This document shows, piece after piece, positions 1 to 53,091 of a stretch of DNA of 53,091 nt. Numbering within the stretch: position 1 is the first letter of the stretch; every line of letters starts with the position of its first letter. The notes under the pieces are model-generated. The model did no database searches, was not told where the DNA came from, and saw only the letters and a list, made by a program, of their open reading frames with translations. This DNA is from Pseudobdellovibrionaceae bacterium. GTDB lineage: Bacteria > Bdellovibrionota > Bdellovibrionia > Bdellovibrionales > Bdellovibrionaceae. Made by a program: the position numbers and the translations under genes. The stretch spans positions 1 to 53,091 of the forward strand of contig JAEUWH010000009.1 in assembly GCA_016785955.1 (NCBI GenBank), written 5' to 3'.

Positions 1-555
1 GTAAAGATCAGTCATCGTTAGTGAGTTACCAAACTCCCCAGCTAAACTATTTCCGCAGTGGGCAACTGTGTCTGCTTCAAAGTACCCAGGCATCGTGATC
101 TCTCCATCTAACAACTTCAAAGGAATTCTATTTTTAATAAGACTTGCGCGAGTGGCGCTTTTGCCACGTTGTAGAGGGTTTCGATGGCTACGCAACAGGC
201 GATCTATAGTTGATGCGCTCATCTGCAAAAGTAGCAGCTTCACTTCGTCTCTGGCTTCATAAAATGGTAACCAGTCAATAAACGCCACAACCATTTTTTT
301 AGAGCACATCTGACTCATCAATGACCAGAGTTCCTTAAGTGCTTTTAACACATCTTCTCTTTGGTATTTTGATTTTGGCCCAGGACGCTTAATACGTGGA
401 ATCATAGATCCATTTAATATCTTTATCGCATGCTTGCGGCTCAGATCGCAGACACGACAAAATTCGTCTAAAATCAGGCCTTTTGATTTTTTAGCACTTT
501 TTCTGTAGCGATACCGGATCTCTTCAAGGTATGCTCTTTTGAACTCGATTGGCAT
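1..555 (-). CDS. IS transposase, DDE/rve integrase type (partial, runs off left edge)
   Basis: An open frame on the minus strand starts at ATG 553-555 and stays open to base 1 (185 codons). Residues 1-60 are basic and resemble the N-terminal helix-turn-helix of rve-type transposases (EEIRYRYRKSAKKSKGLIL, then CRVCDLSRKHAIKILNG). After about residue 150 comes FEADTVAHCG followed by SLTMTDLY. That is the usual opening of the DDE catalytic core, with the Asp of EADT as the probable first catalytic acidic residue. The second Asp and the Glu lie outside the window. The enzyme would cut and join the ends of its own insertion sequence. The exact IS family is not clear from this half. Confidence 0.8.
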   Translation of the reverse strand, partial: MPIEFKRAYLEEIRYRYRKSAKKSKGLILDEFCRVCDLSRKHAIKILNGSMIPRIKRPGPKSKYQREDVLKALKELWSLMSQMCSKKMVVAFIDWLPFYEARDEVKLLLLQMSASTIDRLLRSHRNPLQRGKSATRASLIKNRIPLKLLDGEITMPGYFEADTVAHCGNSLAGEFGNSLTMTDLY

Positions 556-866
556 GGTCCCCCTCTTGACTAAGTATTTGATTGTCTTGGTCGACTTCAA
601 ATCCTAATCTGGTGTGGGATCTTGACCCATCGGGTTTCCTTCGAACTGGACCTTTATTCTCGTTGAATCATATTATTCACACTGAAAATCTCTCAAATCC
701 ATTACGTCAAAGATACTTTCCCTATAGCGCACTCTTTCGGTGTCATTTAATTAGACTCAATTCGGTAGCGGTAAAGTCTTTTAATTGTTCCTGTCAAAAG
801 TGTCGACAGCTAGGTATCAATCTAATTCGTATGGGCTGGTTTTGATATTGCTGCAAACTCGGTTGC
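556..866. other. Non-coding stretch between transposase start and the first chromosomal gene
   Basis: This 311-bp stretch should contain the outer end of the insertion sequence. Several loosely similar short strings occur (TCAAATCC near 598 and 694, TCAATCTAATTC near 817, TGTCGACA near 801), which could be transposase-binding subrepeats, but I cannot fix the terminal inverted repeat or a target duplication without a second copy. The 87-codon open frame at 582-845 has no Shine-Dalgarno and no recognisable product. Confidence 0.3.
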
Positions 867-2723
867 ATGTTTAAAATGGGTTTTTCAACTTTTATGGCTG
901 TCGTGTTGTGTACCCTTGTCTCTGGGGCACAATCGGGTTTGCCGTCGTCTGTTAATATCGTTTCGGGTGTGCCGCTCACTCTGCCCACACGGGCCTTGGA
1001 AGCTATGGGTATTAAGCCACATGAAAATACTGGTGGTTGGGGCGATGTGATGTCGAACGTGGCGATGGCTTTAGATATTAAAAAACAGTTTCCTGAAATT
1101 CAAGTGCGACTGATTGTGGCTCTTAATGATCAGGATTCACGTCCATTCGTAAATAAAGTTCGCGATTTCATTCCTAAAATCATGCTCGACGACCGTGGAC
1201 AATCGTATTTGGATCCAGACTCCAAAAAGATTCAATATTATAAAGATGTAGAAATTTACTTTGCCTCGGCAGAGGACGGTGTCGCAACTAAAAGTCCCGA
1301 GACGCTCACTCCTGCTCAAACAAAAGCCGTGATCGATTCGGTCGCTCATATACCCGAAGCGGACATGGGAATTCAGTATTCCGCTAACAACAGCCCCTAT
1401 TCCCATCTATTTGTGAAGGCCAAAGAAATGCATTTGTATTTTGAAGAATACTCTCATCAAGCGGAATCTCTGATTTATACATTTTTCCAAAGTGGACGAA
1501 AGATGATTAAGCTTCACGCGGGTCCACTTGGGTTTGGTGTCTATGGTTTTGGCTCTAAAGAGGACAGTCGTGGGTCTTTTATAAATAAACGCTATATCCA
1601 GAATTGGTTAGATCAAATGGCGGCGACGTATCCATCATTAAAAAAATTTGGGTTAAAGGTGGGGCATTTCGGTTTAGCCTATGGATATGCCGCTGATATT
1701 CCTATGATTGAAGATTACGTTCAATCGATAAAAAATCTGTCTTATGAAAAAACACAACCCACCGTGATTGTTTATAAGGGGCAAGGGGCGGTTATTGTGC
1801 AAGGGCAGCAAATATTTATACCTTTGGGCGCGCATCCGAAAGAGCTGGCTCATGCGTTAATTGCCGAGTCGACATATTCACCTCTTGTCACTGGCGACGG
1901 CTCGCTTTCGTCCGCCCTCGAGACCATGTCGAAAACAAAATCGTTTCTATATGAGGGCGTCGAGTGGAAGCTCAGTGCTATGGGCACACTTTTGGGAAAG
2001 GTGTTTTCGATGCATCCCGAGTTGGCAGCAGAGGCACGCGAGGTCATAGTCCCACTCACAAAAGATTTAGGATCGTCTAGGATGTCTCGTGAAGATCGTA
2101 TTCAAAAAATGCAATCACTGATAGAAAATGTTCAGATTCATACTCAGTGGTATTCCTATTTTGCTAGAAAAAAGCAGGCACTGAATTTAGCCGACAACAC
2201 GATAAATCTGTTTCAATTTGCTGGCCTGTATGAAGCTTTGCGTTTGGGATTTGAAAAAGGATATACGTTTTCACGCGATTATTTAGAATGGTTAACCGAG
2301 CTAGTGAAAACGTTCACTGTCCGGGACGGTTTGCCGATAAAGCGCCTACACGCTGAACTAGGGCATAAAGTTTATGGCAAGTCGGAAAACTTAGTTGAGA
2401 AATGGTATGCGCTGTACACTCTTTGGGAGACCGGAGTTTCAGTCCTTGCCGCCGATGTGGCTCGGACCATTGATGAAACAGCTCAATTTATCAATCAAAA
2501 AGAGACAGAAGCTAATAGTGAAAATAAAGCGAAAATATTTTCTATACTCGAGCAAGTGAATAGCTCGACAAAATCAAAATACGCAATTTACGATGTGATT
2601 CAAAAGGATCGCCGTGCCTACAGAAAATTTAATATTGTTCGTAAAAAGTATAATTTAGCGTCCAGCGAGCCATTTAAGTGGCCTCGCGCTGTAAATGCCT
2701 GTCAGAAATTTTACATGCATTAG
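867..2723 (+). CDS. Secreted protein of unknown function, weak GT-B-like features
   Basis: A 618-residue protein starting at ATG 867; Met4 is equally possible, and neither has a clear Shine-Dalgarno. Residues 4-24 (GFSTFMAVVLCTLVSGAQSG) look like a Sec signal peptide. The mature N-terminus has HENTGGWGDVMSNVAMAL, a Gly-rich turn after a beta strand, followed by IQVRLIVALND, as in the first nucleotide-binding fold of glycosyltransferase-B proteins. Near residue 345 is SPLVTGDGSLSSALE, reminiscent of the donor-sugar loop of GT-B or epimerase enzymes. The last 200 residues are helical and charged. I recognise no named family. A sugar-related periplasmic or secreted role is inference only. It ends 14 bp before the convergent next gene. 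Confidence 0.6.
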   Translation: MFKMGFSTFMAVVLCTLVSGAQSGLPSSVNIVSGVPLTLPTRALEAMGIKPHENTGGWGDVMSNVAMALDIKKQFPEIQVRLIVALNDQDSRPFVNKVRDFIPKIMLDDRGQSYLDPDSKKIQYYKDVEIYFASAEDGVATKSPETLTPAQTKAVIDSVAHIPEADMGIQYSANNSPYSHLFVKAKEMHLYFEEYSHQAESLIYTFFQSGRKMIKLHAGPLGFGVYGFGSKEDSRGSFINKRYIQNWLDQMAATYPSLKKFGLKVGHFGLAYGYAADIPMIEDYVQSIKNLSYEKTQPTVIVYKGQGAVIVQGQQIFIPLGAHPKELAHALIAESTYSPLVTGDGSLSSALETMSKTKSFLYEGVEWKLSAMGTLLGKVFSMHPELAAEAREVIVPLTKDLGSSRMSREDRIQKMQSLIENVQIHTQWYSYFARKKQALNLADNTINLFQFAGLYEALRLGFEKGYTFSRDYLEWLTELVKTFTVRDGLPIKRLHAELGHKVYGKSENLVEKWYALYTLWETGVSVLAADVARTIDETAQFINQKETEANSENKAKIFSILEQVNSSTKSKYAIYDVIQKDRRAYRKFNIVRKKYNLASSEPFKWPRAVNACQKFYMH

Positions 2724-2737
2724 GTAAGCCCCAGGAC

Positions 2738-3193
2738 TTATCGCAATCTTTTTTTATTCCCGCTCCAAAAACTGGGTGAATAGTAGTCTCGGGATTCCAG
2801 ATAAAGCCCCATAATACAGCCAGGATCTATCGTGAGTACTACATTTTCAAAAATAAAAATGTCTAATTTCAAGTTGGGGTAGGGGCAGCTTTGATGAATA
2901 AATTCATAGTAAAACGAGCGAATTTGAGGCAGCGGGAGAAGTTGATTAAAGCGAAAAGGGCTCTGTGCGGGAAAAATAAGATAACGTCTTTTTGCAGTAT
3001 CCGTATAGTAAATGGGTGTTGTTAATTTATAGACTGAGGAGACTTCTAGATCACTCCATTCCAGACCGGTACGGGGGAAATATTTTGAACTTCTGTATTC
3101 TGGATTTCGACTGGGTGGTAAGGCGGCGGCATTGGCGATGGTCCATTGAGTTCCAAGAATGGTGACTAATATCACAGATAAAAAATGAATCAT
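2738..3193 (-). CDS. Small secreted protein of unknown function
   Basis: About 151 residues. I chose ATG at 3191-3193 because an AGG-containing Shine-Dalgarno (AACGAGGTT) lies about 9 nt upstream and the protein then begins with a clean signal peptide (MIHFLSVILVTILGTQWTIANA). A longer frame back to 3256 would add 21 non-hydrophobic residues. The mature part is rich in Tyr, Phe, Pro and Ser, has two Cys (SCPYPN and DPGCIMG) that could pair in the periplasm, and ends in a basic GNKKRLR tail. No family recognised. Its 3' end is convergent with the 618-residue secreted protein. Confidence 0.6.
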   Translation of the reverse strand: MIHFLSVILVTILGTQWTIANAAALPPSRNPEYRSSKYFPRTGLEWSDLEVSSVYKLTTPIYYTDTAKRRYLIFPAQSPFRFNQLLPLPQIRSFYYEFIHQSCPYPNLKLDIFIFENVVLTIDPGCIMGLYLESRDYYSPSFWSGNKKRLR

Positions 3194-3283
3194 TTGAATA
3201 ACCTCGTTGTGTTGAGTCGTTAAGTTCAGCCGATGGCTCGCCCGAGGTTGAGCCACTTTTTAGGTAAGATCAAGGAAACAATT

Positions 3284-3421
3284 ATGGCGACTGCTTTAGA
3301 TGTAAAAGTGAGGGGGATATCACCTTTTGAACTTTTTTTAGGCAGCAAAATAAAACAAAATCTTGTCAAAAAAAATAGTTGTAATCTGATTCCTCGCGGA
3401 CTAGTTTGTGCTGGTAACTAA
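3284..3421 (+). CDS. Possible 45-codon leader ORF before the riboswitch
   Basis: ATG 3284 is preceded by AAGGA at a good distance (AAGGAAACAATTATG). The frame runs 45 codons (MATALDVKVRGISPFELFLG at the N-terminus) and stops at TAA 3419-3421, inside the loop of the hairpin that competes with the riboswitch P1 stem. No recognisable domain. It may be a true small protein, a regulatory leader peptide whose translation would melt that hairpin, or chance. Only the good ribosome binding site and the stop position support it. Confidence 0.3.
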   Translation: MATALDVKVRGISPFELFLGSKIKQNLVKKNSCNLIPRGLVCAGN

Positions 3422-3427
3422 AACCAG
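3411..3427 (+). promoter_or_regulatory. Competing (anti-aptamer) hairpin next to the riboswitch
   Basis: CTGGT (3411-3415) and ACCAG (3423-3427) form a perfect 5-bp stem with a 7-nt loop. The 3' arm is the same segment that must pair with the G-rich 3' strand of riboswitch P1. Forming this hairpin would break P1 and release the Shine-Dalgarno at 3495-3500; forming P1 would break the hairpin. This is the expected geometry of a two-state translational switch. Confidence 0.5.
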
Positions 3428-3500
3428 TATATGCCGATGATAGGTTGCAACCATGGTTCGGCGTTTCTACCAGGCTCCGTGAAGGCCTGACTACGGGGGG
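3423..3500 (+). promoter_or_regulatory. Purine-family riboswitch aptamer, guanine or 2'-deoxyguanosine type, with enlarged L2
   Basis: The core of the purine riboswitch is present in order. J1/2 is TATAT (3428-3432). P2 is GCCGA 3433-3437 with TCGGC 3458-3462 (5 bp). J2/3 is GTTTCTACC (3463-3471). P3 is AGGCT 3472-3476 with GGCCT 3484-3488. L3 is CCGTGAA (3477-3483, usual CCGTAAA). J3/1 is GACTACG (3489-3495). The base equivalent to position 74 is C, which selects guanine-like ligands over adenine, and the position-51 U is kept. L2 keeps GATA (3439-3442) and TGG (3454-3456), so the GG-CC kissing contact to L3 can form, but a palindrome GGTTGCAACC (3443-3452) plus A3453 is inserted between them. 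The P1 3' strand is GGGGGG, which is also the Shine-Dalgarno of the nuclease ATG at 3505. Ligand binding should therefore turn translation off. P1 itself is short with an A-G mismatch. Confidence 0.82.
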
Positions 3501-3504
3501 ATCG

Positions 3505-4491
3505 ATGTTAAAGCACTCGACGATGTTAATTTTACTTTTGGTCACAGTTCTTGGGGTACCTAACTTTGCATTCACAGCAGGTTTTGTAGGTCCCTTGCAA
3601 AAAAACCCATATAATCGACCGCAGGTAATCGCTCGGCAGGCTTCAGGAGCGCTGAGTGTTCGGAATCCTCAGACGGGAATATTTATGTCCCGTTACATTC
3701 CGTATTACTCTTCGGCGCTTTATCAAGCGATGAAGACTCGGACGGCCGATACTAATATGCGAACGGTGTTAAGAAGTATTTTGGTTAACTCGCATGTGGC
3801 TGAGCCGGGACAGATGGATCGTATTGTGGCGAAATGCGCTCCAGATAATAAAATTTGCTATCAGCACACGCCGCTTGGTTACGAGCGCGCACGATTATTT
3901 TTGATGGGTTATTTTTATTTAGTTCAAACGGCGGGTAATCAATACGCCATTAAAGAGGCTTATTGTAATAAACTCTACGGCCCCGAGGAGTTTAGAAGTA
4001 AATCACAGATGCCTCGTCCTCAATTTATACCGGATAACACTGTGATTAATGTCGAGCATACATGGCCGCAAAGTCGTTTCACCGGTCAACATCCTACGGA
4101 CACTCAAAAGTCGGACCTACATCATTTGTATCCCACGGACTCAAAGCTCAATGCGATTCGTGGAAATTATCCATTTGGTGAAGTGGAAACAGATTCATCC
4201 GTTTTAAAATGTGGTCAATCACGCTTTGGTCAGAGCCGCACCATTCGAGGTCCTGTGTTTGAGCCGCCTGATGTTCATAAAGGCCATGTCGCGCGGGCGT
4301 TGTTTTATTTTGCGGTTCGTTATGATTTAACGATTGATGCGGCCCAAGAGGCCACCCTTAGGTCTTGGCACCAACAGTTTCCCGTGGATTCTGAAGAATT
4401 GTTACGCAACGATGAAATTCATAAAGCCCAAGGAAATCGTAACCCGTTTATTGACCACCCTGAATTGGTAGCTTCAATGCGGGATTTCTAG
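3505..4491 (+). CDS. Secreted endonuclease I family nuclease
   Basis: A 328-residue protein, starting at ATG 3505 just after GGGGGG. A longer frame begins inside the riboswitch and is not used. Residues 1-25 (MLKHSTMLILLLVTVLGV...) form a signal peptide. The catalytic His-Me-finger core of the endonuclease I family (EndA/Vvn type) is clear: NVEHTWPQSRF, then KSDLHHLYPTDSKLNAIRGN, where the HH and the two Asn are the usual general-base and metal ligands. Several Cys occur in pairs, as expected for a periplasmic or secreted enzyme. It cleaves DNA and RNA without sequence specificity, and so may supply nucleosides or clear extracellular DNA. A perfect-match bulged terminator follows. Control by a guanine-class riboswitch links enzyme output to a product of nucleic acid breakdown. 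Confidence 0.92.
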   Translation: MLKHSTMLILLLVTVLGVPNFAFTAGFVGPLQKNPYNRPQVIARQASGALSVRNPQTGIFMSRYIPYYSSALYQAMKTRTADTNMRTVLRSILVNSHVAEPGQMDRIVAKCAPDNKICYQHTPLGYERARLFLMGYFYLVQTAGNQYAIKEAYCNKLYGPEEFRSKSQMPRPQFIPDNTVINVEHTWPQSRFTGQHPTDTQKSDLHHLYPTDSKLNAIRGNYPFGEVETDSSVLKCGQSRFGQSRTIRGPVFEPPDVHKGHVARALFYFAVRYDLTIDAAQEATLRSWHQQFPVDSEELLRNDEIHKAQGNRNPFIDHPELVASMRDF

Positions 4492-4525
4492 GATCGAAGT
4501 CTAGTCTAGTATTTAATATATTTTA

Positions 4526-4554
4526 AAGAGGGCCTTAATCAGGCTCTTTTTTTT
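4526..4554 (+). terminator. Rho-independent terminator after endonuclease I
   Basis: AAGAG-g-GCCT / AGGC-CTCTT stem (9 bp with one bulged G) closed by TTAATC and followed by eight T. It closes the riboswitch-endonuclease unit. Confidence 0.85.
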
Positions 4555-4608
4555 GCCGATTTAACTACGTAAATAATATCGCAGACAGAGGGTTTAAGTA
4601 GTTAAAAT

Positions 4609-6486
4609 ATGAGTGAAACTCAAATCTCGAAAACACTTTTAATTTTAAAATCTAATGCCAATTCGACAACGGCTGCTGAGCAGTTTTTGCGTAATCGGGA
4701 GTGGGTTGTTTTTTCGACCAGTAATTTAAAAGATTTTTTAACTCATATCATTCAAAAAAAACCGAGCTTCGTCATGATCAGTGTGGATCATCCGAATAAA
4801 AAAGTTCTGATGATGCCAAAAGTTTTGGCGCAGTCTTTTCCTGTTTGTGTCTTTGCATTTGCAGAAAACTCGTCATCGATTTCGTTTCGAAAATTACAAG
4901 ATATTCAATGTATGTATCGCATCAATCCGCCAGCCACGGGACCGGCGATTGAGCGTACTGTAAATAAATACCTACGCGATCAAGAGAAAAAATTAAGAGA
5001 CCAGGAAGAAAAGCCGACGTTGGATGCGAATGGAAAACCAATCGCTAGTTCAGTCGATGGAAAAACCGTAATTCAGCATGGGGGCAGTTTCGCAGAAGGT
5101 GCTGGGGCTGAGGTTGGCGGCTGGAATCAGGCGGCTTCCGTTTTTTCTCAGTTGCTAGAGGGAGAAGACATTGGCAAAGGTGGTCCACAGGCCACCGAGG
5201 GCAGTGCTGGAAGTGGTGCGGGCGCTGGTGTTATCGTGGCCAAAGGTGACAAAGCGACCGAGGGGAGTGGTGCTTGGGTACCTATGGATCCTGTTGATGG
5301 CAAAGCAAATCAAGCCGGTTCTTTCACAGGTTCCAGTGAGGCGAACGGGGCTTCGGCTGGGGTGGCCGGTGCTTTAAATAAAAACACACGCGAAGGCCAA
5401 GGCCATTTTGGTCTGGGCGACTATTCTGATTTAGATGCCGATAAGCCTGGTTTGGCCGGCTCGTTGGACTCGTCCTCAGCGGCGGGTTCACTGAGTGGGC
5501 CAGGTAAGAAAAACGCACCGACGGGAGCGCTTCCCGGAGCGTCTGGCGAGAATCAAAAGAATGGTCATTTAGGTAAAACTGAATACAAAGAAAATGAATT
5601 TGAAGGGGCCAAGTCCTTAGACAAAACCGATCTTGACCCCAAAAGCATTCAAATTGGTAAAAACAAAGATACGCACGCGGGTCCACCGGCAGGGGCCGGG
5701 GAAGACCAAAAGGGTGGTCGACTGTCGTCGCCTAAAAAATACGACAAAGAACAAAAAACCATCACGATCTTGGGAAAGAACACGAGTTCCCCGTTGGAGT
5801 CGATCATTCTTAAAGGGACCAAGCAGGCCTTGGATGAGACTGTGGACGTCCTAGATGGAGAAGTGAACCAAGAGCTTGAGGATTCTTCGCAGGTGGCCTG
5901 CATCGTGGTGGAGTCAGAAAAGTTTAACGGCTATTTGATAGCGGCCTTGGGTAAGAATCGAAAATTTGATGGCAAGTTTATTAAAGCTATTCAAGAGCGT
6001 CTTTTTAAATTTTTAAAGGACAATGGCGAAAAGGTTTCCGATAAGGACAACTTGAATCTAAAGATTAAAAAGGTGGAATTCGAGGATTGGGCTTTGGAAT
6101 ATGCCGACTTCTTAAAAAAATCGGTTCATAACGGCGAAGAAATCGCGATGGCATTTTTTCCGGTTACGAACGTGCGTCCCGAGGTGGGCGAATCGGCCGC
6201 GTCGACGATGGCGTCCGTGAAACTGAGCGAGCTAGAGGGCGATAAAGTCGTTGAATTCAATATGTACGTTTATCTGCCGTCCAATAAGAAGTATATTTTG
6301 TACACTCCTAAAGGTGGCAAATTTTACGGCAATCAAAAAGGTCGACTAGAAGAAAAAGGCGTCAAAGAAGTCCACATGTTGAAGTCAGAAGTGAATGACT
6401 TGTCTAAATATAAGGCTCAGAACTATCTGAATAACCTGATTGAAAACTATAAAAAGAAGAAAACCGAGCCGCCCAAAGCCGCTTAG
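4609..6486 (+). CDS. Degenerate receiver-like protein with long Gly/Ala/Ser linker
   Basis: 625 residues, cytosolic (no signal). Residues 1-125 fold like a response-regulator receiver (SKTLLILKSNANS, KPSFVMISVDHPNKK, FPVCVFAFAE) but lack the acidic pair after strand 1 and have VMISVD where the phosphoacceptor Asp should be one position earlier, so it is probably a pseudo-receiver. Residues 130-385 are low complexity, with repeated GxxGAGA, GSxEAxGAS and ENQKNGHLGK-type strings. Residues 390-625 are ordered. Near the end FNMYVYLPSNKKYILY, a G, then RLEEKGVKEVHMLKSEV resembles the small beta domain often placed before HD or HDOD domains in delta-proteobacterial signalling proteins. A regulatory scaffold is likely but unproven. 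No Shine-Dalgarno is visible before ATG 4609. Confidence 0.7.
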   Translation: MSETQISKTLLILKSNANSTTAAEQFLRNREWVVFSTSNLKDFLTHIIQKKPSFVMISVDHPNKKVLMMPKVLAQSFPVCVFAFAENSSSISFRKLQDIQCMYRINPPATGPAIERTVNKYLRDQEKKLRDQEEKPTLDANGKPIASSVDGKTVIQHGGSFAEGAGAEVGGWNQAASVFSQLLEGEDIGKGGPQATEGSAGSGAGAGVIVAKGDKATEGSGAWVPMDPVDGKANQAGSFTGSSEANGASAGVAGALNKNTREGQGHFGLGDYSDLDADKPGLAGSLDSSSAAGSLSGPGKKNAPTGALPGASGENQKNGHLGKTEYKENEFEGAKSLDKTDLDPKSIQIGKNKDTHAGPPAGAGEDQKGGRLSSPKKYDKEQKTITILGKNTSSPLESIILKGTKQALDETVDVLDGEVNQELEDSSQVACIVVESEKFNGYLIAALGKNRKFDGKFIKAIQERLFKFLKDNGEKVSDKDNLNLKIKKVEFEDWALEYADFLKKSVHNGEEIAMAFFPVTNVRPEVGESAASTMASVKLSELEGDKVVEFNMYVYLPSNKKYILYTPKGGKFYGNQKGRLEEKGVKEVHMLKSEVNDLSKYKAQNYLNNLIENYKKKKTEPPKAA

Positions 6487-6884
6487 TTTTATATCCAAGC
6501 TGTCCAACGAATTTGCCAGCTCACCGCGTTCATTCACTCAGGCAGAGTCGCTACTCTGTAAATCAACGCCGGCGTTCAAACTCAATGAGACAAAGCCGCC
6601 ACATCAAAGATGAATAGCCTTTGTCAATAAAGCAACGCTGCTAAAATTTTGTATAAAAATTTATAGTCAGAAGAAACAACAACAAGAATACGACGACCAA
6701 GCGATGGTTAAGATCTGATAAAAGCATCGGGGCGTTTTAGCAGGCCGATATTAAAAAACAAGAAATTTTTAGAGTTCGGTCTCGAGCTTGACGCATTTTT
6801 GTAAATTCTTACCACCGTTGACAAATTCTTAATCCTGAGGCTTTTTAATCGTTCCTAATTAACTTCTAAAAGGTGGACGATCGT
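6487..6884. other. 398-bp non-coding region before hppA
   Basis: No credible gene. It holds a perfect palindrome AACGCCGGCGTT (6565-6576), an AT-rich near-perfect inverted repeat TAAAATTTT-gtat-AAAAATTTA (6642-6663), a TTGACA box (6818-6823) that could be the hppA -35 element with no convincing -10, and AAATTCTTA twice (6803-6811 and 6823-6831), about two helical turns apart, which could be an operator. The hppA ribosome site AGGTGG is at 6871-6876. Confidence 0.35.
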
Positions 6885-8963
6885 ATGATGGAATTAAGTA
6901 ATGCTTCACTGCTGCATTTGCCGGCAATTTCAGGTGTTGTAGGCCTGGTTATCGCTTTGTTCTTTTACTTCAAAGTAAAAGCGCAGCCAGCAGGTAACGA
7001 AACAATGAATCGTATTGCAACCTACATTCGTGAGGGTTCGATGGCGTTCTTGGTTCGTGAGTATAAAGTTCTTGGACTTTACTCGGTTGTGGTGGGAGCC
7101 GCATTGTTTTTTGCTTTGGGATGGGAATCCTGCGTATTCTTTTTGTTGGGGGCATTTCTATCTTTGCTGGCTGGTTTTTTTGGCATGAAGGCGGCGACTT
7201 ACGCCAATGTTCGTACGGCTCAAGCCGCTACCACCGGTGTTAAACCAAATGCATTACTTGTGGCTCTGGATGGCGGCGCGGTGATGGGACTTGCGGTTGC
7301 AGGTTTGGGGTTGATTGGTTTAGGCGTTCTTTACACTACATTTAAAGATCAACCGTCCGTTGGTACTATCCTTCACTCGTTTGCTGTGGGTGCTTCATCG
7401 ATCGCTCTTTTTGCGCGTATCGGTGGTGGAATCTATACGAAAGCGGCTGACGTGGGTGCCGATATCGCGGGCAAAGTGATTCAAGGTATTCCTGAGGATG
7501 ATCCGCGCAATCCTGGTGTTATTGCCGATAACGTGGGTGATAATGTGGGTGACGTGGCCGGTATGGGAGCTGACATTTACGAATCGATGGTGGCGGCTAT
7601 TGTTTCTACGATGGCGATTGCTTTTACGATCCCAACAGCATCATTGATGAACTTGGTGCCTGGTGGGGATGAAGCTTCAATCAGAAATGCAGCGATTGTA
7701 TTGCCTTTGATCCTTTCAGCTATTGGTTTAATTATTTCTATCGTCGTTATTTTTATCACACGTGCGTGTCGCGCGATGTTTGCTCCGGCGGCGATTTTAC
7801 GTTTTGCTCTTTTAGTTCCCCCGATCTTGTTAACACTAGCGAGTGCGATCTTGATGCCGATGTGGAATGTTTCTCAAGGTGTCACTATTGCGTTGGCAGC
7901 GGGTTCTATTGGTGGGGCTTTAATTGGTTTAGTGACGGATTACTACACATCGATGGGTCCGGTTAAAAAAATTGCGGAAGCATCGATGACGGGTCCGGCA
8001 ACGAACGTTATTCGTGGTTTAGCGGTCGGTATGGAATCAGTGGCCATCCCTACAATCATCGTCGTCATTGCGGCTGGGGTATCGAATCATTACTTAGGTC
8101 TTTATGGTATCGCCATGGCGGCTGTGGGTATGTTGGCGGGTACGGCTGTTGTTATGACCGTGGATGCATACGGCCCAATCGCAGACAATGCGGGTGGTAT
8201 TGCTGAGATGGGTGGATTAGGTAAAGACGTTCGCGCGATCACAGACGAATTAGACGCGGTTGGAAATACAACGGCAGCGATCGGTAAGGGTTTTGCGATT
8301 GGTTCTGCGATATTGACAGTTGTCGCGTTATTCAGTGCTTTCAATATGGAAGTGAACCACACGCGTGCGACGGCGGGTTTAGCACCGATGTCGTTAGATT
8401 TAACTTCGGCGGGTGTTTTGATTGGTTTATTACTGGGCGCGATTTTGCCATTCCTAGTGGGTGCAACAACAATGACTGCGGTTGGTAAAGCCGCTGGTGA
8501 TATCGTTGAAGAAATTCGTCGTCAGTTTAAAGAAATTCCAGGTTTATTAGAAGGCAAGGCAGAACCTCAGCCATCTAAAATCGTGGATATCGCAACGCTT
8601 GCGGCGCTTAAGCAAATGATTCTTCCGGGGATGATTGCGGTGCTGGCTCCGGTTCTTTGTGGATTTCTAATGGGTCCTCAAGCTCTGGCGGGTTTATTGG
8701 CAGGTGCTTTGGCTGTTGGCGCGACCATGTCCTTGTACATGGCGAACGCGGGTGGAGCGTGGGATAATGCTAAGAAATTTATCGAAAAAGGCGGAATGCC
8801 TGGTCATCCGAAGGGGTCTGATCTGCACAAGGCTGCTGTCGTAGGCGACACAGTTGGCGATCCGTTCAAAGATACCTCTGGTCCTGGTATCGCGATCTTG
8901 ATCAAAGTTATGGGCGTTGTGTCCTTGTTGATTGCGCAGCTTGTGGCAACCATCGGTGGCTAG
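6885..8963 (+). CDS. hppA: Membrane-bound ion-pumping pyrophosphatase, probably K+-dependent
   Basis: 692 residues with about 16 membrane segments, the normal size for the family. It hydrolyses cytosolic pyrophosphate and pumps H+ or Na+ out. I chose ATG 6885 because AGGTGG sits 8 nt upstream; the GTG at 6873 overlaps that site. Diagnostic loops are intact: [21 protein letters not shown], then [16 protein letters not shown] near residue 215, [12 protein letters not shown], and [14 protein letters not shown] near the C-terminus. In the motif [10 protein letters not shown] near residue 460 the key position is Ala, as in K+-dependent enzymes (K+-independent ones have Lys). Whether the pumped ion is H+ or Na+ cannot be read by eye. 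It is monocistronic. Confidence 0.96.
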
Positions 8964-8971
8964 TAGAATCA

Positions 8972-9041
8972 CAGATATCTGGGATATTTGAATGTCTGGA
9001 TATCTGTATCTGAATATCTCTGGGATATATCTGGGATATCT
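8972..9041. repeat. Degenerate GATATCTGGG-type repeats
   Basis: Downstream of hppA the string GATATCTG, often followed by GGATAT, recurs four to five times in about 70 bp with short drifting spacers. The units are themselves partly self-complementary (GATATC). No coding potential; function unknown. Confidence 0.5.
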
Positions 9042-9130
9042 TAAGGGTTTACTCTCCTGACGATAGATCTACTTTAAATTCTAAAAATATTTGATATTTA
9101 AAAACATTCGATACTTATCGATAAACAAAG

Positions 9131-9157
9131 ACGGCGACTAAAACTCGCCGTTTTTAT
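9131..9157. terminator. Bidirectional terminator between hppA and the minus-strand lipoprotein operon
   Basis: Perfect 7-bp stem ACGGCGA (9131-9137) / TCGCCGT (9145-9151) with a 7-nt loop and TTTTTATTTATTT on the plus side. On the minus strand the tail is weaker (CTTTGTTTAT). It probably serves mainly the hppA side and perhaps both. Confidence 0.8.
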
Positions 9158-10017
9158 TTATTTGGTTCGACGGTTTGGGGGGCTTTGCCAAACTCGTAGA
9201 ACAGTAGATTGACGTTGAGTCCGCTGCCGTCGGCGGTTAAGTCACGCCACTTGGATTTTGAAAAGTTGTAGGTCACGTTGATTTGATGGCGCACGCCAAA
9301 TGAGAAACCAAATAGAATATTGTCCGAGGTTCCAGAGGAACGAGGAATTTGGTACGAGGCGCTGGGGTAGTCGCCGTCATGAGAGGCGGACTGATTAACC
9401 GAAGCGTCGATTTGGAATTGTTGGTGAGCGACACCCGAATAAATATAAAAATTGCGGCTGATTGTTTTACCGATCGAGATGCCGGCGCTGACGCCTTGGA
9501 AGTGACTTTCCGCGTTCCATGGGTATCCACCCTCGCCAAAGAGACGACGCTGATTTCCGGACAAATTGACTTCGGTGAAAATAACGTGACTGTATATCGC
9601 CAAATCAAAGGGGTGTTGCTGGATTTTTTCGTAGGTATTTCCTAGCAATTGATACTTGGCCATTCCGATCAATTGTCCCGATAGGTTGGTGGATAGAATG
9701 GGAAAGCCAGATATCCCCAGCTCTAGGTGGTCCGAAAACGGCTTTCTGATGCCGAAATCCCACGTGCGGCCGGTCACCATTTCTGGATTTTGACGAACTA
9801 CTAGGGGGCGGTCCGCGACGTCATCGGCAATTCTAAAGTTTTGGGCCGGCAGCAGGCCGTAGTTTACGCGAGTGTTGTCTTTTGGCGCTTGGGTGCTGGA
9901 GGCGTTTTGCGGAGGTTCGACGATGGCCACGGGCGCTGTTGAGTACAGCGTTGTACATGCTGTTAAAAAGGGAAGAGTCATTCCGGCTAGGAGGATGAGT
10001 GCTCGGTGAAATGTCAT
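9154..10017 (-). CDS. Lipoprotein with outer-membrane-protein-like body, unknown function
   Basis: 287 residues. The N-terminus is a lipoprotein signal (ALILLAGMTLPFLTAC) with lipobox LTAC, Cys21 being lipidated. After a Ser/Pro/Ala linker the rest shows alternating aromatic and polar stretches (WDFGIRKPF, FDLAIYSHVIFTEVNL, NFYIYSGVAHQQF, ILFGFSFGVRHQINVTYNF), as in small outer-membrane beta structures. No named family. It is the last gene of a three-gene minus-strand operon, overlapping the upstream small lipoprotein by 4 bp, so the two products may work together in the envelope. Confidence 0.7.
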   Translation of the reverse strand: MTFHRALILLAGMTLPFLTACTTLYSTAPVAIVEPPQNASSTQAPKDNTRVNYGLLPAQNFRIADDVADRPLVVRQNPEMVTGRTWDFGIRKPFSDHLELGISGFPILSTNLSGQLIGMAKYQLLGNTYEKIQQHPFDLAIYSHVIFTEVNLSGNQRRLFGEGGYPWNAESHFQGVSAGISIGKTISRNFYIYSGVAHQQFQIDASVNQSASHDGDYPSASYQIPRSSGTSDNILFGFSFGVRHQINVTYNFSKSKWRDLTADGSGLNVNLLFYEFGKAPQTVEPNK

Positions 10018-10397
10018 TTTTCACCTCGTTTTAGGCAGGTGTAATTTAAAACATATTTTTTCTCGTAGGTGGTAATCCATAGCAAGGGCAAAACCCCTAA
10101 TAGACCGACATAGGGTGTGGTAAATAGGGTGATGAAAAAAGCTTCGGGATGAAATTCGTCGGTTTTGTAAACGGTGTAGCGTTGTGTTTGGCAGCCGTCT
10201 TTTTCGACAATCAAATTAGTTTTAGCGTAAAATGGTCGACCGTCACGAAAACCCAAAGATCCTTTGGCTTCGTCATTTTTTCCTTCACGTGAGATGAGAG
10301 CATCTTTATCGGTCGTTTCAACAGTCGTAACCGATGCGCAGGCACATTGAAGGATAATCAAAGCACTTAATGATAATTTTAGGAAAACATATTTCAT
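10014..10397 (-). CDS. Small lipoprotein with C-terminal membrane-like segment
   Basis: 127 residues with a lipoprotein signal (LSLSALIILQCACASV); the lipobox is LQCA/C or CACA. Mature part: charged, DGRPFYAKTNLIVEKDGCQ. A hydrophobic stretch follows at residues 87-108 (FFITLFTTPYVGLLGVLPLLW) and then KKYVLNYTCLKRGEK. The layout (lipid anchor, Cys-containing beta part, hydrophobic hairpin) is seen in small envelope lipoproteins. Unknown function. Gene spacing is 5 bp to the upstream kinase-like gene and a 4-bp overlap to the downstream lipoprotein. Confidence 0.7.
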   Translation of the reverse strand: MKYVFLKLSLSALIILQCACASVTTVETTDKDALISREGKNDEAKGSLGFRDGRPFYAKTNLIVEKDGCQTQRYTVYKTDEFHPEAFFITLFTTPYVGLLGVLPLLWITTYEKKYVLNYTCLKRGEK

Positions 10398-10402
10398 AAA
10401 TT

Positions 10403-11014
10403 TTAACCAGCCGAGGTGATGGTGGCGCGATCAATTTCGACCTGTGTGATAATCGTCTGGATGACAGCATCGATCTTTTTTTGAAAATCCTTTTGCGCGG
10501 GGATTTCTGTGTAACTGAGGTGTTTCGACCACAGAGTCTGCAATTTGATTTCGGCCTCAAGGCTTTCTTCAAATGTATGGAAACGTAGACTGTCTTTTTT
10601 TCCAAAGTTGTCTTGATCAGGAAGGCGTGGAAAAATGACGTGATCGTATCGACTCAGTTCGTACTCGTAATCTAAATGAAACGTCCTAAAGAAGTGATCC
10701 ATGCCATGCGGCCAGAAGACCGCGCCATCGATGGCGCCGCGATCAAGTATAACATGAGTCAGTGTCGGGGAATGGTTTTGTTGAATCGAATACTCCAAAG
10801 TTTTTTGCAGCGACAGAACGGCTTTCTGGAAATCAAAAATGTGAGCTGGCTCGGTAGGAATAGGAAAACCCGCGCTCAGAAGAATACGCGCTGTTTCGGG
10901 TACGACAAGGATGTTCGGCAAGTTTAAATCTGTCAGGTATTGTGCAATAGAGCTTTTTCCGGAAGACGGTGCGCCCGTGATCACAATTTTTTTAATTTTT
11001 TTAGCCGCAATCAT
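10403..11014 (-). CDS. P-loop ATPase/kinase of the AAA_28 (NadR-like) type
   Basis: 203 residues, starting at ATG 11012-11014 after AAAGGA with ideal spacing; a longer frame to 11092 is not needed. The P-loop GAPSSGKSS lies at residues 14-22, followed by VVPETARILL and a VILDRGAIDGAVFWP segment. These are the three hallmarks of AAA_28 proteins, which include NadR-type ribosylnicotinamide kinases and related small-molecule or nucleic-acid kinases. The later IFPRLPDQDNFGKKDSLRFH gives the typical lid region. Cytosolic. Substrate unknown. It heads an operon with two lipoproteins, an odd mix for a metabolic kinase. Confidence 0.8.
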   Translation of the reverse strand: MIAAKKIKKIVITGAPSSGKSSIAQYLTDLNLPNILVVPETARILLSAGFPIPTEPAHIFDFQKAVLSLQKTLEYSIQQNHSPTLTHVILDRGAIDGAVFWPHGMDHFFRTFHLDYEYELSRYDHVIFPRLPDQDNFGKKDSLRFHTFEESLEAEIKLQTLWSKHLSYTEIPAQKDFQKKIDAVIQTIITQVEIDRATITSAG

Positions 11015-11232
11015 AAAATTCCTTTGGATCTCTGGCGAGAGTTTAATAAATGTCCTATTAAATCCTATTGAAAAAATGTGCCACAATGTCATGGCCTATA
11101 AAGAGGCTCAGCATAAGTCATAGGATAATAGTCAGACGGGTGTCTTATTTCGAGACGGTCTGTGCCAGTTTGAACCATCTCCAGTTTTAAGCGGTGTGGC
11201 CATACGCAAATATGATACTTTTAAATGTTTCA

Positions 11233-11745
11233 TTAGTGCATCACACTTAGATAGCAATCAGAATAAGACTCCGATAAAACCCATTCCGAATTTGCATTTT
11301 CACGAGTGTAGATATCTATTCGCGCCATGTGGGGTTCGCCGTCGCTGTATCTTTTAGTGAAGGTAGCGCTCACGCGTGCCGATTTTGCAGTTCCACGATA
11401 GGTGTACAGAGTTCCATTGTCGGCTACAAACCCTTCGTACTGTCGCGTTCCCCACAGGGCGGCAAACGGATTTGCATCGGGATTAATTTTTTTAAGTTCC
11501 GTAAAAAATCCAAATTTAGCATAGTCGCTGACCTGAATTCCTACATTTGGTGGACTATTTTCCAGCCGCACCGTTTGACTAAACACCGCTTTTGCCTGAG
11601 GCCCTACTTCAAAATCCAACGAAGTGTAAGTCACAATATTTTTGTTTTGAGGATGATTGTGAGTTGCGCAACCGGCGCGATTTACAATCCATCCCCAGCT
11701 GGGACCCGCTGCTAAAAACAAGATCATAACATAAACAAGTTTCAT
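11233..11745 (-). CDS. Secreted protein of unknown function
   Basis: 170 residues with a strong start (AAAGGAGATAATTATG) and signal peptide MKLVYVMILFLAAGPSWGW. The mature part is beta-rich, has Cys near each end (RAGCATH and SDCYLS) that may form a disulphide, and paired strands such as TLYTYRGTAKSARVSATFTKRY. No family recognised. It stands alone between a P-loop protein operon and a divergent metallopeptidase gene. Confidence 0.65.
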   Translation of the reverse strand: MKLVYVMILFLAAGPSWGWIVNRAGCATHNHPQNKNIVTYTSLDFEVGPQAKAVFSQTVRLENSPPNVGIQVSDYAKFGFFTELKKINPDANPFAALWGTRQYEGFVADNGTLYTYRGTAKSARVSATFTKRYSDGEPHMARIDIYTRENANSEWVLSESYSDCYLSVMH

Positions 11746-12047
11746 AATTATCTCCTTTGATGAAAAGAGAATAAAGCTCCAAACCTAAAAACTCACTCTT
11801 TAACGATGCCAGCGCAAATACCCCTGCAAAAAAGTTAAGCCTACGAAAAGATGACGAAAATACATATACGTAGGCTCACTTTCAACAAAAGGTATTTACA
11901 TTGTAAATAACAAATTCCGTCTAGCCGTCTAGAAAATCATTATCTACACCATCTGTCTGTCTGGCCCTATCTATCTAGGAGACTATTTACATGTGTACTT
12001 ATTAGACAGGAGTGAATTTACACAGATCGGGTTATACTCTATGTCTG
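11746..12047. other. Divergent promoter region with short-period sequence
   Basis: About 300 bp between two divergent secreted-protein genes. The first bases are the leader of the minus gene. From 11926 the sequence is full of CTG and CTAT periodicities (TCTGTCTGTCTGG, CTATCTATCTAGG). TTATACT at 12031-12037 is a plausible -10 box for the plus-strand metallopeptidase. Nothing else can be assigned. Confidence 0.3.
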
Positions 12048-12965
12048 ATGAAAATAACTCTTGCTATCTTAATGTTCTCCATAGTGACGTTAGCCAACGT
12101 AGCCAACGTAGCCAACGTAGCCAACGTAGCCAACGTAGCCAACGTTCTGAAATATAATTCTTTCGAATCATCAGCGCATTTTACGGTCCACTTCAATTCA
12201 CCAGAAACCTCGGTTGCAGAAGCCAAAGCGATCACGGTGGCAGCGGAAGCCGAATATGAAAATTTGGTCAGTTTTTTAGGAAACGAGCGATCACCCAAAG
12301 AAATTACTATTTTTCTGGAAGGCCCGGCTTTCAATTCAAAAACAAAAGTATTCAGTTATCCCAGTGCTGATAAAAAAGGCCAAGTACATCTGTATCGATT
12401 CCCCGGAGAAGCCTTTGCCTACTCCGAAGCGATAGCTCATGAATTAGTTCACGTTTTTAGAACAATAACTTGGCCTGCTAAATCAGGTCAAAGCGACGTA
12501 CCTGGTTTCGGTTTCATAGAAGAAGGTTTTGCTGAATTCGTGTCTATCCAAACGGCTCCAAAATTCAAAGGCTTCGTACGATATGGATTCCCACTAGAAA
12601 TCGTCGTCGGTTTTCTAATCGAAGACCAAAAAGAAATCCCTCTTGGGATTCTGTTTGACCGGCATGAACTTAATCCAAAATGCGTCGCTCAAGCCTATCC
12701 GCTGCGCGCTTCATTCTTTCAATATTTATTTGAGACTTACGGGCAAGAAAAGGTTTTTCAACTAGCCTACTATGAAAAAACAATAAGCAAAGATCTATTC
12801 AGTGACATCTTCACAAAGTCATTTGATTCCTTACTTGTTGAATGGAGACGCTATGCCTTGGAGAAATACAACAATTACCCAGAGAACAAAAAATTGAAGA
12901 AAGCCTATTTAGAAACCACCCCAATAAGTCGTTTCCAATTCTGTAAAGTCGGAACAGATTGGTAA
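12048..12965 (+). CDS. Secreted zinc metallopeptidase-like protein (HExxH with downstream Glu)
   Basis: About 305 residues from ATG 12048. A GTG at 12012 would add 12 residues before the hydrophobic core and overlaps its own AGGA. Signal peptide MKITLAILMFSIVTLA runs straight into a repeat region of (Ala-)Asn-Val units coded by a 9-bp repeat. The catalytic motif is EAIAHELVHVFRT (HExxH) with GFGFIEEGFAEFVS about 30 residues later giving the third ligand Glu. This is the gluzincin peptidase-MA arrangement. Two Cys (NPKCVAQ and QFCKVG) may pair. It is probably exported and degrades protein, but substrate and exact family are unknown. It is monocistronic. Confidence 0.75.
   Translation: MKITLAILMFSIVTLANVANVANVANVANVANVLKYNSFESSAHFTVHFNSPETSVAEAKAITVAAEAEYENLVSFLGNERSPKEITIFLEGPAFNSKTKVFSYPSADKKGQVHLYRFPGEAFAYSEAIAHELVHVFRTITWPAKSGQSDVPGFGFIEEGFAEFVSIQTAPKFKGFVRYGFPLEIVVGFLIEDQKEIPLGILFDRHELNPKCVAQAYPLRASFFQYLFETYGQEKVFQLAYYEKTISKDLFSDIFTKSFDSLLVEWRRYALEKYNNYPENKKLKKAYLETTPISRFQFCKVGTDW
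12091..12144 (+). repeat. Six perfect tandem copies of a 9-bp unit inside a signal peptide
   Basis: TAGCCAACG is repeated six times with no mismatch. In frame it codes repeating Ala-Asn-Val at the end of the signal peptide of the metallopeptidase. Gain or loss of units keeps the frame and would change the length of the export signal or cleavage region in steps of three residues. Confidence 0.95.
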
Positions 12966-13186
12966 AATTAAAAATACATTCACGTTCAACCGTTAAAATT
13001 GGTAGCAGTTAAGAGTTACTTGTATAGAAGCTTTCCTGCGACGCTTTTGGCTCCTGCAGGAGCTAATGTTTATGGCGTCTACAACAAGCCTCTCATAATA
13101 TTTAGTCATCAGAATAAAATGTATATACATCGGCGTGAATAGTAGCCGGCGAAACTTAGTTTTAAAATATATCCGAAATCTTTTTA
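12966..13186. other. Intergenic stretch left of the TIR-bounded island
   Basis: No credible gene. A perfect 14-bp palindrome GCTCCTGCAGGAGC lies at 13050-13063, without a following T run, so it is not an obvious terminator. The rest is AT-rich. Confidence 0.3.
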
Positions 13187-13196
13187 AATCGACCTA

Positions 13197-13234
13197 GATA
13201 GGTTGGTCATGACAAGATAAGTTGGTCATGGCAA
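13197..13234 (+). repeat. Left-end tandem pair of 19-bp units
   Basis: GATAGGTTGGTCATGACAA followed directly by GATAAGTTGGTCATGGCAA, two 19-bp units differing at only two positions. Confidence 0.85.
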
Positions 13235-13269
13235 ACGACAATCAATGGCAAGATTTCGAGCCAGCATGC

Positions 13270-14004
13270 CTACTGATTTAAATTTGGATTTTGATTGGCC
13301 ACGGATCGGTAGGGAATCTTTGATATTTTTTGAAAGATATCTTTTTCTATACTTATCTGAAGTGTCGAAATTGTTATCCAAAATGAAAATAGGAACAAAA
13401 TCAAAGATTCTGTGCGCACGGATGTAAACTCATTGGCATTTCGGTGGCATTTAGAAATTTTAAAAAAGAAAACAACAGAAACGATCATCGGGACTATGGC
13501 AATAGCTGCGACAAATATCAATATGAATATAGACTTTGAAATTTTTAAAGCACAATCGGTAGCGCATTTGTCTGTGAAAAAATATTCGGTTTTGAGAAAT
13601 GTACTCAAAGCCAAATTTTGCAATTCAGGTATGAAAATTACAATAATGCCAAGTAAAAATAAAACCGTTATCGAGGGCGAATACTTATAAAAACGAAGGA
13701 GGTGATTTTGAATCAGCATTTTTTTTAAGTTCAAGAGACTAAGAGGGGGCGATGGTTCGACATCTAATTTAGCTTCTCCTCCAGATGGTAATTGTGTGGT
13801 AATAAAATTTCCAAAAAAATCGGGTCTAGAAAAAGTGATAAAGTAGATGTCCTTAGAGTCACTTCGTTTTTGAATCTTGGTTATTTCATTGTCGTTGAAA
13901 AAGAGAGGAGATTTACGAAATACATTTTTTAAACTATAAAACGGAATTGTCATAAACCAATTCAAGGACTCAGCACGAGTTTTTGGTTTGAAAATAATGG
14001 CCAT
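13270..14004 (-). CDS. Three-pass membrane protein of unknown function (sole island gene)
   Basis: 244 residues, AT-rich with Lys/Ile/Phe/Asn-heavy composition unlike its neighbours. It has a soluble N-terminal half (residues 1-110), then hydrophobic segments around SITVLFLLGIIVIFIPELQ, SKSIFILIFVAAIAIVPMIV and ESLILFLFSFWITISTL. Between segments one and two is a CATDC pair that could be disulphide-linked outside the membrane. No ribosome site is clear at ATG 14004, so the start is uncertain. No family recognised. Being the only gene between the inverted ends, it is a candidate for cargo, such as an immunity or toxin-like membrane protein, but nothing shows this directly. Confidence 0.6.
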   Translation of the reverse strand: MAIIFKPKTRAESLNWFMTIPFYSLKNVFRKSPLFFNDNEITKIQKRSDSKDIYFITFSRPDFFGNFITTQLPSGGEAKLDVEPSPPLSLLNLKKMLIQNHLLRFYKYSPSITVLFLLGIIVIFIPELQNLALSTFLKTEYFFTDKCATDCALKISKSIFILIFVAAIAIVPMIVSVVFFFKISKCHRNANEFTSVRTESLILFLFSFWITISTLQISIEKDIFQKISKIPYRSVANQNPNLNQ

Positions 14005-14284
14005 ATGAAATTGTGTGCGAAAAATCGAAAAAACTCAAATTTACCGCCACGCAAATCTCACAATGAAACAGGCGCGACAGATAAAATTATATAAACCCAC
14101 GATTTCCTATACTGGGCCGCTAGTGTTCTTACCAACTGTCATCACCAGCTATCTTGTCGTTACCAATCTATCTAGGTCGATTGAGTGACTACGGTAATTT
14201 GACCTTTAGCATGAGTCGTCATGTTAACCGTTTAGCTTTGAGCAGATTTAGTATTAATTAATCTGAATTCTGGGCAAACTTGTC
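14005..14284. other. Intergenic stretch holding the right island end and promoter approach
   Basis: Contains the right terminal inverted repeat (to 14182) and about 100 bp of AT-rich DNA leading to the promoter. No gene seen. Confidence 0.4.
14136..14172 (-). repeat. Right-end tandem pair of 18-19-bp units, inverted
   Basis: On the minus strand GATAGATTGGTAACGACAA is followed by GATAGCTGGTGATGACAG. They match the left-end units at most positions and face the opposite way. Confidence 0.75.
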
Positions 14285-14313
14285 TTGATACTGTGGCGAA
14301 ATTTACGTTATAT
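14285..14313 (+). promoter_or_regulatory. Sigma-70-type promoter for the pilin-like operon, giving a leaderless mRNA
   Basis: TTGATA (14285-14290), a spacer of exactly 17 bp, then TTATAT (14308-14313). The expected start of transcription, about 7 nt later, falls at 14320-14321, the very ATG of the first pilin gene, which has no Shine-Dalgarno. Confidence 0.7.
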
Positions 14314-14320
14314 TTGACCC

Positions 14321-15208
14321 ATGCGGTTTTTAACAAAAAAAACTTCGATTCGAAATGGATTTTCGCTCCTAGAAATATTGGTAGCACTGGGTCTTGTTAC
14401 TCTTATTTTAGGGGTGGTGGGCTCAACAACATTTAGTTTTTTTAAAGGCTTGGCTCGTGTCTCGGCAGAAATAGACGGCAAAGATTTTATCGTGGTCCTC
14501 ACAAAATATATACAGTCGCAGCAAGGGTGCCAAAATAGTTTACTCAATTTGCCGGTGCCTTCGGCGACAGAGCAGAATTTGACCATCAAAGGATTTGAAG
14601 GCTATGGAAATACGACGGCAGATATTCGAGCCGGCTTTCAAGTCTCACCACGTTTAAGTATCGAGAACATGACTATTAAAAACAAAGGCTTTCCCGCAGC
14701 AATATCGATTAAGAACGGAGTTCGTTTTCATCGAACGATTGCGCAAATTAAAATTACTATGAGGACGTCGGTTGCCAGTGGCAGCATACCGCTTCGGGAT
14801 TACATTATTGAAGTGCCGGTTTTGCAAAAAGCCAGTCCATTGTCAGGACAAATCGATGCGTGTAGTGTTGAGATGTCTATCGAGGACGCGTGTGTAATGG
14901 CTGGTGGGACTTTCACTCCGCCCACGACCTGTGCGCCCGCAGTCGCGTGCGAATTTAAAGGGACGGCTTATGGATGTTGGCCTCACACCGCCTGTCCGAA
15001 CACCAACTATCCATCGACGACTCGACACACATTCAGTGCCGCTGCGGAAGTGACAACGCCGCCCAGTTCCATGTGCCCGTCAGGCGGAGTTCCGACGTCA
15101 TCAGGAAATGTAAGTTATAGTTTTTTAGCGGCACCGTGTGATAAGTATGGAGTGTGTACGAACTATCCAAATCAAGCGTACTTTTATATTTGCTTGAAAT
15201 GTAACTAA
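14321..15208 (+). CDS. Type IV pilin-like (pseudopilin) protein 1 with Cys-rich head
   Basis: 295 residues. Basic leader followed by the class III signal G-FSLLEILVALGLVT with the conserved Glu5, then a hydrophobic helix, so it would be cut and N-methylated by a prepilin peptidase and built into a pilus or type II-secretion pseudopilus. The C-terminal third is a Cys-rich domain: MAGGTFTPP, C, C-EFKG, YGCWPHTAC, SSMCPSGG, PCDKYGVC, and a final YICLKC. The two downstream genes repeat this design. Translation probably starts on a leaderless mRNA. It is the first gene of an operon running to 22199. Confidence 0.88.
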   Translation: MRFLTKKTSIRNGFSLLEILVALGLVTLILGVVGSTTFSFFKGLARVSAEIDGKDFIVVLTKYIQSQQGCQNSLLNLPVPSATEQNLTIKGFEGYGNTTADIRAGFQVSPRLSIENMTIKNKGFPAAISIKNGVRFHRTIAQIKITMRTSVASGSIPLRDYIIEVPVLQKASPLSGQIDACSVEMSIEDACVMAGGTFTPPTTCAPAVACEFKGTAYGCWPHTACPNTNYPSTTRHTFSAAAEVTTPPSSMCPSGGVPTSSGNVSYSFLAAPCDKYGVCTNYPNQAYFYICLKCN

Positions 15209-15219
15209 ATAAGGGGATC

Positions 15220-16083
15220 ATGAGAGCAAAGGGTTTTTCACTGGTAGAAATTATAGCGGCACTGGGAATTTTATCCGTCGTGTTGGTGGCCATCTCATGG
15301 ATTGTTGCCAACGTGGGTAAGTCTCAAATTTTTATTTCTGAAAAAGCCGTCGCGACTGAATTTATTTCGGGTATTTCCAAACATCTAAATAGCCAGGCGG
15401 GATGCACATCCAGTATTGTGAATCTTAGCCTTCCGACATCGACGTTTACGAATGTGACGATTGATAATTATATAGGCTATGGAGCTGCGTCGCCAATGTC
15501 GTTAACCAATGGTGTTCAATTAAGTAGTAAACTCAGAGTTGAATCTATCGAGATTCGAGACAAGGGGATTGCCCCTTATGATACCACGGTCAATGGAGTC
15601 AGTTACCGCCGATTGATGGCTCAAATTAAAATCAGTATGAGCGTCAACATGGATCCTGGATCTACCCCGATCGAGAGAATTATCGAGATTCCTGTTTTAA
15701 CACGGCTAACTCCGTCGGCCTCGGGTACGATTGATATGTGTGGTTTAGAAGCATCGACAGGAGAAATTTGCACGGCGATGGGTGGAACCGCGGGTCCTGA
15801 TACGTGTACGCCAACCAGTGTTTGTCATTTCAAGGGAGTGGCGTATGGATGTTGGCCCTACACGGATTGCGTGGGCGCATCGTTTCCCTCGGCGACACAT
15901 TTTACACTGGCGTCGGAAGCTCAATCTGTAAATCCTCCGAATTCGATTTGCACACGGGGAGGTGTGCCGACATCAACAGGTCAAGGCTCGTACACATTCA
16001 TCAGTGGGCCTTGTGATAAATACGGTAATTGCACGACGTACCCTAACACAACCTATTTTTACATATGTCTCCAATGCAGTTAA
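15220..16083 (+). CDS. Type IV pilin-like protein 2, paralogue of protein 1
   Basis: 287 residues after GGGGATC; cleavage motif KG-FSLVEIIAALGILS with Glu5. It aligns along its whole length with the preceding gene (NSQAGC near residue 60, IGYGAAS, KLRVESIEIRDKGI, RRLMAQIKISMSV, IEIPVL) and carries the same Cys-rich head: MGGTAGPDTC, VCHFKGVAYGCWPYTDC, SICTRGGVPTS, GPCDKYGNC and YICLQC. A tandem duplication of a minor pilin is the simple reading. An 11-bp gap separates it from protein 1, and it overlaps the next gene by 19 bp, so the three are co-translated. Confidence 0.88.
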   Translation: MRAKGFSLVEIIAALGILSVVLVAISWIVANVGKSQIFISEKAVATEFISGISKHLNSQAGCTSSIVNLSLPTSTFTNVTIDNYIGYGAASPMSLTNGVQLSSKLRVESIEIRDKGIAPYDTTVNGVSYRRLMAQIKISMSVNMDPGSTPIERIIEIPVLTRLTPSASGTIDMCGLEASTGEICTAMGGTAGPDTCTPTSVCHFKGVAYGCWPYTDCVGASFPSATHFTLASEAQSVNPPNSICTRGGVPTSTGQGSYTFISGPCDKYGNCTTYPNTTYFYICLQCS

Positions 16084-16880
16084 ATCGAAATGGTTCCGCT
16101 CTTCCGGCTATTCTAATGGTCGCTGCAATTTTAGCGGTGAGTTCTGTTGGGCTTTTAGATTTAATGAGGAATTTGGACACATCGGCGGGAAATCAAGTGC
16201 GCGAGGAACGTCTTCAGAATATGGTCAAGACTTTGGCTTCGACGATGGAGGACGTCATTGATTGCACACGTATTTTGGGTGGTAATGCATTTAATGTCTC
16301 GATACCGGCGAACGAACAGGCGGTTGTGTTAAAGACATCATATGGGACAGATCCGATAGTTCCTGCAAATTATATTCAGCCGGGGAAAAATTTTGGAAAC
16401 GGTTTAGTTTTATCGAATGTAACGATCCGTGCAATTTCCACTGTCAATGCCGATATGCGATTTGCCTATTCTGCGACACCGATTGGATCGGCAGCAGAAA
16501 CCATCATGACCAAGTACTTAGCCGAGATTAAATTTTATCCGAGTGGTATGAATTGGAATGCTGAAAAGTCTGACCGAAAAATTAAGCTTTTTATCAAAGT
16601 ATTAAATGCCACAAATCAGATTTGGTCGTGTCATGGAACAACGTCGCCAGCGGAAGCCTGTGAAATCGTTCTGGGCGGAACATATAATCCGTACATGCCA
16701 GACGCGTTGGCCGAGTACCGTTGCAATCCTGATCGAACATGCTTTGTGCTTAAGGGACCCAGCAATGGATTGCACATAACGACGACATGTCCTGTACCAG
16801 GATTGTATCAGGCTCAGGAGATCGGCAGTATGTCTGGCGTGACCCACTACCTATGCAATTGGTGCAATATATATCGTTAG
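16065..16880 (+). CDS. Pilin-like protein 3 without Glu5, same Cys-rich head
   Basis: 271 residues. N-terminus LNRNG-SALPAILMVAAILAVSS: a Gly before a hydrophobic helix, but no Glu5, as in some minor pseudopilins of the PilX/GspK kind that cap the fibre tip. The body has LAEIKFYPSGMN, which matches the AQIKI strand of the two upstream proteins. The C-terminus repeats their head domain in short form: EACEIVLGGTYNP, YRCNPDRTCFVLKG, TTTCPVPG, and YLCNWC. So all three end in a YxCxxC-type element. The first Met (16065) and Met4 (16074) are both possible starts; the gene overlaps the previous one. Confidence 0.8.
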   Translation: MSPMQLNRNGSALPAILMVAAILAVSSVGLLDLMRNLDTSAGNQVREERLQNMVKTLASTMEDVIDCTRILGGNAFNVSIPANEQAVVLKTSYGTDPIVPANYIQPGKNFGNGLVLSNVTIRAISTVNADMRFAYSATPIGSAAETIMTKYLAEIKFYPSGMNWNAEKSDRKIKLFIKVLNATNQIWSCHGTTSPAEACEIVLGGTYNPYMPDALAEYRCNPDRTCFVLKGPSNGLHITTTCPVPGLYQAQEIGSMSGVTHYLCNWCNIYR

Positions 16881-16896
16881 TTGATGGAGTGAACGG

Positions 16897-17538
16897 ATGA
16901 CAAGATCGCAAACAACAGTTAACTTGGCTTCCTTGATAGTGGCTTTTGCCAGCATGGTGTACGAGTTAGGTCTGGCTCAGATTTTATCGGCGCTTCTGGG
17001 TGGGACTTCGCTGAGGTACGCGGTAACTATTGGTTTATTTACAGCGACGTTAGGGATAGGGGCATTGACATTTGATGCATTGAAAGACCGATATCCAAGT
17101 GAAGTCATGTTTCCTTTTTTTCAAAATTTGTTAGCGTGGGTGGGGCTTTTAAGTCCTTTCTTTTTGATCGAATTGAAATCGGAGCATTGGGTTTTAAATC
17201 ATTTGCCAATCATAGTGATTGGTTTTTTGTCAGGTATCGAGCTTCCTCTGCTGATGAATATTTCTTCGGAAAAGAAACGAAATCTGGTTCTAGCGTATGA
17301 TTATGTGGGTATGTTCGCGGCGACACTTTTTTTCCCGTTAATTTTATTACCCCGAGTCGGTGTCATCAGCACGGTCCTGGTCGCAACCGTGTTGAATGCG
17401 GCTATTGGGCTGTTCTTTATGAAAGAGCAGCGCTTTGGTTTTATTAAAAGTGCATTATTGGTGGTTTTATTGTTGTCAATTTTAGCCTTGATTAATCAAG
17501 AGAGTGTATTACGCTATGCCTCACAAGCTTTTATTTAA
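16897..17538 (+). CDS. Membrane-only homologue of the SpeE-fusion proteins (type A)
   Basis: 213 residues with a GGAG site 8 nt before ATG. It consists only of the membrane part found in fused spermidine-synthase-like proteins: MVYELGLAQILSALLGG, GLFTATLGIGA, GFLSGIELPLLM, then YDYVGMFAATLFFPLILLPR. About six to seven hydrophobic segments. There is no catalytic domain after it. Its partner with the domain follows at once with a 23-bp overlap. Paired genes of a lone membrane half and a fused one suggest a heteromeric membrane complex. Sits 16 bp after the third pilin-like gene. Confidence 0.8.
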   Translation: MTRSQTTVNLASLIVAFASMVYELGLAQILSALLGGTSLRYAVTIGLFTATLGIGALTFDALKDRYPSEVMFPFFQNLLAWVGLLSPFFLIELKSEHWVLNHLPIIVIGFLSGIELPLLMNISSEKKRNLVLAYDYVGMFAATLFFPLILLPRVGVISTVLVATVLNAAIGLFFMKEQRFGFIKSALLVVLLLSILALINQESVLRYASQAFI

Positions 17539-19123
17539 GACGATTGTGATTTTGGTTTCCTTCTGTGGAATTTCATATCAATTTTTGATTAACCGAGTGC
17601 TCATTCAATTTTCGCAAAATGAAATTTTAAATCAAAGTGTGACACTCGGTTTTTATTTGCTAGCGATGGGAATCGGTGCGGCTGCGGCAGATCGTGTTTT
17701 TAAAAACAAGAATGCGCAAACCGTGTATCTACTGGAAATTGGTATTTCTATTTTGGGTATGGTCTTGGTTCCGCTGATATACAGCCTTCATATTTTTATT
17801 AATATTTTTATCGCCAATAAAACACTGGGCTTATTTTACGGCCCTCAAGCGGTATTCACGATGCAAATTTTTACGGTGATCGTTGGATTAATAACAGGTT
17901 TTGAGTTGCCATTGTTGATGTCCATTGGTCAAAACAGTGTACGCTTTAAAGCTTCTAATGCCAGTATTTTGGCATTCAGTTATTTTGGCAGCTTGGCCGG
18001 GGCGTTATACAGTGCGGGTATTTTTTTGCCGAGTCTAGATTTTTTATCACAAGGCGTGTTGATTGGGTTGATGACATTACTAGCGGCAACATTGGTCGCA
18101 GTGATGGCGATCGATCAGATTAAAAAAATATATTGTTTATTGGTTTTGATTCCTATTGCCTTGTCGTCTTTTGTCATTCAGGTGACTCCAAAGCTGGAGC
18201 AATTATTTTTAAAAAACTACTACATGAATATGAAGGTTTTTGAAATATCACCAAACAGTTTTGAAACGGTATTAAAATTTTTTAGTACGGTCGACGATGT
18301 CGAAAGGTATATGACCCCGTATCAAGTTGTAGATATCACGCCACGGGATTTCATGACTAGATCGGGAAAGAACAGTAATTTTATTTTTTTTCTGAATAAC
18401 CAGGTCCAATTCGGCGGTGATGAGTATTTGCGCTATCACGAGACGATGGTTCATGGAGCCATTAATTTGACGGGTAAAATACCGAAGAATGTTTTGGTTT
18501 TAGGGGGCGGAGATGGTTTGATTTTAACCGAATTACGTCGTGTATTGGGTGTAGAGTCGATTATCCAGGTGGAACTGGACCCGCATATCATAGAATTAGC
18601 TACGTATCATCCGATCTTTAAAGCGATTAATCAATCAGTGTATCAGGACGGAAAGGCAAAAGTGTATTATCAAGATGCATTTTCCTATATTCGAAAGACA
18701 CAGGAAAAATTCGATGCGGTCTTTATCGATTTTCCGTTTCCGACCAGTTACGACTTGTCTAAACTGTACAGCGTAGAGTTTTATAGATCCCTGAGAAAGG
18801 TTCTCAATGATGATGCATACTTTGTCTTCGACGCGCCGGTATTTGATAAAACTGAGTACCGTCCTAAACCCAAAGATATCTTCGCCAGCACGTTGCGTGC
18901 CTCAGGATTTCAAAACATTTCCGCATTTGGGTTGGCTGAAAGTTTTTATATCGTCTCGTTAGGAAAAAAGTCTTTGCAGTTTGACTATGATCGTCTGCCG
19001 CCATGGATGAGTAACCAAACAATCATTAATCTTGCCGTATTGAATGAATCTTTAGATGAAGCGGAGGTCTCGGAGGCATATGTTAATTCCATATTTAAAC
19101 CTCAGAAATTTGTTTTTAAATAG
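17516..19123 (+). CDS. Membrane protein fused to spermidine synthase-like domain (1)
   Basis: 535 residues from ATG 17516 (a GTG at 17504 is possible). Residues 1-220 give about seven membrane segments with ISYQFLINRVL, LLAMGIGAAA, GFELPLLM and YFGSLAGALYS. Residues 290-500 are a Rossmann aminopropyltransferase-like domain: DEYLRYHETMVHGA (the YHE pocket element), VLVLGGGDG (nucleoside binding), IQVELDPHII, and FDAVFIDFPFP...KLYSVEFYRSL. In soluble spermidine synthase the last motif is DxxDP; here the first Asp remains but the second is Phe. It may make a polyamine-like compound or methyl/aminopropyl product from a decarboxylated-SAM-type donor, but the substrate is unknown. Confidence 0.85.
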   Translation: MPHKLLFKTIVILVSFCGISYQFLINRVLIQFSQNEILNQSVTLGFYLLAMGIGAAAADRVFKNKNAQTVYLLEIGISILGMVLVPLIYSLHIFINIFIANKTLGLFYGPQAVFTMQIFTVIVGLITGFELPLLMSIGQNSVRFKASNASILAFSYFGSLAGALYSAGIFLPSLDFLSQGVLIGLMTLLAATLVAVMAIDQIKKIYCLLVLIPIALSSFVIQVTPKLEQLFLKNYYMNMKVFEISPNSFETVLKFFSTVDDVERYMTPYQVVDITPRDFMTRSGKNSNFIFFLNNQVQFGGDEYLRYHETMVHGAINLTGKIPKNVLVLGGGDGLILTELRRVLGVESIIQVELDPHIIELATYHPIFKAINQSVYQDGKAKVYYQDAFSYIRKTQEKFDAVFIDFPFPTSYDLSKLYSVEFYRSLRKVLNDDAYFVFDAPVFDKTEYRPKPKDIFASTLRASGFQNISAFGLAESFYIVSLGKKSLQFDYDRLPPWMSNQTIINLAVLNESLDEAEVSEAYVNSIFKPQKFVFK

Positions 19124-19877
19124 ATTTTTTGTCTTAGTGATTGTGATTTTTATTTTTTTTCAACCACAAGTCGGTAAGGCCATGTTGATCGCATCAACCC
19201 ATGAGCGACCTGGACCAGGATATTATAAGGCGGTGCTCACGCGCCTGTATACTTGGTACAACAAAGAGTATTTTGATTTTGACAAACGATTCAGTAGTCG
19301 TGAATCAAAACTTGTTCACTCTGTGATCGAGGACATTGATAAAACATCGCAATATCTTGATCCTAAGACCGGGTTGCCTCGATTCCGTTTGGCCATGGAT
19401 CTTGTCGGTGACAAAGTGTCTTATGGTAATCTTTGGATTTCGTTTCCCTCGGTGCCGATTGGTTTGAAGAAGCACGTCGACGAAGTGCTAAAAAGTTGGA
19501 AGATTGCTGATATCGGTCAGATCTATGGTATTGAGTGGTCATTTGAAAATGATGAAGTGAGCCTATTTTCTTTAGTAAAAGGTGGCTTGCAGCAAGATGT
19601 GTATAAAAATAAAAAACAGATAGAGTCCTATGCTTGGCAGCGCCTGGAGCATGTGCAGTTAGAGGGAAATGAAATTTTTGCTTTAGGCATTCAGGAGGTT
19701 TGGGAGGTTAAATCGGAAAAGAAATCAAGAAAATACATAGGCACGGACATGTTCCCTAGTAAAGAATTTAACGAAGTCATTAAGTCTCCGTTAGTCAAAA
19801 TATCTAAAGAATTTGGATTAAGACCGCAGTTTATTTTGTTTCAAGATCGGGATCATTTTAGGATTTACTATCAATGA
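19080..19877 (+). CDS. Secreted or membrane-anchored protein between two SpeE-like pairs
   Basis: About 265 residues. ATG 19080 is chosen for the GGAGG just 4 nt upstream. The N-terminus has FLNRFFVLVIVIFIFF followed by QPQVGKA, a signal or anchor sequence. The mature body is basic and aromatic (PGPGYYKAVLTRLYTWYNKEYF, DPKTGLPRFRLAMDLV, YGNLWISFPSVP, IYGIEWSFENDEVSLF, HFRIYYQ). No family recognised. It overlaps the upstream SpeE-like gene by 44 bp and the downstream gene by ATGA, so it is tied to the operon. It could be the periplasmic partner of the two membrane pairs. Confidence 0.7.
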   Translation: MLIPYLNLRNLFLNRFFVLVIVIFIFFQPQVGKAMLIASTHERPGPGYYKAVLTRLYTWYNKEYFDFDKRFSSRESKLVHSVIEDIDKTSQYLDPKTGLPRFRLAMDLVGDKVSYGNLWISFPSVPIGLKKHVDEVLKSWKIADIGQIYGIEWSFENDEVSLFSLVKGGLQQDVYKNKKQIESYAWQRLEHVQLEGNEIFALGIQEVWEVKSEKKSRKYIGTDMFPSKEFNEVIKSPLVKISKEFGLRPQFILFQDRDHFRIYYQ

Positions 19878-20575
19878 ATCGTTGGGTGTTGGTTTTACTC
19901 TCGGTTGCGGCCAGTTCGATGGTCTATCAATTTTTGGTGATCACGGCGCTGACGTATATTTTGGGTGATGGACTCGTGTTATTTTGTGTATTTACGGGCG
20001 TATTTATGAGTGCGATGGGGCTGGGGGCGTATTTGGCAGGTGAATGCCGTAAGACGCATGAGTTTTTTGTACGATCACAATTGGTGCTGGCGGTTTCGGG
20101 TTTTGCCATTTTGCCCGTAATTTTTAGTTTGTATTCGGTGATCATGGCCCGTCATTTTCAATCCGGCGGCGAGAGTGCCTGGTTGATGTCAGTGGTGATG
20201 TGGCCAATTGGATTAGCTGCGGAAATTTTATTTGGTACGTTGCTAGGCATGCAGTTGCCTCTACTTCAACAAATTACGAAGGACGGTGTTCGTAAAGACA
20301 TGACTTTGTCAAAATTTTTGGCTCTGGATTACGTGGGTAGTTTTCTTGGTGCCGCCGCGTTTCCTTTGATCTTGTTTCCTATGCTGGGCATGTTTCGAAC
20401 AGCATTTGCCGCCGCGTTGTTGAATACAATTATGGCGGGGGTGTCGGTGTTTGGCAATGAACGCGGTAAAGTTAAGTATTTTGTTTTCCTGGCGGCTTTG
20501 TCCGCGGGAATCGTTTTTTCGTTTTTTCATTCTTCAGAATTAGAAACGTTTTTTGATGCGATTGTTTATGGATAA
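19874..20575 (+). CDS. Membrane-only homologue of the SpeE-fusion proteins (type B)
   Basis: 233 residues, all membrane. It starts in an ATGA overlap. Same motif order as the other three: MVYQFLVITALTYILGDG, VFMSAMGLGAYLAG, LLGMQLPLLQQ, LDYVGSFLGAAAFPLILFP. No catalytic domain. It pairs with the next fused protein as the 213-residue gene pairs with its fused neighbour, so the operon holds two short/long pairs. Confidence 0.8.
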   Translation: MNRWVLVLLSVAASSMVYQFLVITALTYILGDGLVLFCVFTGVFMSAMGLGAYLAGECRKTHEFFVRSQLVLAVSGFAILPVIFSLYSVIMARHFQSGGESAWLMSVVMWPIGLAAEILFGTLLGMQLPLLQQITKDGVRKDMTLSKFLALDYVGSFLGAAAFPLILFPMLGMFRTAFAAALLNTIMAGVSVFGNERGKVKYFVFLAALSAGIVFSFFHSSELETFFDAIVYG

Positions 20576-22199
20576 AATTAGGTCACGAGATTCTTTTATT
20601 TTGATTTTTATCTTCGCAGCCAGTGCCTTGGTTTACGAAATGGTTTTGGCATCGACCTTGGTTTTCCTGTTCGGAGATTCCATTTTTTATTTTTCACTGA
20701 CCATCGCATTTTTCATCCTGTTCATGGGACTGGGGTCATCGGTCAGCACGTGGCTAAGTGCGCGTCCGATGCCGGCGTTGTTCACGGCGGAACTTGTAAC
20801 ATCGCTGGTCGGAGGATTGAGCAGTTTATTGGTGTTGTGGGTGGCGGCGGAAACTAAAGACGGCTTTGTTACTTGGATCGTCTCGCTGCTTCTGACTTTT
20901 TTAATTGGATTTGCGGCCGGCGTAGAGATTCCACTTTTATACAAGCTCACCCAAAAGGATTCGTTCTCAAAATTTGGAACGTTTTTGATGTATGACTACC
21001 TGGGTGCGTTGTGTGGGGCGGTTTTATTTTCTATCGTGTTATTACCTCGTCTGGATTTAATTGGTTCGGCGGTTTTGGTGGGCGCGGTCAATATTTTTGT
21101 CCTGCTGGTTTTTGTTTTTCGATATCGTGAACTGTTTTCTAAATCTATAATCTGGTTGGGGAGTGTAATTCTGTCTTTAGCTTTAAATGTTGTGATCTTT
21201 AGTCAGCATAATCAGCTGCAGGCAAAAATTGATGACAAGATTTTTCAACTCTCGCCGCGGACGCAAACACTGTATTCGTTTCGTACATCTTACCAAAAGG
21301 TCATGATCTCGCTGACTCCGTCAGAAGATATCGAGCAACAACATAGGCAAAAAGTAATTGCCCAGTCCAGTGTGCCTCCGACGACACCTTGGATCTCGGT
21401 CTATTTGAATAATTTCACGCAATCGTTTGCTCCCCTGGGTGCTGATACTGATTTTTACCACCACGCGTTTGTTCATCCCGCGATGGTTTTGGCTGATGAA
21501 CGCAAGCGGGTATTGGTCTTGGGCGGTGGTGATGGTCTGCCAGGAAAAGAGATCATTAAATATCCCGAGGTCGAAAATATTGTGACGGTGGATCTGGATG
21601 AACAATGGGTCACGTTTGCTAAAAATAACGAAGATATGCGCAGGCACAATTTTGATTCTCTTGGTGATCCACGTGTTCAACTTGTGATCAACGATGCGTT
21701 TCAATGGGTGCGCATGTCTAAGCAGATTTTTGATGTGATTTTTGTCGATTTTCCGGAGGGTGTCGATTTTCCTTTGGCTCGAAGCTATAGTTTGCAGTTC
21801 TTAAAAGATCTCAAGCGTATTATCAGTGATGATGGCGTCATTTCATTTCAGACAGACTCATTCAACAATGCTTTGTACTGGTCCGTGGTAAAAACGTTGC
21901 AAGAGGCTGGATTTCATATAATTCCGCATCGGTCTTTAGAGTTTGGTCATGAAAGTTATGGATTTATTCTGGCTTCAAAAAAACACAAAAGTCTGAAAGA
22001 TTTTGATGCGCGTGTGGCCCAGCGGTCTTTTATTAATAAGAAGATGTTATTTTCGGTATTTATGATGAATGAAATGCGAGACGAGCGTTTTGTTAAAAAC
22101 AAAACAGCTGGATTGATGATCAATACTTTTTTTCATCCCATTTTCTTATATTACTATCGTACGTCTCAGCCATGGGGAATTTTTATCGGGAATAATTAG
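20568..22199 (+). CDS. Membrane protein fused to spermidine synthase-like domain (2)
   Basis: About 543 residues from ATG 20568 (ATG 20556 also possible). Membrane part: LVYEMVLASTLVFLFGDS, FFILFMGLGSS, GFAAGVEIPLLY, YDYLGALCGAVLF. The C-terminal domain has DTDFYHHAFVHPAM, VLVLGGGDGLPGKE, VTVDLDEQWV, and FDVIFVDFPEGVDFPLARSYSLQFL. Compared with soluble SpeE, the YHE element is YHH and the DxxDP element is DFPEG, so the active site is further altered than in the first fused protein. It is the last gene of the operon; 56 bp later a convergent gene begins. A membrane-bound transferase of unknown substrate is the best reading. Confidence 0.83.
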   Translation: MDKIRSRDSFILIFIFAASALVYEMVLASTLVFLFGDSIFYFSLTIAFFILFMGLGSSVSTWLSARPMPALFTAELVTSLVGGLSSLLVLWVAAETKDGFVTWIVSLLLTFLIGFAAGVEIPLLYKLTQKDSFSKFGTFLMYDYLGALCGAVLFSIVLLPRLDLIGSAVLVGAVNIFVLLVFVFRYRELFSKSIIWLGSVILSLALNVVIFSQHNQLQAKIDDKIFQLSPRTQTLYSFRTSYQKVMISLTPSEDIEQQHRQKVIAQSSVPPTTPWISVYLNNFTQSFAPLGADTDFYHHAFVHPAMVLADERKRVLVLGGGDGLPGKEIIKYPEVENIVTVDLDEQWVTFAKNNEDMRRHNFDSLGDPRVQLVINDAFQWVRMSKQIFDVIFVDFPEGVDFPLARSYSLQFLKDLKRIISDDGVISFQTDSFNNALYWSVVKTLQEAGFHIIPHRSLEFGHESYGFILASKKHKSLKDFDARVAQRSFINKKMLFSVFMMNEMRDERFVKNKTAGLMINTFFHPIFLYYYRTSQPWGIFIGNN

Positions 22200-22255
22200 G
22201 GCCTTTCCTTGTTTCTTCGCGACGGCTAGGCAGATGAGGACAGGACCCAAGCTGA

Positions 22256-23332
22256 TTAGAAAAAAAATTTAACACGGAATACGATTTGCTTAAGCATGCG
22301 TAGACTGAGTTCTGTTAAAGGTAACAGGGAAAACGCGACACAAAACGACAATCCTGGGCTGCGCGCCAGCGAGGGGTTAAGTAAATAAATGAGGCCCGAT
22401 ATTAAAATGAAATGAAAAAAGTAAGCGATGCCGAAATTAATATTGATTTCAAGTCGTGAAACAAATCGAACGATGCACTTTTTTTTAAGCCATTCATTCA
22501 CAGCTTTTAGAAAGCAAATTCGAATAACAAAAAGAATTCCAAACATGTGAGCTAAAAATGCGATGGGTTCTTGCCTCATGGCATCGCACGAGAAATGAGC
22601 GCCGATGCGCATAGAATAATAAGCTCCCCAGTAAAGGGGTGTCCAAATCAGCAGTGGAATCCAAACATAAAACTCATTCCAACTAAACTGACGGAGGCGA
22701 GCGGCATGCAGTTTGGCCAAGCAGCCGATACCGTAGCCGAAAAAGACGAGTCCGATCCAAGGCAGAACTGGCCAATCGGAAAGATCGTGGTGACAGTCAC
22801 CGATTAAAATATGACGAGTATAAAGTGGCAAATTTTGAAGCGACGGAAATGTCCAGAAAGGAAAGGCGAGCAACGTTAGACCCAGCAAAGGTAGAACCCA
22901 CGGTTGTTTCGGAAAAATACGTACGATGAAAAAACAGCCGGCAAGCCCAAGGGCAATCAATGGAAAAATATCCCAAGCAAAAAAGAAGCTATCGGGGGTG
23001 GCATCGAAATAACATGATAAAACCCATAGCACCAGCATGATGGGAACTAAACGAAGTGCCTTTTCATGGTTGGTGGCCGTGATCGCAATCAAGAGAGTCG
23101 TCATCAGCAAAATTGTTTGCCCGCTAAATGAAAGCGCGCGTGCATAAGCCTCAAACCAATACCAAATCGTCGAGGTTTCACGATAAGGTGAAAAAACTAA
23201 AGGTATGTGCCAAAGACTGTATACAAAGTGATGACTGGCGATCGTAAAGAAACTCAGCGTACGAATAAGATCTAAACCAAAAATACGTTCAGAGTTGAAA
23301 TTGTGATGAGTTACTTGGCTTGAATAGTCCAC
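22256..23332 (-). CDS. Acyltransferase-3-like multi-pass membrane protein
   Basis: 358 residues with about ten membrane segments. The N-terminus SERIFGLDLIRTLSFFTIASHH resembles the start of acyltransferase-3 / OpgC-type proteins, which carry an Arg/Asp and a His near the first helix and transfer acyl groups to surface glycans. A second His-rich loop (GDCHHDLSDWP) lies near the centre. Family level is likely; the acceptor is unknown. The gene overlaps the upstream gene (23311-24066) by 22 bp. Confidence 0.65.
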   Translation of the reverse strand: MDYSSQVTHHNFNSERIFGLDLIRTLSFFTIASHHFVYSLWHIPLVFSPYRETSTIWYWFEAYARALSFSGQTILLMTTLLIAITATNHEKALRLVPIMLVLWVLSCYFDATPDSFFFAWDIFPLIALGLAGCFFIVRIFPKQPWVLPLLGLTLLAFPFWTFPSLQNLPLYTRHILIGDCHHDLSDWPVLPWIGLVFFGYGIGCLAKLHAARLRQFSWNEFYVWIPLLIWTPLYWGAYYSMRIGAHFSCDAMRQEPIAFLAHMFGILFVIRICFLKAVNEWLKKKCIVRFVSRLEININFGIAYFFHFILISGLIYLLNPSLARSPGLSFCVAFSLLPLTELSLRMLKQIVFRVKFFF

Positions 23333-24066
23333 AAAACGTCTTCGAAAACTTCCACATTTTTTTGCGCAAGTTTATTTGGTGCTTTGAAAATGACCAGATC
23401 AGAGCCGCGATTGTCGAAACGTTTAAGAAGCGCGACAACAACGGTATTTTGCGAGGATTTTAAATTCCAAACTTTGGCATTGGTGTAGCCTGTCCCGGGC
23501 CATGCATCGGAACTCTCGGGATGTTCTAACATCTTTTCATCAATATCCATTTTTAATGCGTCCGAGGCTTCTTCCATCAGAAATTTTTTAACGCTGCTCA
23601 TGGAAACGGTGCCTTTTTGGCTGATCACGGCTAGAAGCAAATCCTTTTCGGTATCATGACCCATAATCGCGGTGGTGTCGGCGTCATTGTGTCCATCCAG
23701 CATTTTATAAACCATTCGATCAAATCCGCGAGGAAGTTGCACTTTGGAATTTTTTTGAAATTGGTGAACGGCCGCATTCGAAGCTTCGACCACCGCAGTT
23801 GGTAAAGGCGTCGGCACGTTCGGCTGCACTTTTTGCGGTTGGAGCGATGGCGGCGAGACTGCATGAGATGGAGTGTTTCCAATAAAACCACCCGGCTGGG
23901 AGGGTATTGTAGAGTTATCATTACCCTCAGAAGCTTGTGTCTCGGTGGGGGTTTTGGGGATGGCTAAATTGGGCAATGTGGTTTGGCTTGTGGGTCGACG
24001 GAAAAAGAAAATAGCAAGAATAATGACGAGAGCGACACCAGCTATGATTTGAGTGTTTTTGTTCAT
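23311..24066 (-). CDS. Membrane-anchored protein with Pro/Thr linker, unknown function
   Basis: 251 residues. ATG 24064-24066 is preferred, with GGGT about 9 nt upstream; a longer frame to 24099 adds a non-hydrophobic 11 residues. One hydrophobic anchor (IIAGVALVIILAIFFF) is followed by a Pro/Thr/Ser/Gln-rich stretch to about residue 95, then an ordered C-terminal domain with LPRGFDRMVYKMLDG and VFEDVLWTIQAK. Likely an inner-membrane anchored periplasmic protein. It is the first gene of a two-gene operon with the acyltransferase-like gene. Confidence 0.6.
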   Translation of the reverse strand: MNKNTQIIAGVALVIILAIFFFRRPTSQTTLPNLAIPKTPTETQASEGNDNSTIPSQPGGFIGNTPSHAVSPPSLQPQKVQPNVPTPLPTAVVEASNAAVHQFQKNSKVQLPRGFDRMVYKMLDGHNDADTTAIMGHDTEKDLLLAVISQKGTVSMSSVKKFLMEEASDALKMDIDEKMLEHPESSDAWPGTGYTNAKVWNLKSSQNTVVVALLKRFDNRGSDLVIFKAPNKLAQKNVEVFEDVLWTIQAK

Positions 24067-24244
24067 GACATAGACCCTATTCGATGCGTAAGCATACACA
24101 CCTATTTAGATTTTAGGAGGCTAGGAAAGTGAAAGCAAGAGTTTTTAGGACAAGAACTGTGCGAATGTATCTTTATGTATTAATAAATTAGAAACAGATG
24201 AAAAAGATTTACGTCGTAGGGGAGAGATTTTAGACTAGATCGTA

Positions 24245-25231
24245 ATGGAAATTCAAAACTCGGCGGATCGTGTTGTTACATGGCGCGCGCTTTTATCTGT
24301 GTATATTGTGATCCCATTGATGGCGTTCGTGATGGCAGTGGATTTCTTTTTTTTAAATCGACAATTGAGTCGAGCACTGCCCGCGGATCCAGAAGATTGG
24401 GTAGCATTCCGTTTGCTATTCGTTTTGCCACACATTTTCGTTGGCAATTTCATCATGGCAGATCGTGGTTACCTGAATCACTACAAACCGATACGCTATA
24501 TTTCCGTTATTTTATTTTCGCTTCTTTTGTATCCTGCGTTTCGCTACACGGTGGGCGTTATTTATTTTTGGGTGCTGTTTGATATTTGGACTATTTGGCA
24601 CGGCTGTGGTCAGCAAATCGGTTTGAACCGAATGTTGGTGAAAAGAAATAGGGGGTTTTATAAAATATGGACTGTCGCCTATTTTTTTGTGATCTTGGTG
24701 GTTTATAGCCAAATGTATGTGTCGGTCGATTTTTTCAAAATGAACGAGTTGCGTATAGACGAACTCAGTAAATCTATATTGGTGGGTTTAGGTCTGCTTT
24801 TATTTGGTTCCAGTTTTTTATTTTCATCGTCAGACGTAAAGTGGTCACATTCGATCAGTATGGCCAATGGCTCATTGCCAGCGTTTGGTTGTATTGCGCT
24901 GTACTTAAATTACCCTCTATTTGCTATTATCGCTTTTCGCGTGGTTCATGATGTGACCGCGCTTTATATTTATTGGGTTCATGATGTAAACCGCAATCAG
25001 CAGGCATCGCACAATTGGTTTCACAAGTTATCGTCCTATTTGCCGATACCTGCGACTTTTAGAATGCTAGTGATTGCATTTAGTGCTGCGGCGATTGTAT
25101 CAATTTATCAGGATAGAAACTGGGTCGTTCAGTATGTGGCAATTAGTTTTTCATTGTTTCACTACATAGTTGAGACATTCATCTGGCGTCGGGAAAGTTT
25201 GCATCGGCAGTACGTGCCTTTTGTTTCGTAA
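24245..25231 (+). CDS. Polytopic membrane protein with conserved-looking His clusters
   Basis: 328 residues, about eight membrane segments. Histidine-bearing motifs sit at or beside helices: VLPHIFVGNF, IWTIWHGCGQQIGLNR, VVHDVTALYIYWVHDVNRN, ISFSLFHYIVETFIWR. Spacing of His, Asp and Glu across helices recalls membrane di-iron or haem-binding enzymes, but I cannot name the family. No catalytic role is claimed. It is a separate unit with no clear Shine-Dalgarno (GGGGAGAG lies too far). Confidence 0.6.
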   Translation: MEIQNSADRVVTWRALLSVYIVIPLMAFVMAVDFFFLNRQLSRALPADPEDWVAFRLLFVLPHIFVGNFIMADRGYLNHYKPIRYISVILFSLLLYPAFRYTVGVIYFWVLFDIWTIWHGCGQQIGLNRMLVKRNRGFYKIWTVAYFFVILVVYSQMYVSVDFFKMNELRIDELSKSILVGLGLLLFGSSFLFSSSDVKWSHSISMANGSLPAFGCIALYLNYPLFAIIAFRVVHDVTALYIYWVHDVNRNQQASHNWFHKLSSYLPIPATFRMLVIAFSAAAIVSIYQDRNWVVQYVAISFSLFHYIVETFIWRRESLHRQYVPFVS

Positions 25232-25349
25232 GAATTTCTGCATGTTACAGAACGCACAGAAATTTCAGAAAAACCTTCCAATCTGTAGGCATTGCTTTAC
25301 AGTTAAGGTTGGCGTGCATGGCAACACTTAACCAGGAAAGGTCAGCGGA

Positions 25350-25976
25350 TTGGCGAAGAGTCATTTTGTCGAGGCCCTAGAGCGAATCAACCACGCGGTC
25401 GACCGTGGGGATTTGACTTTACGGGATATTTTTATTTTGCTTGGTGAAAAAGGTCATTTAATCCTGATTTTGTTTTTGAGTGTGCCTTTCTTGCAACCTG
25501 TACCTTTGTTGGGGCTATCGACTCCTCTAGGGACTTTGATTGTCATCGTCGGTTATTATTTTTTAGTCGAAAAGCCCCCCTGGCTGCCACGGCGGTTTGA
25601 AAACTTGGTCGTGTCGAAATCTATTTTGCACAAGACCATTGAGCTTATTTTAAAGATCTGGCGAATCCTGGAAAAAATCTTAAAACCTCGTTGGCCTCGT
25701 CTTCATGATGCGCGGTTCTTTCGGATCACAAATTTTGTGGTCGTGGCGGTTTCTGCGTTTTTACTGGCGTTGCCATTGCCCATACCATTCTCGAACACAG
25801 TCCCAACATTTTGTATCGTGTTAAATACCATAGGACAGCTAGAGGAGGATGGATTCGTTATATTTGCCAGTTTTATAGCCTTTTTCTTTTGTTCCCTCTT
25901 TTTTGCCGGTCTAGGGGCCGGGGTATATTTTGGTGTCGAGTATTTCGATAAACTGATTCCTCTTTTAAATTTTTGA
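25350..25976 (+). CDS. ExoD family membrane protein
   Basis: 208 residues starting at TTG 25350 after AGGAAAGG. ExoD-type proteins (PF06055 layout) have this size, a soluble N-terminus (ALERINHAVDRGDLTLRDI, GEKGHLILILFLSVPF) and a LPRRFENLVVSKSIL region between membrane helices, all present here. ExoD is linked to exopolysaccharide synthesis and alkaline tolerance in rhizobia, but the biochemical role is unknown. It overlaps or directly abuts the following transporter gene. Confidence 0.85.
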   Translation: MAKSHFVEALERINHAVDRGDLTLRDIFILLGEKGHLILILFLSVPFLQPVPLLGLSTPLGTLIVIVGYYFLVEKPPWLPRRFENLVVSKSILHKTIELILKIWRILEKILKPRWPRLHDARFFRITNFVVVAVSAFLLALPLPIPFSNTVPTFCIVLNTIGQLEEDGFVIFASFIAFFFCSLFFAGLGAGVYFGVEYFDKLIPLLNF

Positions 25977-26020
25977 CTTATACTGGGGCTATCACCTCTC
26001 ACGCCAATTGGTTTGGATTC

Positions 26021-27292
26021 ATGGGACACGATTTCTACAAAGATCAAAAATTTGGTAAGTCATTGAAACTGAGTTTGATTGATGGACTGCTGTATTCCAT
26101 TATGGTCGGTGCGGGCGAGTCCTATTTGCCGGCTTATGCGCTGAGTTTGGGGTACAGCGAAGTGGCGGCCGGGGTGTTGACCAGCTTGCCGTTAATTACC
26201 GGGGCGTTCCTGCAATTGTTTACGCCGGCGCTGGTGCAGAAGACAAAAAAACCAAAACGCTGGATGGTTCTATCGGCCGCTTTGCAAGCGATGATTTTTT
26301 TACCATTGATTTATTTTGAAACCCATCATCGACCAAATTTTTGGATTTTGATTTTGATCTTCACCCTCTATTGGACCAGTGGATTTTCGATTAATCCGTA
26401 TTGGACCCATTGGATGAATCATTTGGTCCCCGATGCGATCAAGAATCAATATTTTTCACTCCGATCGCGGGTGGCACAGATTGGGGTTTTGATTGGACTT
26501 GTGGGCGGTGGGTTGTCACTGCATTACAAAGTTGAAATTGGTCCGTTTTCGGGAGTCTTTACTTTTTTGTTTTTGCTCGCCTTTGTCTGTCGGATCATTT
26601 CTAGTTTTGTCCTCAGTCAGAAAGAGTACGTGGTGGATTGGGATAGCACGGTCACGAAAGAACAAGTTTCATTCCGAGACTACTATAATTTTATCATGTC
26701 GGGTAGTGAGGCGAGCCGATTTATCCTGAGTCTTTTTCCGTTTTATGCATGTGTGTATATTTCATCACCTTTTGTGGCTCCGTTTTTTCTATCGCACGTG
26801 AAGCTGGATTATTCGGACTATATGGGAGCCTTGATCGCATTGTTGTTCGGTAAGATACTGGGTGCGCTGTTTTTAGAGCGAATCGGCAAGACGTGGGACT
26901 CCAAGCAGATATTCTTTTGGGGCGTCTTTCTGATCTCGCCGGGACCGATGTTTTGGGGGCTATCAAAAAACTATCTATTCATTTTAGGACTACAATTCGT
27001 CAGTGGTTTTGCCTGGGCATTTTACGAAGTGGGCACGCAGTTGTTGTTGTTTAAAAATCAAAATATCAAAAATCGAATTTCATTCGTATCATTGTATAAT
27101 TTTGTGATGTCTGTGGCCGTGATCCTGGGAACGTTTATCGGGGCCAGTTTTATTAGAAACTTTTCCCCGACCTACCAGAATTTTATTACATTATTTCTAC
27201 TGGGGGGATTTCTTAGAGTTGTATTCAGCGCCAATTTACTTCGTAAAGTCATGCTCAGAGAAACTCGCATGACGGATGAACAGGCTCGTTAG
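26021..27292 (+). CDS. Major facilitator superfamily transporter
   Basis: About 423 residues from ATG 26021; a TTG at 25973 overlapping the ExoD stop would add 16 polar residues. Twelve hydrophobic segments are visible. Loop 2-3 has VQKTKKPKRWMVL, a basic turn typical of MFS, and PYWTHWMNHLVP in the fifth helix region looks specific to the subfamily with N-terminal LIDGLLYSIMVGAGESYLPAYAL. Substrate unknown. Probably co-transcribed with the ExoD gene. Confidence 0.85.
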   Translation: MGHDFYKDQKFGKSLKLSLIDGLLYSIMVGAGESYLPAYALSLGYSEVAAGVLTSLPLITGAFLQLFTPALVQKTKKPKRWMVLSAALQAMIFLPLIYFETHHRPNFWILILIFTLYWTSGFSINPYWTHWMNHLVPDAIKNQYFSLRSRVAQIGVLIGLVGGGLSLHYKVEIGPFSGVFTFLFLLAFVCRIISSFVLSQKEYVVDWDSTVTKEQVSFRDYYNFIMSGSEASRFILSLFPFYACVYISSPFVAPFFLSHVKLDYSDYMGALIALLFGKILGALFLERIGKTWDSKQIFFWGVFLISPGPMFWGLSKNYLFILGLQFVSGFAWAFYEVGTQLLLFKNQNIKNRISFVSLYNFVMSVAVILGTFIGASFIRNFSPTYQNFITLFLLGGFLRVVFSANLLRKVMLRETRMTDEQAR

Positions 27293-27408
27293 TTACGCGA
27301 CGAGATTTTGACCAACGACTGCAGAGGACTAAGCTGAGCGAGCATGGCAGCAAATAAGTATACAGTGGTGTTGGTGGTGGTTTTTTTGAAAGAGAAAAAT
27401 CTAGCGAA

Positions 27409-28191
27409 TTAAAATGATTTTGCGATGAACGCTCGATGAAGAGCTTTGTCGGTGTACGTATCAACAGAGTTTAAAAGATCTTCCGGCGGATACCCTGAGG
27501 AAATTAAAATCCCTTGCACGGTTTTCGCTGTCTCGTCGACCTGGATGCGAACCCGCCAAGTTCGGTAGGCCAGCAGGGTTTGGTCGTCCAAAAAATAAAG
27601 ACGTTTCTTTTTTGAATCCAGCGGTTCGTATTCCATCTGATTCACGACAAAACCGCGCAATTGGGTGAGACCTTGTTCTTCGAGAAATTTTAGCTGTCGC
27701 AAGGCTAATTCGCTCCAAGAAAATGTGTATTTCTCGTTCATCGAATTTTCTAGCCAGCCTCGGCGTGCCTCTGGGTGGGCGTCGACATGAGGAATATAGG
27801 GCTTGATGTCTAAGATAGGTGTGGCGTTCAATAAATCGGAAGGCCCCACAGTCAGCCTGAGTCCCTCGATCGAGCGAAGCTCTAGGACACTCATGCCGAT
27901 TGGATTTGGTCGATAGGGCGAGCGGGTGGAAAAAACTCCGCGCTTGATATGACTCCCGCGTGGAGGAAGTACCATGGGATGCCACTGTGTATTTTTGTGA
28001 AAGTGAAACACAATCCAAATATGACTAAACCCATCCAGGTCTCGCAATGCCTCATGAAACTGAAAGCCCTCGTGCAATTGTATGACGCCAGCGGTGTCGA
28101 TCAAAAGTGGATTCGGTTGTCGGGGTGCTTCGTTGGGATGTTCTAACGAGCTATGGAAATAGCCAATGGGTTGAAAGTTCAAATTATCCAT
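27409..28191 (-). CDS. trmO: tRNA (adenine-N6)-methyltransferase TrmO family (TsaA-like)
   Basis: About 260 residues from ATG 28189-28191; the frame runs 30 codons further upstream, but only this start gives the normal N-terminus (MDNLNFQPIGYFHS). Family motifs are clear: PRQPNPLL, LDGFSHIWIVFHFHKN, GVFSTRSPYRPNPIGMSVLEL (SAM-binding beta barrel) and DLLNATPILDIKPYIPHVDA. It uses SAM to N6-methylate t6A37 in tRNA. It overlaps the SPOUT methyltransferase gene by 8 bp in an operon with metG, all serving translation. Confidence 0.92.
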   Translation of the reverse strand: MDNLNFQPIGYFHSSLEHPNEAPRQPNPLLIDTAGVIQLHEGFQFHEALRDLDGFSHIWIVFHFHKNTQWHPMVLPPRGSHIKRGVFSTRSPYRPNPIGMSVLELRSIEGLRLTVGPSDLLNATPILDIKPYIPHVDAHPEARRGWLENSMNEKYTFSWSELALRQLKFLEEQGLTQLRGFVVNQMEYEPLDSKKKRLYFLDDQTLLAYRTWRVRIQVDETAKTVQGILISSGYPPEDLLNSVDTYTDKALHRAFIAKSF

Positions 28192-29011
28192 TTGTGCCTG
28201 GGAGCATTGAGGCTGATGCCAGACGAGTTTTGTGCTCTGTGAATTGTTTGGCAAATTCATAAATAAAAATACTGGCGGCATTGGCTACGTTGAGCGAGTT
28301 CTTAATTCCTTGTAAAGGCACCTTGCGTGTTTCATGGCAGGACTCGATCACTTGGGGATCCATACCAAAACGTTCGTTGCCAAAAATAAAAACAGTTTTT
28401 TTATCAAATGCAAACGGCTTTTCCAAATCCATGGCATGACTGGTGGTCTCGGCCGCGATGACGTAATATCCTTGTGATTTTAAATCATGAACCAGATCCA
28501 AACACTTGGGATGCGTTTCCCAACAGACGTAGTCATGACTGCCCAACGTGGTTTTCTGTGTTTTAGGGTTCGAGGGATCTGGCGAGTATCCAGCTAAAAT
28601 AATTTTCTCGATGTTAAAGGCTTCGCTCGTACGAAATACCGATCCGACATTGAAACTGCTGCGAATGTTGTCTAGAACGATGACCAGCGGGATAGGATTT
28701 TTTTTCTTTTCAATTTTATGTGCTTCATTGTTTTCATCTTTGTTGAAGATGATAAAGTCTTCGTCTTTGAGGTTTTTATTCAAGTACCGTTCAATAGGAA
28801 CGATCCAGTATAAAAAGTCGCGCAGGGGCATGTCTTTTTTTAAATGCAAATGAATGGAGTATATCTTAAAAAGTTCAACATCCTTGTGATCTTTAAATAC
28901 CTTCAGGGCTTCGATCAGCTGATCAAAAAGAGGTGTCTCAAATCCCGTGTGTGGATGGCTCTTCTCGATTTGCAAGAAGAGCTCATGAATCCGTTCGATT
29001 TTTCGGTTCAT
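28184..29011 (-). CDS. SPOUT (TrmH/SpoU) RNA 2'-O-methyltransferase
   Basis: 275 residues. The first 95 are a helical extension. Then come the three SPOUT motifs: DNIRSSFNVGSVFRTSEAF, VFIFGNERFGMD, and VPLQGIKNSLNVANAASIF, which form the SAM knot. It transfers a methyl group to a ribose 2'-OH in tRNA or rRNA; the target is not readable from sequence. The stop of metG and this start share a TAATG junction, and the 3' end overlaps trmO. Confidence 0.92.
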   Translation of the reverse strand: MNRKIERIHELFLQIEKSHPHTGFETPLFDQLIEALKVFKDHKDVELFKIYSIHLHLKKDMPLRDFLYWIVPIERYLNKNLKDEDFIIFNKDENNEAHKIEKKKNPIPLVIVLDNIRSSFNVGSVFRTSEAFNIEKIILAGYSPDPSNPKTQKTTLGSHDYVCWETHPKCLDLVHDLKSQGYYVIAAETTSHAMDLEKPFAFDKKTVFIFGNERFGMDPQVIESCHETRKVPLQGIKNSLNVANAASIFIYEFAKQFTEHKTRLASASMLPGTNG

Positions 29012-31071
29012 TATTTAATTTTCTGTCCTGGTTTTGCGCCCGAGTCCGGGCTAAGAATAAACAAATCAGTTCCACCGGCACCCGCCGCAAGAACCATCCC
29101 TTCAGACATACCAAATTTCATTTTACGTGGTTCAAGGTTGGCCACGATCACCGTCAATCGGCCTTTCAAATCTTCTGGTTTGTATGCCGAACGAATCCCC
29201 GCAATGATCTGTCGAGTTTCTTCACCCAGACTGACTTTTAGACGCAATAATTTATCCGCCTCGGGAATGATCTCGGCATCGATGATTTGCGCGACTCGCA
29301 AATCGACCTTCATAAAATCGTCGATTGAAATTTTACCGTTGTTTTCAGCAGTAGGCTTTGTTTCCACTTGCGTGACTCCTTGAGTTCCTGTTTTTGCTTT
29401 TGCTTTTAAAGCCGACAATTTTTCCGCAACGCTTTTTGCCTCGTCCATCATGGATTTAATATTTTTAGGATCTATGCGAGTCATTAAATGTTGGTAGGGC
29501 TGAATGGTTTTACCTTGGATCAAGGTGTGTACTGATTTAAACTCGGTGTAATTTTTTTCGCCGAATAAGTGAGCGACTTTTTCACTGAACGCCGGCAGTA
29601 CGGGCGTTAGATAAATGGAAATAATCCGAAATAAATTCAGCGTGGTTGTTAACACCTGCTGTGTCAGGGCCGGGTCGGTCGTGACCAATTTCCACGGCGC
29701 GTGGTCGTCAAAGTATTTATTGGCTTTGTCGGTGATTAATCGCACTTCGTTTGTGACTTTGAAATAATCCCGATCTGCATAAAATTTTTCGATAGACTCG
29801 CACGCGGCCTGGGCCTCTTTCAGGATTTTAAGGCCGGTCTCTTCGGGTTCGGTCATCTGGGAATCGAAATTCTTATTCAACATCTGCGCACCACGCGAAC
29901 CCAGATTTGTAATCTTGCCGACTAGATCCGAGTTCACTTTGCCCTGGAAGTCCTCTAGATTAAAATCCATGTCTTCAACTTTGGCGTTTAGTTTGGTGGC
30001 CAAATAGTAGCGAGCGTACTCGGGCGCCAGATGATTCAAGTAGGTGCGAATGGAAATAAAATTCCCGCGTGATTTGCTCATGCGCTCGCCGTTCAAGGTG
30101 ATAAATCCATGCGCATGCACGGCGGTCGGAGTGCGAAAATCAGCACTTTTTAAAAGTGCGGGCCAGAATAAGGTGTGGAAATAGGTAATGTCTTTGCCAA
30201 TGAAATGATAGACTTCGGCTTTGTCTTCGGTGCGCCAATAGTCATCAAAGGATTTGCCATTTAATGCGCACCATTTTTTTGTCGAAGAGATATATCCCAT
30301 TGGGGCGTCCACCCAGACATAGAAAAATTTGCTATTGTTGGTGTCGGGAATGGGAAAACCAAAGTAAGGTGCATCACGCGAGATATCCCAATCTCGAAGT
30401 GGCTCATGGGTGAACCACTCCATCATTTTGGCACTGACCTCGGCTTGGGTATGATTCGGTAGCCACTGAATGAGATAGTCTTTGAAATCATTCAATTTGA
30501 AAAAATAATGATCCGAAGATTTTTTTACGGGCGTTGTTCCACATAAATAACAGTGAGGGTTTTTCATTTCGCCCGGGGTGTAGGTGGCGCTGCACACTTC
30601 ACACGAGTCACCATACTGGTCTAAAGCTTCGCAGTTAGGGCAGGTGCCTTTTACAAAACGATCGGGCAGAAACATTTTGTCGTGGGGACAATATAGCTGC
30701 TCGATAGGGCGAACGGCAATATGACCTTTGGCTTTCATTTTATGGTAAAACTCTTCGCAGAGTTCTTTGTTCTCGGGAGAATTTGTTGAATAGTAAATAT
30801 CGTGATGGATCAAAAGATCTTTAAAATCTTTTTCATGCTCTTGATGGGCTCGTCCAATGAGCTGTTCGGGGGTGATGCCCTCTTCACGAGCGCGGATCAT
30901 GATGGGGGTGCCATGAGTGTCATCGGCGCAGATAAATACACAATCATGTCCACTCATTCGATGCGCGCGAATCCAAATATCAACTTGAAGGTGTTCCAGG
31001 AAATGCCCTAAGTGAACCTCTCCATTAGCATAGGGAAGAGCGGCAGTGGCGAGAATTTTCTTTGTTTTCAT
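29011..31071 (-). CDS. metG: Methionyl-tRNA synthetase
   Basis: 686 residues with GAGG before ATG. HIGH-class signature HLGH near residue 20, a four-Cys zinc knuckle (CPHDK, CPNC, CEVC, CYLC) typical of the type with a double knuckle, KMSKS as RMSKSRGNF, and a C-terminal EMAP/Trbp111-type tRNA-binding domain (DDFMKVDLRVAQIIDAEIIPEADKLL..) after a Lys/Ala linker. It charges initiator and elongator tRNA with methionine. It heads the operon metG-SPOUT-trmO. No T-box or S-box is seen upstream. Confidence 0.97.
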   Translation of the reverse strand: MKTKKILATAALPYANGEVHLGHFLEHLQVDIWIRAHRMSGHDCVFICADDTHGTPIMIRAREEGITPEQLIGRAHQEHEKDFKDLLIHHDIYYSTNSPENKELCEEFYHKMKAKGHIAVRPIEQLYCPHDKMFLPDRFVKGTCPNCEALDQYGDSCEVCSATYTPGEMKNPHCYLCGTTPVKKSSDHYFFKLNDFKDYLIQWLPNHTQAEVSAKMMEWFTHEPLRDWDISRDAPYFGFPIPDTNNSKFFYVWVDAPMGYISSTKKWCALNGKSFDDYWRTEDKAEVYHFIGKDITYFHTLFWPALLKSADFRTPTAVHAHGFITLNGERMSKSRGNFISIRTYLNHLAPEYARYYLATKLNAKVEDMDFNLEDFQGKVNSDLVGKITNLGSRGAQMLNKNFDSQMTEPEETGLKILKEAQAACESIEKFYADRDYFKVTNEVRLITDKANKYFDDHAPWKLVTTDPALTQQVLTTTLNLFRIISIYLTPVLPAFSEKVAHLFGEKNYTEFKSVHTLIQGKTIQPYQHLMTRIDPKNIKSMMDEAKSVAEKLSALKAKAKTGTQGVTQVETKPTAENNGKISIDDFMKVDLRVAQIIDAEIIPEADKLLRLKVSLGEETRQIIAGIRSAYKPEDLKGRLTVIVANLEPRKMKFGMSEGMVLAAGAGGTDLFILSPDSGAKPGQKIK

Positions 31072-31257
31072 GCGTAGATACCTCAGTATTGTCTGATCCT
31101 ACAAATCCACGCATCGAGACTCAATAAATTTTATTATGATGTTGAAAATAAAAAAGTTTGCGCACAGCTAAATAATGATTCCTCTTGAAATCTCAGCGGT
31201 CATGGCCCTTCGATCATTGAGTGAAATCCGCAGTAGAGCCGTGCAAGCATGGTTAAA
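31072..31257. other. metG leader and upstream spacer
   Basis: Minus-strand leader of metG with GAGG about 9 nt before its start. Otherwise AT-rich near the gene and without recognisable elements. Confidence 0.35.
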
Positions 31258-31440
31258 AGCGCTCTCGAGAGGGGGGGCGGCGGATATTGAATCGAGAGCG
31301 ATGAATATTTAGGGGTGATGGTTATTTAAGCAAACCTGCAGAGGCAGGCTCTCGAGCTGGAGAGCGAGACGTCTTGACACAGGAGGCGCGGGGGGGCGGT
31401 GCCTCTGATGGCTGCGCTACCTCAAGGGGGGGCGCCGAGC
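31258..31440. repeat. G-rich cluster with three G7 tracts and nested inverted repeats
   Basis: Three tracts of exactly seven G followed by CG are found at 31271-31277, 31390-31396 and 31426-31432. CGCTCTCGA (31260-31268) pairs with TCGAGAGCG (31292-31300), enclosing the first tract. CCTGC/GCAGG (31335-31339, 31344-31348) and GCTCTC/GAGAGC (31348-31353, 31360-31365) form further hairpins. GAGGC/GCCTC (31383-31387, 31401-31405) encloses the second tract. GC content is far above the flanks. No gene is seen on either strand. A structured RNA, a recombination or repeat element, or quadruplex-forming DNA are options. Confidence 0.6.
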
Positions 31441-31478
31441 TGCGTGTTTAAAGAATCAGCTGAAAACCGTTTCTTTTT

Positions 31479-31991
31479 TTACTTTAACTCGATGGTTGTT
31501 TTATCAGACTTAATTTCAGGTTTTAATTGAAGTTCGCCGATGAGTATCACGGTCTCGATATTTTTAATCTTTTTGTAAGCTGAAAAATCGAGAATCAGGC
31601 GGGTGTTTAATACGGGCTTTGAGCAAGTTACATCGTATTGAGCAACAAAGTCCGCATGAGATTTCTGCTTTTCATCGGGTACCATGGCAATTTTTTTTAT
31701 GGCAAATACGCATAAAGAGCTTGCGTCAAATTGCACGTAGTTAGCAATTTTTGATTCAAAATCAGCGGTCGTATCTGTCACTTTCTTCTTGTCTTGGTCG
31801 GATTTAGGTTCGTGCTCAAAACCAAGAATACTGTCAGCTGGTGATTTGAATTCGACTTGTCCTTTTAGGTTGTCAAATGCGATCGATAGGTGTGCATGGC
31901 CATGACTGTGAGCATGGTAGGCACGTTGAGGTTTTTTATGTGCCCAACTGCCGATACTGAAACATAGAATTAAAAAAAGAATAGGTTTCAT
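31479..31991 (-). CDS. ZrgA/DUF2796-like zinc-related secreted protein
   Basis: 170 residues, signal peptide MKPILFLILCFSIGSWA followed at once by a His-rich N-terminus (HKKPQRAYHAHSHGHAHLS). The hallmark of the ZrgA (DUF2796) family follows: LSIAF, VEFKSPADSILGFEHEPKS, and ends with beta strands. ZrgA in Vibrio is a periplasmic zinc-uptake-linked protein. Metal binding by the His run is likely; the metal is inferred, not seen. It is the third gene of a minus-strand operon. Confidence 0.85.
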   Translation of the reverse strand: MKPILFLILCFSIGSWAHKKPQRAYHAHSHGHAHLSIAFDNLKGQVEFKSPADSILGFEHEPKSDQDKKKVTDTTADFESKIANYVQFDASSLCVFAIKKIAMVPDEKQKSHADFVAQYDVTCSKPVLNTRLILDFSAYKKIKNIETVILIGELQLKPEIKSDKTTIELK

Positions 31992-32449
31992 TAGTGATGT
32001 CCTTCCTCGCCTTCAGGCATTTGTAGAGTAAACGATTGAGTTTCTTGTTGTCCGTTAGGGTCGGTAAGAGTAATGCGGATCTCCCACAGTCCACCCATGA
32101 CGAAGTACACATTGCTGACGACATACTGGCCAGTCAGGGCTTTACCTTGACTGTCGATCGATCTATTTACGTGCGTAGGTGCAGATCCATGTCCCATATC
32201 CGGCATCCATAATTCAACATCGACTTGATCATTTGTATTGATCAGAGAATGATCTTTGGCATTGCGAATTTCTAAATTTAAAAAGGCTTCGTGTCCGACA
32301 ACGGGAGGAGCGGTTAGTTGAGCATGAATATGAAGCCCTTTGCTTTTATAGACCAGGTGAGCTTTTAACATATCGGGTGCTGTATGGTCGCCATGTGCCC
32401 AAGTTGAAAGGGAAGCTCCCATAACAAGTGCGAAAAAAAACTTTAGCAT
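31991..32449 (-). CDS. YtkA/FixH-like periplasmic metal-binding protein
   Basis: 152 residues after AGGAGTGATTTATG. Signal peptide MLKFFFALVMGASLSTWA; His-bearing N-terminus (HGDHTAP) and C-terminus (EGEEGHH). The body is a single beta-sandwich domain with DVELWMPDMGHGSAPTHVNR, the hallmark strand of YtkA/FixH-like proteins, and VYFVMGGLWEIRITL. FixH takes part in cation or copper delivery to cbb3 oxidase, but YtkA-like proteins vary. The Met/His content suggests copper or zinc binding. It shares a base with the ZrgA-like gene's start. A homologue lies across the divergent promoter. Confidence 0.85.
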   Translation of the reverse strand: MLKFFFALVMGASLSTWAHGDHTAPDMLKAHLVYKSKGLHIHAQLTAPPVVGHEAFLNLEIRNAKDHSLINTNDQVDVELWMPDMGHGSAPTHVNRSIDSQGKALTGQYVVSNVYFVMGGLWEIRITLTDPNGQQETQSFTLQMPEGEEGHH

Positions 32450-32466
32450 AAATCACTCCTTTAAAT

Positions 32467-33432
32467 TTAGTCCAACATCATTTGACTGCGGTTTAAAACA
32501 ATTTGTCCACGTTTATAGTAGCTACCTGAAGTGGGCAATTCCCAAAAACAGCTGTAGTAATATTTATCATCCATAAAGGCTTTGCCATTTGGGTGTCCCG
32601 CTTTTGGGAATTTAAACACACGTTTCGTTGGAGTTGGGGTTTTGTTAGAGGTCAAGATCGAATGGATTGAAAATTTCCAAATCGGGTTTCCATAAAAACT
32701 GGCGATCAGAGATTGGTGATCCGAAGAAATGCTGTCTAAACCAGGAGGGAGATCGTCGACCAGTTTTACAATGCGTTCATTTTCGATATCCACAACGGCT
32801 AAGCCGCGGAAAGCTTGCTTTTGATGAAGGCCAGTTACAGAGTAATTATCTAAAGCGACAAAGGCATAGTTGCCAGAAACCGTTACGTCTTGGGCCATAG
32901 ATTCCAGAGGTCCCTGAGAGATAAGTTCTAGTGGGGGAGATGCTTTTTTTGTGGAAAGATCAAAAAATGAAATGCCCAGGCGTCCATGAGCAATGACAAG
33001 TTTATTTTTGTAGAGTGCCATTCCGCGGGCATGTTGTTCATCGCCTAGACGCTGATCAAGGCTCAACGTGGAATAGACGGCTTTACGCTGTCGAGTGTGC
33101 ATGTCCCATTCTTCCAAGGCGCTGAATGTTAGTACATATGTCGAGTCATTGTGAGTTAAGATATCGACAACCGAGTCTAACGTGGCGACTTGGTACTCGT
33201 GCTGAGTTTGAATGTCGATCATGCGAACCTCGGCTGGCTGCGCTTTTCGGTCTGATGTCGATCCTGTGTGGTAGGCTCCAAAACCCGTATAAACATAATT
33301 TTGATCAGCACGGATGAAATTTCCACAGCTGGAAAGTTTTTCAACCGCTGACTTAATACGCTCTGAGTCTGGTTGGGCAGACGTCAGTAGAGTTCCAAAA
33401 GTGAATAAAATAGAAAAAGATAAGTTTTTCAT
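32467..33432 (-). CDS. Secreted beta-propeller-like protein
   Basis: About 321 residues. ATG 33430-33432 follows AGGA by 6 nt; a Met two codons earlier overlaps it. Signal peptide MKNLSFSILFTFGTLLTSAQ. The rest shows repeated blade-like strands (NYVYTGFGAYHTG, VVDILTHNDSTYVLTF, NKLVIAHGRLGISFFD, GNYAFVALDNYSV, YYYSCFWELPTSG). It has two or three Cys only. No named family. It is the first gene of the metal-handling minus operon, opposite the thioredoxin-like gene. Confidence 0.7.
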   Translation of the reverse strand: MKNLSFSILFTFGTLLTSAQPDSERIKSAVEKLSSCGNFIRADQNYVYTGFGAYHTGSTSDRKAQPAEVRMIDIQTQHEYQVATLDSVVDILTHNDSTYVLTFSALEEWDMHTRQRKAVYSTLSLDQRLGDEQHARGMALYKNKLVIAHGRLGISFFDLSTKKASPPLELISQGPLESMAQDVTVSGNYAFVALDNYSVTGLHQKQAFRGLAVVDIENERIVKLVDDLPPGLDSISSDHQSLIASFYGNPIWKFSIHSILTSNKTPTPTKRVFKFPKAGHPNGKAFMDDKYYYSCFWELPTSGSYYKRGQIVLNRSQMMLD

Positions 33433-33562
33433 GAACATTCCTTTGTTGGATTTGTTGGAGTTTAAGGTCTTAGCAAAGAAAGTTGAGCTTGGCGAGTGGG
33501 AAGCGGGAGCGCCATAAAACGAAATTCTCCCTTTTTTTGAGCAAATCAGCTAAGACAGTGGT
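33433..33562. promoter_or_regulatory. Divergent promoter region of the two metal-handling operons
   Basis: 130 bp separate the two leading ATGs, so both operons must start transcription here and could share an operator. I see no strong -10/-35 pair or clear palindrome. Confidence 0.4.
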
Positions 33563-34123
33563 ATGAGCAAGCTAATTTTTGTAATGCTAATGATAGGGGC
33601 GATCCGTGCATTTTCTGCCGTTGATTTGGGCAAAGTGAGCGGCTTTGATTTGGTGTCGGGACAAGTGGTGACGAAAAACTCACAGGGTAAGAAGGCGTTG
33701 GTGATCATTTTTTTGTCGTCCGTTTGTCCATGTTCTAATAGTCATGTCAGTGAGTTAAAGAGTTTATCTCAAGAATACCCTGAGTTTTCATTTGTAGCCA
33801 TGCATTCAAATTCTGAGGAAGACGAAGACGATGCGAAAAAATACTTTACAAGTTTAGATTTAAATTTTCCAGTCATTCAGGATAAAAATGCGGAGTTCGC
33901 GGATCTTTATAAGGCGTTAAAGACACCGCATGTATTTGTGGTCAGTCCTGAGGGTAAGGTTATCTATCAAGGCGGTGTTTCGAACAGCCGTCAATTAGCT
34001 CAGGCAGATCGTAAGTATTTACGTGAAGCTTTGGGTGAAATCAATAACGGCAAGCCTGTGTCGTCACCCAAAACACGTACCTTGGGTTGTGTAATTTCAA
34101 GAGGAGAAACGCATGCGCGGTAA
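33563..34123 (+). CDS. Thioredoxin-like (AhpC/TSA, TlpA-type) exported protein
   Basis: 186 residues, short signal KLIFVMLMIGAIRAFSA. A thioredoxin fold with IFLSSVCPCSNSHVSEL, where the usual CxxC is CPC (CPCS), so only adjacent-but-one cysteines exist. Further elements: SFVAMHSNSEEDEDDAKKYF, LNFPVIQDK and cis-Pro region KTPHVFVVSPEGKVIYQG. Redox or copper-chaperone (Sco-like) functions are possible; CPC is typical of redoxins in copper-linked or AhpC-like lines. It is the first gene of the plus-strand operon, overlapping the next gene. Confidence 0.82.
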   Translation: MSKLIFVMLMIGAIRAFSAVDLGKVSGFDLVSGQVVTKNSQGKKALVIIFLSSVCPCSNSHVSELKSLSQEYPEFSFVAMHSNSEEDEDDAKKYFTSLDLNFPVIQDKNAEFADLYKALKTPHVFVVSPEGKVIYQGGVSNSRQLAQADRKYLREALGEINNGKPVSSPKTRTLGCVISRGETHAR

Positions 34124-34607
34124 ACATGTTTTTGTGTATTGTGGATTATTGGCGTGTCTGGTTTCGTGTGTGCGACCGAAATATATCGACGAGGTGGCGT
34201 CGTCCGAAAAAAATGTAGAGAATAATTCGTCCCAGACAACGTCTTTGGGGCAGCAAAAAGTGAGTTGTCTGAATACGTTTTCCACCTCGCAGCTGTGCAT
34301 GCGTTGGAGTTGGGAAGTGCAACCCACGTCAAAACAGGTAGGATCATTTGTATTCAAAGTGTATCGATTGAATCAGTGGGACCAGACGGCCGTGGAGGTT
34401 GATCTTTCGGCGATGCCAGAAGTGGTTCTTTGGATGCCGAGTATGGGGCATGGCTCGACACCCACTAAAATAGAGCGTTTGGATGTTGGAACATATCGCG
34501 TTGGGAACGTGTTTTTTATTATGCCTGGAGCTTGGGAAATTCGCTTTCAAGTGAAAGACGAAAGCAAAGCTATCGTTGACGGAGTCAATATTGCGATTTC
34601 TATTTAG
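34113..34607 (+). CDS. Lipoprotein with YtkA/FixH-like domain
   Basis: 164 residues with AGAGGAGA before ATG and lipobox LVSC. After a Ser/Asn-rich linker it repeats the fold of the 152-residue protein on the other strand: VVLWMPSMGHGSTPTKIERLD and NVFFIMPGAWEIRFQV. So two homologues, one free periplasmic and one lipid-anchored, flank the same divergent promoter. It has two Cys outside the lipobox (VSCLNTFSTSQLC) that may pair. Overlaps the upstream thioredoxin-like gene by 11 bp. Confidence 0.82.
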   Translation: MRGKHVFVYCGLLACLVSCVRPKYIDEVASSEKNVENNSSQTTSLGQQKVSCLNTFSTSQLCMRWSWEVQPTSKQVGSFVFKVYRLNQWDQTAVEVDLSAMPEVVLWMPSMGHGSTPTKIERLDVGTYRVGNVFFIMPGAWEIRFQVKDESKAIVDGVNIAISI

Positions 34608-35490
34608 TTTTTTTCTTTTTACTGGTTTTGTTTCTCATTCATGGTCGGCGGCTTGTTGTGGTGGCGGCGGTTCTGTTCCGACAATTATTACGTCGGATGA
34701 TCGAGCCCAATTTGCAGTGTCCTATGGCGCAACTCAGGTGGTGATAGACCATGTTGACAGTCAAGGTTATTGGCGACGTTGGGGTCAGCATCAGCAGACG
34801 CAAACACTTAAAATTGAAGGTGCTCATATTGTTGCGGATCGATGGCAATGGGGTGTTTCGTTGCCAGTGATGACTCGAAATTATTCAGACATGCAGTATT
34901 CGGGGTTGGGGGATATTGCTTCAACATTGAGTTATGAATATTTACCAGACTGGGATTATAATCCCTATCGTCCGCGCGGAGTGGGGTTTGTTCAGTTGAA
35001 TCTACCCACGGGTAAGTCTCGTGCTGAATCAGAAATTGGCGGTTTGGATTCGTTAGGGAGTGGTTATTGGTCGCTGGGACTGGGTACGATGCTCGTGAAG
35101 TCTTGGCGCGATTGGGATGCATTCACGATGTTGGAGTGGCATCAATCGTTTGAGAAAAATATCAATAGGGTGTCGCTCAAGGGAGTGGCTCGTCCGGGGG
35201 CAGGCCATAATATCGGTGTGGGTGCAGGATACAATTGGAGTATCTATCGAGCAGGAATCAATTTAAACTATGTGCAAGAAGCGGCCGTTCGATTATACGC
35301 GCCAGAGAGTGAGAGCGAGCTTCAAGGTATGGAGCGCTGGGCTTCGCTGTCGGCAAGTTTTGGTTATATGTACAGTGAAGAGTGGGCATGGTCGTTGATA
35401 TACACTGATCAGACGCTGATTGGCGATCCTGTAAATACGAGCTTGGGTCAAGGAATTACGTTGCAGTTGCAAAAACGTTGGCCTAGATAG
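34591..35490 (+). CDS. Outer-membrane beta-barrel-like protein with CC motif after the signal
   Basis: About 299 residues from TTG 34591, which has GGAG 6 nt upstream and directly gives the signal MRFLFSFFLFTGFVSHSWSA. The mature protein starts ACCGGGGS, a Cys pair followed by Gly, then TITSDDRAQFAVSYGAT and about a dozen amphipathic strands ending in TLQLQKRW, with a C-terminal Arg. This is a typical barrel plan; the CC-Gly start suggests metal binding at the mature end. The gene overlaps the YtkA-like lipoprotein by 17 bp, so lipoprotein, redoxin and barrel are one envelope system. Terminator follows. Confidence 0.75.
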   Translation: MRFLFSFFLFTGFVSHSWSAACCGGGGSVPTIITSDDRAQFAVSYGATQVVIDHVDSQGYWRRWGQHQQTQTLKIEGAHIVADRWQWGVSLPVMTRNYSDMQYSGLGDIASTLSYEYLPDWDYNPYRPRGVGFVQLNLPTGKSRAESEIGGLDSLGSGYWSLGLGTMLVKSWRDWDAFTMLEWHQSFEKNINRVSLKGVARPGAGHNIGVGAGYNWSIYRAGINLNYVQEAAVRLYAPESESELQGMERWASLSASFGYMYSEEWAWSLIYTDQTLIGDPVNTSLGQGITLQLQKRWPR

Positions 35491-35493
35491 ACT

Positions 35494-35522
35494 CATCTTG
35501 AGGGCAAGATGTTTGTCTTTTT
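35494..35522 (+). terminator. Rho-independent terminator of the plus-strand metal operon
   Basis: CATCTTG/CAAGATG, a perfect 7-bp stem with AGGG loop, followed by TTTGTCTTTTT. Confidence 0.85.
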
Positions 35523-35609
35523 GCCTCTATCAATTGTGTCTTTAAAGATTTGGTTTTTAAAAAAATAAACCTTGGCTAACGATTTCCTTTATATCATTAT
35601 ATTTCGCAT

Positions 35610-36260
35610 ATGATGCATTTGTTAGACGTTATTCTTCATTTAGATGTGTACGTGGCCGAGTGGATCCAGTTATTTGGTCCTTGGATTTACGTGCTGATGT
35701 TTCTAGTCATTTTTGCGGAAACAGGATTAGTGGTGACTCCGTTTTTGCCAGGAGATTCGCTGTTGTTTGCCCTGGGAGCCTTTACCGTTATTGATGGTGG
35801 TTTGAATCTGTGGGTCTTGTTGATTTCATTAAGTATTGCAGGAATTTTAGGCGACACCGTGAATTATCATGTAGGTAAATATTTTGGCCCTAAAGTTTTT
35901 GAACGAGATTCGCGTTTTTTTAAAAAAGAGTATCTCGTGCAAACACAAATGTTTTATGAAAAGTGGGGGGCGTTCACGATCGTGGCTGCTCGGTTTGCAC
36001 CCATTGTGCGGACGTTTGCGCCTTTTATCGCGGGTGTTGGGCGGATGAACTATCGTCGGTTTGTTGTTTTTAATGTTTCGGGTGCGATTGTTTGGGTGTT
36101 TACATTCATTTTGGCGGGACATTTTTTCGGAGCTTTGCCTGCCGTGAAACGAAATTTTCATATCGTTATTTTTGGTGTGATCGGTGTTTCTTTGATTCCC
36201 ATTGTTTGGCCATGGATTTCATCACGTTTAAATAAAAAAGGAGTAAGCAGTGAAGGATAA
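35610..36260 (+). CDS. DedA family membrane protein
   Basis: 216 residues. FAETGLVVTPFLPGDSLLFALG and RFAPIVRTFAPFIAGVGRM are the two re-entrant motifs of DedA proteins (VTT fold). DedA proteins are proposed lipid scramblases/flippases (undecaprenyl phosphate recycling is shown for some) and support envelope integrity; here the substrate is inferred. Start at the first of two ATGs, with no clear Shine-Dalgarno. It overlaps the ferritin-like gene by 11 bp, so the two are co-translated. Confidence 0.9.
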   Translation: MMHLLDVILHLDVYVAEWIQLFGPWIYVLMFLVIFAETGLVVTPFLPGDSLLFALGAFTVIDGGLNLWVLLISLSIAGILGDTVNYHVGKYFGPKVFERDSRFFKKEYLVQTQMFYEKWGAFTIVAARFAPIVRTFAPFIAGVGRMNYRRFVVFNVSGAIVWVFTFILAGHFFGALPAVKRNFHIVIFGVIGVSLIPIVWPWISSRLNKKGVSSEG

Positions 36261-36690
36261 AAAAATAGTTAGTGAGATCGTCGATATTTTAAATAAAATT
36301 TTAGAGTGTGAGTTGGCGGGTGTGGTTCGTTATACACATTATTCTTTGATGGTATTTGGTCACAACCGTATTCCGATTGTGAAATGGCTTCGTGATCAAG
36401 CTTCAGAATCGTTACAGCACGCCAGTGTTGCGGGAGAGCACATCACTACTTTGGGCGCGCATCCTAGTTTGAAGATTGGCAAATTGACAGAAACAGAAAA
36501 GCATTCGTTAAATGATATTTTAACAGAGAGCTTGGAGCACGAAGAATCACAGTTGAATAATCTGTACACACTTTTGAAGTTGGTTGAAGGTAAAGAAGTG
36601 TACTTGGAAGAATATGCGCGGGAAATGATTACGGAAGAGGAAGCTCACGTCGCGGAAGTTAAAAAAATGCTTCGTGTTCAGCCGAAATAA
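36250..36690 (+). CDS. Bacterioferritin/ferritin-like four-helix protein
   Basis: 146 residues, GTG start at 36250 after GGAG. Ferritin-like domain: Glu21 (LECELAGVVRYTHY), an ES-LQHA region (E53, H57), E97/E98 in SLEHEESQL, and EEEAH at 128-132 (E129, H132). Bfr ligands are spaced Glu-x-x-His; the second pair here is (E129, H132), but in the first the Glu (E53) is three residues between it and His57 rather than two, so one ligand may differ. No Met typical of haem-binding Bfr is seen at the place. It would oxidise and store iron or bind DNA as a Dps relative. Ends in a strong terminator. Confidence 0.82.
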   Translation: MKDKKIVSEIVDILNKILECELAGVVRYTHYSLMVFGHNRIPIVKWLRDQASESLQHASVAGEHITTLGAHPSLKIGKLTETEKHSLNDILTESLEHEESQLNNLYTLLKLVEGKEVYLEEYAREMITEEEAHVAEVKKMLRVQPK

Positions 36691-36699
36691 TTGGAAACT

Positions 36700-36722
36700 G
36701 CGCCATTTGGTGGCGCGTTTTT
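36700..36722 (+). terminator. Terminator after the ferritin-like gene
   Basis: GCGCCA/TGGCGC perfect 6-bp stem with TTTGG loop, then GTTTTTA. Confidence 0.9.
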
Positions 36723-36783
36723 AGATAAATTCGTATCTGTTATTTCTAGCGATGTGCTCTATGTTAAATCAGGTCGTTTCTTT

Positions 36784-38157
36784 TTATTCTGCTTTATAGA
36801 ATCTGTGACATTGGTTTGCGATCGGCGTCTCATTAATGAAATTAATGGGTGGTCGATTGCTGCCTCGATAAAAATTAATCTCGGTTTGTTCGAATAGTGA
36901 TGCCAAGGATACAATCGCAAAATTTCTGCCGGCGATATGTTTTAGCTGATTTGGATCCTTTGGGTGTCGACCTGATCGGAAGGGTGGCGTAATCAGCGGA
37001 GTTGTGCTGTGCATATGGCTAGAGGCTATTTGGATAGTTTTAAAGCCAAAAATGTGTTCGGGAATATTGCGCACTTCAGAGTAATGTATATCGCCCGTAA
37101 AGAATAGAGCTCGTAGCGAGGGGTTGTTGAAAAATATTTGGCGAAATTGTTGCCATTCTGATGGCGATGTTCGTTCGACAGAACGCTGGTTACCACTCAA
37201 TTTAATCAGAGAAATGCCGCTGGCGAATATCACTTCGGATTGACCTTTGACCTGGGATTCAATCCATTGAATTTGTTCTTGGCCTAAAACAATACCGGCA
37301 CGAAAATTTGAAAAAGTGCGGTTATCCAACATCAGAATTTTTTTTCCAAATATGTTGAAGCTGTAAGATGCTCCGGGGCCGCGGCTGACGACTTGCGAGT
37401 CTTTTGGGGCGGGATAGTAGGAACGATACAGTTTTAGAATCATTTCTTTAAAGGGGTTTTTGGCATCGGCCCCGTCGAAACCAAAGTCATGGTCATCCCA
37501 AATAGAGTAGGTCGGTTTTAATTTTTCTTGGTGATAGAGTTTTTCTTTTTTCCAAGAGTTGATGTAACGTTTTTGAATTTGCAGGAATGTTGGGTGATAC
37601 AGGGGAAAGTTGGGAATACGTGAAGCAATGTTCAAGGTCAGGTACCGTAGGACTGCTTGGGCAGCATTGTCCCCATAGACTTGGTCACCTAGGAAGAAAA
37701 TAACTTTGGGATCTTGATCGTAGAGGCGGTCGTACATGGATCGTTTGGGATCGTCGGGGCTTAGTATACCCATGCGAGAGCATGAACATATGGCGGCCTT
37801 GGTGTTGTTGGCTTTTGGGTCTAGGACCTCAAATTTCCTATAATCAACAGCCTTTCCATCTAATGTATTGACACGTAATTGGTATTCAATGCCTGGCTTT
37901 AAATTTGAAAGTTCTAGGGTGTCGACATGGTGACTATGCCCAACGTTTTTGGCGGCGATGTGAATATTCACATCGGGACTTATTGAGTAGATGAAATTCT
38001 GACCTGGTTGGCGCATGACGGTAATGAATGTATCTGATTCATTTGTGTAGCCTTGAATCATGGGAACATTGCCCGTGAATAACGGAGCGGCCGATGTCAG
38101 AGACGTAAAAAACAAAAGGTTAATAATAAAAGATATAAAAAGCGATCTTAGTGCCAA
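36784..38157 (-). CDS. PhoD-like phosphodiesterase/phosphatase, secreted
   Basis: About 457 residues from TTG 38155-38157, chosen because GGAGG lies 4 nt upstream (GGAGGAACG-TTG) and the product then begins with a signal peptide (LALRSLFISFIINLLFFTS). The frame reads on upstream to 38217 without such features. An N-terminal beta domain (residues 25-125) is followed by the metallophosphoesterase core: AICSCSRMG, VIFFLGDQVYGDN, SIWDDHDFGFDG, and ALFFTGDIHYSE. This is the PhoD/alkaline phosphatase D layout with the Cys metal ligand after strand 1. It hydrolyses phosphodiesters or phosphomonoesters outside the inner membrane. Confidence 0.9.
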   Translation of the reverse strand: MALRSLFISFIINLLFFTSLTSAAPLFTGNVPMIQGYTNESDTFITVMRQPGQNFIYSISPDVNIHIAAKNVGHSHHVDTLELSNLKPGIEYQLRVNTLDGKAVDYRKFEVLDPKANNTKAAICSCSRMGILSPDDPKRSMYDRLYDQDPKVIFFLGDQVYGDNAAQAVLRYLTLNIASRIPNFPLYHPTFLQIQKRYINSWKKEKLYHQEKLKPTYSIWDDHDFGFDGADAKNPFKEMILKLYRSYYPAPKDSQVVSRGPGASYSFNIFGKKILMLDNRTFSNFRAGIVLGQEQIQWIESQVKGQSEVIFASGISLIKLSGNQRSVERTSPSEWQQFRQIFFNNPSLRALFFTGDIHYSEVRNIPEHIFGFKTIQIASSHMHSTTPLITPPFRSGRHPKDPNQLKHIAGRNFAIVSLASLFEQTEINFYRGSNRPPINFINETPIANQCHRFYKAE

Positions 38158-38368
38158 CGTTCCTCCGTATCGCTTTTTGACAATGACAATATTTGGGCTC
38201 GCATTAAGGGGCCCCAATGTTGAGATCTAAAAGTCTAATCAAAGTAATTAGAGATAAAGATCAAAATGGCTAAAAGCGTTTTCGCTAGGGATATGTATAG
38301 CAATTGGCGTACACAAGAAAAATGTGCTTTTTTATATGTATACGTATAGGTCATGGCTCATGGTGTGG

Positions 38369-39151
38369 TTATCGTTCCAAGGAAAGATGTTTTTCTAAAA
38401 ATACCAGCGAGCGAACGCCAAACCAGCTGAAAGCTTGTCCGTCTACGACTGCGGATGGAAAACCAAGTTGTTTAATGTCGTCGATTTTCTTATGGAATGG
38501 GTAGGGTTCGCTGGAAAATAAGAGCAGTGTTGTTGCTGGATCAAGAGTCGTGAGGTCTAGTTCTGGATACTTCTTTTCAGACGGAGGAGAGGACAGTTGA
38601 AAACCTAAACGATCGGCCACATCGCCAATAAATGTAGGGCGGGTGGCGATCATCCATGGGTTTTTCCATATAATGTAAAAAGTATTTTTTATTGTCTCTT
38701 TGGGTTGTTGTACCCACGTTATTAAGCCTGGAATTTTTGTCCAGTTTGGTGAGGCTTTTGGTGTTTGATGAACTTTTTGCCAGCGCTGAATAAGATTTTG
38801 AAGGTGAGTGCTGGCGTTTGGAGTAAGTCGTGGTTTCAGTGTCTGATAAATTTGTGACAGTCCTTGGTAGCATGAGTGAATGTCATGTACGTGAGTCGCG
38901 ACCCAGGGTACGGAATGATTTTCCCCCATAAAATGCGGGTTTTCGTCTTTGTCTAAAACCAAAAGATCGGGTTTAAGTGATTCTATACGAGACCAGTCCC
39001 AATCTTTGGTGCCGCCAACTATGGGAATATCTTTAACTTGTGTGCTGGGCTCGATGCAGAATCGTGTGCGACCGATAACAGGAATGCCTGCGGCGATGAG
39101 TGTTTCAGTCCAAGAGGGAACCATGGACACGGTGCGAATAGAATCTGTCAT
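38369..39151 (-). CDS. Helical-backbone metal receptor protein (BtuF/FepB-like) without signal peptide
   Basis: 260 residues. RTVSMVPSWTETLIAAG starts the typical receptor strand; GRTRFCIEPSTQVKDIPIVGG, DWDWSRIESLKPDLLVLD and the C-lobe FIGDVADRLGFQLSSPP follow. These match the substrate-binding family of cobalamin and siderophore importers (class III, long backbone helix). There is no signal peptide and no ABC permease nearby, so it is probably cytosolic. It may bind cobalamin or a corrinoid for sensing or storage; that is inference. Confidence 0.8.
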   Translation of the reverse strand: MTDSIRTVSMVPSWTETLIAAGIPVIGRTRFCIEPSTQVKDIPIVGGTKDWDWSRIESLKPDLLVLDKDENPHFMGENHSVPWVATHVHDIHSCYQGLSQIYQTLKPRLTPNASTHLQNLIQRWQKVHQTPKASPNWTKIPGLITWVQQPKETIKNTFYIIWKNPWMIATRPTFIGDVADRLGFQLSSPPSEKKYPELDLTTLDPATTLLLFSSEPYPFHKKIDDIKQLGFPSAVVDGQAFSWFGVRSLVFLEKHLSLER

Positions 39152-39295
39152 AAGCGTTGTATAGTAGTCCGAATTGGTTTGCGTTGATATATAAAAATCT
39201 AGACGTGGATCTGGGGAGGGGGAACAAGGGCGTGATTGTGTGCATTAAAAAAAATTCATTGGCTAAATAGAAGACGGTTTTTTATCCTGAATTTG

Positions 39296-39769
39296 ATGCA
39301 AGATTGTCTTTTAATTGTTGATGACGAAGCTGTAACCCGCACCGTTCTTTGTGAGTACCTCCGAGGTTTAGATGTGCAAATATTCGTAGCTCACGATGGC
39401 GCGGAGGCGTTGGAGATTGTCAAAAAAAATAAAATCACGGCTGTTCTGAGTGATATCAGTATGCCAAAAATGAAAGGTACAGAGCTTTTGCAGCAAATGC
39501 GGTCACTAGGTTATCTGACTCCATTTGTTATTTTGACGGCTTTTGGAGATAAGAGGACGGCCCTGGAAGCATTACGTCTGGGAGCGTTTGATTTTATCGG
39601 GAAACCGCCCGAGAGAGAGCGTTTAATTTCTGTTACGCGAAAAATTTTAGAGTTAGGACGAGAGATAATTTTTTGGGAAAATAAAGTCGATTTTCAAAGT
39701 GAAAATGTCCAGCATATGATCACCACTTTAACGAGTGAAGAGGATCTTGATTTCAAGAAAAAACTGTAG
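39296..39769 (+). CDS. Single-domain-type response regulator (REC)
   Basis: About 157 residues from ATG 39296. Receiver with the DDE-type acid cluster (LLIVDDEAVTR), phosphoacceptor Asp in VLSDISMPKMKG, Thr in LTAFGDK, Lys in IGKPPER. The 40-residue tail (REIIFWENKVDFQSENVQHM) has no output domain. Partner kinase unknown; none adjoins. A frame from GTG 39236 would add 20 residues without a ribosome site. Confidence 0.9.
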   Translation: MQDCLLIVDDEAVTRTVLCEYLRGLDVQIFVAHDGAEALEIVKKNKITAVLSDISMPKMKGTELLQQMRSLGYLTPFVILTAFGDKRTALEALRLGAFDFIGKPPERERLISVTRKILELGREIIFWENKVDFQSENVQHMITTLTSEEDLDFKKKL

Positions 39770-39868
39770 TCGATACGGAGCGCTCGGGCGTGTGCGTATG
39801 GATTGATAAAATAGTTGAATTACACTATTTGGCCTGGTTATATTGTGTCCCACAAATCGGAGAACAAA

Positions 39869-42016
39869 ATGGCCAAACTCAATCGAATTTTTTTTATTTA
39901 TGTGCTGTTAGTGTTTTCGGTGGCAGGCTTTGCCGCGAAGAGCACAACAACAACAACAAATATCCTGTTAACAAACTGGTGGGCAGGACCTCATGGTGGC
40001 GTGCCACCCTTTGATAAAGTGAAAGTTACGGACTTCGAGCCGGCGATCGATCAAGGGATGGCCGAAGCGAAGGTGGCAATCCAGGGAATTGCCAACAATC
40101 CCAAACCTGCGACATTCGAAAATACATTGTTAGAATTAGAAAAATCGGCGCGCGTGTTAGACCGCGTGATGGCTGTTTATAGAGTGTGGGCTGGAGGATT
40201 GAACACGGCTGAATTTCAAGAGGTAGAGAAAAAAGTATCGCCGAAATTAGCAGCCTTTGAAGATGAAACTATTCAAAATGAAGCATTATTTAAACGTATC
40301 GAAGCTGTGTATAATTCTTCTGAAAAAGCAAAGTTGACACCAGAACAACAACGCTTGGTGTGGTATCAGTATAATAATTTTGTGCTCAAGGGAGCCAAAC
40401 TTGATGCAAAACAAAAAACGCGCGTAAGTGAGATCAATCAACGGTTGGCGCAGCTGGCGACCCAGTTCAGTCAAAATCAGTTGGCTGATGAGGATAAGAT
40501 CACGATGGTTTTGGAAAAGGAGTCAGACTTAGCAGGGTTGCCTCAACCATTAGTTGATGCGGCGGCGGCAGAGGCTGTTAACCAAAAGAAAGCGGGTAAG
40601 TGGGTTTTGACAAACACTCGCTCTAGCATTGAGCCGTACTTGACCTATGCGACCAATCGCGAGCTTCGTGAAAAAGCATTCAAAATGTGGACCTCTCGTG
40701 GTGATAACAATAATGAAAATAATAATAACAAGGTGATCACTGAGGTTTTGAAGTTACGCGCGGAACGTTCCAGAATTTTGGGCTATCCAACGTATGCACA
40801 TTGGAATTTGGCCGACAATATGGCGCAGGACCCAGCGAAAGCAATGGACTTAATGCTGCAAGTTTGGAAACCGGCTGTTGAGACGGTGAAAGCCGAAGTG
40901 AAAGACATGCAAGCCATTGTAGACCAAGAAAAAGGTGGCTTTAAAGTTCAGCCTTGGGATTATCGCTTTTATGCTGAGAAGGTTCGTAAAGCAAAATATG
41001 ATTTAGATTTGAATGCGGTAAAGCCCTACCTTCAATTGGCTCAGATTCAAAAAGGTTTGTTTTATACTGCCGATAAGTTATTTGGTTTTAAGTTTGAAAA
41101 GCTAAATGGGGTACCCGTGTTTCACCCCGAGGTGACGGTTTATAAAGTGACTAAAGCGGGTAAGATGGTTGGTTTGTGGTATTTTGATCCTTATGCGCGT
41201 CCAGGAAAGCAATCAGGTGCGTGGATGAGTGCTTATCGTGAGCAAAGTCGTATTGATAAAAAACCATTAACGACGATTGTTTCGAATAATTCAAATTTTA
41301 TCAAAGGAAAGCCCGGCGAGCCGGTTCTGCTTTCTTGGGATGATGCCGTAACGATGTTTCATGAGTTTGGGCATGCGTTGCATGGTTTGAATTCAAATGT
41401 CACCTATCCGAGTTTGTCAGGCACTAATGTTCCCACGGACTATGTTGAGTTCCCGTCACAGGTTTTGGAAAATTATCTAGAAACCCCTGAAGTTTTAAAA
41501 ATGTTGACGAACACAAAAGGTGAAGCATTGCCTAAGGTATTGATTGATAAGATTGAAAAGACCAAAGCTTTCAACAGTGGTTTCACCACGGTCGAGTTTT
41601 TGGCTTCTGCGATTGTTGATATGAAATTACATTTATCAACAGAGACCAGTATCGATCCTGCAAAATTCGAGAAAGCGGCATTGAAAGAGATTGGCATGCC
41701 ATCTGAAATTGTGATGCGACATCGATTGCCGGCATTTGGACATTTGTTTTCAGGTGAAGGGTATGCGGCGGGTTACTATAGTTATCTGTGGTCGCAAGTC
41801 TTAGATCATGATGCGTACGAGGCTTTTGTTGAAGCGGGTAATCCATACGACAAGAAAACGGCGCAGAAGTTAATTGATCATGTATTTTCAGTGGGCAACA
41901 CGGTTGATCCTGCAGAAGGATATCGTCAATTTCGTGGTCGTGATCCAAAAGTAGACGGGTTGTTAAGAGCTCGTGGATTTCCGGTACCGAGTGATATCAA
42001 AGTAGAAACAAAATAG
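39869..42016 (+). CDS. dcp: Exported M3-family peptidyl-dipeptidase (Dcp/oligopeptidase A type)
   Basis: 715 residues from ATG 39869 (GGAG 7 nt upstream; a longer frame to 39815 lacks one). Signal peptide KLNRIFFIYVLLVFSVAGFA, then a Thr run and the Dcp-type start NILLTNWWAGPHGGVPPFDKV. Zinc motif TMFHEFGHALHG (His498, Glu499, His502) with the Glu ligand in FPSQVLENYLETP; C-terminal substrate loop HLFSGEGYAAGYYSYLWSQ. It removes dipeptides from peptides. Dcp in E. coli is cytosolic, so the signal peptide here points to a periplasmic role, useful for degrading prey or exogenous peptides. Terminator follows. Confidence 0.93.
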   Translation: MAKLNRIFFIYVLLVFSVAGFAAKSTTTTTNILLTNWWAGPHGGVPPFDKVKVTDFEPAIDQGMAEAKVAIQGIANNPKPATFENTLLELEKSARVLDRVMAVYRVWAGGLNTAEFQEVEKKVSPKLAAFEDETIQNEALFKRIEAVYNSSEKAKLTPEQQRLVWYQYNNFVLKGAKLDAKQKTRVSEINQRLAQLATQFSQNQLADEDKITMVLEKESDLAGLPQPLVDAAAAEAVNQKKAGKWVLTNTRSSIEPYLTYATNRELREKAFKMWTSRGDNNNENNNNKVITEVLKLRAERSRILGYPTYAHWNLADNMAQDPAKAMDLMLQVWKPAVETVKAEVKDMQAIVDQEKGGFKVQPWDYRFYAEKVRKAKYDLDLNAVKPYLQLAQIQKGLFYTADKLFGFKFEKLNGVPVFHPEVTVYKVTKAGKMVGLWYFDPYARPGKQSGAWMSAYREQSRIDKKPLTTIVSNNSNFIKGKPGEPVLLSWDDAVTMFHEFGHALHGLNSNVTYPSLSGTNVPTDYVEFPSQVLENYLETPEVLKMLTNTKGEALPKVLIDKIEKTKAFNSGFTTVEFLASAIVDMKLHLSTETSIDPAKFEKAALKEIGMPSEIVMRHRLPAFGHLFSGEGYAAGYYSYLWSQVLDHDAYEAFVEAGNPYDKKTAQKLIDHVFSVGNTVDPAEGYRQFRGRDPKVDGLLRARGFPVPSDIKVETK

Positions 42017-42021
42017 TTTTA

Positions 42022-42050
42022 AAAAAGGAGGAGCGATCCTCCTTTTTAGT
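42022..42050 (+). terminator. Terminator after dcp
   Basis: AAAAAGGAGGA (42022-42032) / TCCTCCTTTTT (42037-42047) perfect 11-bp stem with GCGA loop. Confidence 0.93.
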
Positions 42051-42210
42051 TTTGACTGACAGGGCGAGTGAGTTCTTTCGTTGAGTGGCGAGTTATCGAC
42101 GTTGGTCTGGTTTTAAAGAGTTTGTTTTAGTCTACGGTATTGACCGTAAATTGCCGAAGAGAGGTAACACGCGAAAAGTTCTTTTGCTTTTCGGATAAGG
42201 TTTTTGAAGA

Positions 42211-42951
42211 ATGGCAAAAATAGACGCTCGTGTTTTGATTGCTGAAGATAATAAAGTAAATCAGCAGGTCGCGAATACAATGTTGAATCTATTGGGTTGT
42301 TCGGCGAGTACCGTTGAAAATGGTAAGCAAGTTATCGAGAAATTAAAGAGCGAAACATTTGACTTGGTCCTAATGGATGGTCAAATGCCCGAGTTAGATG
42401 GTTATGAAGCCACACGGCAAATTCGGCAAGGCCAGGCTGGGGAGCGTAACCGAGCTATTCCAATCGTGGCTATCACGGCTAATGTCAGCCGAGAAGGTCT
42501 GCAAAAATGTTTTGATGTGGGCATGGATGATTTTTTAGCTAAGCCCATCGAGTTTGAAGTGTTTTCTGGTAAAATTAGAAAGTGGCTGGGGCAGGGGTAT
42601 CTGGGTATCATCGAGAAAAAGGCCGTCGATAATTTGAAAGAAATAGCGGTCAATGGGAATGTAAATCTAGTCAAAGATTTAGTGCAGCTATTTAAGCAAG
42701 AGGTGGCGACTGATTTATATAAATTACGTCAGCAAGCGGAAAATAGTGATTTTGTGAGTGCCGCAAGGACGGCCCATCATATGAAGTCATCGTGTGCGAA
42801 TTTGGGTGTGCATCGCATGCGCGTGATTATTGAAAAAATTGAAATACAAAAAAATGAAATTGATCGTGAACAGTTGCTGGTAATGGTGAAAAGCTTAGAG
42901 GCGGAATATCATGTGGCCATCGTCGAGCTGCAAAAAATTATGTCCACCTGA
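42211..42951 (+). CDS. Orphan receiver-Hpt (phosphotransfer) protein
   Basis: 246 residues in two domains. REC (1-125): VLIAEDNKVNQQ, phosphoacceptor VLMDGQMPELDG, VAITAN, and LAKPIEF. Hpt (about 135-246): AARTAHHMKSSCANLGVHRM, with the His that takes phosphate. The order REC-Hpt is that of the C-terminus of hybrid kinases, but here it has no kinase part. It would relay phosphate between a hybrid kinase elsewhere and a response regulator; the OmpR-type regulator downstream is the nearest candidate. Confidence 0.92.
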   Translation: MAKIDARVLIAEDNKVNQQVANTMLNLLGCSASTVENGKQVIEKLKSETFDLVLMDGQMPELDGYEATRQIRQGQAGERNRAIPIVAITANVSREGLQKCFDVGMDDFLAKPIEFEVFSGKIRKWLGQGYLGIIEKKAVDNLKEIAVNGNVNLVKDLVQLFKQEVATDLYKLRQQAENSDFVSAARTAHHMKSSCANLGVHRMRVIIEKIEIQKNEIDREQLLVMVKSLEAEYHVAIVELQKIMST

Positions 42952-43193
42952 TTTTTCTGCCATAAACATAAATTTTATAAACGATTAAATAAAATCCCGT
43001 ATGGCTAAAGTGTTCTAGGAGAGTATCTCGACTTCCGTTGAGACACTATGATATCAAACAAATTCAATTAACTTAATTTAACTTTGCAAGTAAAAAAAAA
43101 TGGAATAGAGTAAGCTATTCTTGCAACTTAGAGTTGTTCCAACATTCAGGAGAAAATAATTGAAAATTTTCATCGCATCTTTAGAAAGGTTTT
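42952..43193. other. Leader of the OmpR-type regulator with two hairpins
   Basis: TCTCGAC/GTTGAGA around 43026-43044 can form a 7-bp hairpin. TGCAAG (43085-43090) / CTTGCA (43120-43125) with an inner AATAG/CTATT (43103-43118) makes a longer bulged stem. Neither is followed by a T run. No small gene is apparent. Confidence 0.35.
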
Positions 43194-43913
43194 ATGAGCG
43201 GCGATAGAATTCTGTTAGTAGAAGACGCACTTAGTATGCAGTATGTGGTTCAGGCGGCCGTGGGGAGCCTGTGTTCGTTGACATGCGTAGCGACTATTGC
43301 AGACGCGGAACGTGAGTTGGCGAGTGGGCCATATGCCTTGCTTTTACTGGATGTTGAATTGCCCGATGGGGATGGCTTTGAATATTGTAAAAAAATTCGG
43401 GCTCAAGATAAATTTCAAAACTTGCCGATCATTTTTTTAACATGGAAAGCGGATGTGGATCAGCGTGTCCTGGGATTTTCACTGGGGGCAGATGACTATA
43501 TTATTAAGCCAATCGAGCCAAAGGAATTTTCGGCACGCATTGAATCGAAACTAAAACGTCGCCCGCAAGGGGCACCGCAAACGACATTTCGAAAATCTGA
43601 TTTTAGGGTGGATTTGACATCTCATCGTATTTTTTTAGTAGCCAGTGATGAAACCGAGCAAGAGTTGAATTTGACACCGATTGAATTTAAATTGTTAGTT
43701 CACTTTTTGCGTAATGAAGGAGTTGTTATCCCCCGCGAAGAGTTATTGACAGCAGTTTGGGGGGAAGCGGTGCATGTGTCGGCTCATACGATTGATACGC
43801 ATATTTCTTCGTTAAGAAAAAAGATATCGAATACGGGACATCATTTGAAGGCCGTGGTTAAGAAAGGTTATTGCTTTTCGATTGTTAGTAATCCTAAACC
43901 GGCAACAATATAG
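43194..43913 (+). CDS. OmpR/PhoB-family response regulator
   Basis: 239 residues with AAGG before ATG. REC (1-118): ILLVEDALSMQ, phosphoacceptor LLLDVELPDGDG, FLTWKAD, YIIKPIEP. Winged-helix DNA-binding domain (135-235): LTPIEFKLLVHFLRN, ILTAVWGE-type turn, VSAHTIDTHISSLRKKI and VKKGYCFSI. A transcription regulator with unknown targets. It lacks an adjacent kinase, as do the other regulators here. A terminator follows. Confidence 0.95.
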   Translation: MSGDRILLVEDALSMQYVVQAAVGSLCSLTCVATIADAERELASGPYALLLLDVELPDGDGFEYCKKIRAQDKFQNLPIIFLTWKADVDQRVLGFSLGADDYIIKPIEPKEFSARIESKLKRRPQGAPQTTFRKSDFRVDLTSHRIFLVASDETEQELNLTPIEFKLLVHFLRNEGVVIPREELLTAVWGEAVHVSAHTIDTHISSLRKKISNTGHHLKAVVKKGYCFSIVSNPKPATI

Positions 43914-43943
43914 CGTAAAAATGAGAATGAAAAAATAGTGATG

Positions 43944-43982
43944 AAAAAATACCCACTGTTTTTATACAGTAGGGATTTTTTC
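43944..43982 (+). terminator. Terminator after the OmpR-type regulator
   Basis: CCC-ACTGT / ACAGT-A-GGG with one bulged A, flanked by A and T runs (AAAAAAT... GATTTTTTCC). Confidence 0.8.
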
Positions 43983-44087
43983 CCCGCCAAAACTGTTGAA
44001 ATGCAATTGAAAGCATTTTGATTTTGGTTTCTCAATTGCAAATTTATTTCTCCGCAAATAGCGAACAATATTCAAAAAGGAGAATAT

Positions 44088-44753
44088 ATGAATTTCAAAT
44101 TGCTTTCGACGTTGGCGGTGGTTCTAGGTATGGTGGTGTCTTGTAACCGAAACAGCGCAAATAATGATCCGGTTGATAATGCCCGTGAAATGGTAAAAGA
44201 TGCGAGTATTCAAGAGCGCACGTTTCGTGGCGAGTGCCAAGCTAAGCCGATCAATGAAATCGTGACGGGGTTGTTGACTCTGGGGGAAGCGGCTGTAAAA
44301 AGTCAGCGTATTCAATACCGTTTTACAGGTGCAAATGTTTCACGCGTGACACATTTATATGCAATGGCAGATTGTACGGGGGAAGAGGCATTCTCTTTCG
44401 AGGAATCGGGCGAGTTGCGTATTCATGAAGATCAAAAGACGGCTGATAGCGCAACATTTGTTGATTTTGATTATCGCAAAGTAGAACTGACGATTTCTAG
44501 TCAAGCCGGTGTTGTCATCGCAAATCGTATAGGTGTGTGTAATATGACTAACTGGAATGTGAATGATCGTCGCGATATAACGCCAGCGGCACCGGAAGTG
44601 ACGTGTTACAATGTTGTCGTTCCTCGTATGGAATATAATATTTATCGCATTGATAATGACAACACGCTTTATTTTGGGACTCATGAAAAATCAAATTCAC
44701 CTGACACTCGACCTGGTTCGGTTAAAACAGAACTTAAATATGTTGCTGAGTAA
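44088..44753 (+). CDS. Lipoprotein of unknown function
   Basis: 221 residues after AAGGAG. Lipoprotein signal with lipobox VVSC (Cys19). Mature part has five more Cys (FRGECQAK, MADCTGEE, GVCNMTN, VTCYNVV), alternating charge and beta strands (KVELTISSQAGVV, MEYNIYRIDNDNTLYF). No family recognised. Separated from the next lipoprotein gene by a strong terminator. Confidence 0.65.
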   Translation: MNFKLLSTLAVVLGMVVSCNRNSANNDPVDNAREMVKDASIQERTFRGECQAKPINEIVTGLLTLGEAAVKSQRIQYRFTGANVSRVTHLYAMADCTGEEAFSFEESGELRIHEDQKTADSATFVDFDYRKVELTISSQAGVVIANRIGVCNMTNWNVNDRRDITPAAPEVTCYNVVVPRMEYNIYRIDNDNTLYFGTHEKSNSPDTRPGSVKTELKYVAE

Positions 44754-44790
44754 TATCTGAATTTGGGGGAGTGTTGAGCCCCTAGTATCA

Positions 44791-44830
44791 CAGGGAGGCT
44801 GTCATTTGATGGGCCTCCCTGTTTCATTTT
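44791..44830 (+). terminator. Terminator between the two lipoprotein genes
   Basis: CAGGGAGGC (44791-44799) / GCCTCCCTG (44813-44821), 9 bp perfect, then TTTCATTTT. Confidence 0.92.
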
Positions 44831-44897
44831 GAGATGTGTCTTTTTCAAATAATTCGTCTTTTTCAAGTAATTTGCAGATAAGCCGATAAAACTGGAT

Positions 44898-47800
44898 ATG
44901 AAAAAGATTATTTATTTTATTCTTTTAGGTGCTATTTTTCACGTAATTTCATGTACGCGATCAGCAGTGGACGGCGGCTCGGCGAAGGTGGTCTTTCAAG
45001 TACCCACTTTTGAATCCAGTCACTTGCAGTCTGCAAAAGTTGATAATTTTGTGAATAATTTAATGACGACTCCAGGGCTACGTAGTCAGGCGTCTTCCAG
45101 CTTGCCGACGGGGTTGGATGGGGCGTCTCCTATCAATTGTTTTGCCGTCATGGTTTCTGGGCCTGGTGAAAGCTTGCAACGTAATCGGTGTGTGAAAAAC
45201 AAAGCCACAGCGCCGGTGGTTGATTTTAAATTTGGCGAGCTAAGTCAGGCCGCCACGTTTGGTGGCAGTATTGAAATGGAGTTGGATTCAGGTTCAGATC
45301 GTGTTGTGCGCTTAATTGGCCTTCGCTCTGAAAAAGGCTCATGTGCAGGTTTTAAAGACGATCATTCTGGTTTTTCTCAGCCGTTTATTTTGGCTGAAGA
45401 GAAGGGTATTCTTTTGAGTCCGGGAGCCACTAAAGTTATTCCGATGACGATGACCTACAATGCTGAGAATTATATTGATGAGTGTTATGGGCCCGATTTT
45501 CCCCCACGTGAAGGTGACGGCGATGGTCCTGGTCATGAAAGCCCCAGTAAATTTTTGGCGATTCGTAAAGATTTTTTTCTTGAAAATAGAATTGTCGAAA
45601 ATTTTTGTCAAAGTGTGGATGTGGTCGCTTATGCGGAAAATATGAATCAACATTTTTTAAGTCAATCGGTGGAGTTTCGTCTAAAGGTTCGTGGAAGTGT
45701 CGTGAGTGTGTATAGTGATCATCAAAGTTGTTCGAATGCAAATCCAGTCCTGTCCTCTGTCACGATGCCGGCCCAATCAGATCGTAAACAGCTGTGGTTT
45801 CGAGCCCCTTATAAATCTTTGGGTGATCAAGCGATGTTGGATTTGGAATTTGTTACGAATCCGCAGAATTTGTCATCGATTCCATTGAATGTGTTTGTCG
45901 AGTACGAGAATTCGAATTCATTCGAGATCGCTCTTCCCGAGCGTATTTTACCGAATCTGTGTTATGGCGGTACGGCTAGGGCAAAAACCTTGTTAGGCAA
46001 TTATACCTATTTGTCAGGGAGCGTGCCGGTAGCCGTTGCAAATGGACTAGAGGTCTATACAGATTCTAATTGTTTGACGCCTACAACGGCGGTTTCCTTT
46101 AGTTATGGCTGGGCAGCGCCGTTCTATGTTAAAGCCAGTGGATCCGCACCGAATCCTCAGGTTACATTTTCATTCTCGGGATATATCAGTGCCGTAAAAA
46201 ATATAAAGCTTGGCTCGGGTAGTACGAATTTGGCGCAAATCGAAATTTATTATTTTAATCAAACGACTATAAATTCATGTTCGATCGCCGAGATGGTTTT
46301 TTTAAATGAAAATCGAACCGTCATTCCTTTGCCCTCGAGTGTTGGAGTGAGCTTTTCTGGTGCGGATGTCGTGGTGTATCCTTTGGGTGACTGTATGGGG
46401 ACGGGATTGTCGACAACCGTCGCGGCTGGGGCAACGTCCGCGCGTTTTAATTATTCCGGAGTCAGCTATGGGCAGAAAAATTTGACCGTAAATGTCAGTG
46501 GCCTGAGTCCCTATCAAATGTCGTATTTTGTAGATTATCATTTGCGAACAAAAGCTGTTCTTAATTCAGTTGCGTCGTCCATACCGGCAGGTACCTGTTT
46601 AGAGGTTTCGGTGTTTATGGAGTACGTGAGTGGAGGATTGTATTATCCAAACGCCGATGTGGCGATCAACGTATCTCCTGCGATGAATTTCTATGATAAT
46701 AGTAGCTGTGCGGGGAATCCTTTGCCTAATGTTGTTTTGCCTGCCAATCAGGGGACTCGTCTCGTATATATTTTGGCTGATAACTTAACGTCATCGCCAA
46801 GTTCTGTGGATCTCAGTTTTCAAGCTCCAGCGAGTGCGGGGGCTCATCTTTGGTTTTCTGTTTTGCCGCGTCCGGTGTTGCATCTGGGATGGGATAACTC
46901 GTTGATGAAATTACCCGTGGGAGTTGTAAATTTAAGTTTGTTTGTAGCGCCGTTTTCAGGAATGGCCCCTTATACATACAGTAAATCCAGCGGGGCGGGT
47001 GTGCTGTCGGCGGATCAATACACCAGTGCCGCGGGTGATAGTGCTACTTTCAACATATTAGATTCGGGTGGTGGCTACCAAAATTTTTCGACGGCCACTT
47101 ATGCTTCGGTGTACACTTATGATTTCATGTCCGCTTCGTTGCCTCCGGGGTTCAATTTTTATCGCACTGGTACGGCCTATTATTTTAACGCGAGCGGTGT
47201 TTTGGTTTCCGCGGCTGCGAATACACCACGGTTCAGTCACAATTCCGATCCCAGTGTAGGACATAGTGCGGAAGGTCTTTTGATAGAGCCGATGCGAACG
47301 AATATGGCTTACTACAGTGATAATATGTCGTTCTGGACGTCTTCACTGGCTTCGGTTCAATCGGACGTGGCAGTGAGTGATCCAACGGGAAATTCATTTA
47401 GTCAAGTGGTCCGCGTGGATGCTCGCGATGGATATAATATGCCGCAAATTGTTTCCAACATGATTTTTCCCAATTATGGGCAAACATACACGGCATCGGT
47501 GTTTGTTAAGAAATTTGATAGCCGTTATGTCGCCATGAAAATTCAAGAGGGTGGTGTTGTGTATGGTTATTCGGGTGTTGTTGTTGATTTAGATACGGGT
47601 AGTGTTGTCGGTATGGTGGATCCTTGGAGTAGTTCGGATATCAGTGCAAATTTTGGTGTTCAAAAATTGAAAAATGGATGGTTTCGTATTTGGACAAATT
47701 ACACCGCTAAGGGGGGCTCAAATATGGCGATGTATTTGTATCCAAGTTATCAAAATGGTCCGCTAAGTCCTCAACGTGACTATGTCCCTCCTATCGCAAA

Positions 47801-48389
47801 AACTTATTTTTGGGGTGCTCAAGTCGAGGATGGAAAGTCTATGACCTCGTATATACCGACAACAAGTGGTGTCGGTACGCGCTCGGCAGAATCATTAGGG
47901 GCGCAGCACACGGCATTTAGTAGTTTTGTTGTTCAAGCAGAGCGTTCTATTTCTTTTGAATATTCGCGCCCCGAAGGGCATCGCGAGCAGAGTGGTGTTT
48001 TATTTAAAATGTGCTCGGTGACGTGTTCGCAAAATTCGGTGACTTTGTCTCAAGAGGGTTTGGGTGGCTATTTCGCTGGGTTAGTGGCAAATAACGGAGC
48101 AGATAATTTTCCATTATATTTACCTAGTCACACGGCTCGATTCGGGATTAATAAAGTTGCACTCAGTTTTAAGGGTGCGACGGACTATGGGTTCAGTGCG
48201 GTTGCAAATACGGCGGCCGTTTCGACCTCCAGTGGACAAGCGGTGACGAGTCCTGATTTTACCAATGGTGGTATCTATATTGGACAAGATGAATATTCTG
48301 GAAATAAGTCAACTCTGTATGTTCGCAAAATAGAAATGTGGAATCACCGCTTGGCTAGGCCGGCTCTTAGAAGCATGACTCATCACTGA
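44898..48389 (+). CDS. Very large lipoprotein with phage-fibre-type C-terminus
   Basis: 1163 residues. N-terminus KIIYFILLGAIFHVISC with lipobox VISC. The first 700 residues contain three or more repeats of a Cys-bearing beta motif (NFCQSVDVVAYAEN, CYGGTARAKTLLG, SCSIAEMVFLN, TCLEVSVFMEYV), each with strands ending in a C-x5-6-C-like spacing. From about 770 to 1010 there is a domain with SDNMSFWTSSLASV..., YTASVFVKKFDSRYVAMKI, GVVVDLDTGSVVGM, NGWFRIWTNYTAK, and YFWGAQVEDGKSMTSYIPTTS. This is the pattern of carbohydrate-binding or tail-fibre-type modules in phages. The last 150 residues look like a lectin-type fold. A lipid-anchored adhesin-like surface protein is inferred. Confidence 0.75.
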   Translation: MKKIIYFILLGAIFHVISCTRSAVDGGSAKVVFQVPTFESSHLQSAKVDNFVNNLMTTPGLRSQASSSLPTGLDGASPINCFAVMVSGPGESLQRNRCVKNKATAPVVDFKFGELSQAATFGGSIEMELDSGSDRVVRLIGLRSEKGSCAGFKDDHSGFSQPFILAEEKGILLSPGATKVIPMTMTYNAENYIDECYGPDFPPREGDGDGPGHESPSKFLAIRKDFFLENRIVENFCQSVDVVAYAENMNQHFLSQSVEFRLKVRGSVVSVYSDHQSCSNANPVLSSVTMPAQSDRKQLWFRAPYKSLGDQAMLDLEFVTNPQNLSSIPLNVFVEYENSNSFEIALPERILPNLCYGGTARAKTLLGNYTYLSGSVPVAVANGLEVYTDSNCLTPTTAVSFSYGWAAPFYVKASGSAPNPQVTFSFSGYISAVKNIKLGSGSTNLAQIEIYYFNQTTINSCSIAEMVFLNENRTVIPLPSSVGVSFSGADVVVYPLGDCMGTGLSTTVAAGATSARFNYSGVSYGQKNLTVNVSGLSPYQMSYFVDYHLRTKAVLNSVASSIPAGTCLEVSVFMEYVSGGLYYPNADVAINVSPAMNFYDNSSCAGNPLPNVVLPANQGTRLVYILADNLTSSPSSVDLSFQAPASAGAHLWFSVLPRPVLHLGWDNSLMKLPVGVVNLSLFVAPFSGMAPYTYSKSSGAGVLSADQYTSAAGDSATFNILDSGGGYQNFSTATYASVYTYDFMSASLPPGFNFYRTGTAYYFNASGVLVSAAANTPRFSHNSDPSVGHSAEGLLIEPMRTNMAYYSDNMSFWTSSLASVQSDVAVSDPTGNSFSQVVRVDARDGYNMPQIVSNMIFPNYGQTYTASVFVKKFDSRYVAMKIQEGGVVYGYSGVVVDLDTGSVVGMVDPWSSSDISANFGVQKLKNGWFRIWTNYTAKGGSNMAMYLYPSYQNGPLSPQRDYVPPIAKTYFWGAQVEDGKSMTSYIPTTSGVGTRSAESLGAQHTAFSSFVVQAERSISFEYSRPEGHREQSGVLFKMCSVTCSQNSVTLSQEGLGGYFAGLVANNGADNFPLYLPSHTARFGINKVALSFKGATDYGFSAVANTAAVSTSSGQAVTSPDFTNGGIYIGQDEYSGNKSTLYVRKIEMWNHRLARPALRSMTHH

Positions 48390-48401
48390 GGATTTTAAGA
48401 A

Positions 48402-50225
48402 TTAAGCCAACGGAATTTCCATGACAAAACATGTTTTTGAGTCTTTGGAAACAAAGCGCATGGTGCCTTGATGCTCGCGCATGATTCCTAGGGATATGGA
48501 AAGGCCAAGACCTGTACCGGCGCCCGGCGCCTTGGTAGTAAAGAATGGCTCCATCAAGCGGGATTGAATTTCGTGTGGGATGCCGGGGCCAGAGTCGCGT
48601 ACAAATAAATGCAACATCGATTTAGTGACTTCAAAGGATATGGTAATCTCTTTGGTTTCCTGATGTTTAATTGCATCGACACTGTTGTTTAATAGATTTA
48701 ACAATACTTGGGATAACTGAGATTCACGCGCACGAATCATAAGATTTGGTATTTCAGCGACAGTTAGAGTGGTCGAGTGTGAAATCATCGTCTGTCGACA
48801 AAGCTCGAGTGTTTCGTTCAGCCATGATTTTAAATTTGTGTCAAAAAAAGGATCTTGCTCTCCGTTGCGAGAAAAAGATCTAAGACTGTTGATGATCTTT
48901 GCAATTCGATTGGCGGTGGAGAGAATTTTTCCAAGATCTTGGCTGATGAGTGATGCATCTAATGGTTTGGGGGAGTCGACTAAGCGTTTTAAGCCATTGG
49001 CTTTGCCGACAATAATCGCGAGTGGGTTATTGATTTCGTGAGCCATGCCGGCGGCCATGCGGCCCAGCGCGGACATTTTTGCATTTTGAATAAAGTTTTG
49101 TTGCATGACGTAGTCATTTAAAAACGTACGACGTAGCCAAAAGATCAGCAATAGCGAGAGCAGCGAGAAAACCAAGAACGGTGCCATTTTTTTTACTGTC
49201 AGCCAGCGCAATTTTTGAGCTGGAACAAAAAACACCAGAGTAGAGCTTAACTCAGGAAAATCTTCGTAATAGATAAAATGAGAATCTCGCTCGAGGAGAT
49301 GGTCGATACGGTTTGTTTTGGCATTTTTTGCCATTTCAATCAAATTTGCTGGAATTAAATCATGAGCCATCGAGATGCGTGGATCAGCCGATCCTACACT
49401 GGTCGGTTCGGCTAAGACCTGTCCAAAGTGATTGTATAAAACAAGTTTACCTAGCGAGTAATCATGGCGATGAAGTACGGTATTGAATTGATCAATCGTG
49501 ACATCCATAGATATCGAGCCTTTGAATGTGTCACCATCGTAGACTGGCTCTGAATACGAAATCATCAATCCTAGTCCGGCCTCATCAACATAGACAGATG
49601 TCCAAAAACCTTCACGTTTGGGGTTGTTCTCGGGGGTTGCATTTTTGTAAAACTCTTTATCTACCAGCAATCGTTTGGAGAAAAAGAAATCTTTAGGCTC
49701 TAGATAGGGTGCTAGATACATGAAATCACTGCTGGTGTAATAGTACCAAGGCGAGCTTTTGATTTCATTGAGTCCAGGCGCAAAATAGGATCCCATCTCA
49801 AGCGCCATGCTGATTTCAATTTTTTTTTCGGGATCGGTCATATAATTTGTGGAAATCGAAGTTAGGTTGCCGAGCTTTTGTTCCTTGTACTTTGTATTTA
49901 AACCAACCAGGTAACTGCCTTTATATGTATCATCGTACTTAAGGTTTTTTAGCCATGGACTGGATTTGTCTCGGGAAAATAGAAAATAATTTTCGGCGAA
50001 TCGGCGACTGGTGGAGACGAATTTGGTGATCAGCTGAGATTCGATTCGAAGGTTGGCGTGGATGGAGTTAAACTGATTTAAGACTTCGTGATCTCGTTGG
50101 CTCATGCCTGATTGATACTCGCGAGAAATAGAAAATAAAATCGTAAGACAAATTACGACCGTGATCAGATTTACTTTCTTTTCAAAACTATCCAGCTTAA
50201 ACATTTTTGACATTGAAAAGTACAT
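48402..50225 (-). CDS. Sensor histidine kinase with extracytoplasmic Cache-type domain
   Basis: 607 residues. TM1 at about 20-36 (LITVVICLTILFSIS), a periplasmic dCache-like domain to about residue 340 (YFAPGLNEIKSSPWYYYTSSDF, GFWTSVYVDEAGLGLMISYSEPVY, KGSISMDVTIDQF), TM2 around 345-365 (APFLVFSLLSLLLIFWL), DHp with MAAGMAHEINNPLAI (phospho-His), and HATPase with LLNNSVDAI (N box), RDSGPGIP and TGLGLSISLG. It senses small ligands such as amino or organic acids outside the cell. No regulator is adjacent. Divergent from the aminotransferase gene. Start among Met1/Met5/Met8 unclear. Confidence 0.93.
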   Translation of the reverse strand: MYFSMSKMFKLDSFEKKVNLITVVICLTILFSISREYQSGMSQRDHEVLNQFNSIHANLRIESQLITKFVSTSRRFAENYFLFSRDKSSPWLKNLKYDDTYKGSYLVGLNTKYKEQKLGNLTSISTNYMTDPEKKIEISMALEMGSYFAPGLNEIKSSPWYYYTSSDFMYLAPYLEPKDFFFSKRLLVDKEFYKNATPENNPKREGFWTSVYVDEAGLGLMISYSEPVYDGDTFKGSISMDVTIDQFNTVLHRHDYSLGKLVLYNHFGQVLAEPTSVGSADPRISMAHDLIPANLIEMAKNAKTNRIDHLLERDSHFIYYEDFPELSSTLVFFVPAQKLRWLTVKKMAPFLVFSLLSLLLIFWLRRTFLNDYVMQQNFIQNAKMSALGRMAAGMAHEINNPLAIIVGKANGLKRLVDSPKPLDASLISQDLGKILSTANRIAKIINSLRSFSRNGEQDPFFDTNLKSWLNETLELCRQTMISHSTTLTVAEIPNLMIRARESQLSQVLLNLLNNSVDAIKHQETKEITISFEVTKSMLHLFVRDSGPGIPHEIQSRLMEPFFTTKAPGAGTGLGLSISLGIMREHQGTMRFVSKDSKTCFVMEIPLA

Positions 50226-50279
50226 GAGCCGGATGCAAAAGTAAAAGGGTTTTCAGGTCATTATTTCTTGATCATTAAA

Positions 50280-50321
50280 AAATGTGTATTAAGAAGTGTG
50301 TATAGAAAAGTGTGCATAAAC
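50280..50321 (+). repeat. Three tandem 14-bp repeats in a divergent promoter region
   Basis: AAATGTGTATTAAG, AAGTGTGTATAGAA, AAGTGTGCATAAAC: three units with consensus AAGTGTGTATAGAA in the 157 bp between the kinase and the aminotransferase gene. They could be a direct-repeat operator for either gene. Confidence 0.65.
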
Positions 50322-50382
50322 TTGCGGGTAGATTTTGGGAATTTAATAGCCGAAGATACGATTGCTTGTTAAAATTTCTTCT

Positions 50383-51588
50383 ATGACACATACTGAACTG
50401 ACACTTACTGAATTTAAATCGAGTTTTTATTCCGGTATTTTTTCTAGTCGCTTTTTAAATGAAAATTCAACTGCAAATATAAATGCAAATATCAACTCAA
50501 CTAAAAACATAGTTGGTGAGGCGTGCAATTGGAATAATGCAGGACAAGCAAACATTCCAATCGTCAACCAGAAAAAGATGCAGGAATGGCTCGAGCGTTT
50601 TTACAAAGAAGGCGCTTTAGCGGCGATGGACGGGTGGGCGGAAACCGAAGCGGTACGTAAAAAACTGGCGCGGTTTTTAGGCGCCGAAGTGGCAGAAGTC
50701 GCTTATTTTCCCACAACGGCATCGGCGCTTTCTCAGGCGGCCTTAGGGATTCCATTGAAAAAAGATGACGAGATTTTAACATGGGACCAAGAGTATCCTT
50801 CGAATTTTTATCCCTGGAGATTAGCTGCCGAGCGAGCAGGGGCAAAGGTTGTGTCGGTGGCCTCGACGAATTGGCAGACTCCATATGAAAGCATCCTTAG
50901 CCGTATCACGCCGAAGACGAAAGTTATTGCGGTTTCGTGGGTTCAGTATCAAACGGGCGCGGTGACGGATTTGAGATCAATCGCAGAGCATGTGAAAGGT
51001 AAAGATATTTGGCTGGTCGCGGACGTCATTCAAGGTGTCGGTGTACGACCATTTAATTTTCAAGACTCAGGATTTGATATTGTTTGTGGGGGTAGTCATA
51101 AGTGGTTGTGCTCTTCGTATGGTGCTAGTTTTATGCTGATTAAAAACGAGCGAATAAAACAACTCAATCTCATCGAAGTGGGTGCCATGACATACGGGGA
51201 CCCTGATACGGTGAAAAGTTATACGATTGAACCCAAAGAAACGGCCCATCGTTTTGAGCCAGGCTCTAAGGCTATGTTGGAAATCATTGCCTTGGGGGCC
51301 ACACTGGATTTATTTCAAGCCGTAGGTATTCGGGAAATTTATAAAGAAGCCTGTCGATTAGCGGATGAACTGCGCGCTGGGTTGGTAACGAAAGGTTTTC
51401 AGGTGTATGGTTTTGAGGGGCCAATTGTGACCTTTTCGGCATCGGATCCCAAACTGCTGGCGCGTATGGCCGAGCAGTTGAGTGCGGCTCGTATGGCATT
51501 TGCCAAGCGTGGTCCCGGTATCCGTTTGTCGCCTCATGCCTATAATCACGACGAGGAACTTTATCGAATTTTATCTGTGTTAATATAG
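50383..51588 (+). CDS. PLP-dependent class V aminotransferase-fold protein (cysteine desulfurase-like)
   Basis: About 401 residues from ATG 50383 (a TTG 21 nt earlier is possible, without ribosome site). Class V features: NNAG, ATASALSQ-like turn, DQEYPSNFYPW, ADVIQGVGVRP, and the PLP lysine in VCGGSHKWLCSSYGASF. An Asn-rich stretch (ENSTANINANINSTKN) lies at the start. Substrate unknown: isopenicillin epimerase-like or cysteine desulfurase-like members are possible. It precedes a thioesterase gene by 9 bp, so they form an operon. Confidence 0.85.
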   Translation: MTHTELTLTEFKSSFYSGIFSSRFLNENSTANINANINSTKNIVGEACNWNNAGQANIPIVNQKKMQEWLERFYKEGALAAMDGWAETEAVRKKLARFLGAEVAEVAYFPTTASALSQAALGIPLKKDDEILTWDQEYPSNFYPWRLAAERAGAKVVSVASTNWQTPYESILSRITPKTKVIAVSWVQYQTGAVTDLRSIAEHVKGKDIWLVADVIQGVGVRPFNFQDSGFDIVCGGSHKWLCSSYGASFMLIKNERIKQLNLIEVGAMTYGDPDTVKSYTIEPKETAHRFEPGSKAMLEIIALGATLDLFQAVGIREIYKEACRLADELRAGLVTKGFQVYGFEGPIVTFSASDPKLLARMAEQLSAARMAFAKRGPGIRLSPHAYNHDEELYRILSVLI

Positions 51589-51597
51589 GAGTTGCCG

Positions 51598-52041
51598 ATG
51601 ACAAAAAGTGAACTGCAGCAGTTATTTTTTCAAGAAATTCCTCTGACTCAGCATTTGGGTTTGTTGGTCCACGTGGCACACGCTGGTGAAATCAAAATTG
51701 GCTTTCGGTTAGAAGAAAATAAAAATCACAAAGGTACGGCCTTTGGTGGCAGCCAGTATGCTGCCGGTGCGTTGTCGTGTTATGGTCTTTTTTTAGTTGG
51801 TCTTCGCGATCATGGAATTTTGACAAATAATATCGTTATTTCTGATGGAAAAATATCCTACAAGTATCCTGTGTCGACGGATTTTACGGTGCAATCATTT
51901 TGGAGTGCTGGCGATCGTCGCGATTTTTTTGATCGTTTAAAACGTAAAAAGAAAGCTAAGACAAGTTTATCTGCCAGCATTAGCAGTGACGACAAAATTT
52001 GTGCTCAATTCAATGGGGATTTTGTTGCTGTCTTAGATTAA
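51598..52041 (+). CDS. Hotdog-fold thioesterase (YiiD C-terminal-like)
   Basis: 147 residues from ATG 51598 (AGGAG 7 nt upstream). The signature KNHKGTAFGGSQYAAGALSCYGL is the active segment of the YiiD_C putative thioesterases, the hotdog fold around the central helix. Further strands NNIVISDGKISYKYPV and ICAQFNGDFVAVLD. It would hydrolyse an acyl-CoA/ACP thioester. Operon partner of the class V aminotransferase. A 14-T run with CTCTCT follows. Confidence 0.82.
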   Translation: MTKSELQQLFFQEIPLTQHLGLLVHVAHAGEIKIGFRLEENKNHKGTAFGGSQYAAGALSCYGLFLVGLRDHGILTNNIVISDGKISYKYPVSTDFTVQSFWSAGDRRDFFDRLKRKKKAKTSLSASISSDDKICAQFNGDFVAVLD

Positions 52042-52086
52042 ATCATTTTTTTTTTTTTTTCTCTCTCTCAATCTTGTGCGTGATCG
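52042..52086. other. Poly-T and CT-repeat spacer between convergent genes
   Basis: A run of fourteen T and CTCTCTCT between the thioesterase stop and the convergent ABC ATPase. It might aid termination of the plus strand, but no stem is seen. Confidence 0.4.
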
Positions 52087-52824
52087 CTAGCGGCCAATTT
52101 CTACAAACTCGCGTACGAAATCTGTTTTGGGCTCATGCTGGATTTGTGTGGGAGTTCCGACTTGCTCGATGAGTCCTTTGCTCATGACGACAACTCGGTC
52201 ACTCATTTGAAAGGCTTCTTTTTGATCATGAGTGACGTACACCAGCGTCAGTTTTAGGTGTTGCTGAATTTGTCGAATATCTCGACGCATTTTATCGCGC
52301 AGCTTTGCATCCAGATTTGAGAGTGGTTCATCTAGTAGTAAAATCCGTGGTTTCATGACCAAGCCTCGAGCCAAGGCCACCCGTTGCTGTTGACCACCCG
52401 AGAGTTCGTTGGGTTTGCGTTGTTCAAGGCCATCCAGTTCTACCGTTTTTAGAACGGCCAGGACTTCGTTTCTTGCGGTTTCTTTATCGATTTTTTGAAA
52501 CTTCAAAGGGTAGGCGATATTATCGTAAACAGTCATGTGTGGCCACACAGCATAGGACTGAAACATCATTCCGACGTGGCGTTTTTCTGGTGGTAAAAAA
52601 AGCTTCTGACTGGGGTCCGACACAATATCTTTGTCGAATTGAATCACGCCATGGGTGTTTTCCTCTAGTCCCGCGATCATTCGAAGTGTTGTGGTTTTCC
52701 CGCAGCCTGATGGACCAAGGACGCTGACAAATTCGCCGTTGGCAATAGTTAGGTTGAAATCTTTGACCGCCCAAGTATTTCCGTTGAATTGTTTGCCGAC
52801 ATTCTCGAAGTGTAGTTGGCTCAT
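52087..52824 (-). CDS. ABC transporter ATPase, Fbp/PotA-like import class
   Basis: About 245 residues from ATG 52822-52824; the longer frame to 52980 overlaps the permease stump and is not used. Walker A GPSGCGKTTTLR, Q-loop MMFQSYAVWPHM, signature LSGGQQQRVALARGL, Walker B LLLDEPLSNLD, H-loop VYVTHDQKEA. The FQSYAVWPHMTV and the LPPEKRHVGMMF element match iron, thiosulfate/putrescine-type importers. It lacks the C-terminal TOBE extension of long members. The start overlaps (ATGA) the stop of a permease whose 5' part is missing. Confidence 0.9.
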   Translation of the reverse strand: MSQLHFENVGKQFNGNTWAVKDFNLTIANGEFVSVLGPSGCGKTTTLRMIAGLEENTHGVIQFDKDIVSDPSQKLFLPPEKRHVGMMFQSYAVWPHMTVYDNIAYPLKFQKIDKETARNEVLAVLKTVELDGLEQRKPNELSGGQQQRVALARGLVMKPRILLLDEPLSNLDAKLRDKMRRDIRQIQQHLKLTLVYVTHDQKEAFQMSDRVVVMSKGLIEQVGTPTQIQHEPKTDFVREFVEIGR

Positions 52825-52976
52825 AGTCCGTAACGTCCTTTCGACCATTTTTTTAAAATGAAATTTAAGGTAAAAATAATTGCGACAACCATCAGTGATA
52901 ATACGGCCGCGCCTCCACCGCCTATATCCGAGTACTCTTGCAGCGAGAAAATCGGTTCGTTTGAACAATTCGTGGG
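52821..52976 (-). pseudogene. C-terminal stump of an ABC transporter permease
   Basis: In the frame that ends TGA across the ATPase ATG, 51 codons read SNEPIFSLQEYSDIGGGG.. AAVLSLMVVAIIFTLNFIL KKWSKGRYGL. This is a typical end of an Fbp-type inner-membrane permease: a short loop, last helix, basic tail. An in-frame TGA (52977-52979) stops it upstream, so only the last helix is intact. The frame remains open beyond the stop to the window edge (37 codons) but shows no permease features. Either the permease was cut by an insertion or rearrangement, or the sequence has an error. Without the missing part the ATPase is orphaned. Confidence 0.6.
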
Positions 52977-53091
52977 TCAATTTATCGTTAAAATGAATTT
53001 ATAGAGTTTTTTGCAGGTAGAGTCGTACGATTTAATTATTACTGTATCGTTTATCGCAATAAAGCTTGGTAGCGGCCCACCTTCTGTACCT
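52977..53091. other. Right window edge after the permease break
   Basis: 115 bp without a gene start. It may be the end of another insertion sequence; the left edge of the window also lies in one, so both limits may be repeats. One copy gives no proof. Confidence 0.3.

Follow-up and report, generated by a model that had tools for sequence, protein, structure and literature searches.

A guanine-class riboswitch that probably represses translation of a putative secreted endonuclease I, as one likely case of a nuclease regulon in Bdellovibrionota

A guanine-class riboswitch lies directly upstream of an endonuclease I gene in the window, by which we mean the whole 53,091-nt stretch of Bdellovibrionaceae DNA analysed here. 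Judging from its sequence and its relatives, this element probably represses translation of a secreted DNase and represents one case of a nucleic-acid-digestion regulon that extends across the phylum. Control of purine synthesis and transport is the textbook role of guanine riboswitches; here, the same kind of sensor appears to control the extracellular digestion of DNA and RNA.

A covariance-model search of the window with the Rfam purine riboswitch family (RF00167) returned a match of 44.0 bits, compared with a gathering score of 37 bits, that spans all 102 model positions (Table 1). This is the sole Rfam match reaching its family threshold in the window, and the 4.3 Mb genome contains no other purine riboswitch (E = 8.2e-6 in a search of one genome). 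A preliminary description, made from the letters alone, had proposed a purine-class riboswitch upstream of endonuclease I with a cytidine as the ligand-pairing base, as in the guanine-like class. Both proposals hold; the core motifs, their order and their spacing were given correctly, and the interval assigned to them (3423-3500) is exactly P1 plus the Shine-Dalgarno (SD) sequence. The overlap of the SD with P1 did not feature in that description. The conserved junction nucleotides are all present, namely U22 in J1/2, U47 and U51 in J2/3, C74 in J3/1 and the A21-U75 pair. Likewise present, both in the window and in relatives, are the GG of L2 and the CC of L3 that would form the L2-L3 contact. 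These features indicate that the element is almost certainly a complete aptamer with a pocket for the nucleobase guanine. What identifies this RNA is the covariance model together with the comparative data, not stability; by folding energy, the 94-nt leader does not stand out from sequences of like composition (z = -0.48).

Table 1. Coordinates of the riboswitch, its parts and the downstream gene in the window
Feature	Position	Strand	Evidence
Purine riboswitch aptamer, full RF00167 match	3405-3513	+	44.0 bits vs gathering 37
Hairpin CUGGU-AACUAAA-ACCAG, would take P1 5' strand, candidate P1 competitor	3411-3427	+	Sequence; appears in unconstrained fold; inferred
P1 5' strand ACCAGTA, positions 15-21	3423-3429	+	Sequence
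J1/2 TAT	3430-3432	+	Sequence
P2 5' strand GCCGA	3433-3437	+	Sequence; pairing and covariation in relatives
L2	3438-3457	+	Sequence
L2 insertion GGTTGCAACC, extra hairpin GGU/ACC	3443-3452	+	Same-site hairpin in 6/6 genus members
TGG of L2, positions 36-38, L2 side of L2-L3 contact	3454-3456	+	GG kept in 6/6 genus members
P2 3' strand TCGGC	3458-3462	+	Sequence, RF00167 match
J2/3 GTTTCTAC with U47 and U51, nucleobase-type pocket	3463-3470	+	Sequence, RF00167 match
P3-L3: CAGGC (3471-3475), L3 TCCGTGAAG (3476-3484), GCCTG (3485-3489)	3471-3489	+	Sequence; covariation
J3/1 AC	3490-3491	+	Sequence
C74, ligand-pairing base, guanine class	3491	+	Sequence, RF00167 match
P1 3' strand TACGGGG, positions 75-81	3492-3498	+	Sequence, RF00167 match
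SD GGGGGG, starts at position 78 within P1	3495-3500	+	Sequence; same place in 40/40 endonuclease I loci
Endonuclease I (Endonuclease_1), 328 aa, motifs NVEHTWPQ and DLHHLYP	3505-4491	+	PF04231 7.5e-40; PDB 2pu3 2.5e-14

The three-way junction, U22, U47, U51, C74 and the L2-L3 contact are shared with the B. subtilis xpt-pbuX type of RF00167 guanine riboswitch. However, the known type controls purine synthesis or transport by means of a transcription terminator, whereas the window switch precedes a putative secreted nuclease, carries its SD inside P1 as expected for control of translation, and bears an inserted hairpin in L2.

The downstream open reading frame scores 137.6 bits with the PF04231 Endonuclease_1 profile (gathering cut-off 25). 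Its first 25 residues (MLKHSTMLILLLVTVLGVPNFAFTA) read by eye as a signal peptide, and this signal-peptide-like N-terminus suggests that the product is a secreted DNase. No relative of this nuclease was found in the viral contigs searched. The same genome carries a second, more distant endonuclease I gene (locus L135; G000 contig 96, 10537-11028) that lacks a riboswitch. Two forward-strand open reading frames of 618 and 625 amino acids (867-2723 and 4609-6486) flank the endonuclease gene and have no Pfam or NCBIfam match, and a membrane pyrophosphatase is encoded at 6873-8963 (+), for which the NCBIfam annotation is sodium-translocating (1019.6 bits, cut-off 926).

The start codon of the endonuclease gene sits only 14 nt after C74 and no terminator was found between the aptamer and this ATG, on which grounds control of transcription was rejected; no promoter was recognised. 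The window switch is likely, on its layout, to act on translation. In each of the 40 endonuclease I loci measured, the SD starts inside P1, 4-6 nt after C74; it starts within P1 in 124 of the 126 nuclease or DUF3465 loci with a recognised SD, compared with none of the 12 loci that precede EamA permease genes. Because the SD lies inside P1, a ligand-stabilised P1 is predicted to hide it. Direct SD sequestration in P1 has been described for SAM-I riboswitches (PMC2258182), in which the SD is likewise part of the P1 3' strand, although the aptamer and ligand differ and that survey does not report P1 sequestration as typical for purine riboswitches.

We hypothesize that the exported nuclease helps to digest prey or environmental DNA, such that guanine (or hypoxanthine) is released and taken up by the cell. 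The purine would then bind the three-way junction and lock P1, and the locked P1 would mask the SD and lower endonuclease I output. This would constitute translational feedback by the product, with the nuclease turned down when guanine is ample and up when supplies are low. Several unrelated secreted nuclease families across Bdellovibrionota would be governed in the same way.

Folding energies alone leave the direction of control unsettled. Ensembles computed with penalties, with the aptamer forced or with P1 forbidden, yield similar SD exposure at endonuclease I loci, and the P1 of the window contains an A-G mismatch and covers the SD only in part. Since C-rich strands able to pair with the SD lie upstream in this genus (CCCCG, CCCGT and CUCCCGU in relatives), we grant a small but real chance to an ON switch with the same aptamer, in which the nuclease rises with guanine, for example as a sign of prey DNA. 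In the ligand-free RNA, the C-rich strand (~3392-3405) would pair with the SD while the CUGGU/ACCAG hairpin holds the P1 5' strand; guanine would then form the short P1 and free most of the SD. Unconstrained folds that include 40 nt of upstream sequence do favour pairing between the C-rich strand and the SD, and the 3' half of the SD is not covered by the window P1. Moreover, one genus member (G064) has a 7-bp complement to the SD (P = 0.002), but the complement in the other five is 3-5 nt, which is not above chance. Outside the genus, every nuclease family also has the SD placed in P1, and P1 is stronger there. Conservation of an upstream anti-SD strand among endonuclease I leaders was considered and was not convincing (6 of 40 at P < 0.05, where two are expected). 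A guanine-bound state that lowers nuclease output remains, from the position of the SD, the probable direction.

The organism of the window belongs to the Bdellovibrionaceae and adjoins the metagenome-assembled genomes Bdellovibrio sp. 28-41-41, UBA2316 and UBA2351. Matches to RF00167 occur in 71 of the 141 genomes of its order and in 93 of the 369 genomes of the phylum Bdellovibrionota. The extracted set comprises 152 riboswitches from 96 genomes, 151 of which were aligned by a fixed-motif parse. The conservation of UCUA in J2/3 and of CU at positions 74-75 is partly built into this alignment because the parse requires those letters, although the loci themselves were found by the Rfam model independently of it. 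Covariation, which the preliminary description had offered as a check among related leaders, was indeed observed. Among 144 distinct sequences, P2 and P3 covary strongly; P1 positions 17-20 covary as well, with a signal at 17-19 that is clear in this wider set only. Positions 17, 18 and 19 are paired in 127, 112 and 106 of the 144 sequences, compared with shuffle maxima of 108, 75 and 78 (for 18-78, 112 versus 75), and this covariation is evident even though P1 carries the SD.

In the window, GGTTGCAACC stands between GATA and ATGG of L2. It folds as GGU-UGCA-ACC with 3 bp, as its 4-bp palindrome would give a 2-nt loop. All six genus members have an insertion at this site, between GATA (or AATA) and (A)TGG, and in all six it is a hairpin, but its sequence, length, stem and loop differ: four are GGTTGCAACC, GGTTTTAGAACC, GGTTACGAAAACC and GGTTGTGAAGACC, one is 34 nt with a 7-bp terminal stem (GATGAAG/CTTCATC) and one is 53 nt. 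Compared with shuffled sequences, the terminal stems yield P values of 0.07, 0.04, 0.005, 0.03, 0.2 and 0.001, which are not independent of one another. Between two subclades, both partners have changed at two positions of the L2 stem (G-C to A-U and U-A to G-C). The earlier suggestion that the insertion pushes out a small hairpin while leaving the L2-L3 contact bases in place thus applies throughout the genus. Separately, hairpin insertions are present in L3 of three loci, L117, L157 and L158 (for example, TGCT-TTTC-AGCA in L158). Hairpins in both loops, with the contact bases kept, indicate that the purine aptamer tolerates such extensions in L2 as well as in L3. The most plausible view of the L2 hairpin is that of a loop extension which is tolerated, may add stability and would leave the L2-L3 contact intact.

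These peculiarities might instead be signs of a decayed, non-functional relic. The genus has the lowest RF00167 scores (36-46 bits), the model did not detect the riboswitches of two members (G063 and G064), which have long L2 insertions and were found by eye, P1 is weak and mismatched, and the loops carry insertions. However, all six members retain the core junction and the loop contacts, the changes in their P2 and L2 stems are compensatory, and the SD holds the same place in P1. We therefore regard decay as quite improbable.

The predicted ligand of the window riboswitch, from its junction nucleotides, is guanine or hypoxanthine. The preliminary description had looked to products of DNA breakdown and named 2'-deoxyguanosine (2'-dG) among them, a proposal that does not survive comparison with the known 2'-dG riboswitches. 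Both classes of these have C51, and the 2'-dG-II class additionally has a G-C junction pair in P1 (G21-C79) and a 2-nt insertion in J3/1 (U75-C76) (PMC8872408). The fold is alike, but the window has U51, A21-U75 and a J3/1 free of any insertion. In addition, whereas the purine model proposed as a check succeeded, its 2'-dG-II counterpart (RF03165) gave no match in the window's genome at E values up to 10. With none of these features present, a deoxynucleoside ligand is not supported. A variant sensing 2'-dG or another nucleoside, convergent with the Bacteroidetes 2'-dG-II riboswitches, would fit DNA digestion biologically and shares a downstream gene with some of them, but the substitutions above, the lack of an RF03165 match and the retention of U51 in the 151 aligned loci (where the alignment pattern demanded it) make this the least credible of the alternatives.

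That shared gene also bears on novelty. Endonuclease I is already listed downstream of Bacteroidetes 2'-dG-II riboswitches in PMC8872408, which cites a 2017 variant survey, so there is a precedent for a purine-family riboswitch at endonuclease I, and the nuclease target is not as new as had been suggested. What appears to be new, as far as our searches reached, is a guanine-type aptamer before endonuclease I and its association with a whole set of secreted nucleases across the phylum. Literature on riboswitches together with Bdellovibrio, guanine, nuclease or endonuclease did not report the association; the 2017 survey (10.1073/pnas.1619581114) lay outside that search.

To define the targets, the first long open reading frame after each of the 152 riboswitches was taken and sorted into eight sequence clusters, two of which are endonuclease/exonuclease/phosphatase (EEP) proteins. 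Secreted-nuclease-like genes follow 136 of the riboswitches, comprising HNH-like (76), endonuclease I (41), PD-(D/E)XK-like (11), EEP (6) and EndoU (2) genes. The other targets are EamA permeases (12) and DUF3465-like genes (4), and none of the 152 is followed by a purine synthesis or salvage gene. Most nuclease groups start with a hydrophobic, signal-like stretch. Pfam supports the endonuclease I, EEP, EamA and EndoU assignments. The commonest target, a family of signal-peptide proteins of ~160 amino acids with the motif KIDHYIPLCMGGSN..NLWPQ (for example, at L072, L002 and L051), is called HNH-like from the pattern DH[FY]IPL..GG.N...NLWP together with weak profile matches (HNH_5, 0.02; Cas8f-HNH, 0.002), and its scores fall below Pfam cut-offs. 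The PD-(D/E)XK-like proteins (for example, at L015, L021, L036, L150 and L156) have a signal peptide and an invariant GELD...EVKCWK; they have no Pfam or PDB match and are named from the GELD...EVK motif only. Thus, riboswitch gene neighbours can reveal nuclease families that Pfam misses. Outside Bdellovibrionales, a purine riboswitch preceded endonuclease I in none of 20 named loci (Bacteriovoracaceae, Myxococcota, Elusimicrobia, Bacteroidia and others). The association of guanine riboswitches with nuclease genes across Bdellovibrionota strongly suggests a regulon for nucleic acid digestion.

The arrangement is also found in Bdellovibrio bacteriovorus HD100. Genome G004 was taken to be this strain because both published Bd1244 RT-PCR primers (PMC3593177) lie in one of its endonuclease I genes. 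Its three endonuclease I genes, at 0.887, 1.179 and 3.415 Mb, follow the order of Bd0934, Bd1244 and Bd3507. Of its two purine riboswitches, one lies directly before the third of these genes, which we take to be Bd3507 from gene order and not from a locus tag; Bd0934 and Bd1244 have no riboswitch. Published work shows that Bd3507 is an exported nuclease expressed midway through predation (PMC7925074), that its protein level is higher at 3-4 h (PMC12546842) and that it is used during growth in prey (PMC7925074, PMC12546842). It belongs to the same gene family and bacterial family as the window example and likewise has a purine riboswitch with the SD in P1 directly upstream, but its leader lacks the L2 hairpin and has a stronger P1. 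The accessible text of the published Bd3507 studies (PMC7925074, PMC3593177, PMC12546842) does not mention a riboswitch.

The second HD100 riboswitch (L072) precedes an HNH-like gene near 2.005 Mb, after position 2,004,836, that is not among the nucleases tabulated in the accessible part of PMC3593177. In a 2020 deletion study, extracellular DNase activity rose after removal of bd0934 and bd3507; no strongly induced nuclease transcript was seen, and the authors considered that increased translation or an unidentified nuclease might explain the result (PMC7925074). Translational control of the HNH-like nuclease by its riboswitch would be a concrete candidate for this rise.

On balance, we lean towards a broader proposal in which the guanine riboswitch of Bdellovibrionota has been recruited as a master sensor. 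Unrelated secreted DNase and RNase families, including the unannotated HNH-like proteins, would all be repressed in translation by guanine, so that the product itself sets the pace of predation and of DNA and RNA scavenging, and the switches at EamA loci may act oppositely for export. If true, this would explain how predatory bacteria regulate the output of their many redundant nucleases, and it is directly testable in B. bacteriovorus.

The expression platform of the EamA loci is perhaps different, forming an ON switch for purine export. An ON-type platform based on GACUA/UAGUC pairing was evaluated for these loci and was not significant in single loci. At all 12 (L055, L094, L096, L099, L104, L105, L118, L120, L124, L138, L154 and L155), the start codons are farther downstream and the SD lies outside P1. 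Their riboswitches mostly share the J2/3 sequence GTCTCTAC (C48) and a P3 near CAACT/AGTTG.
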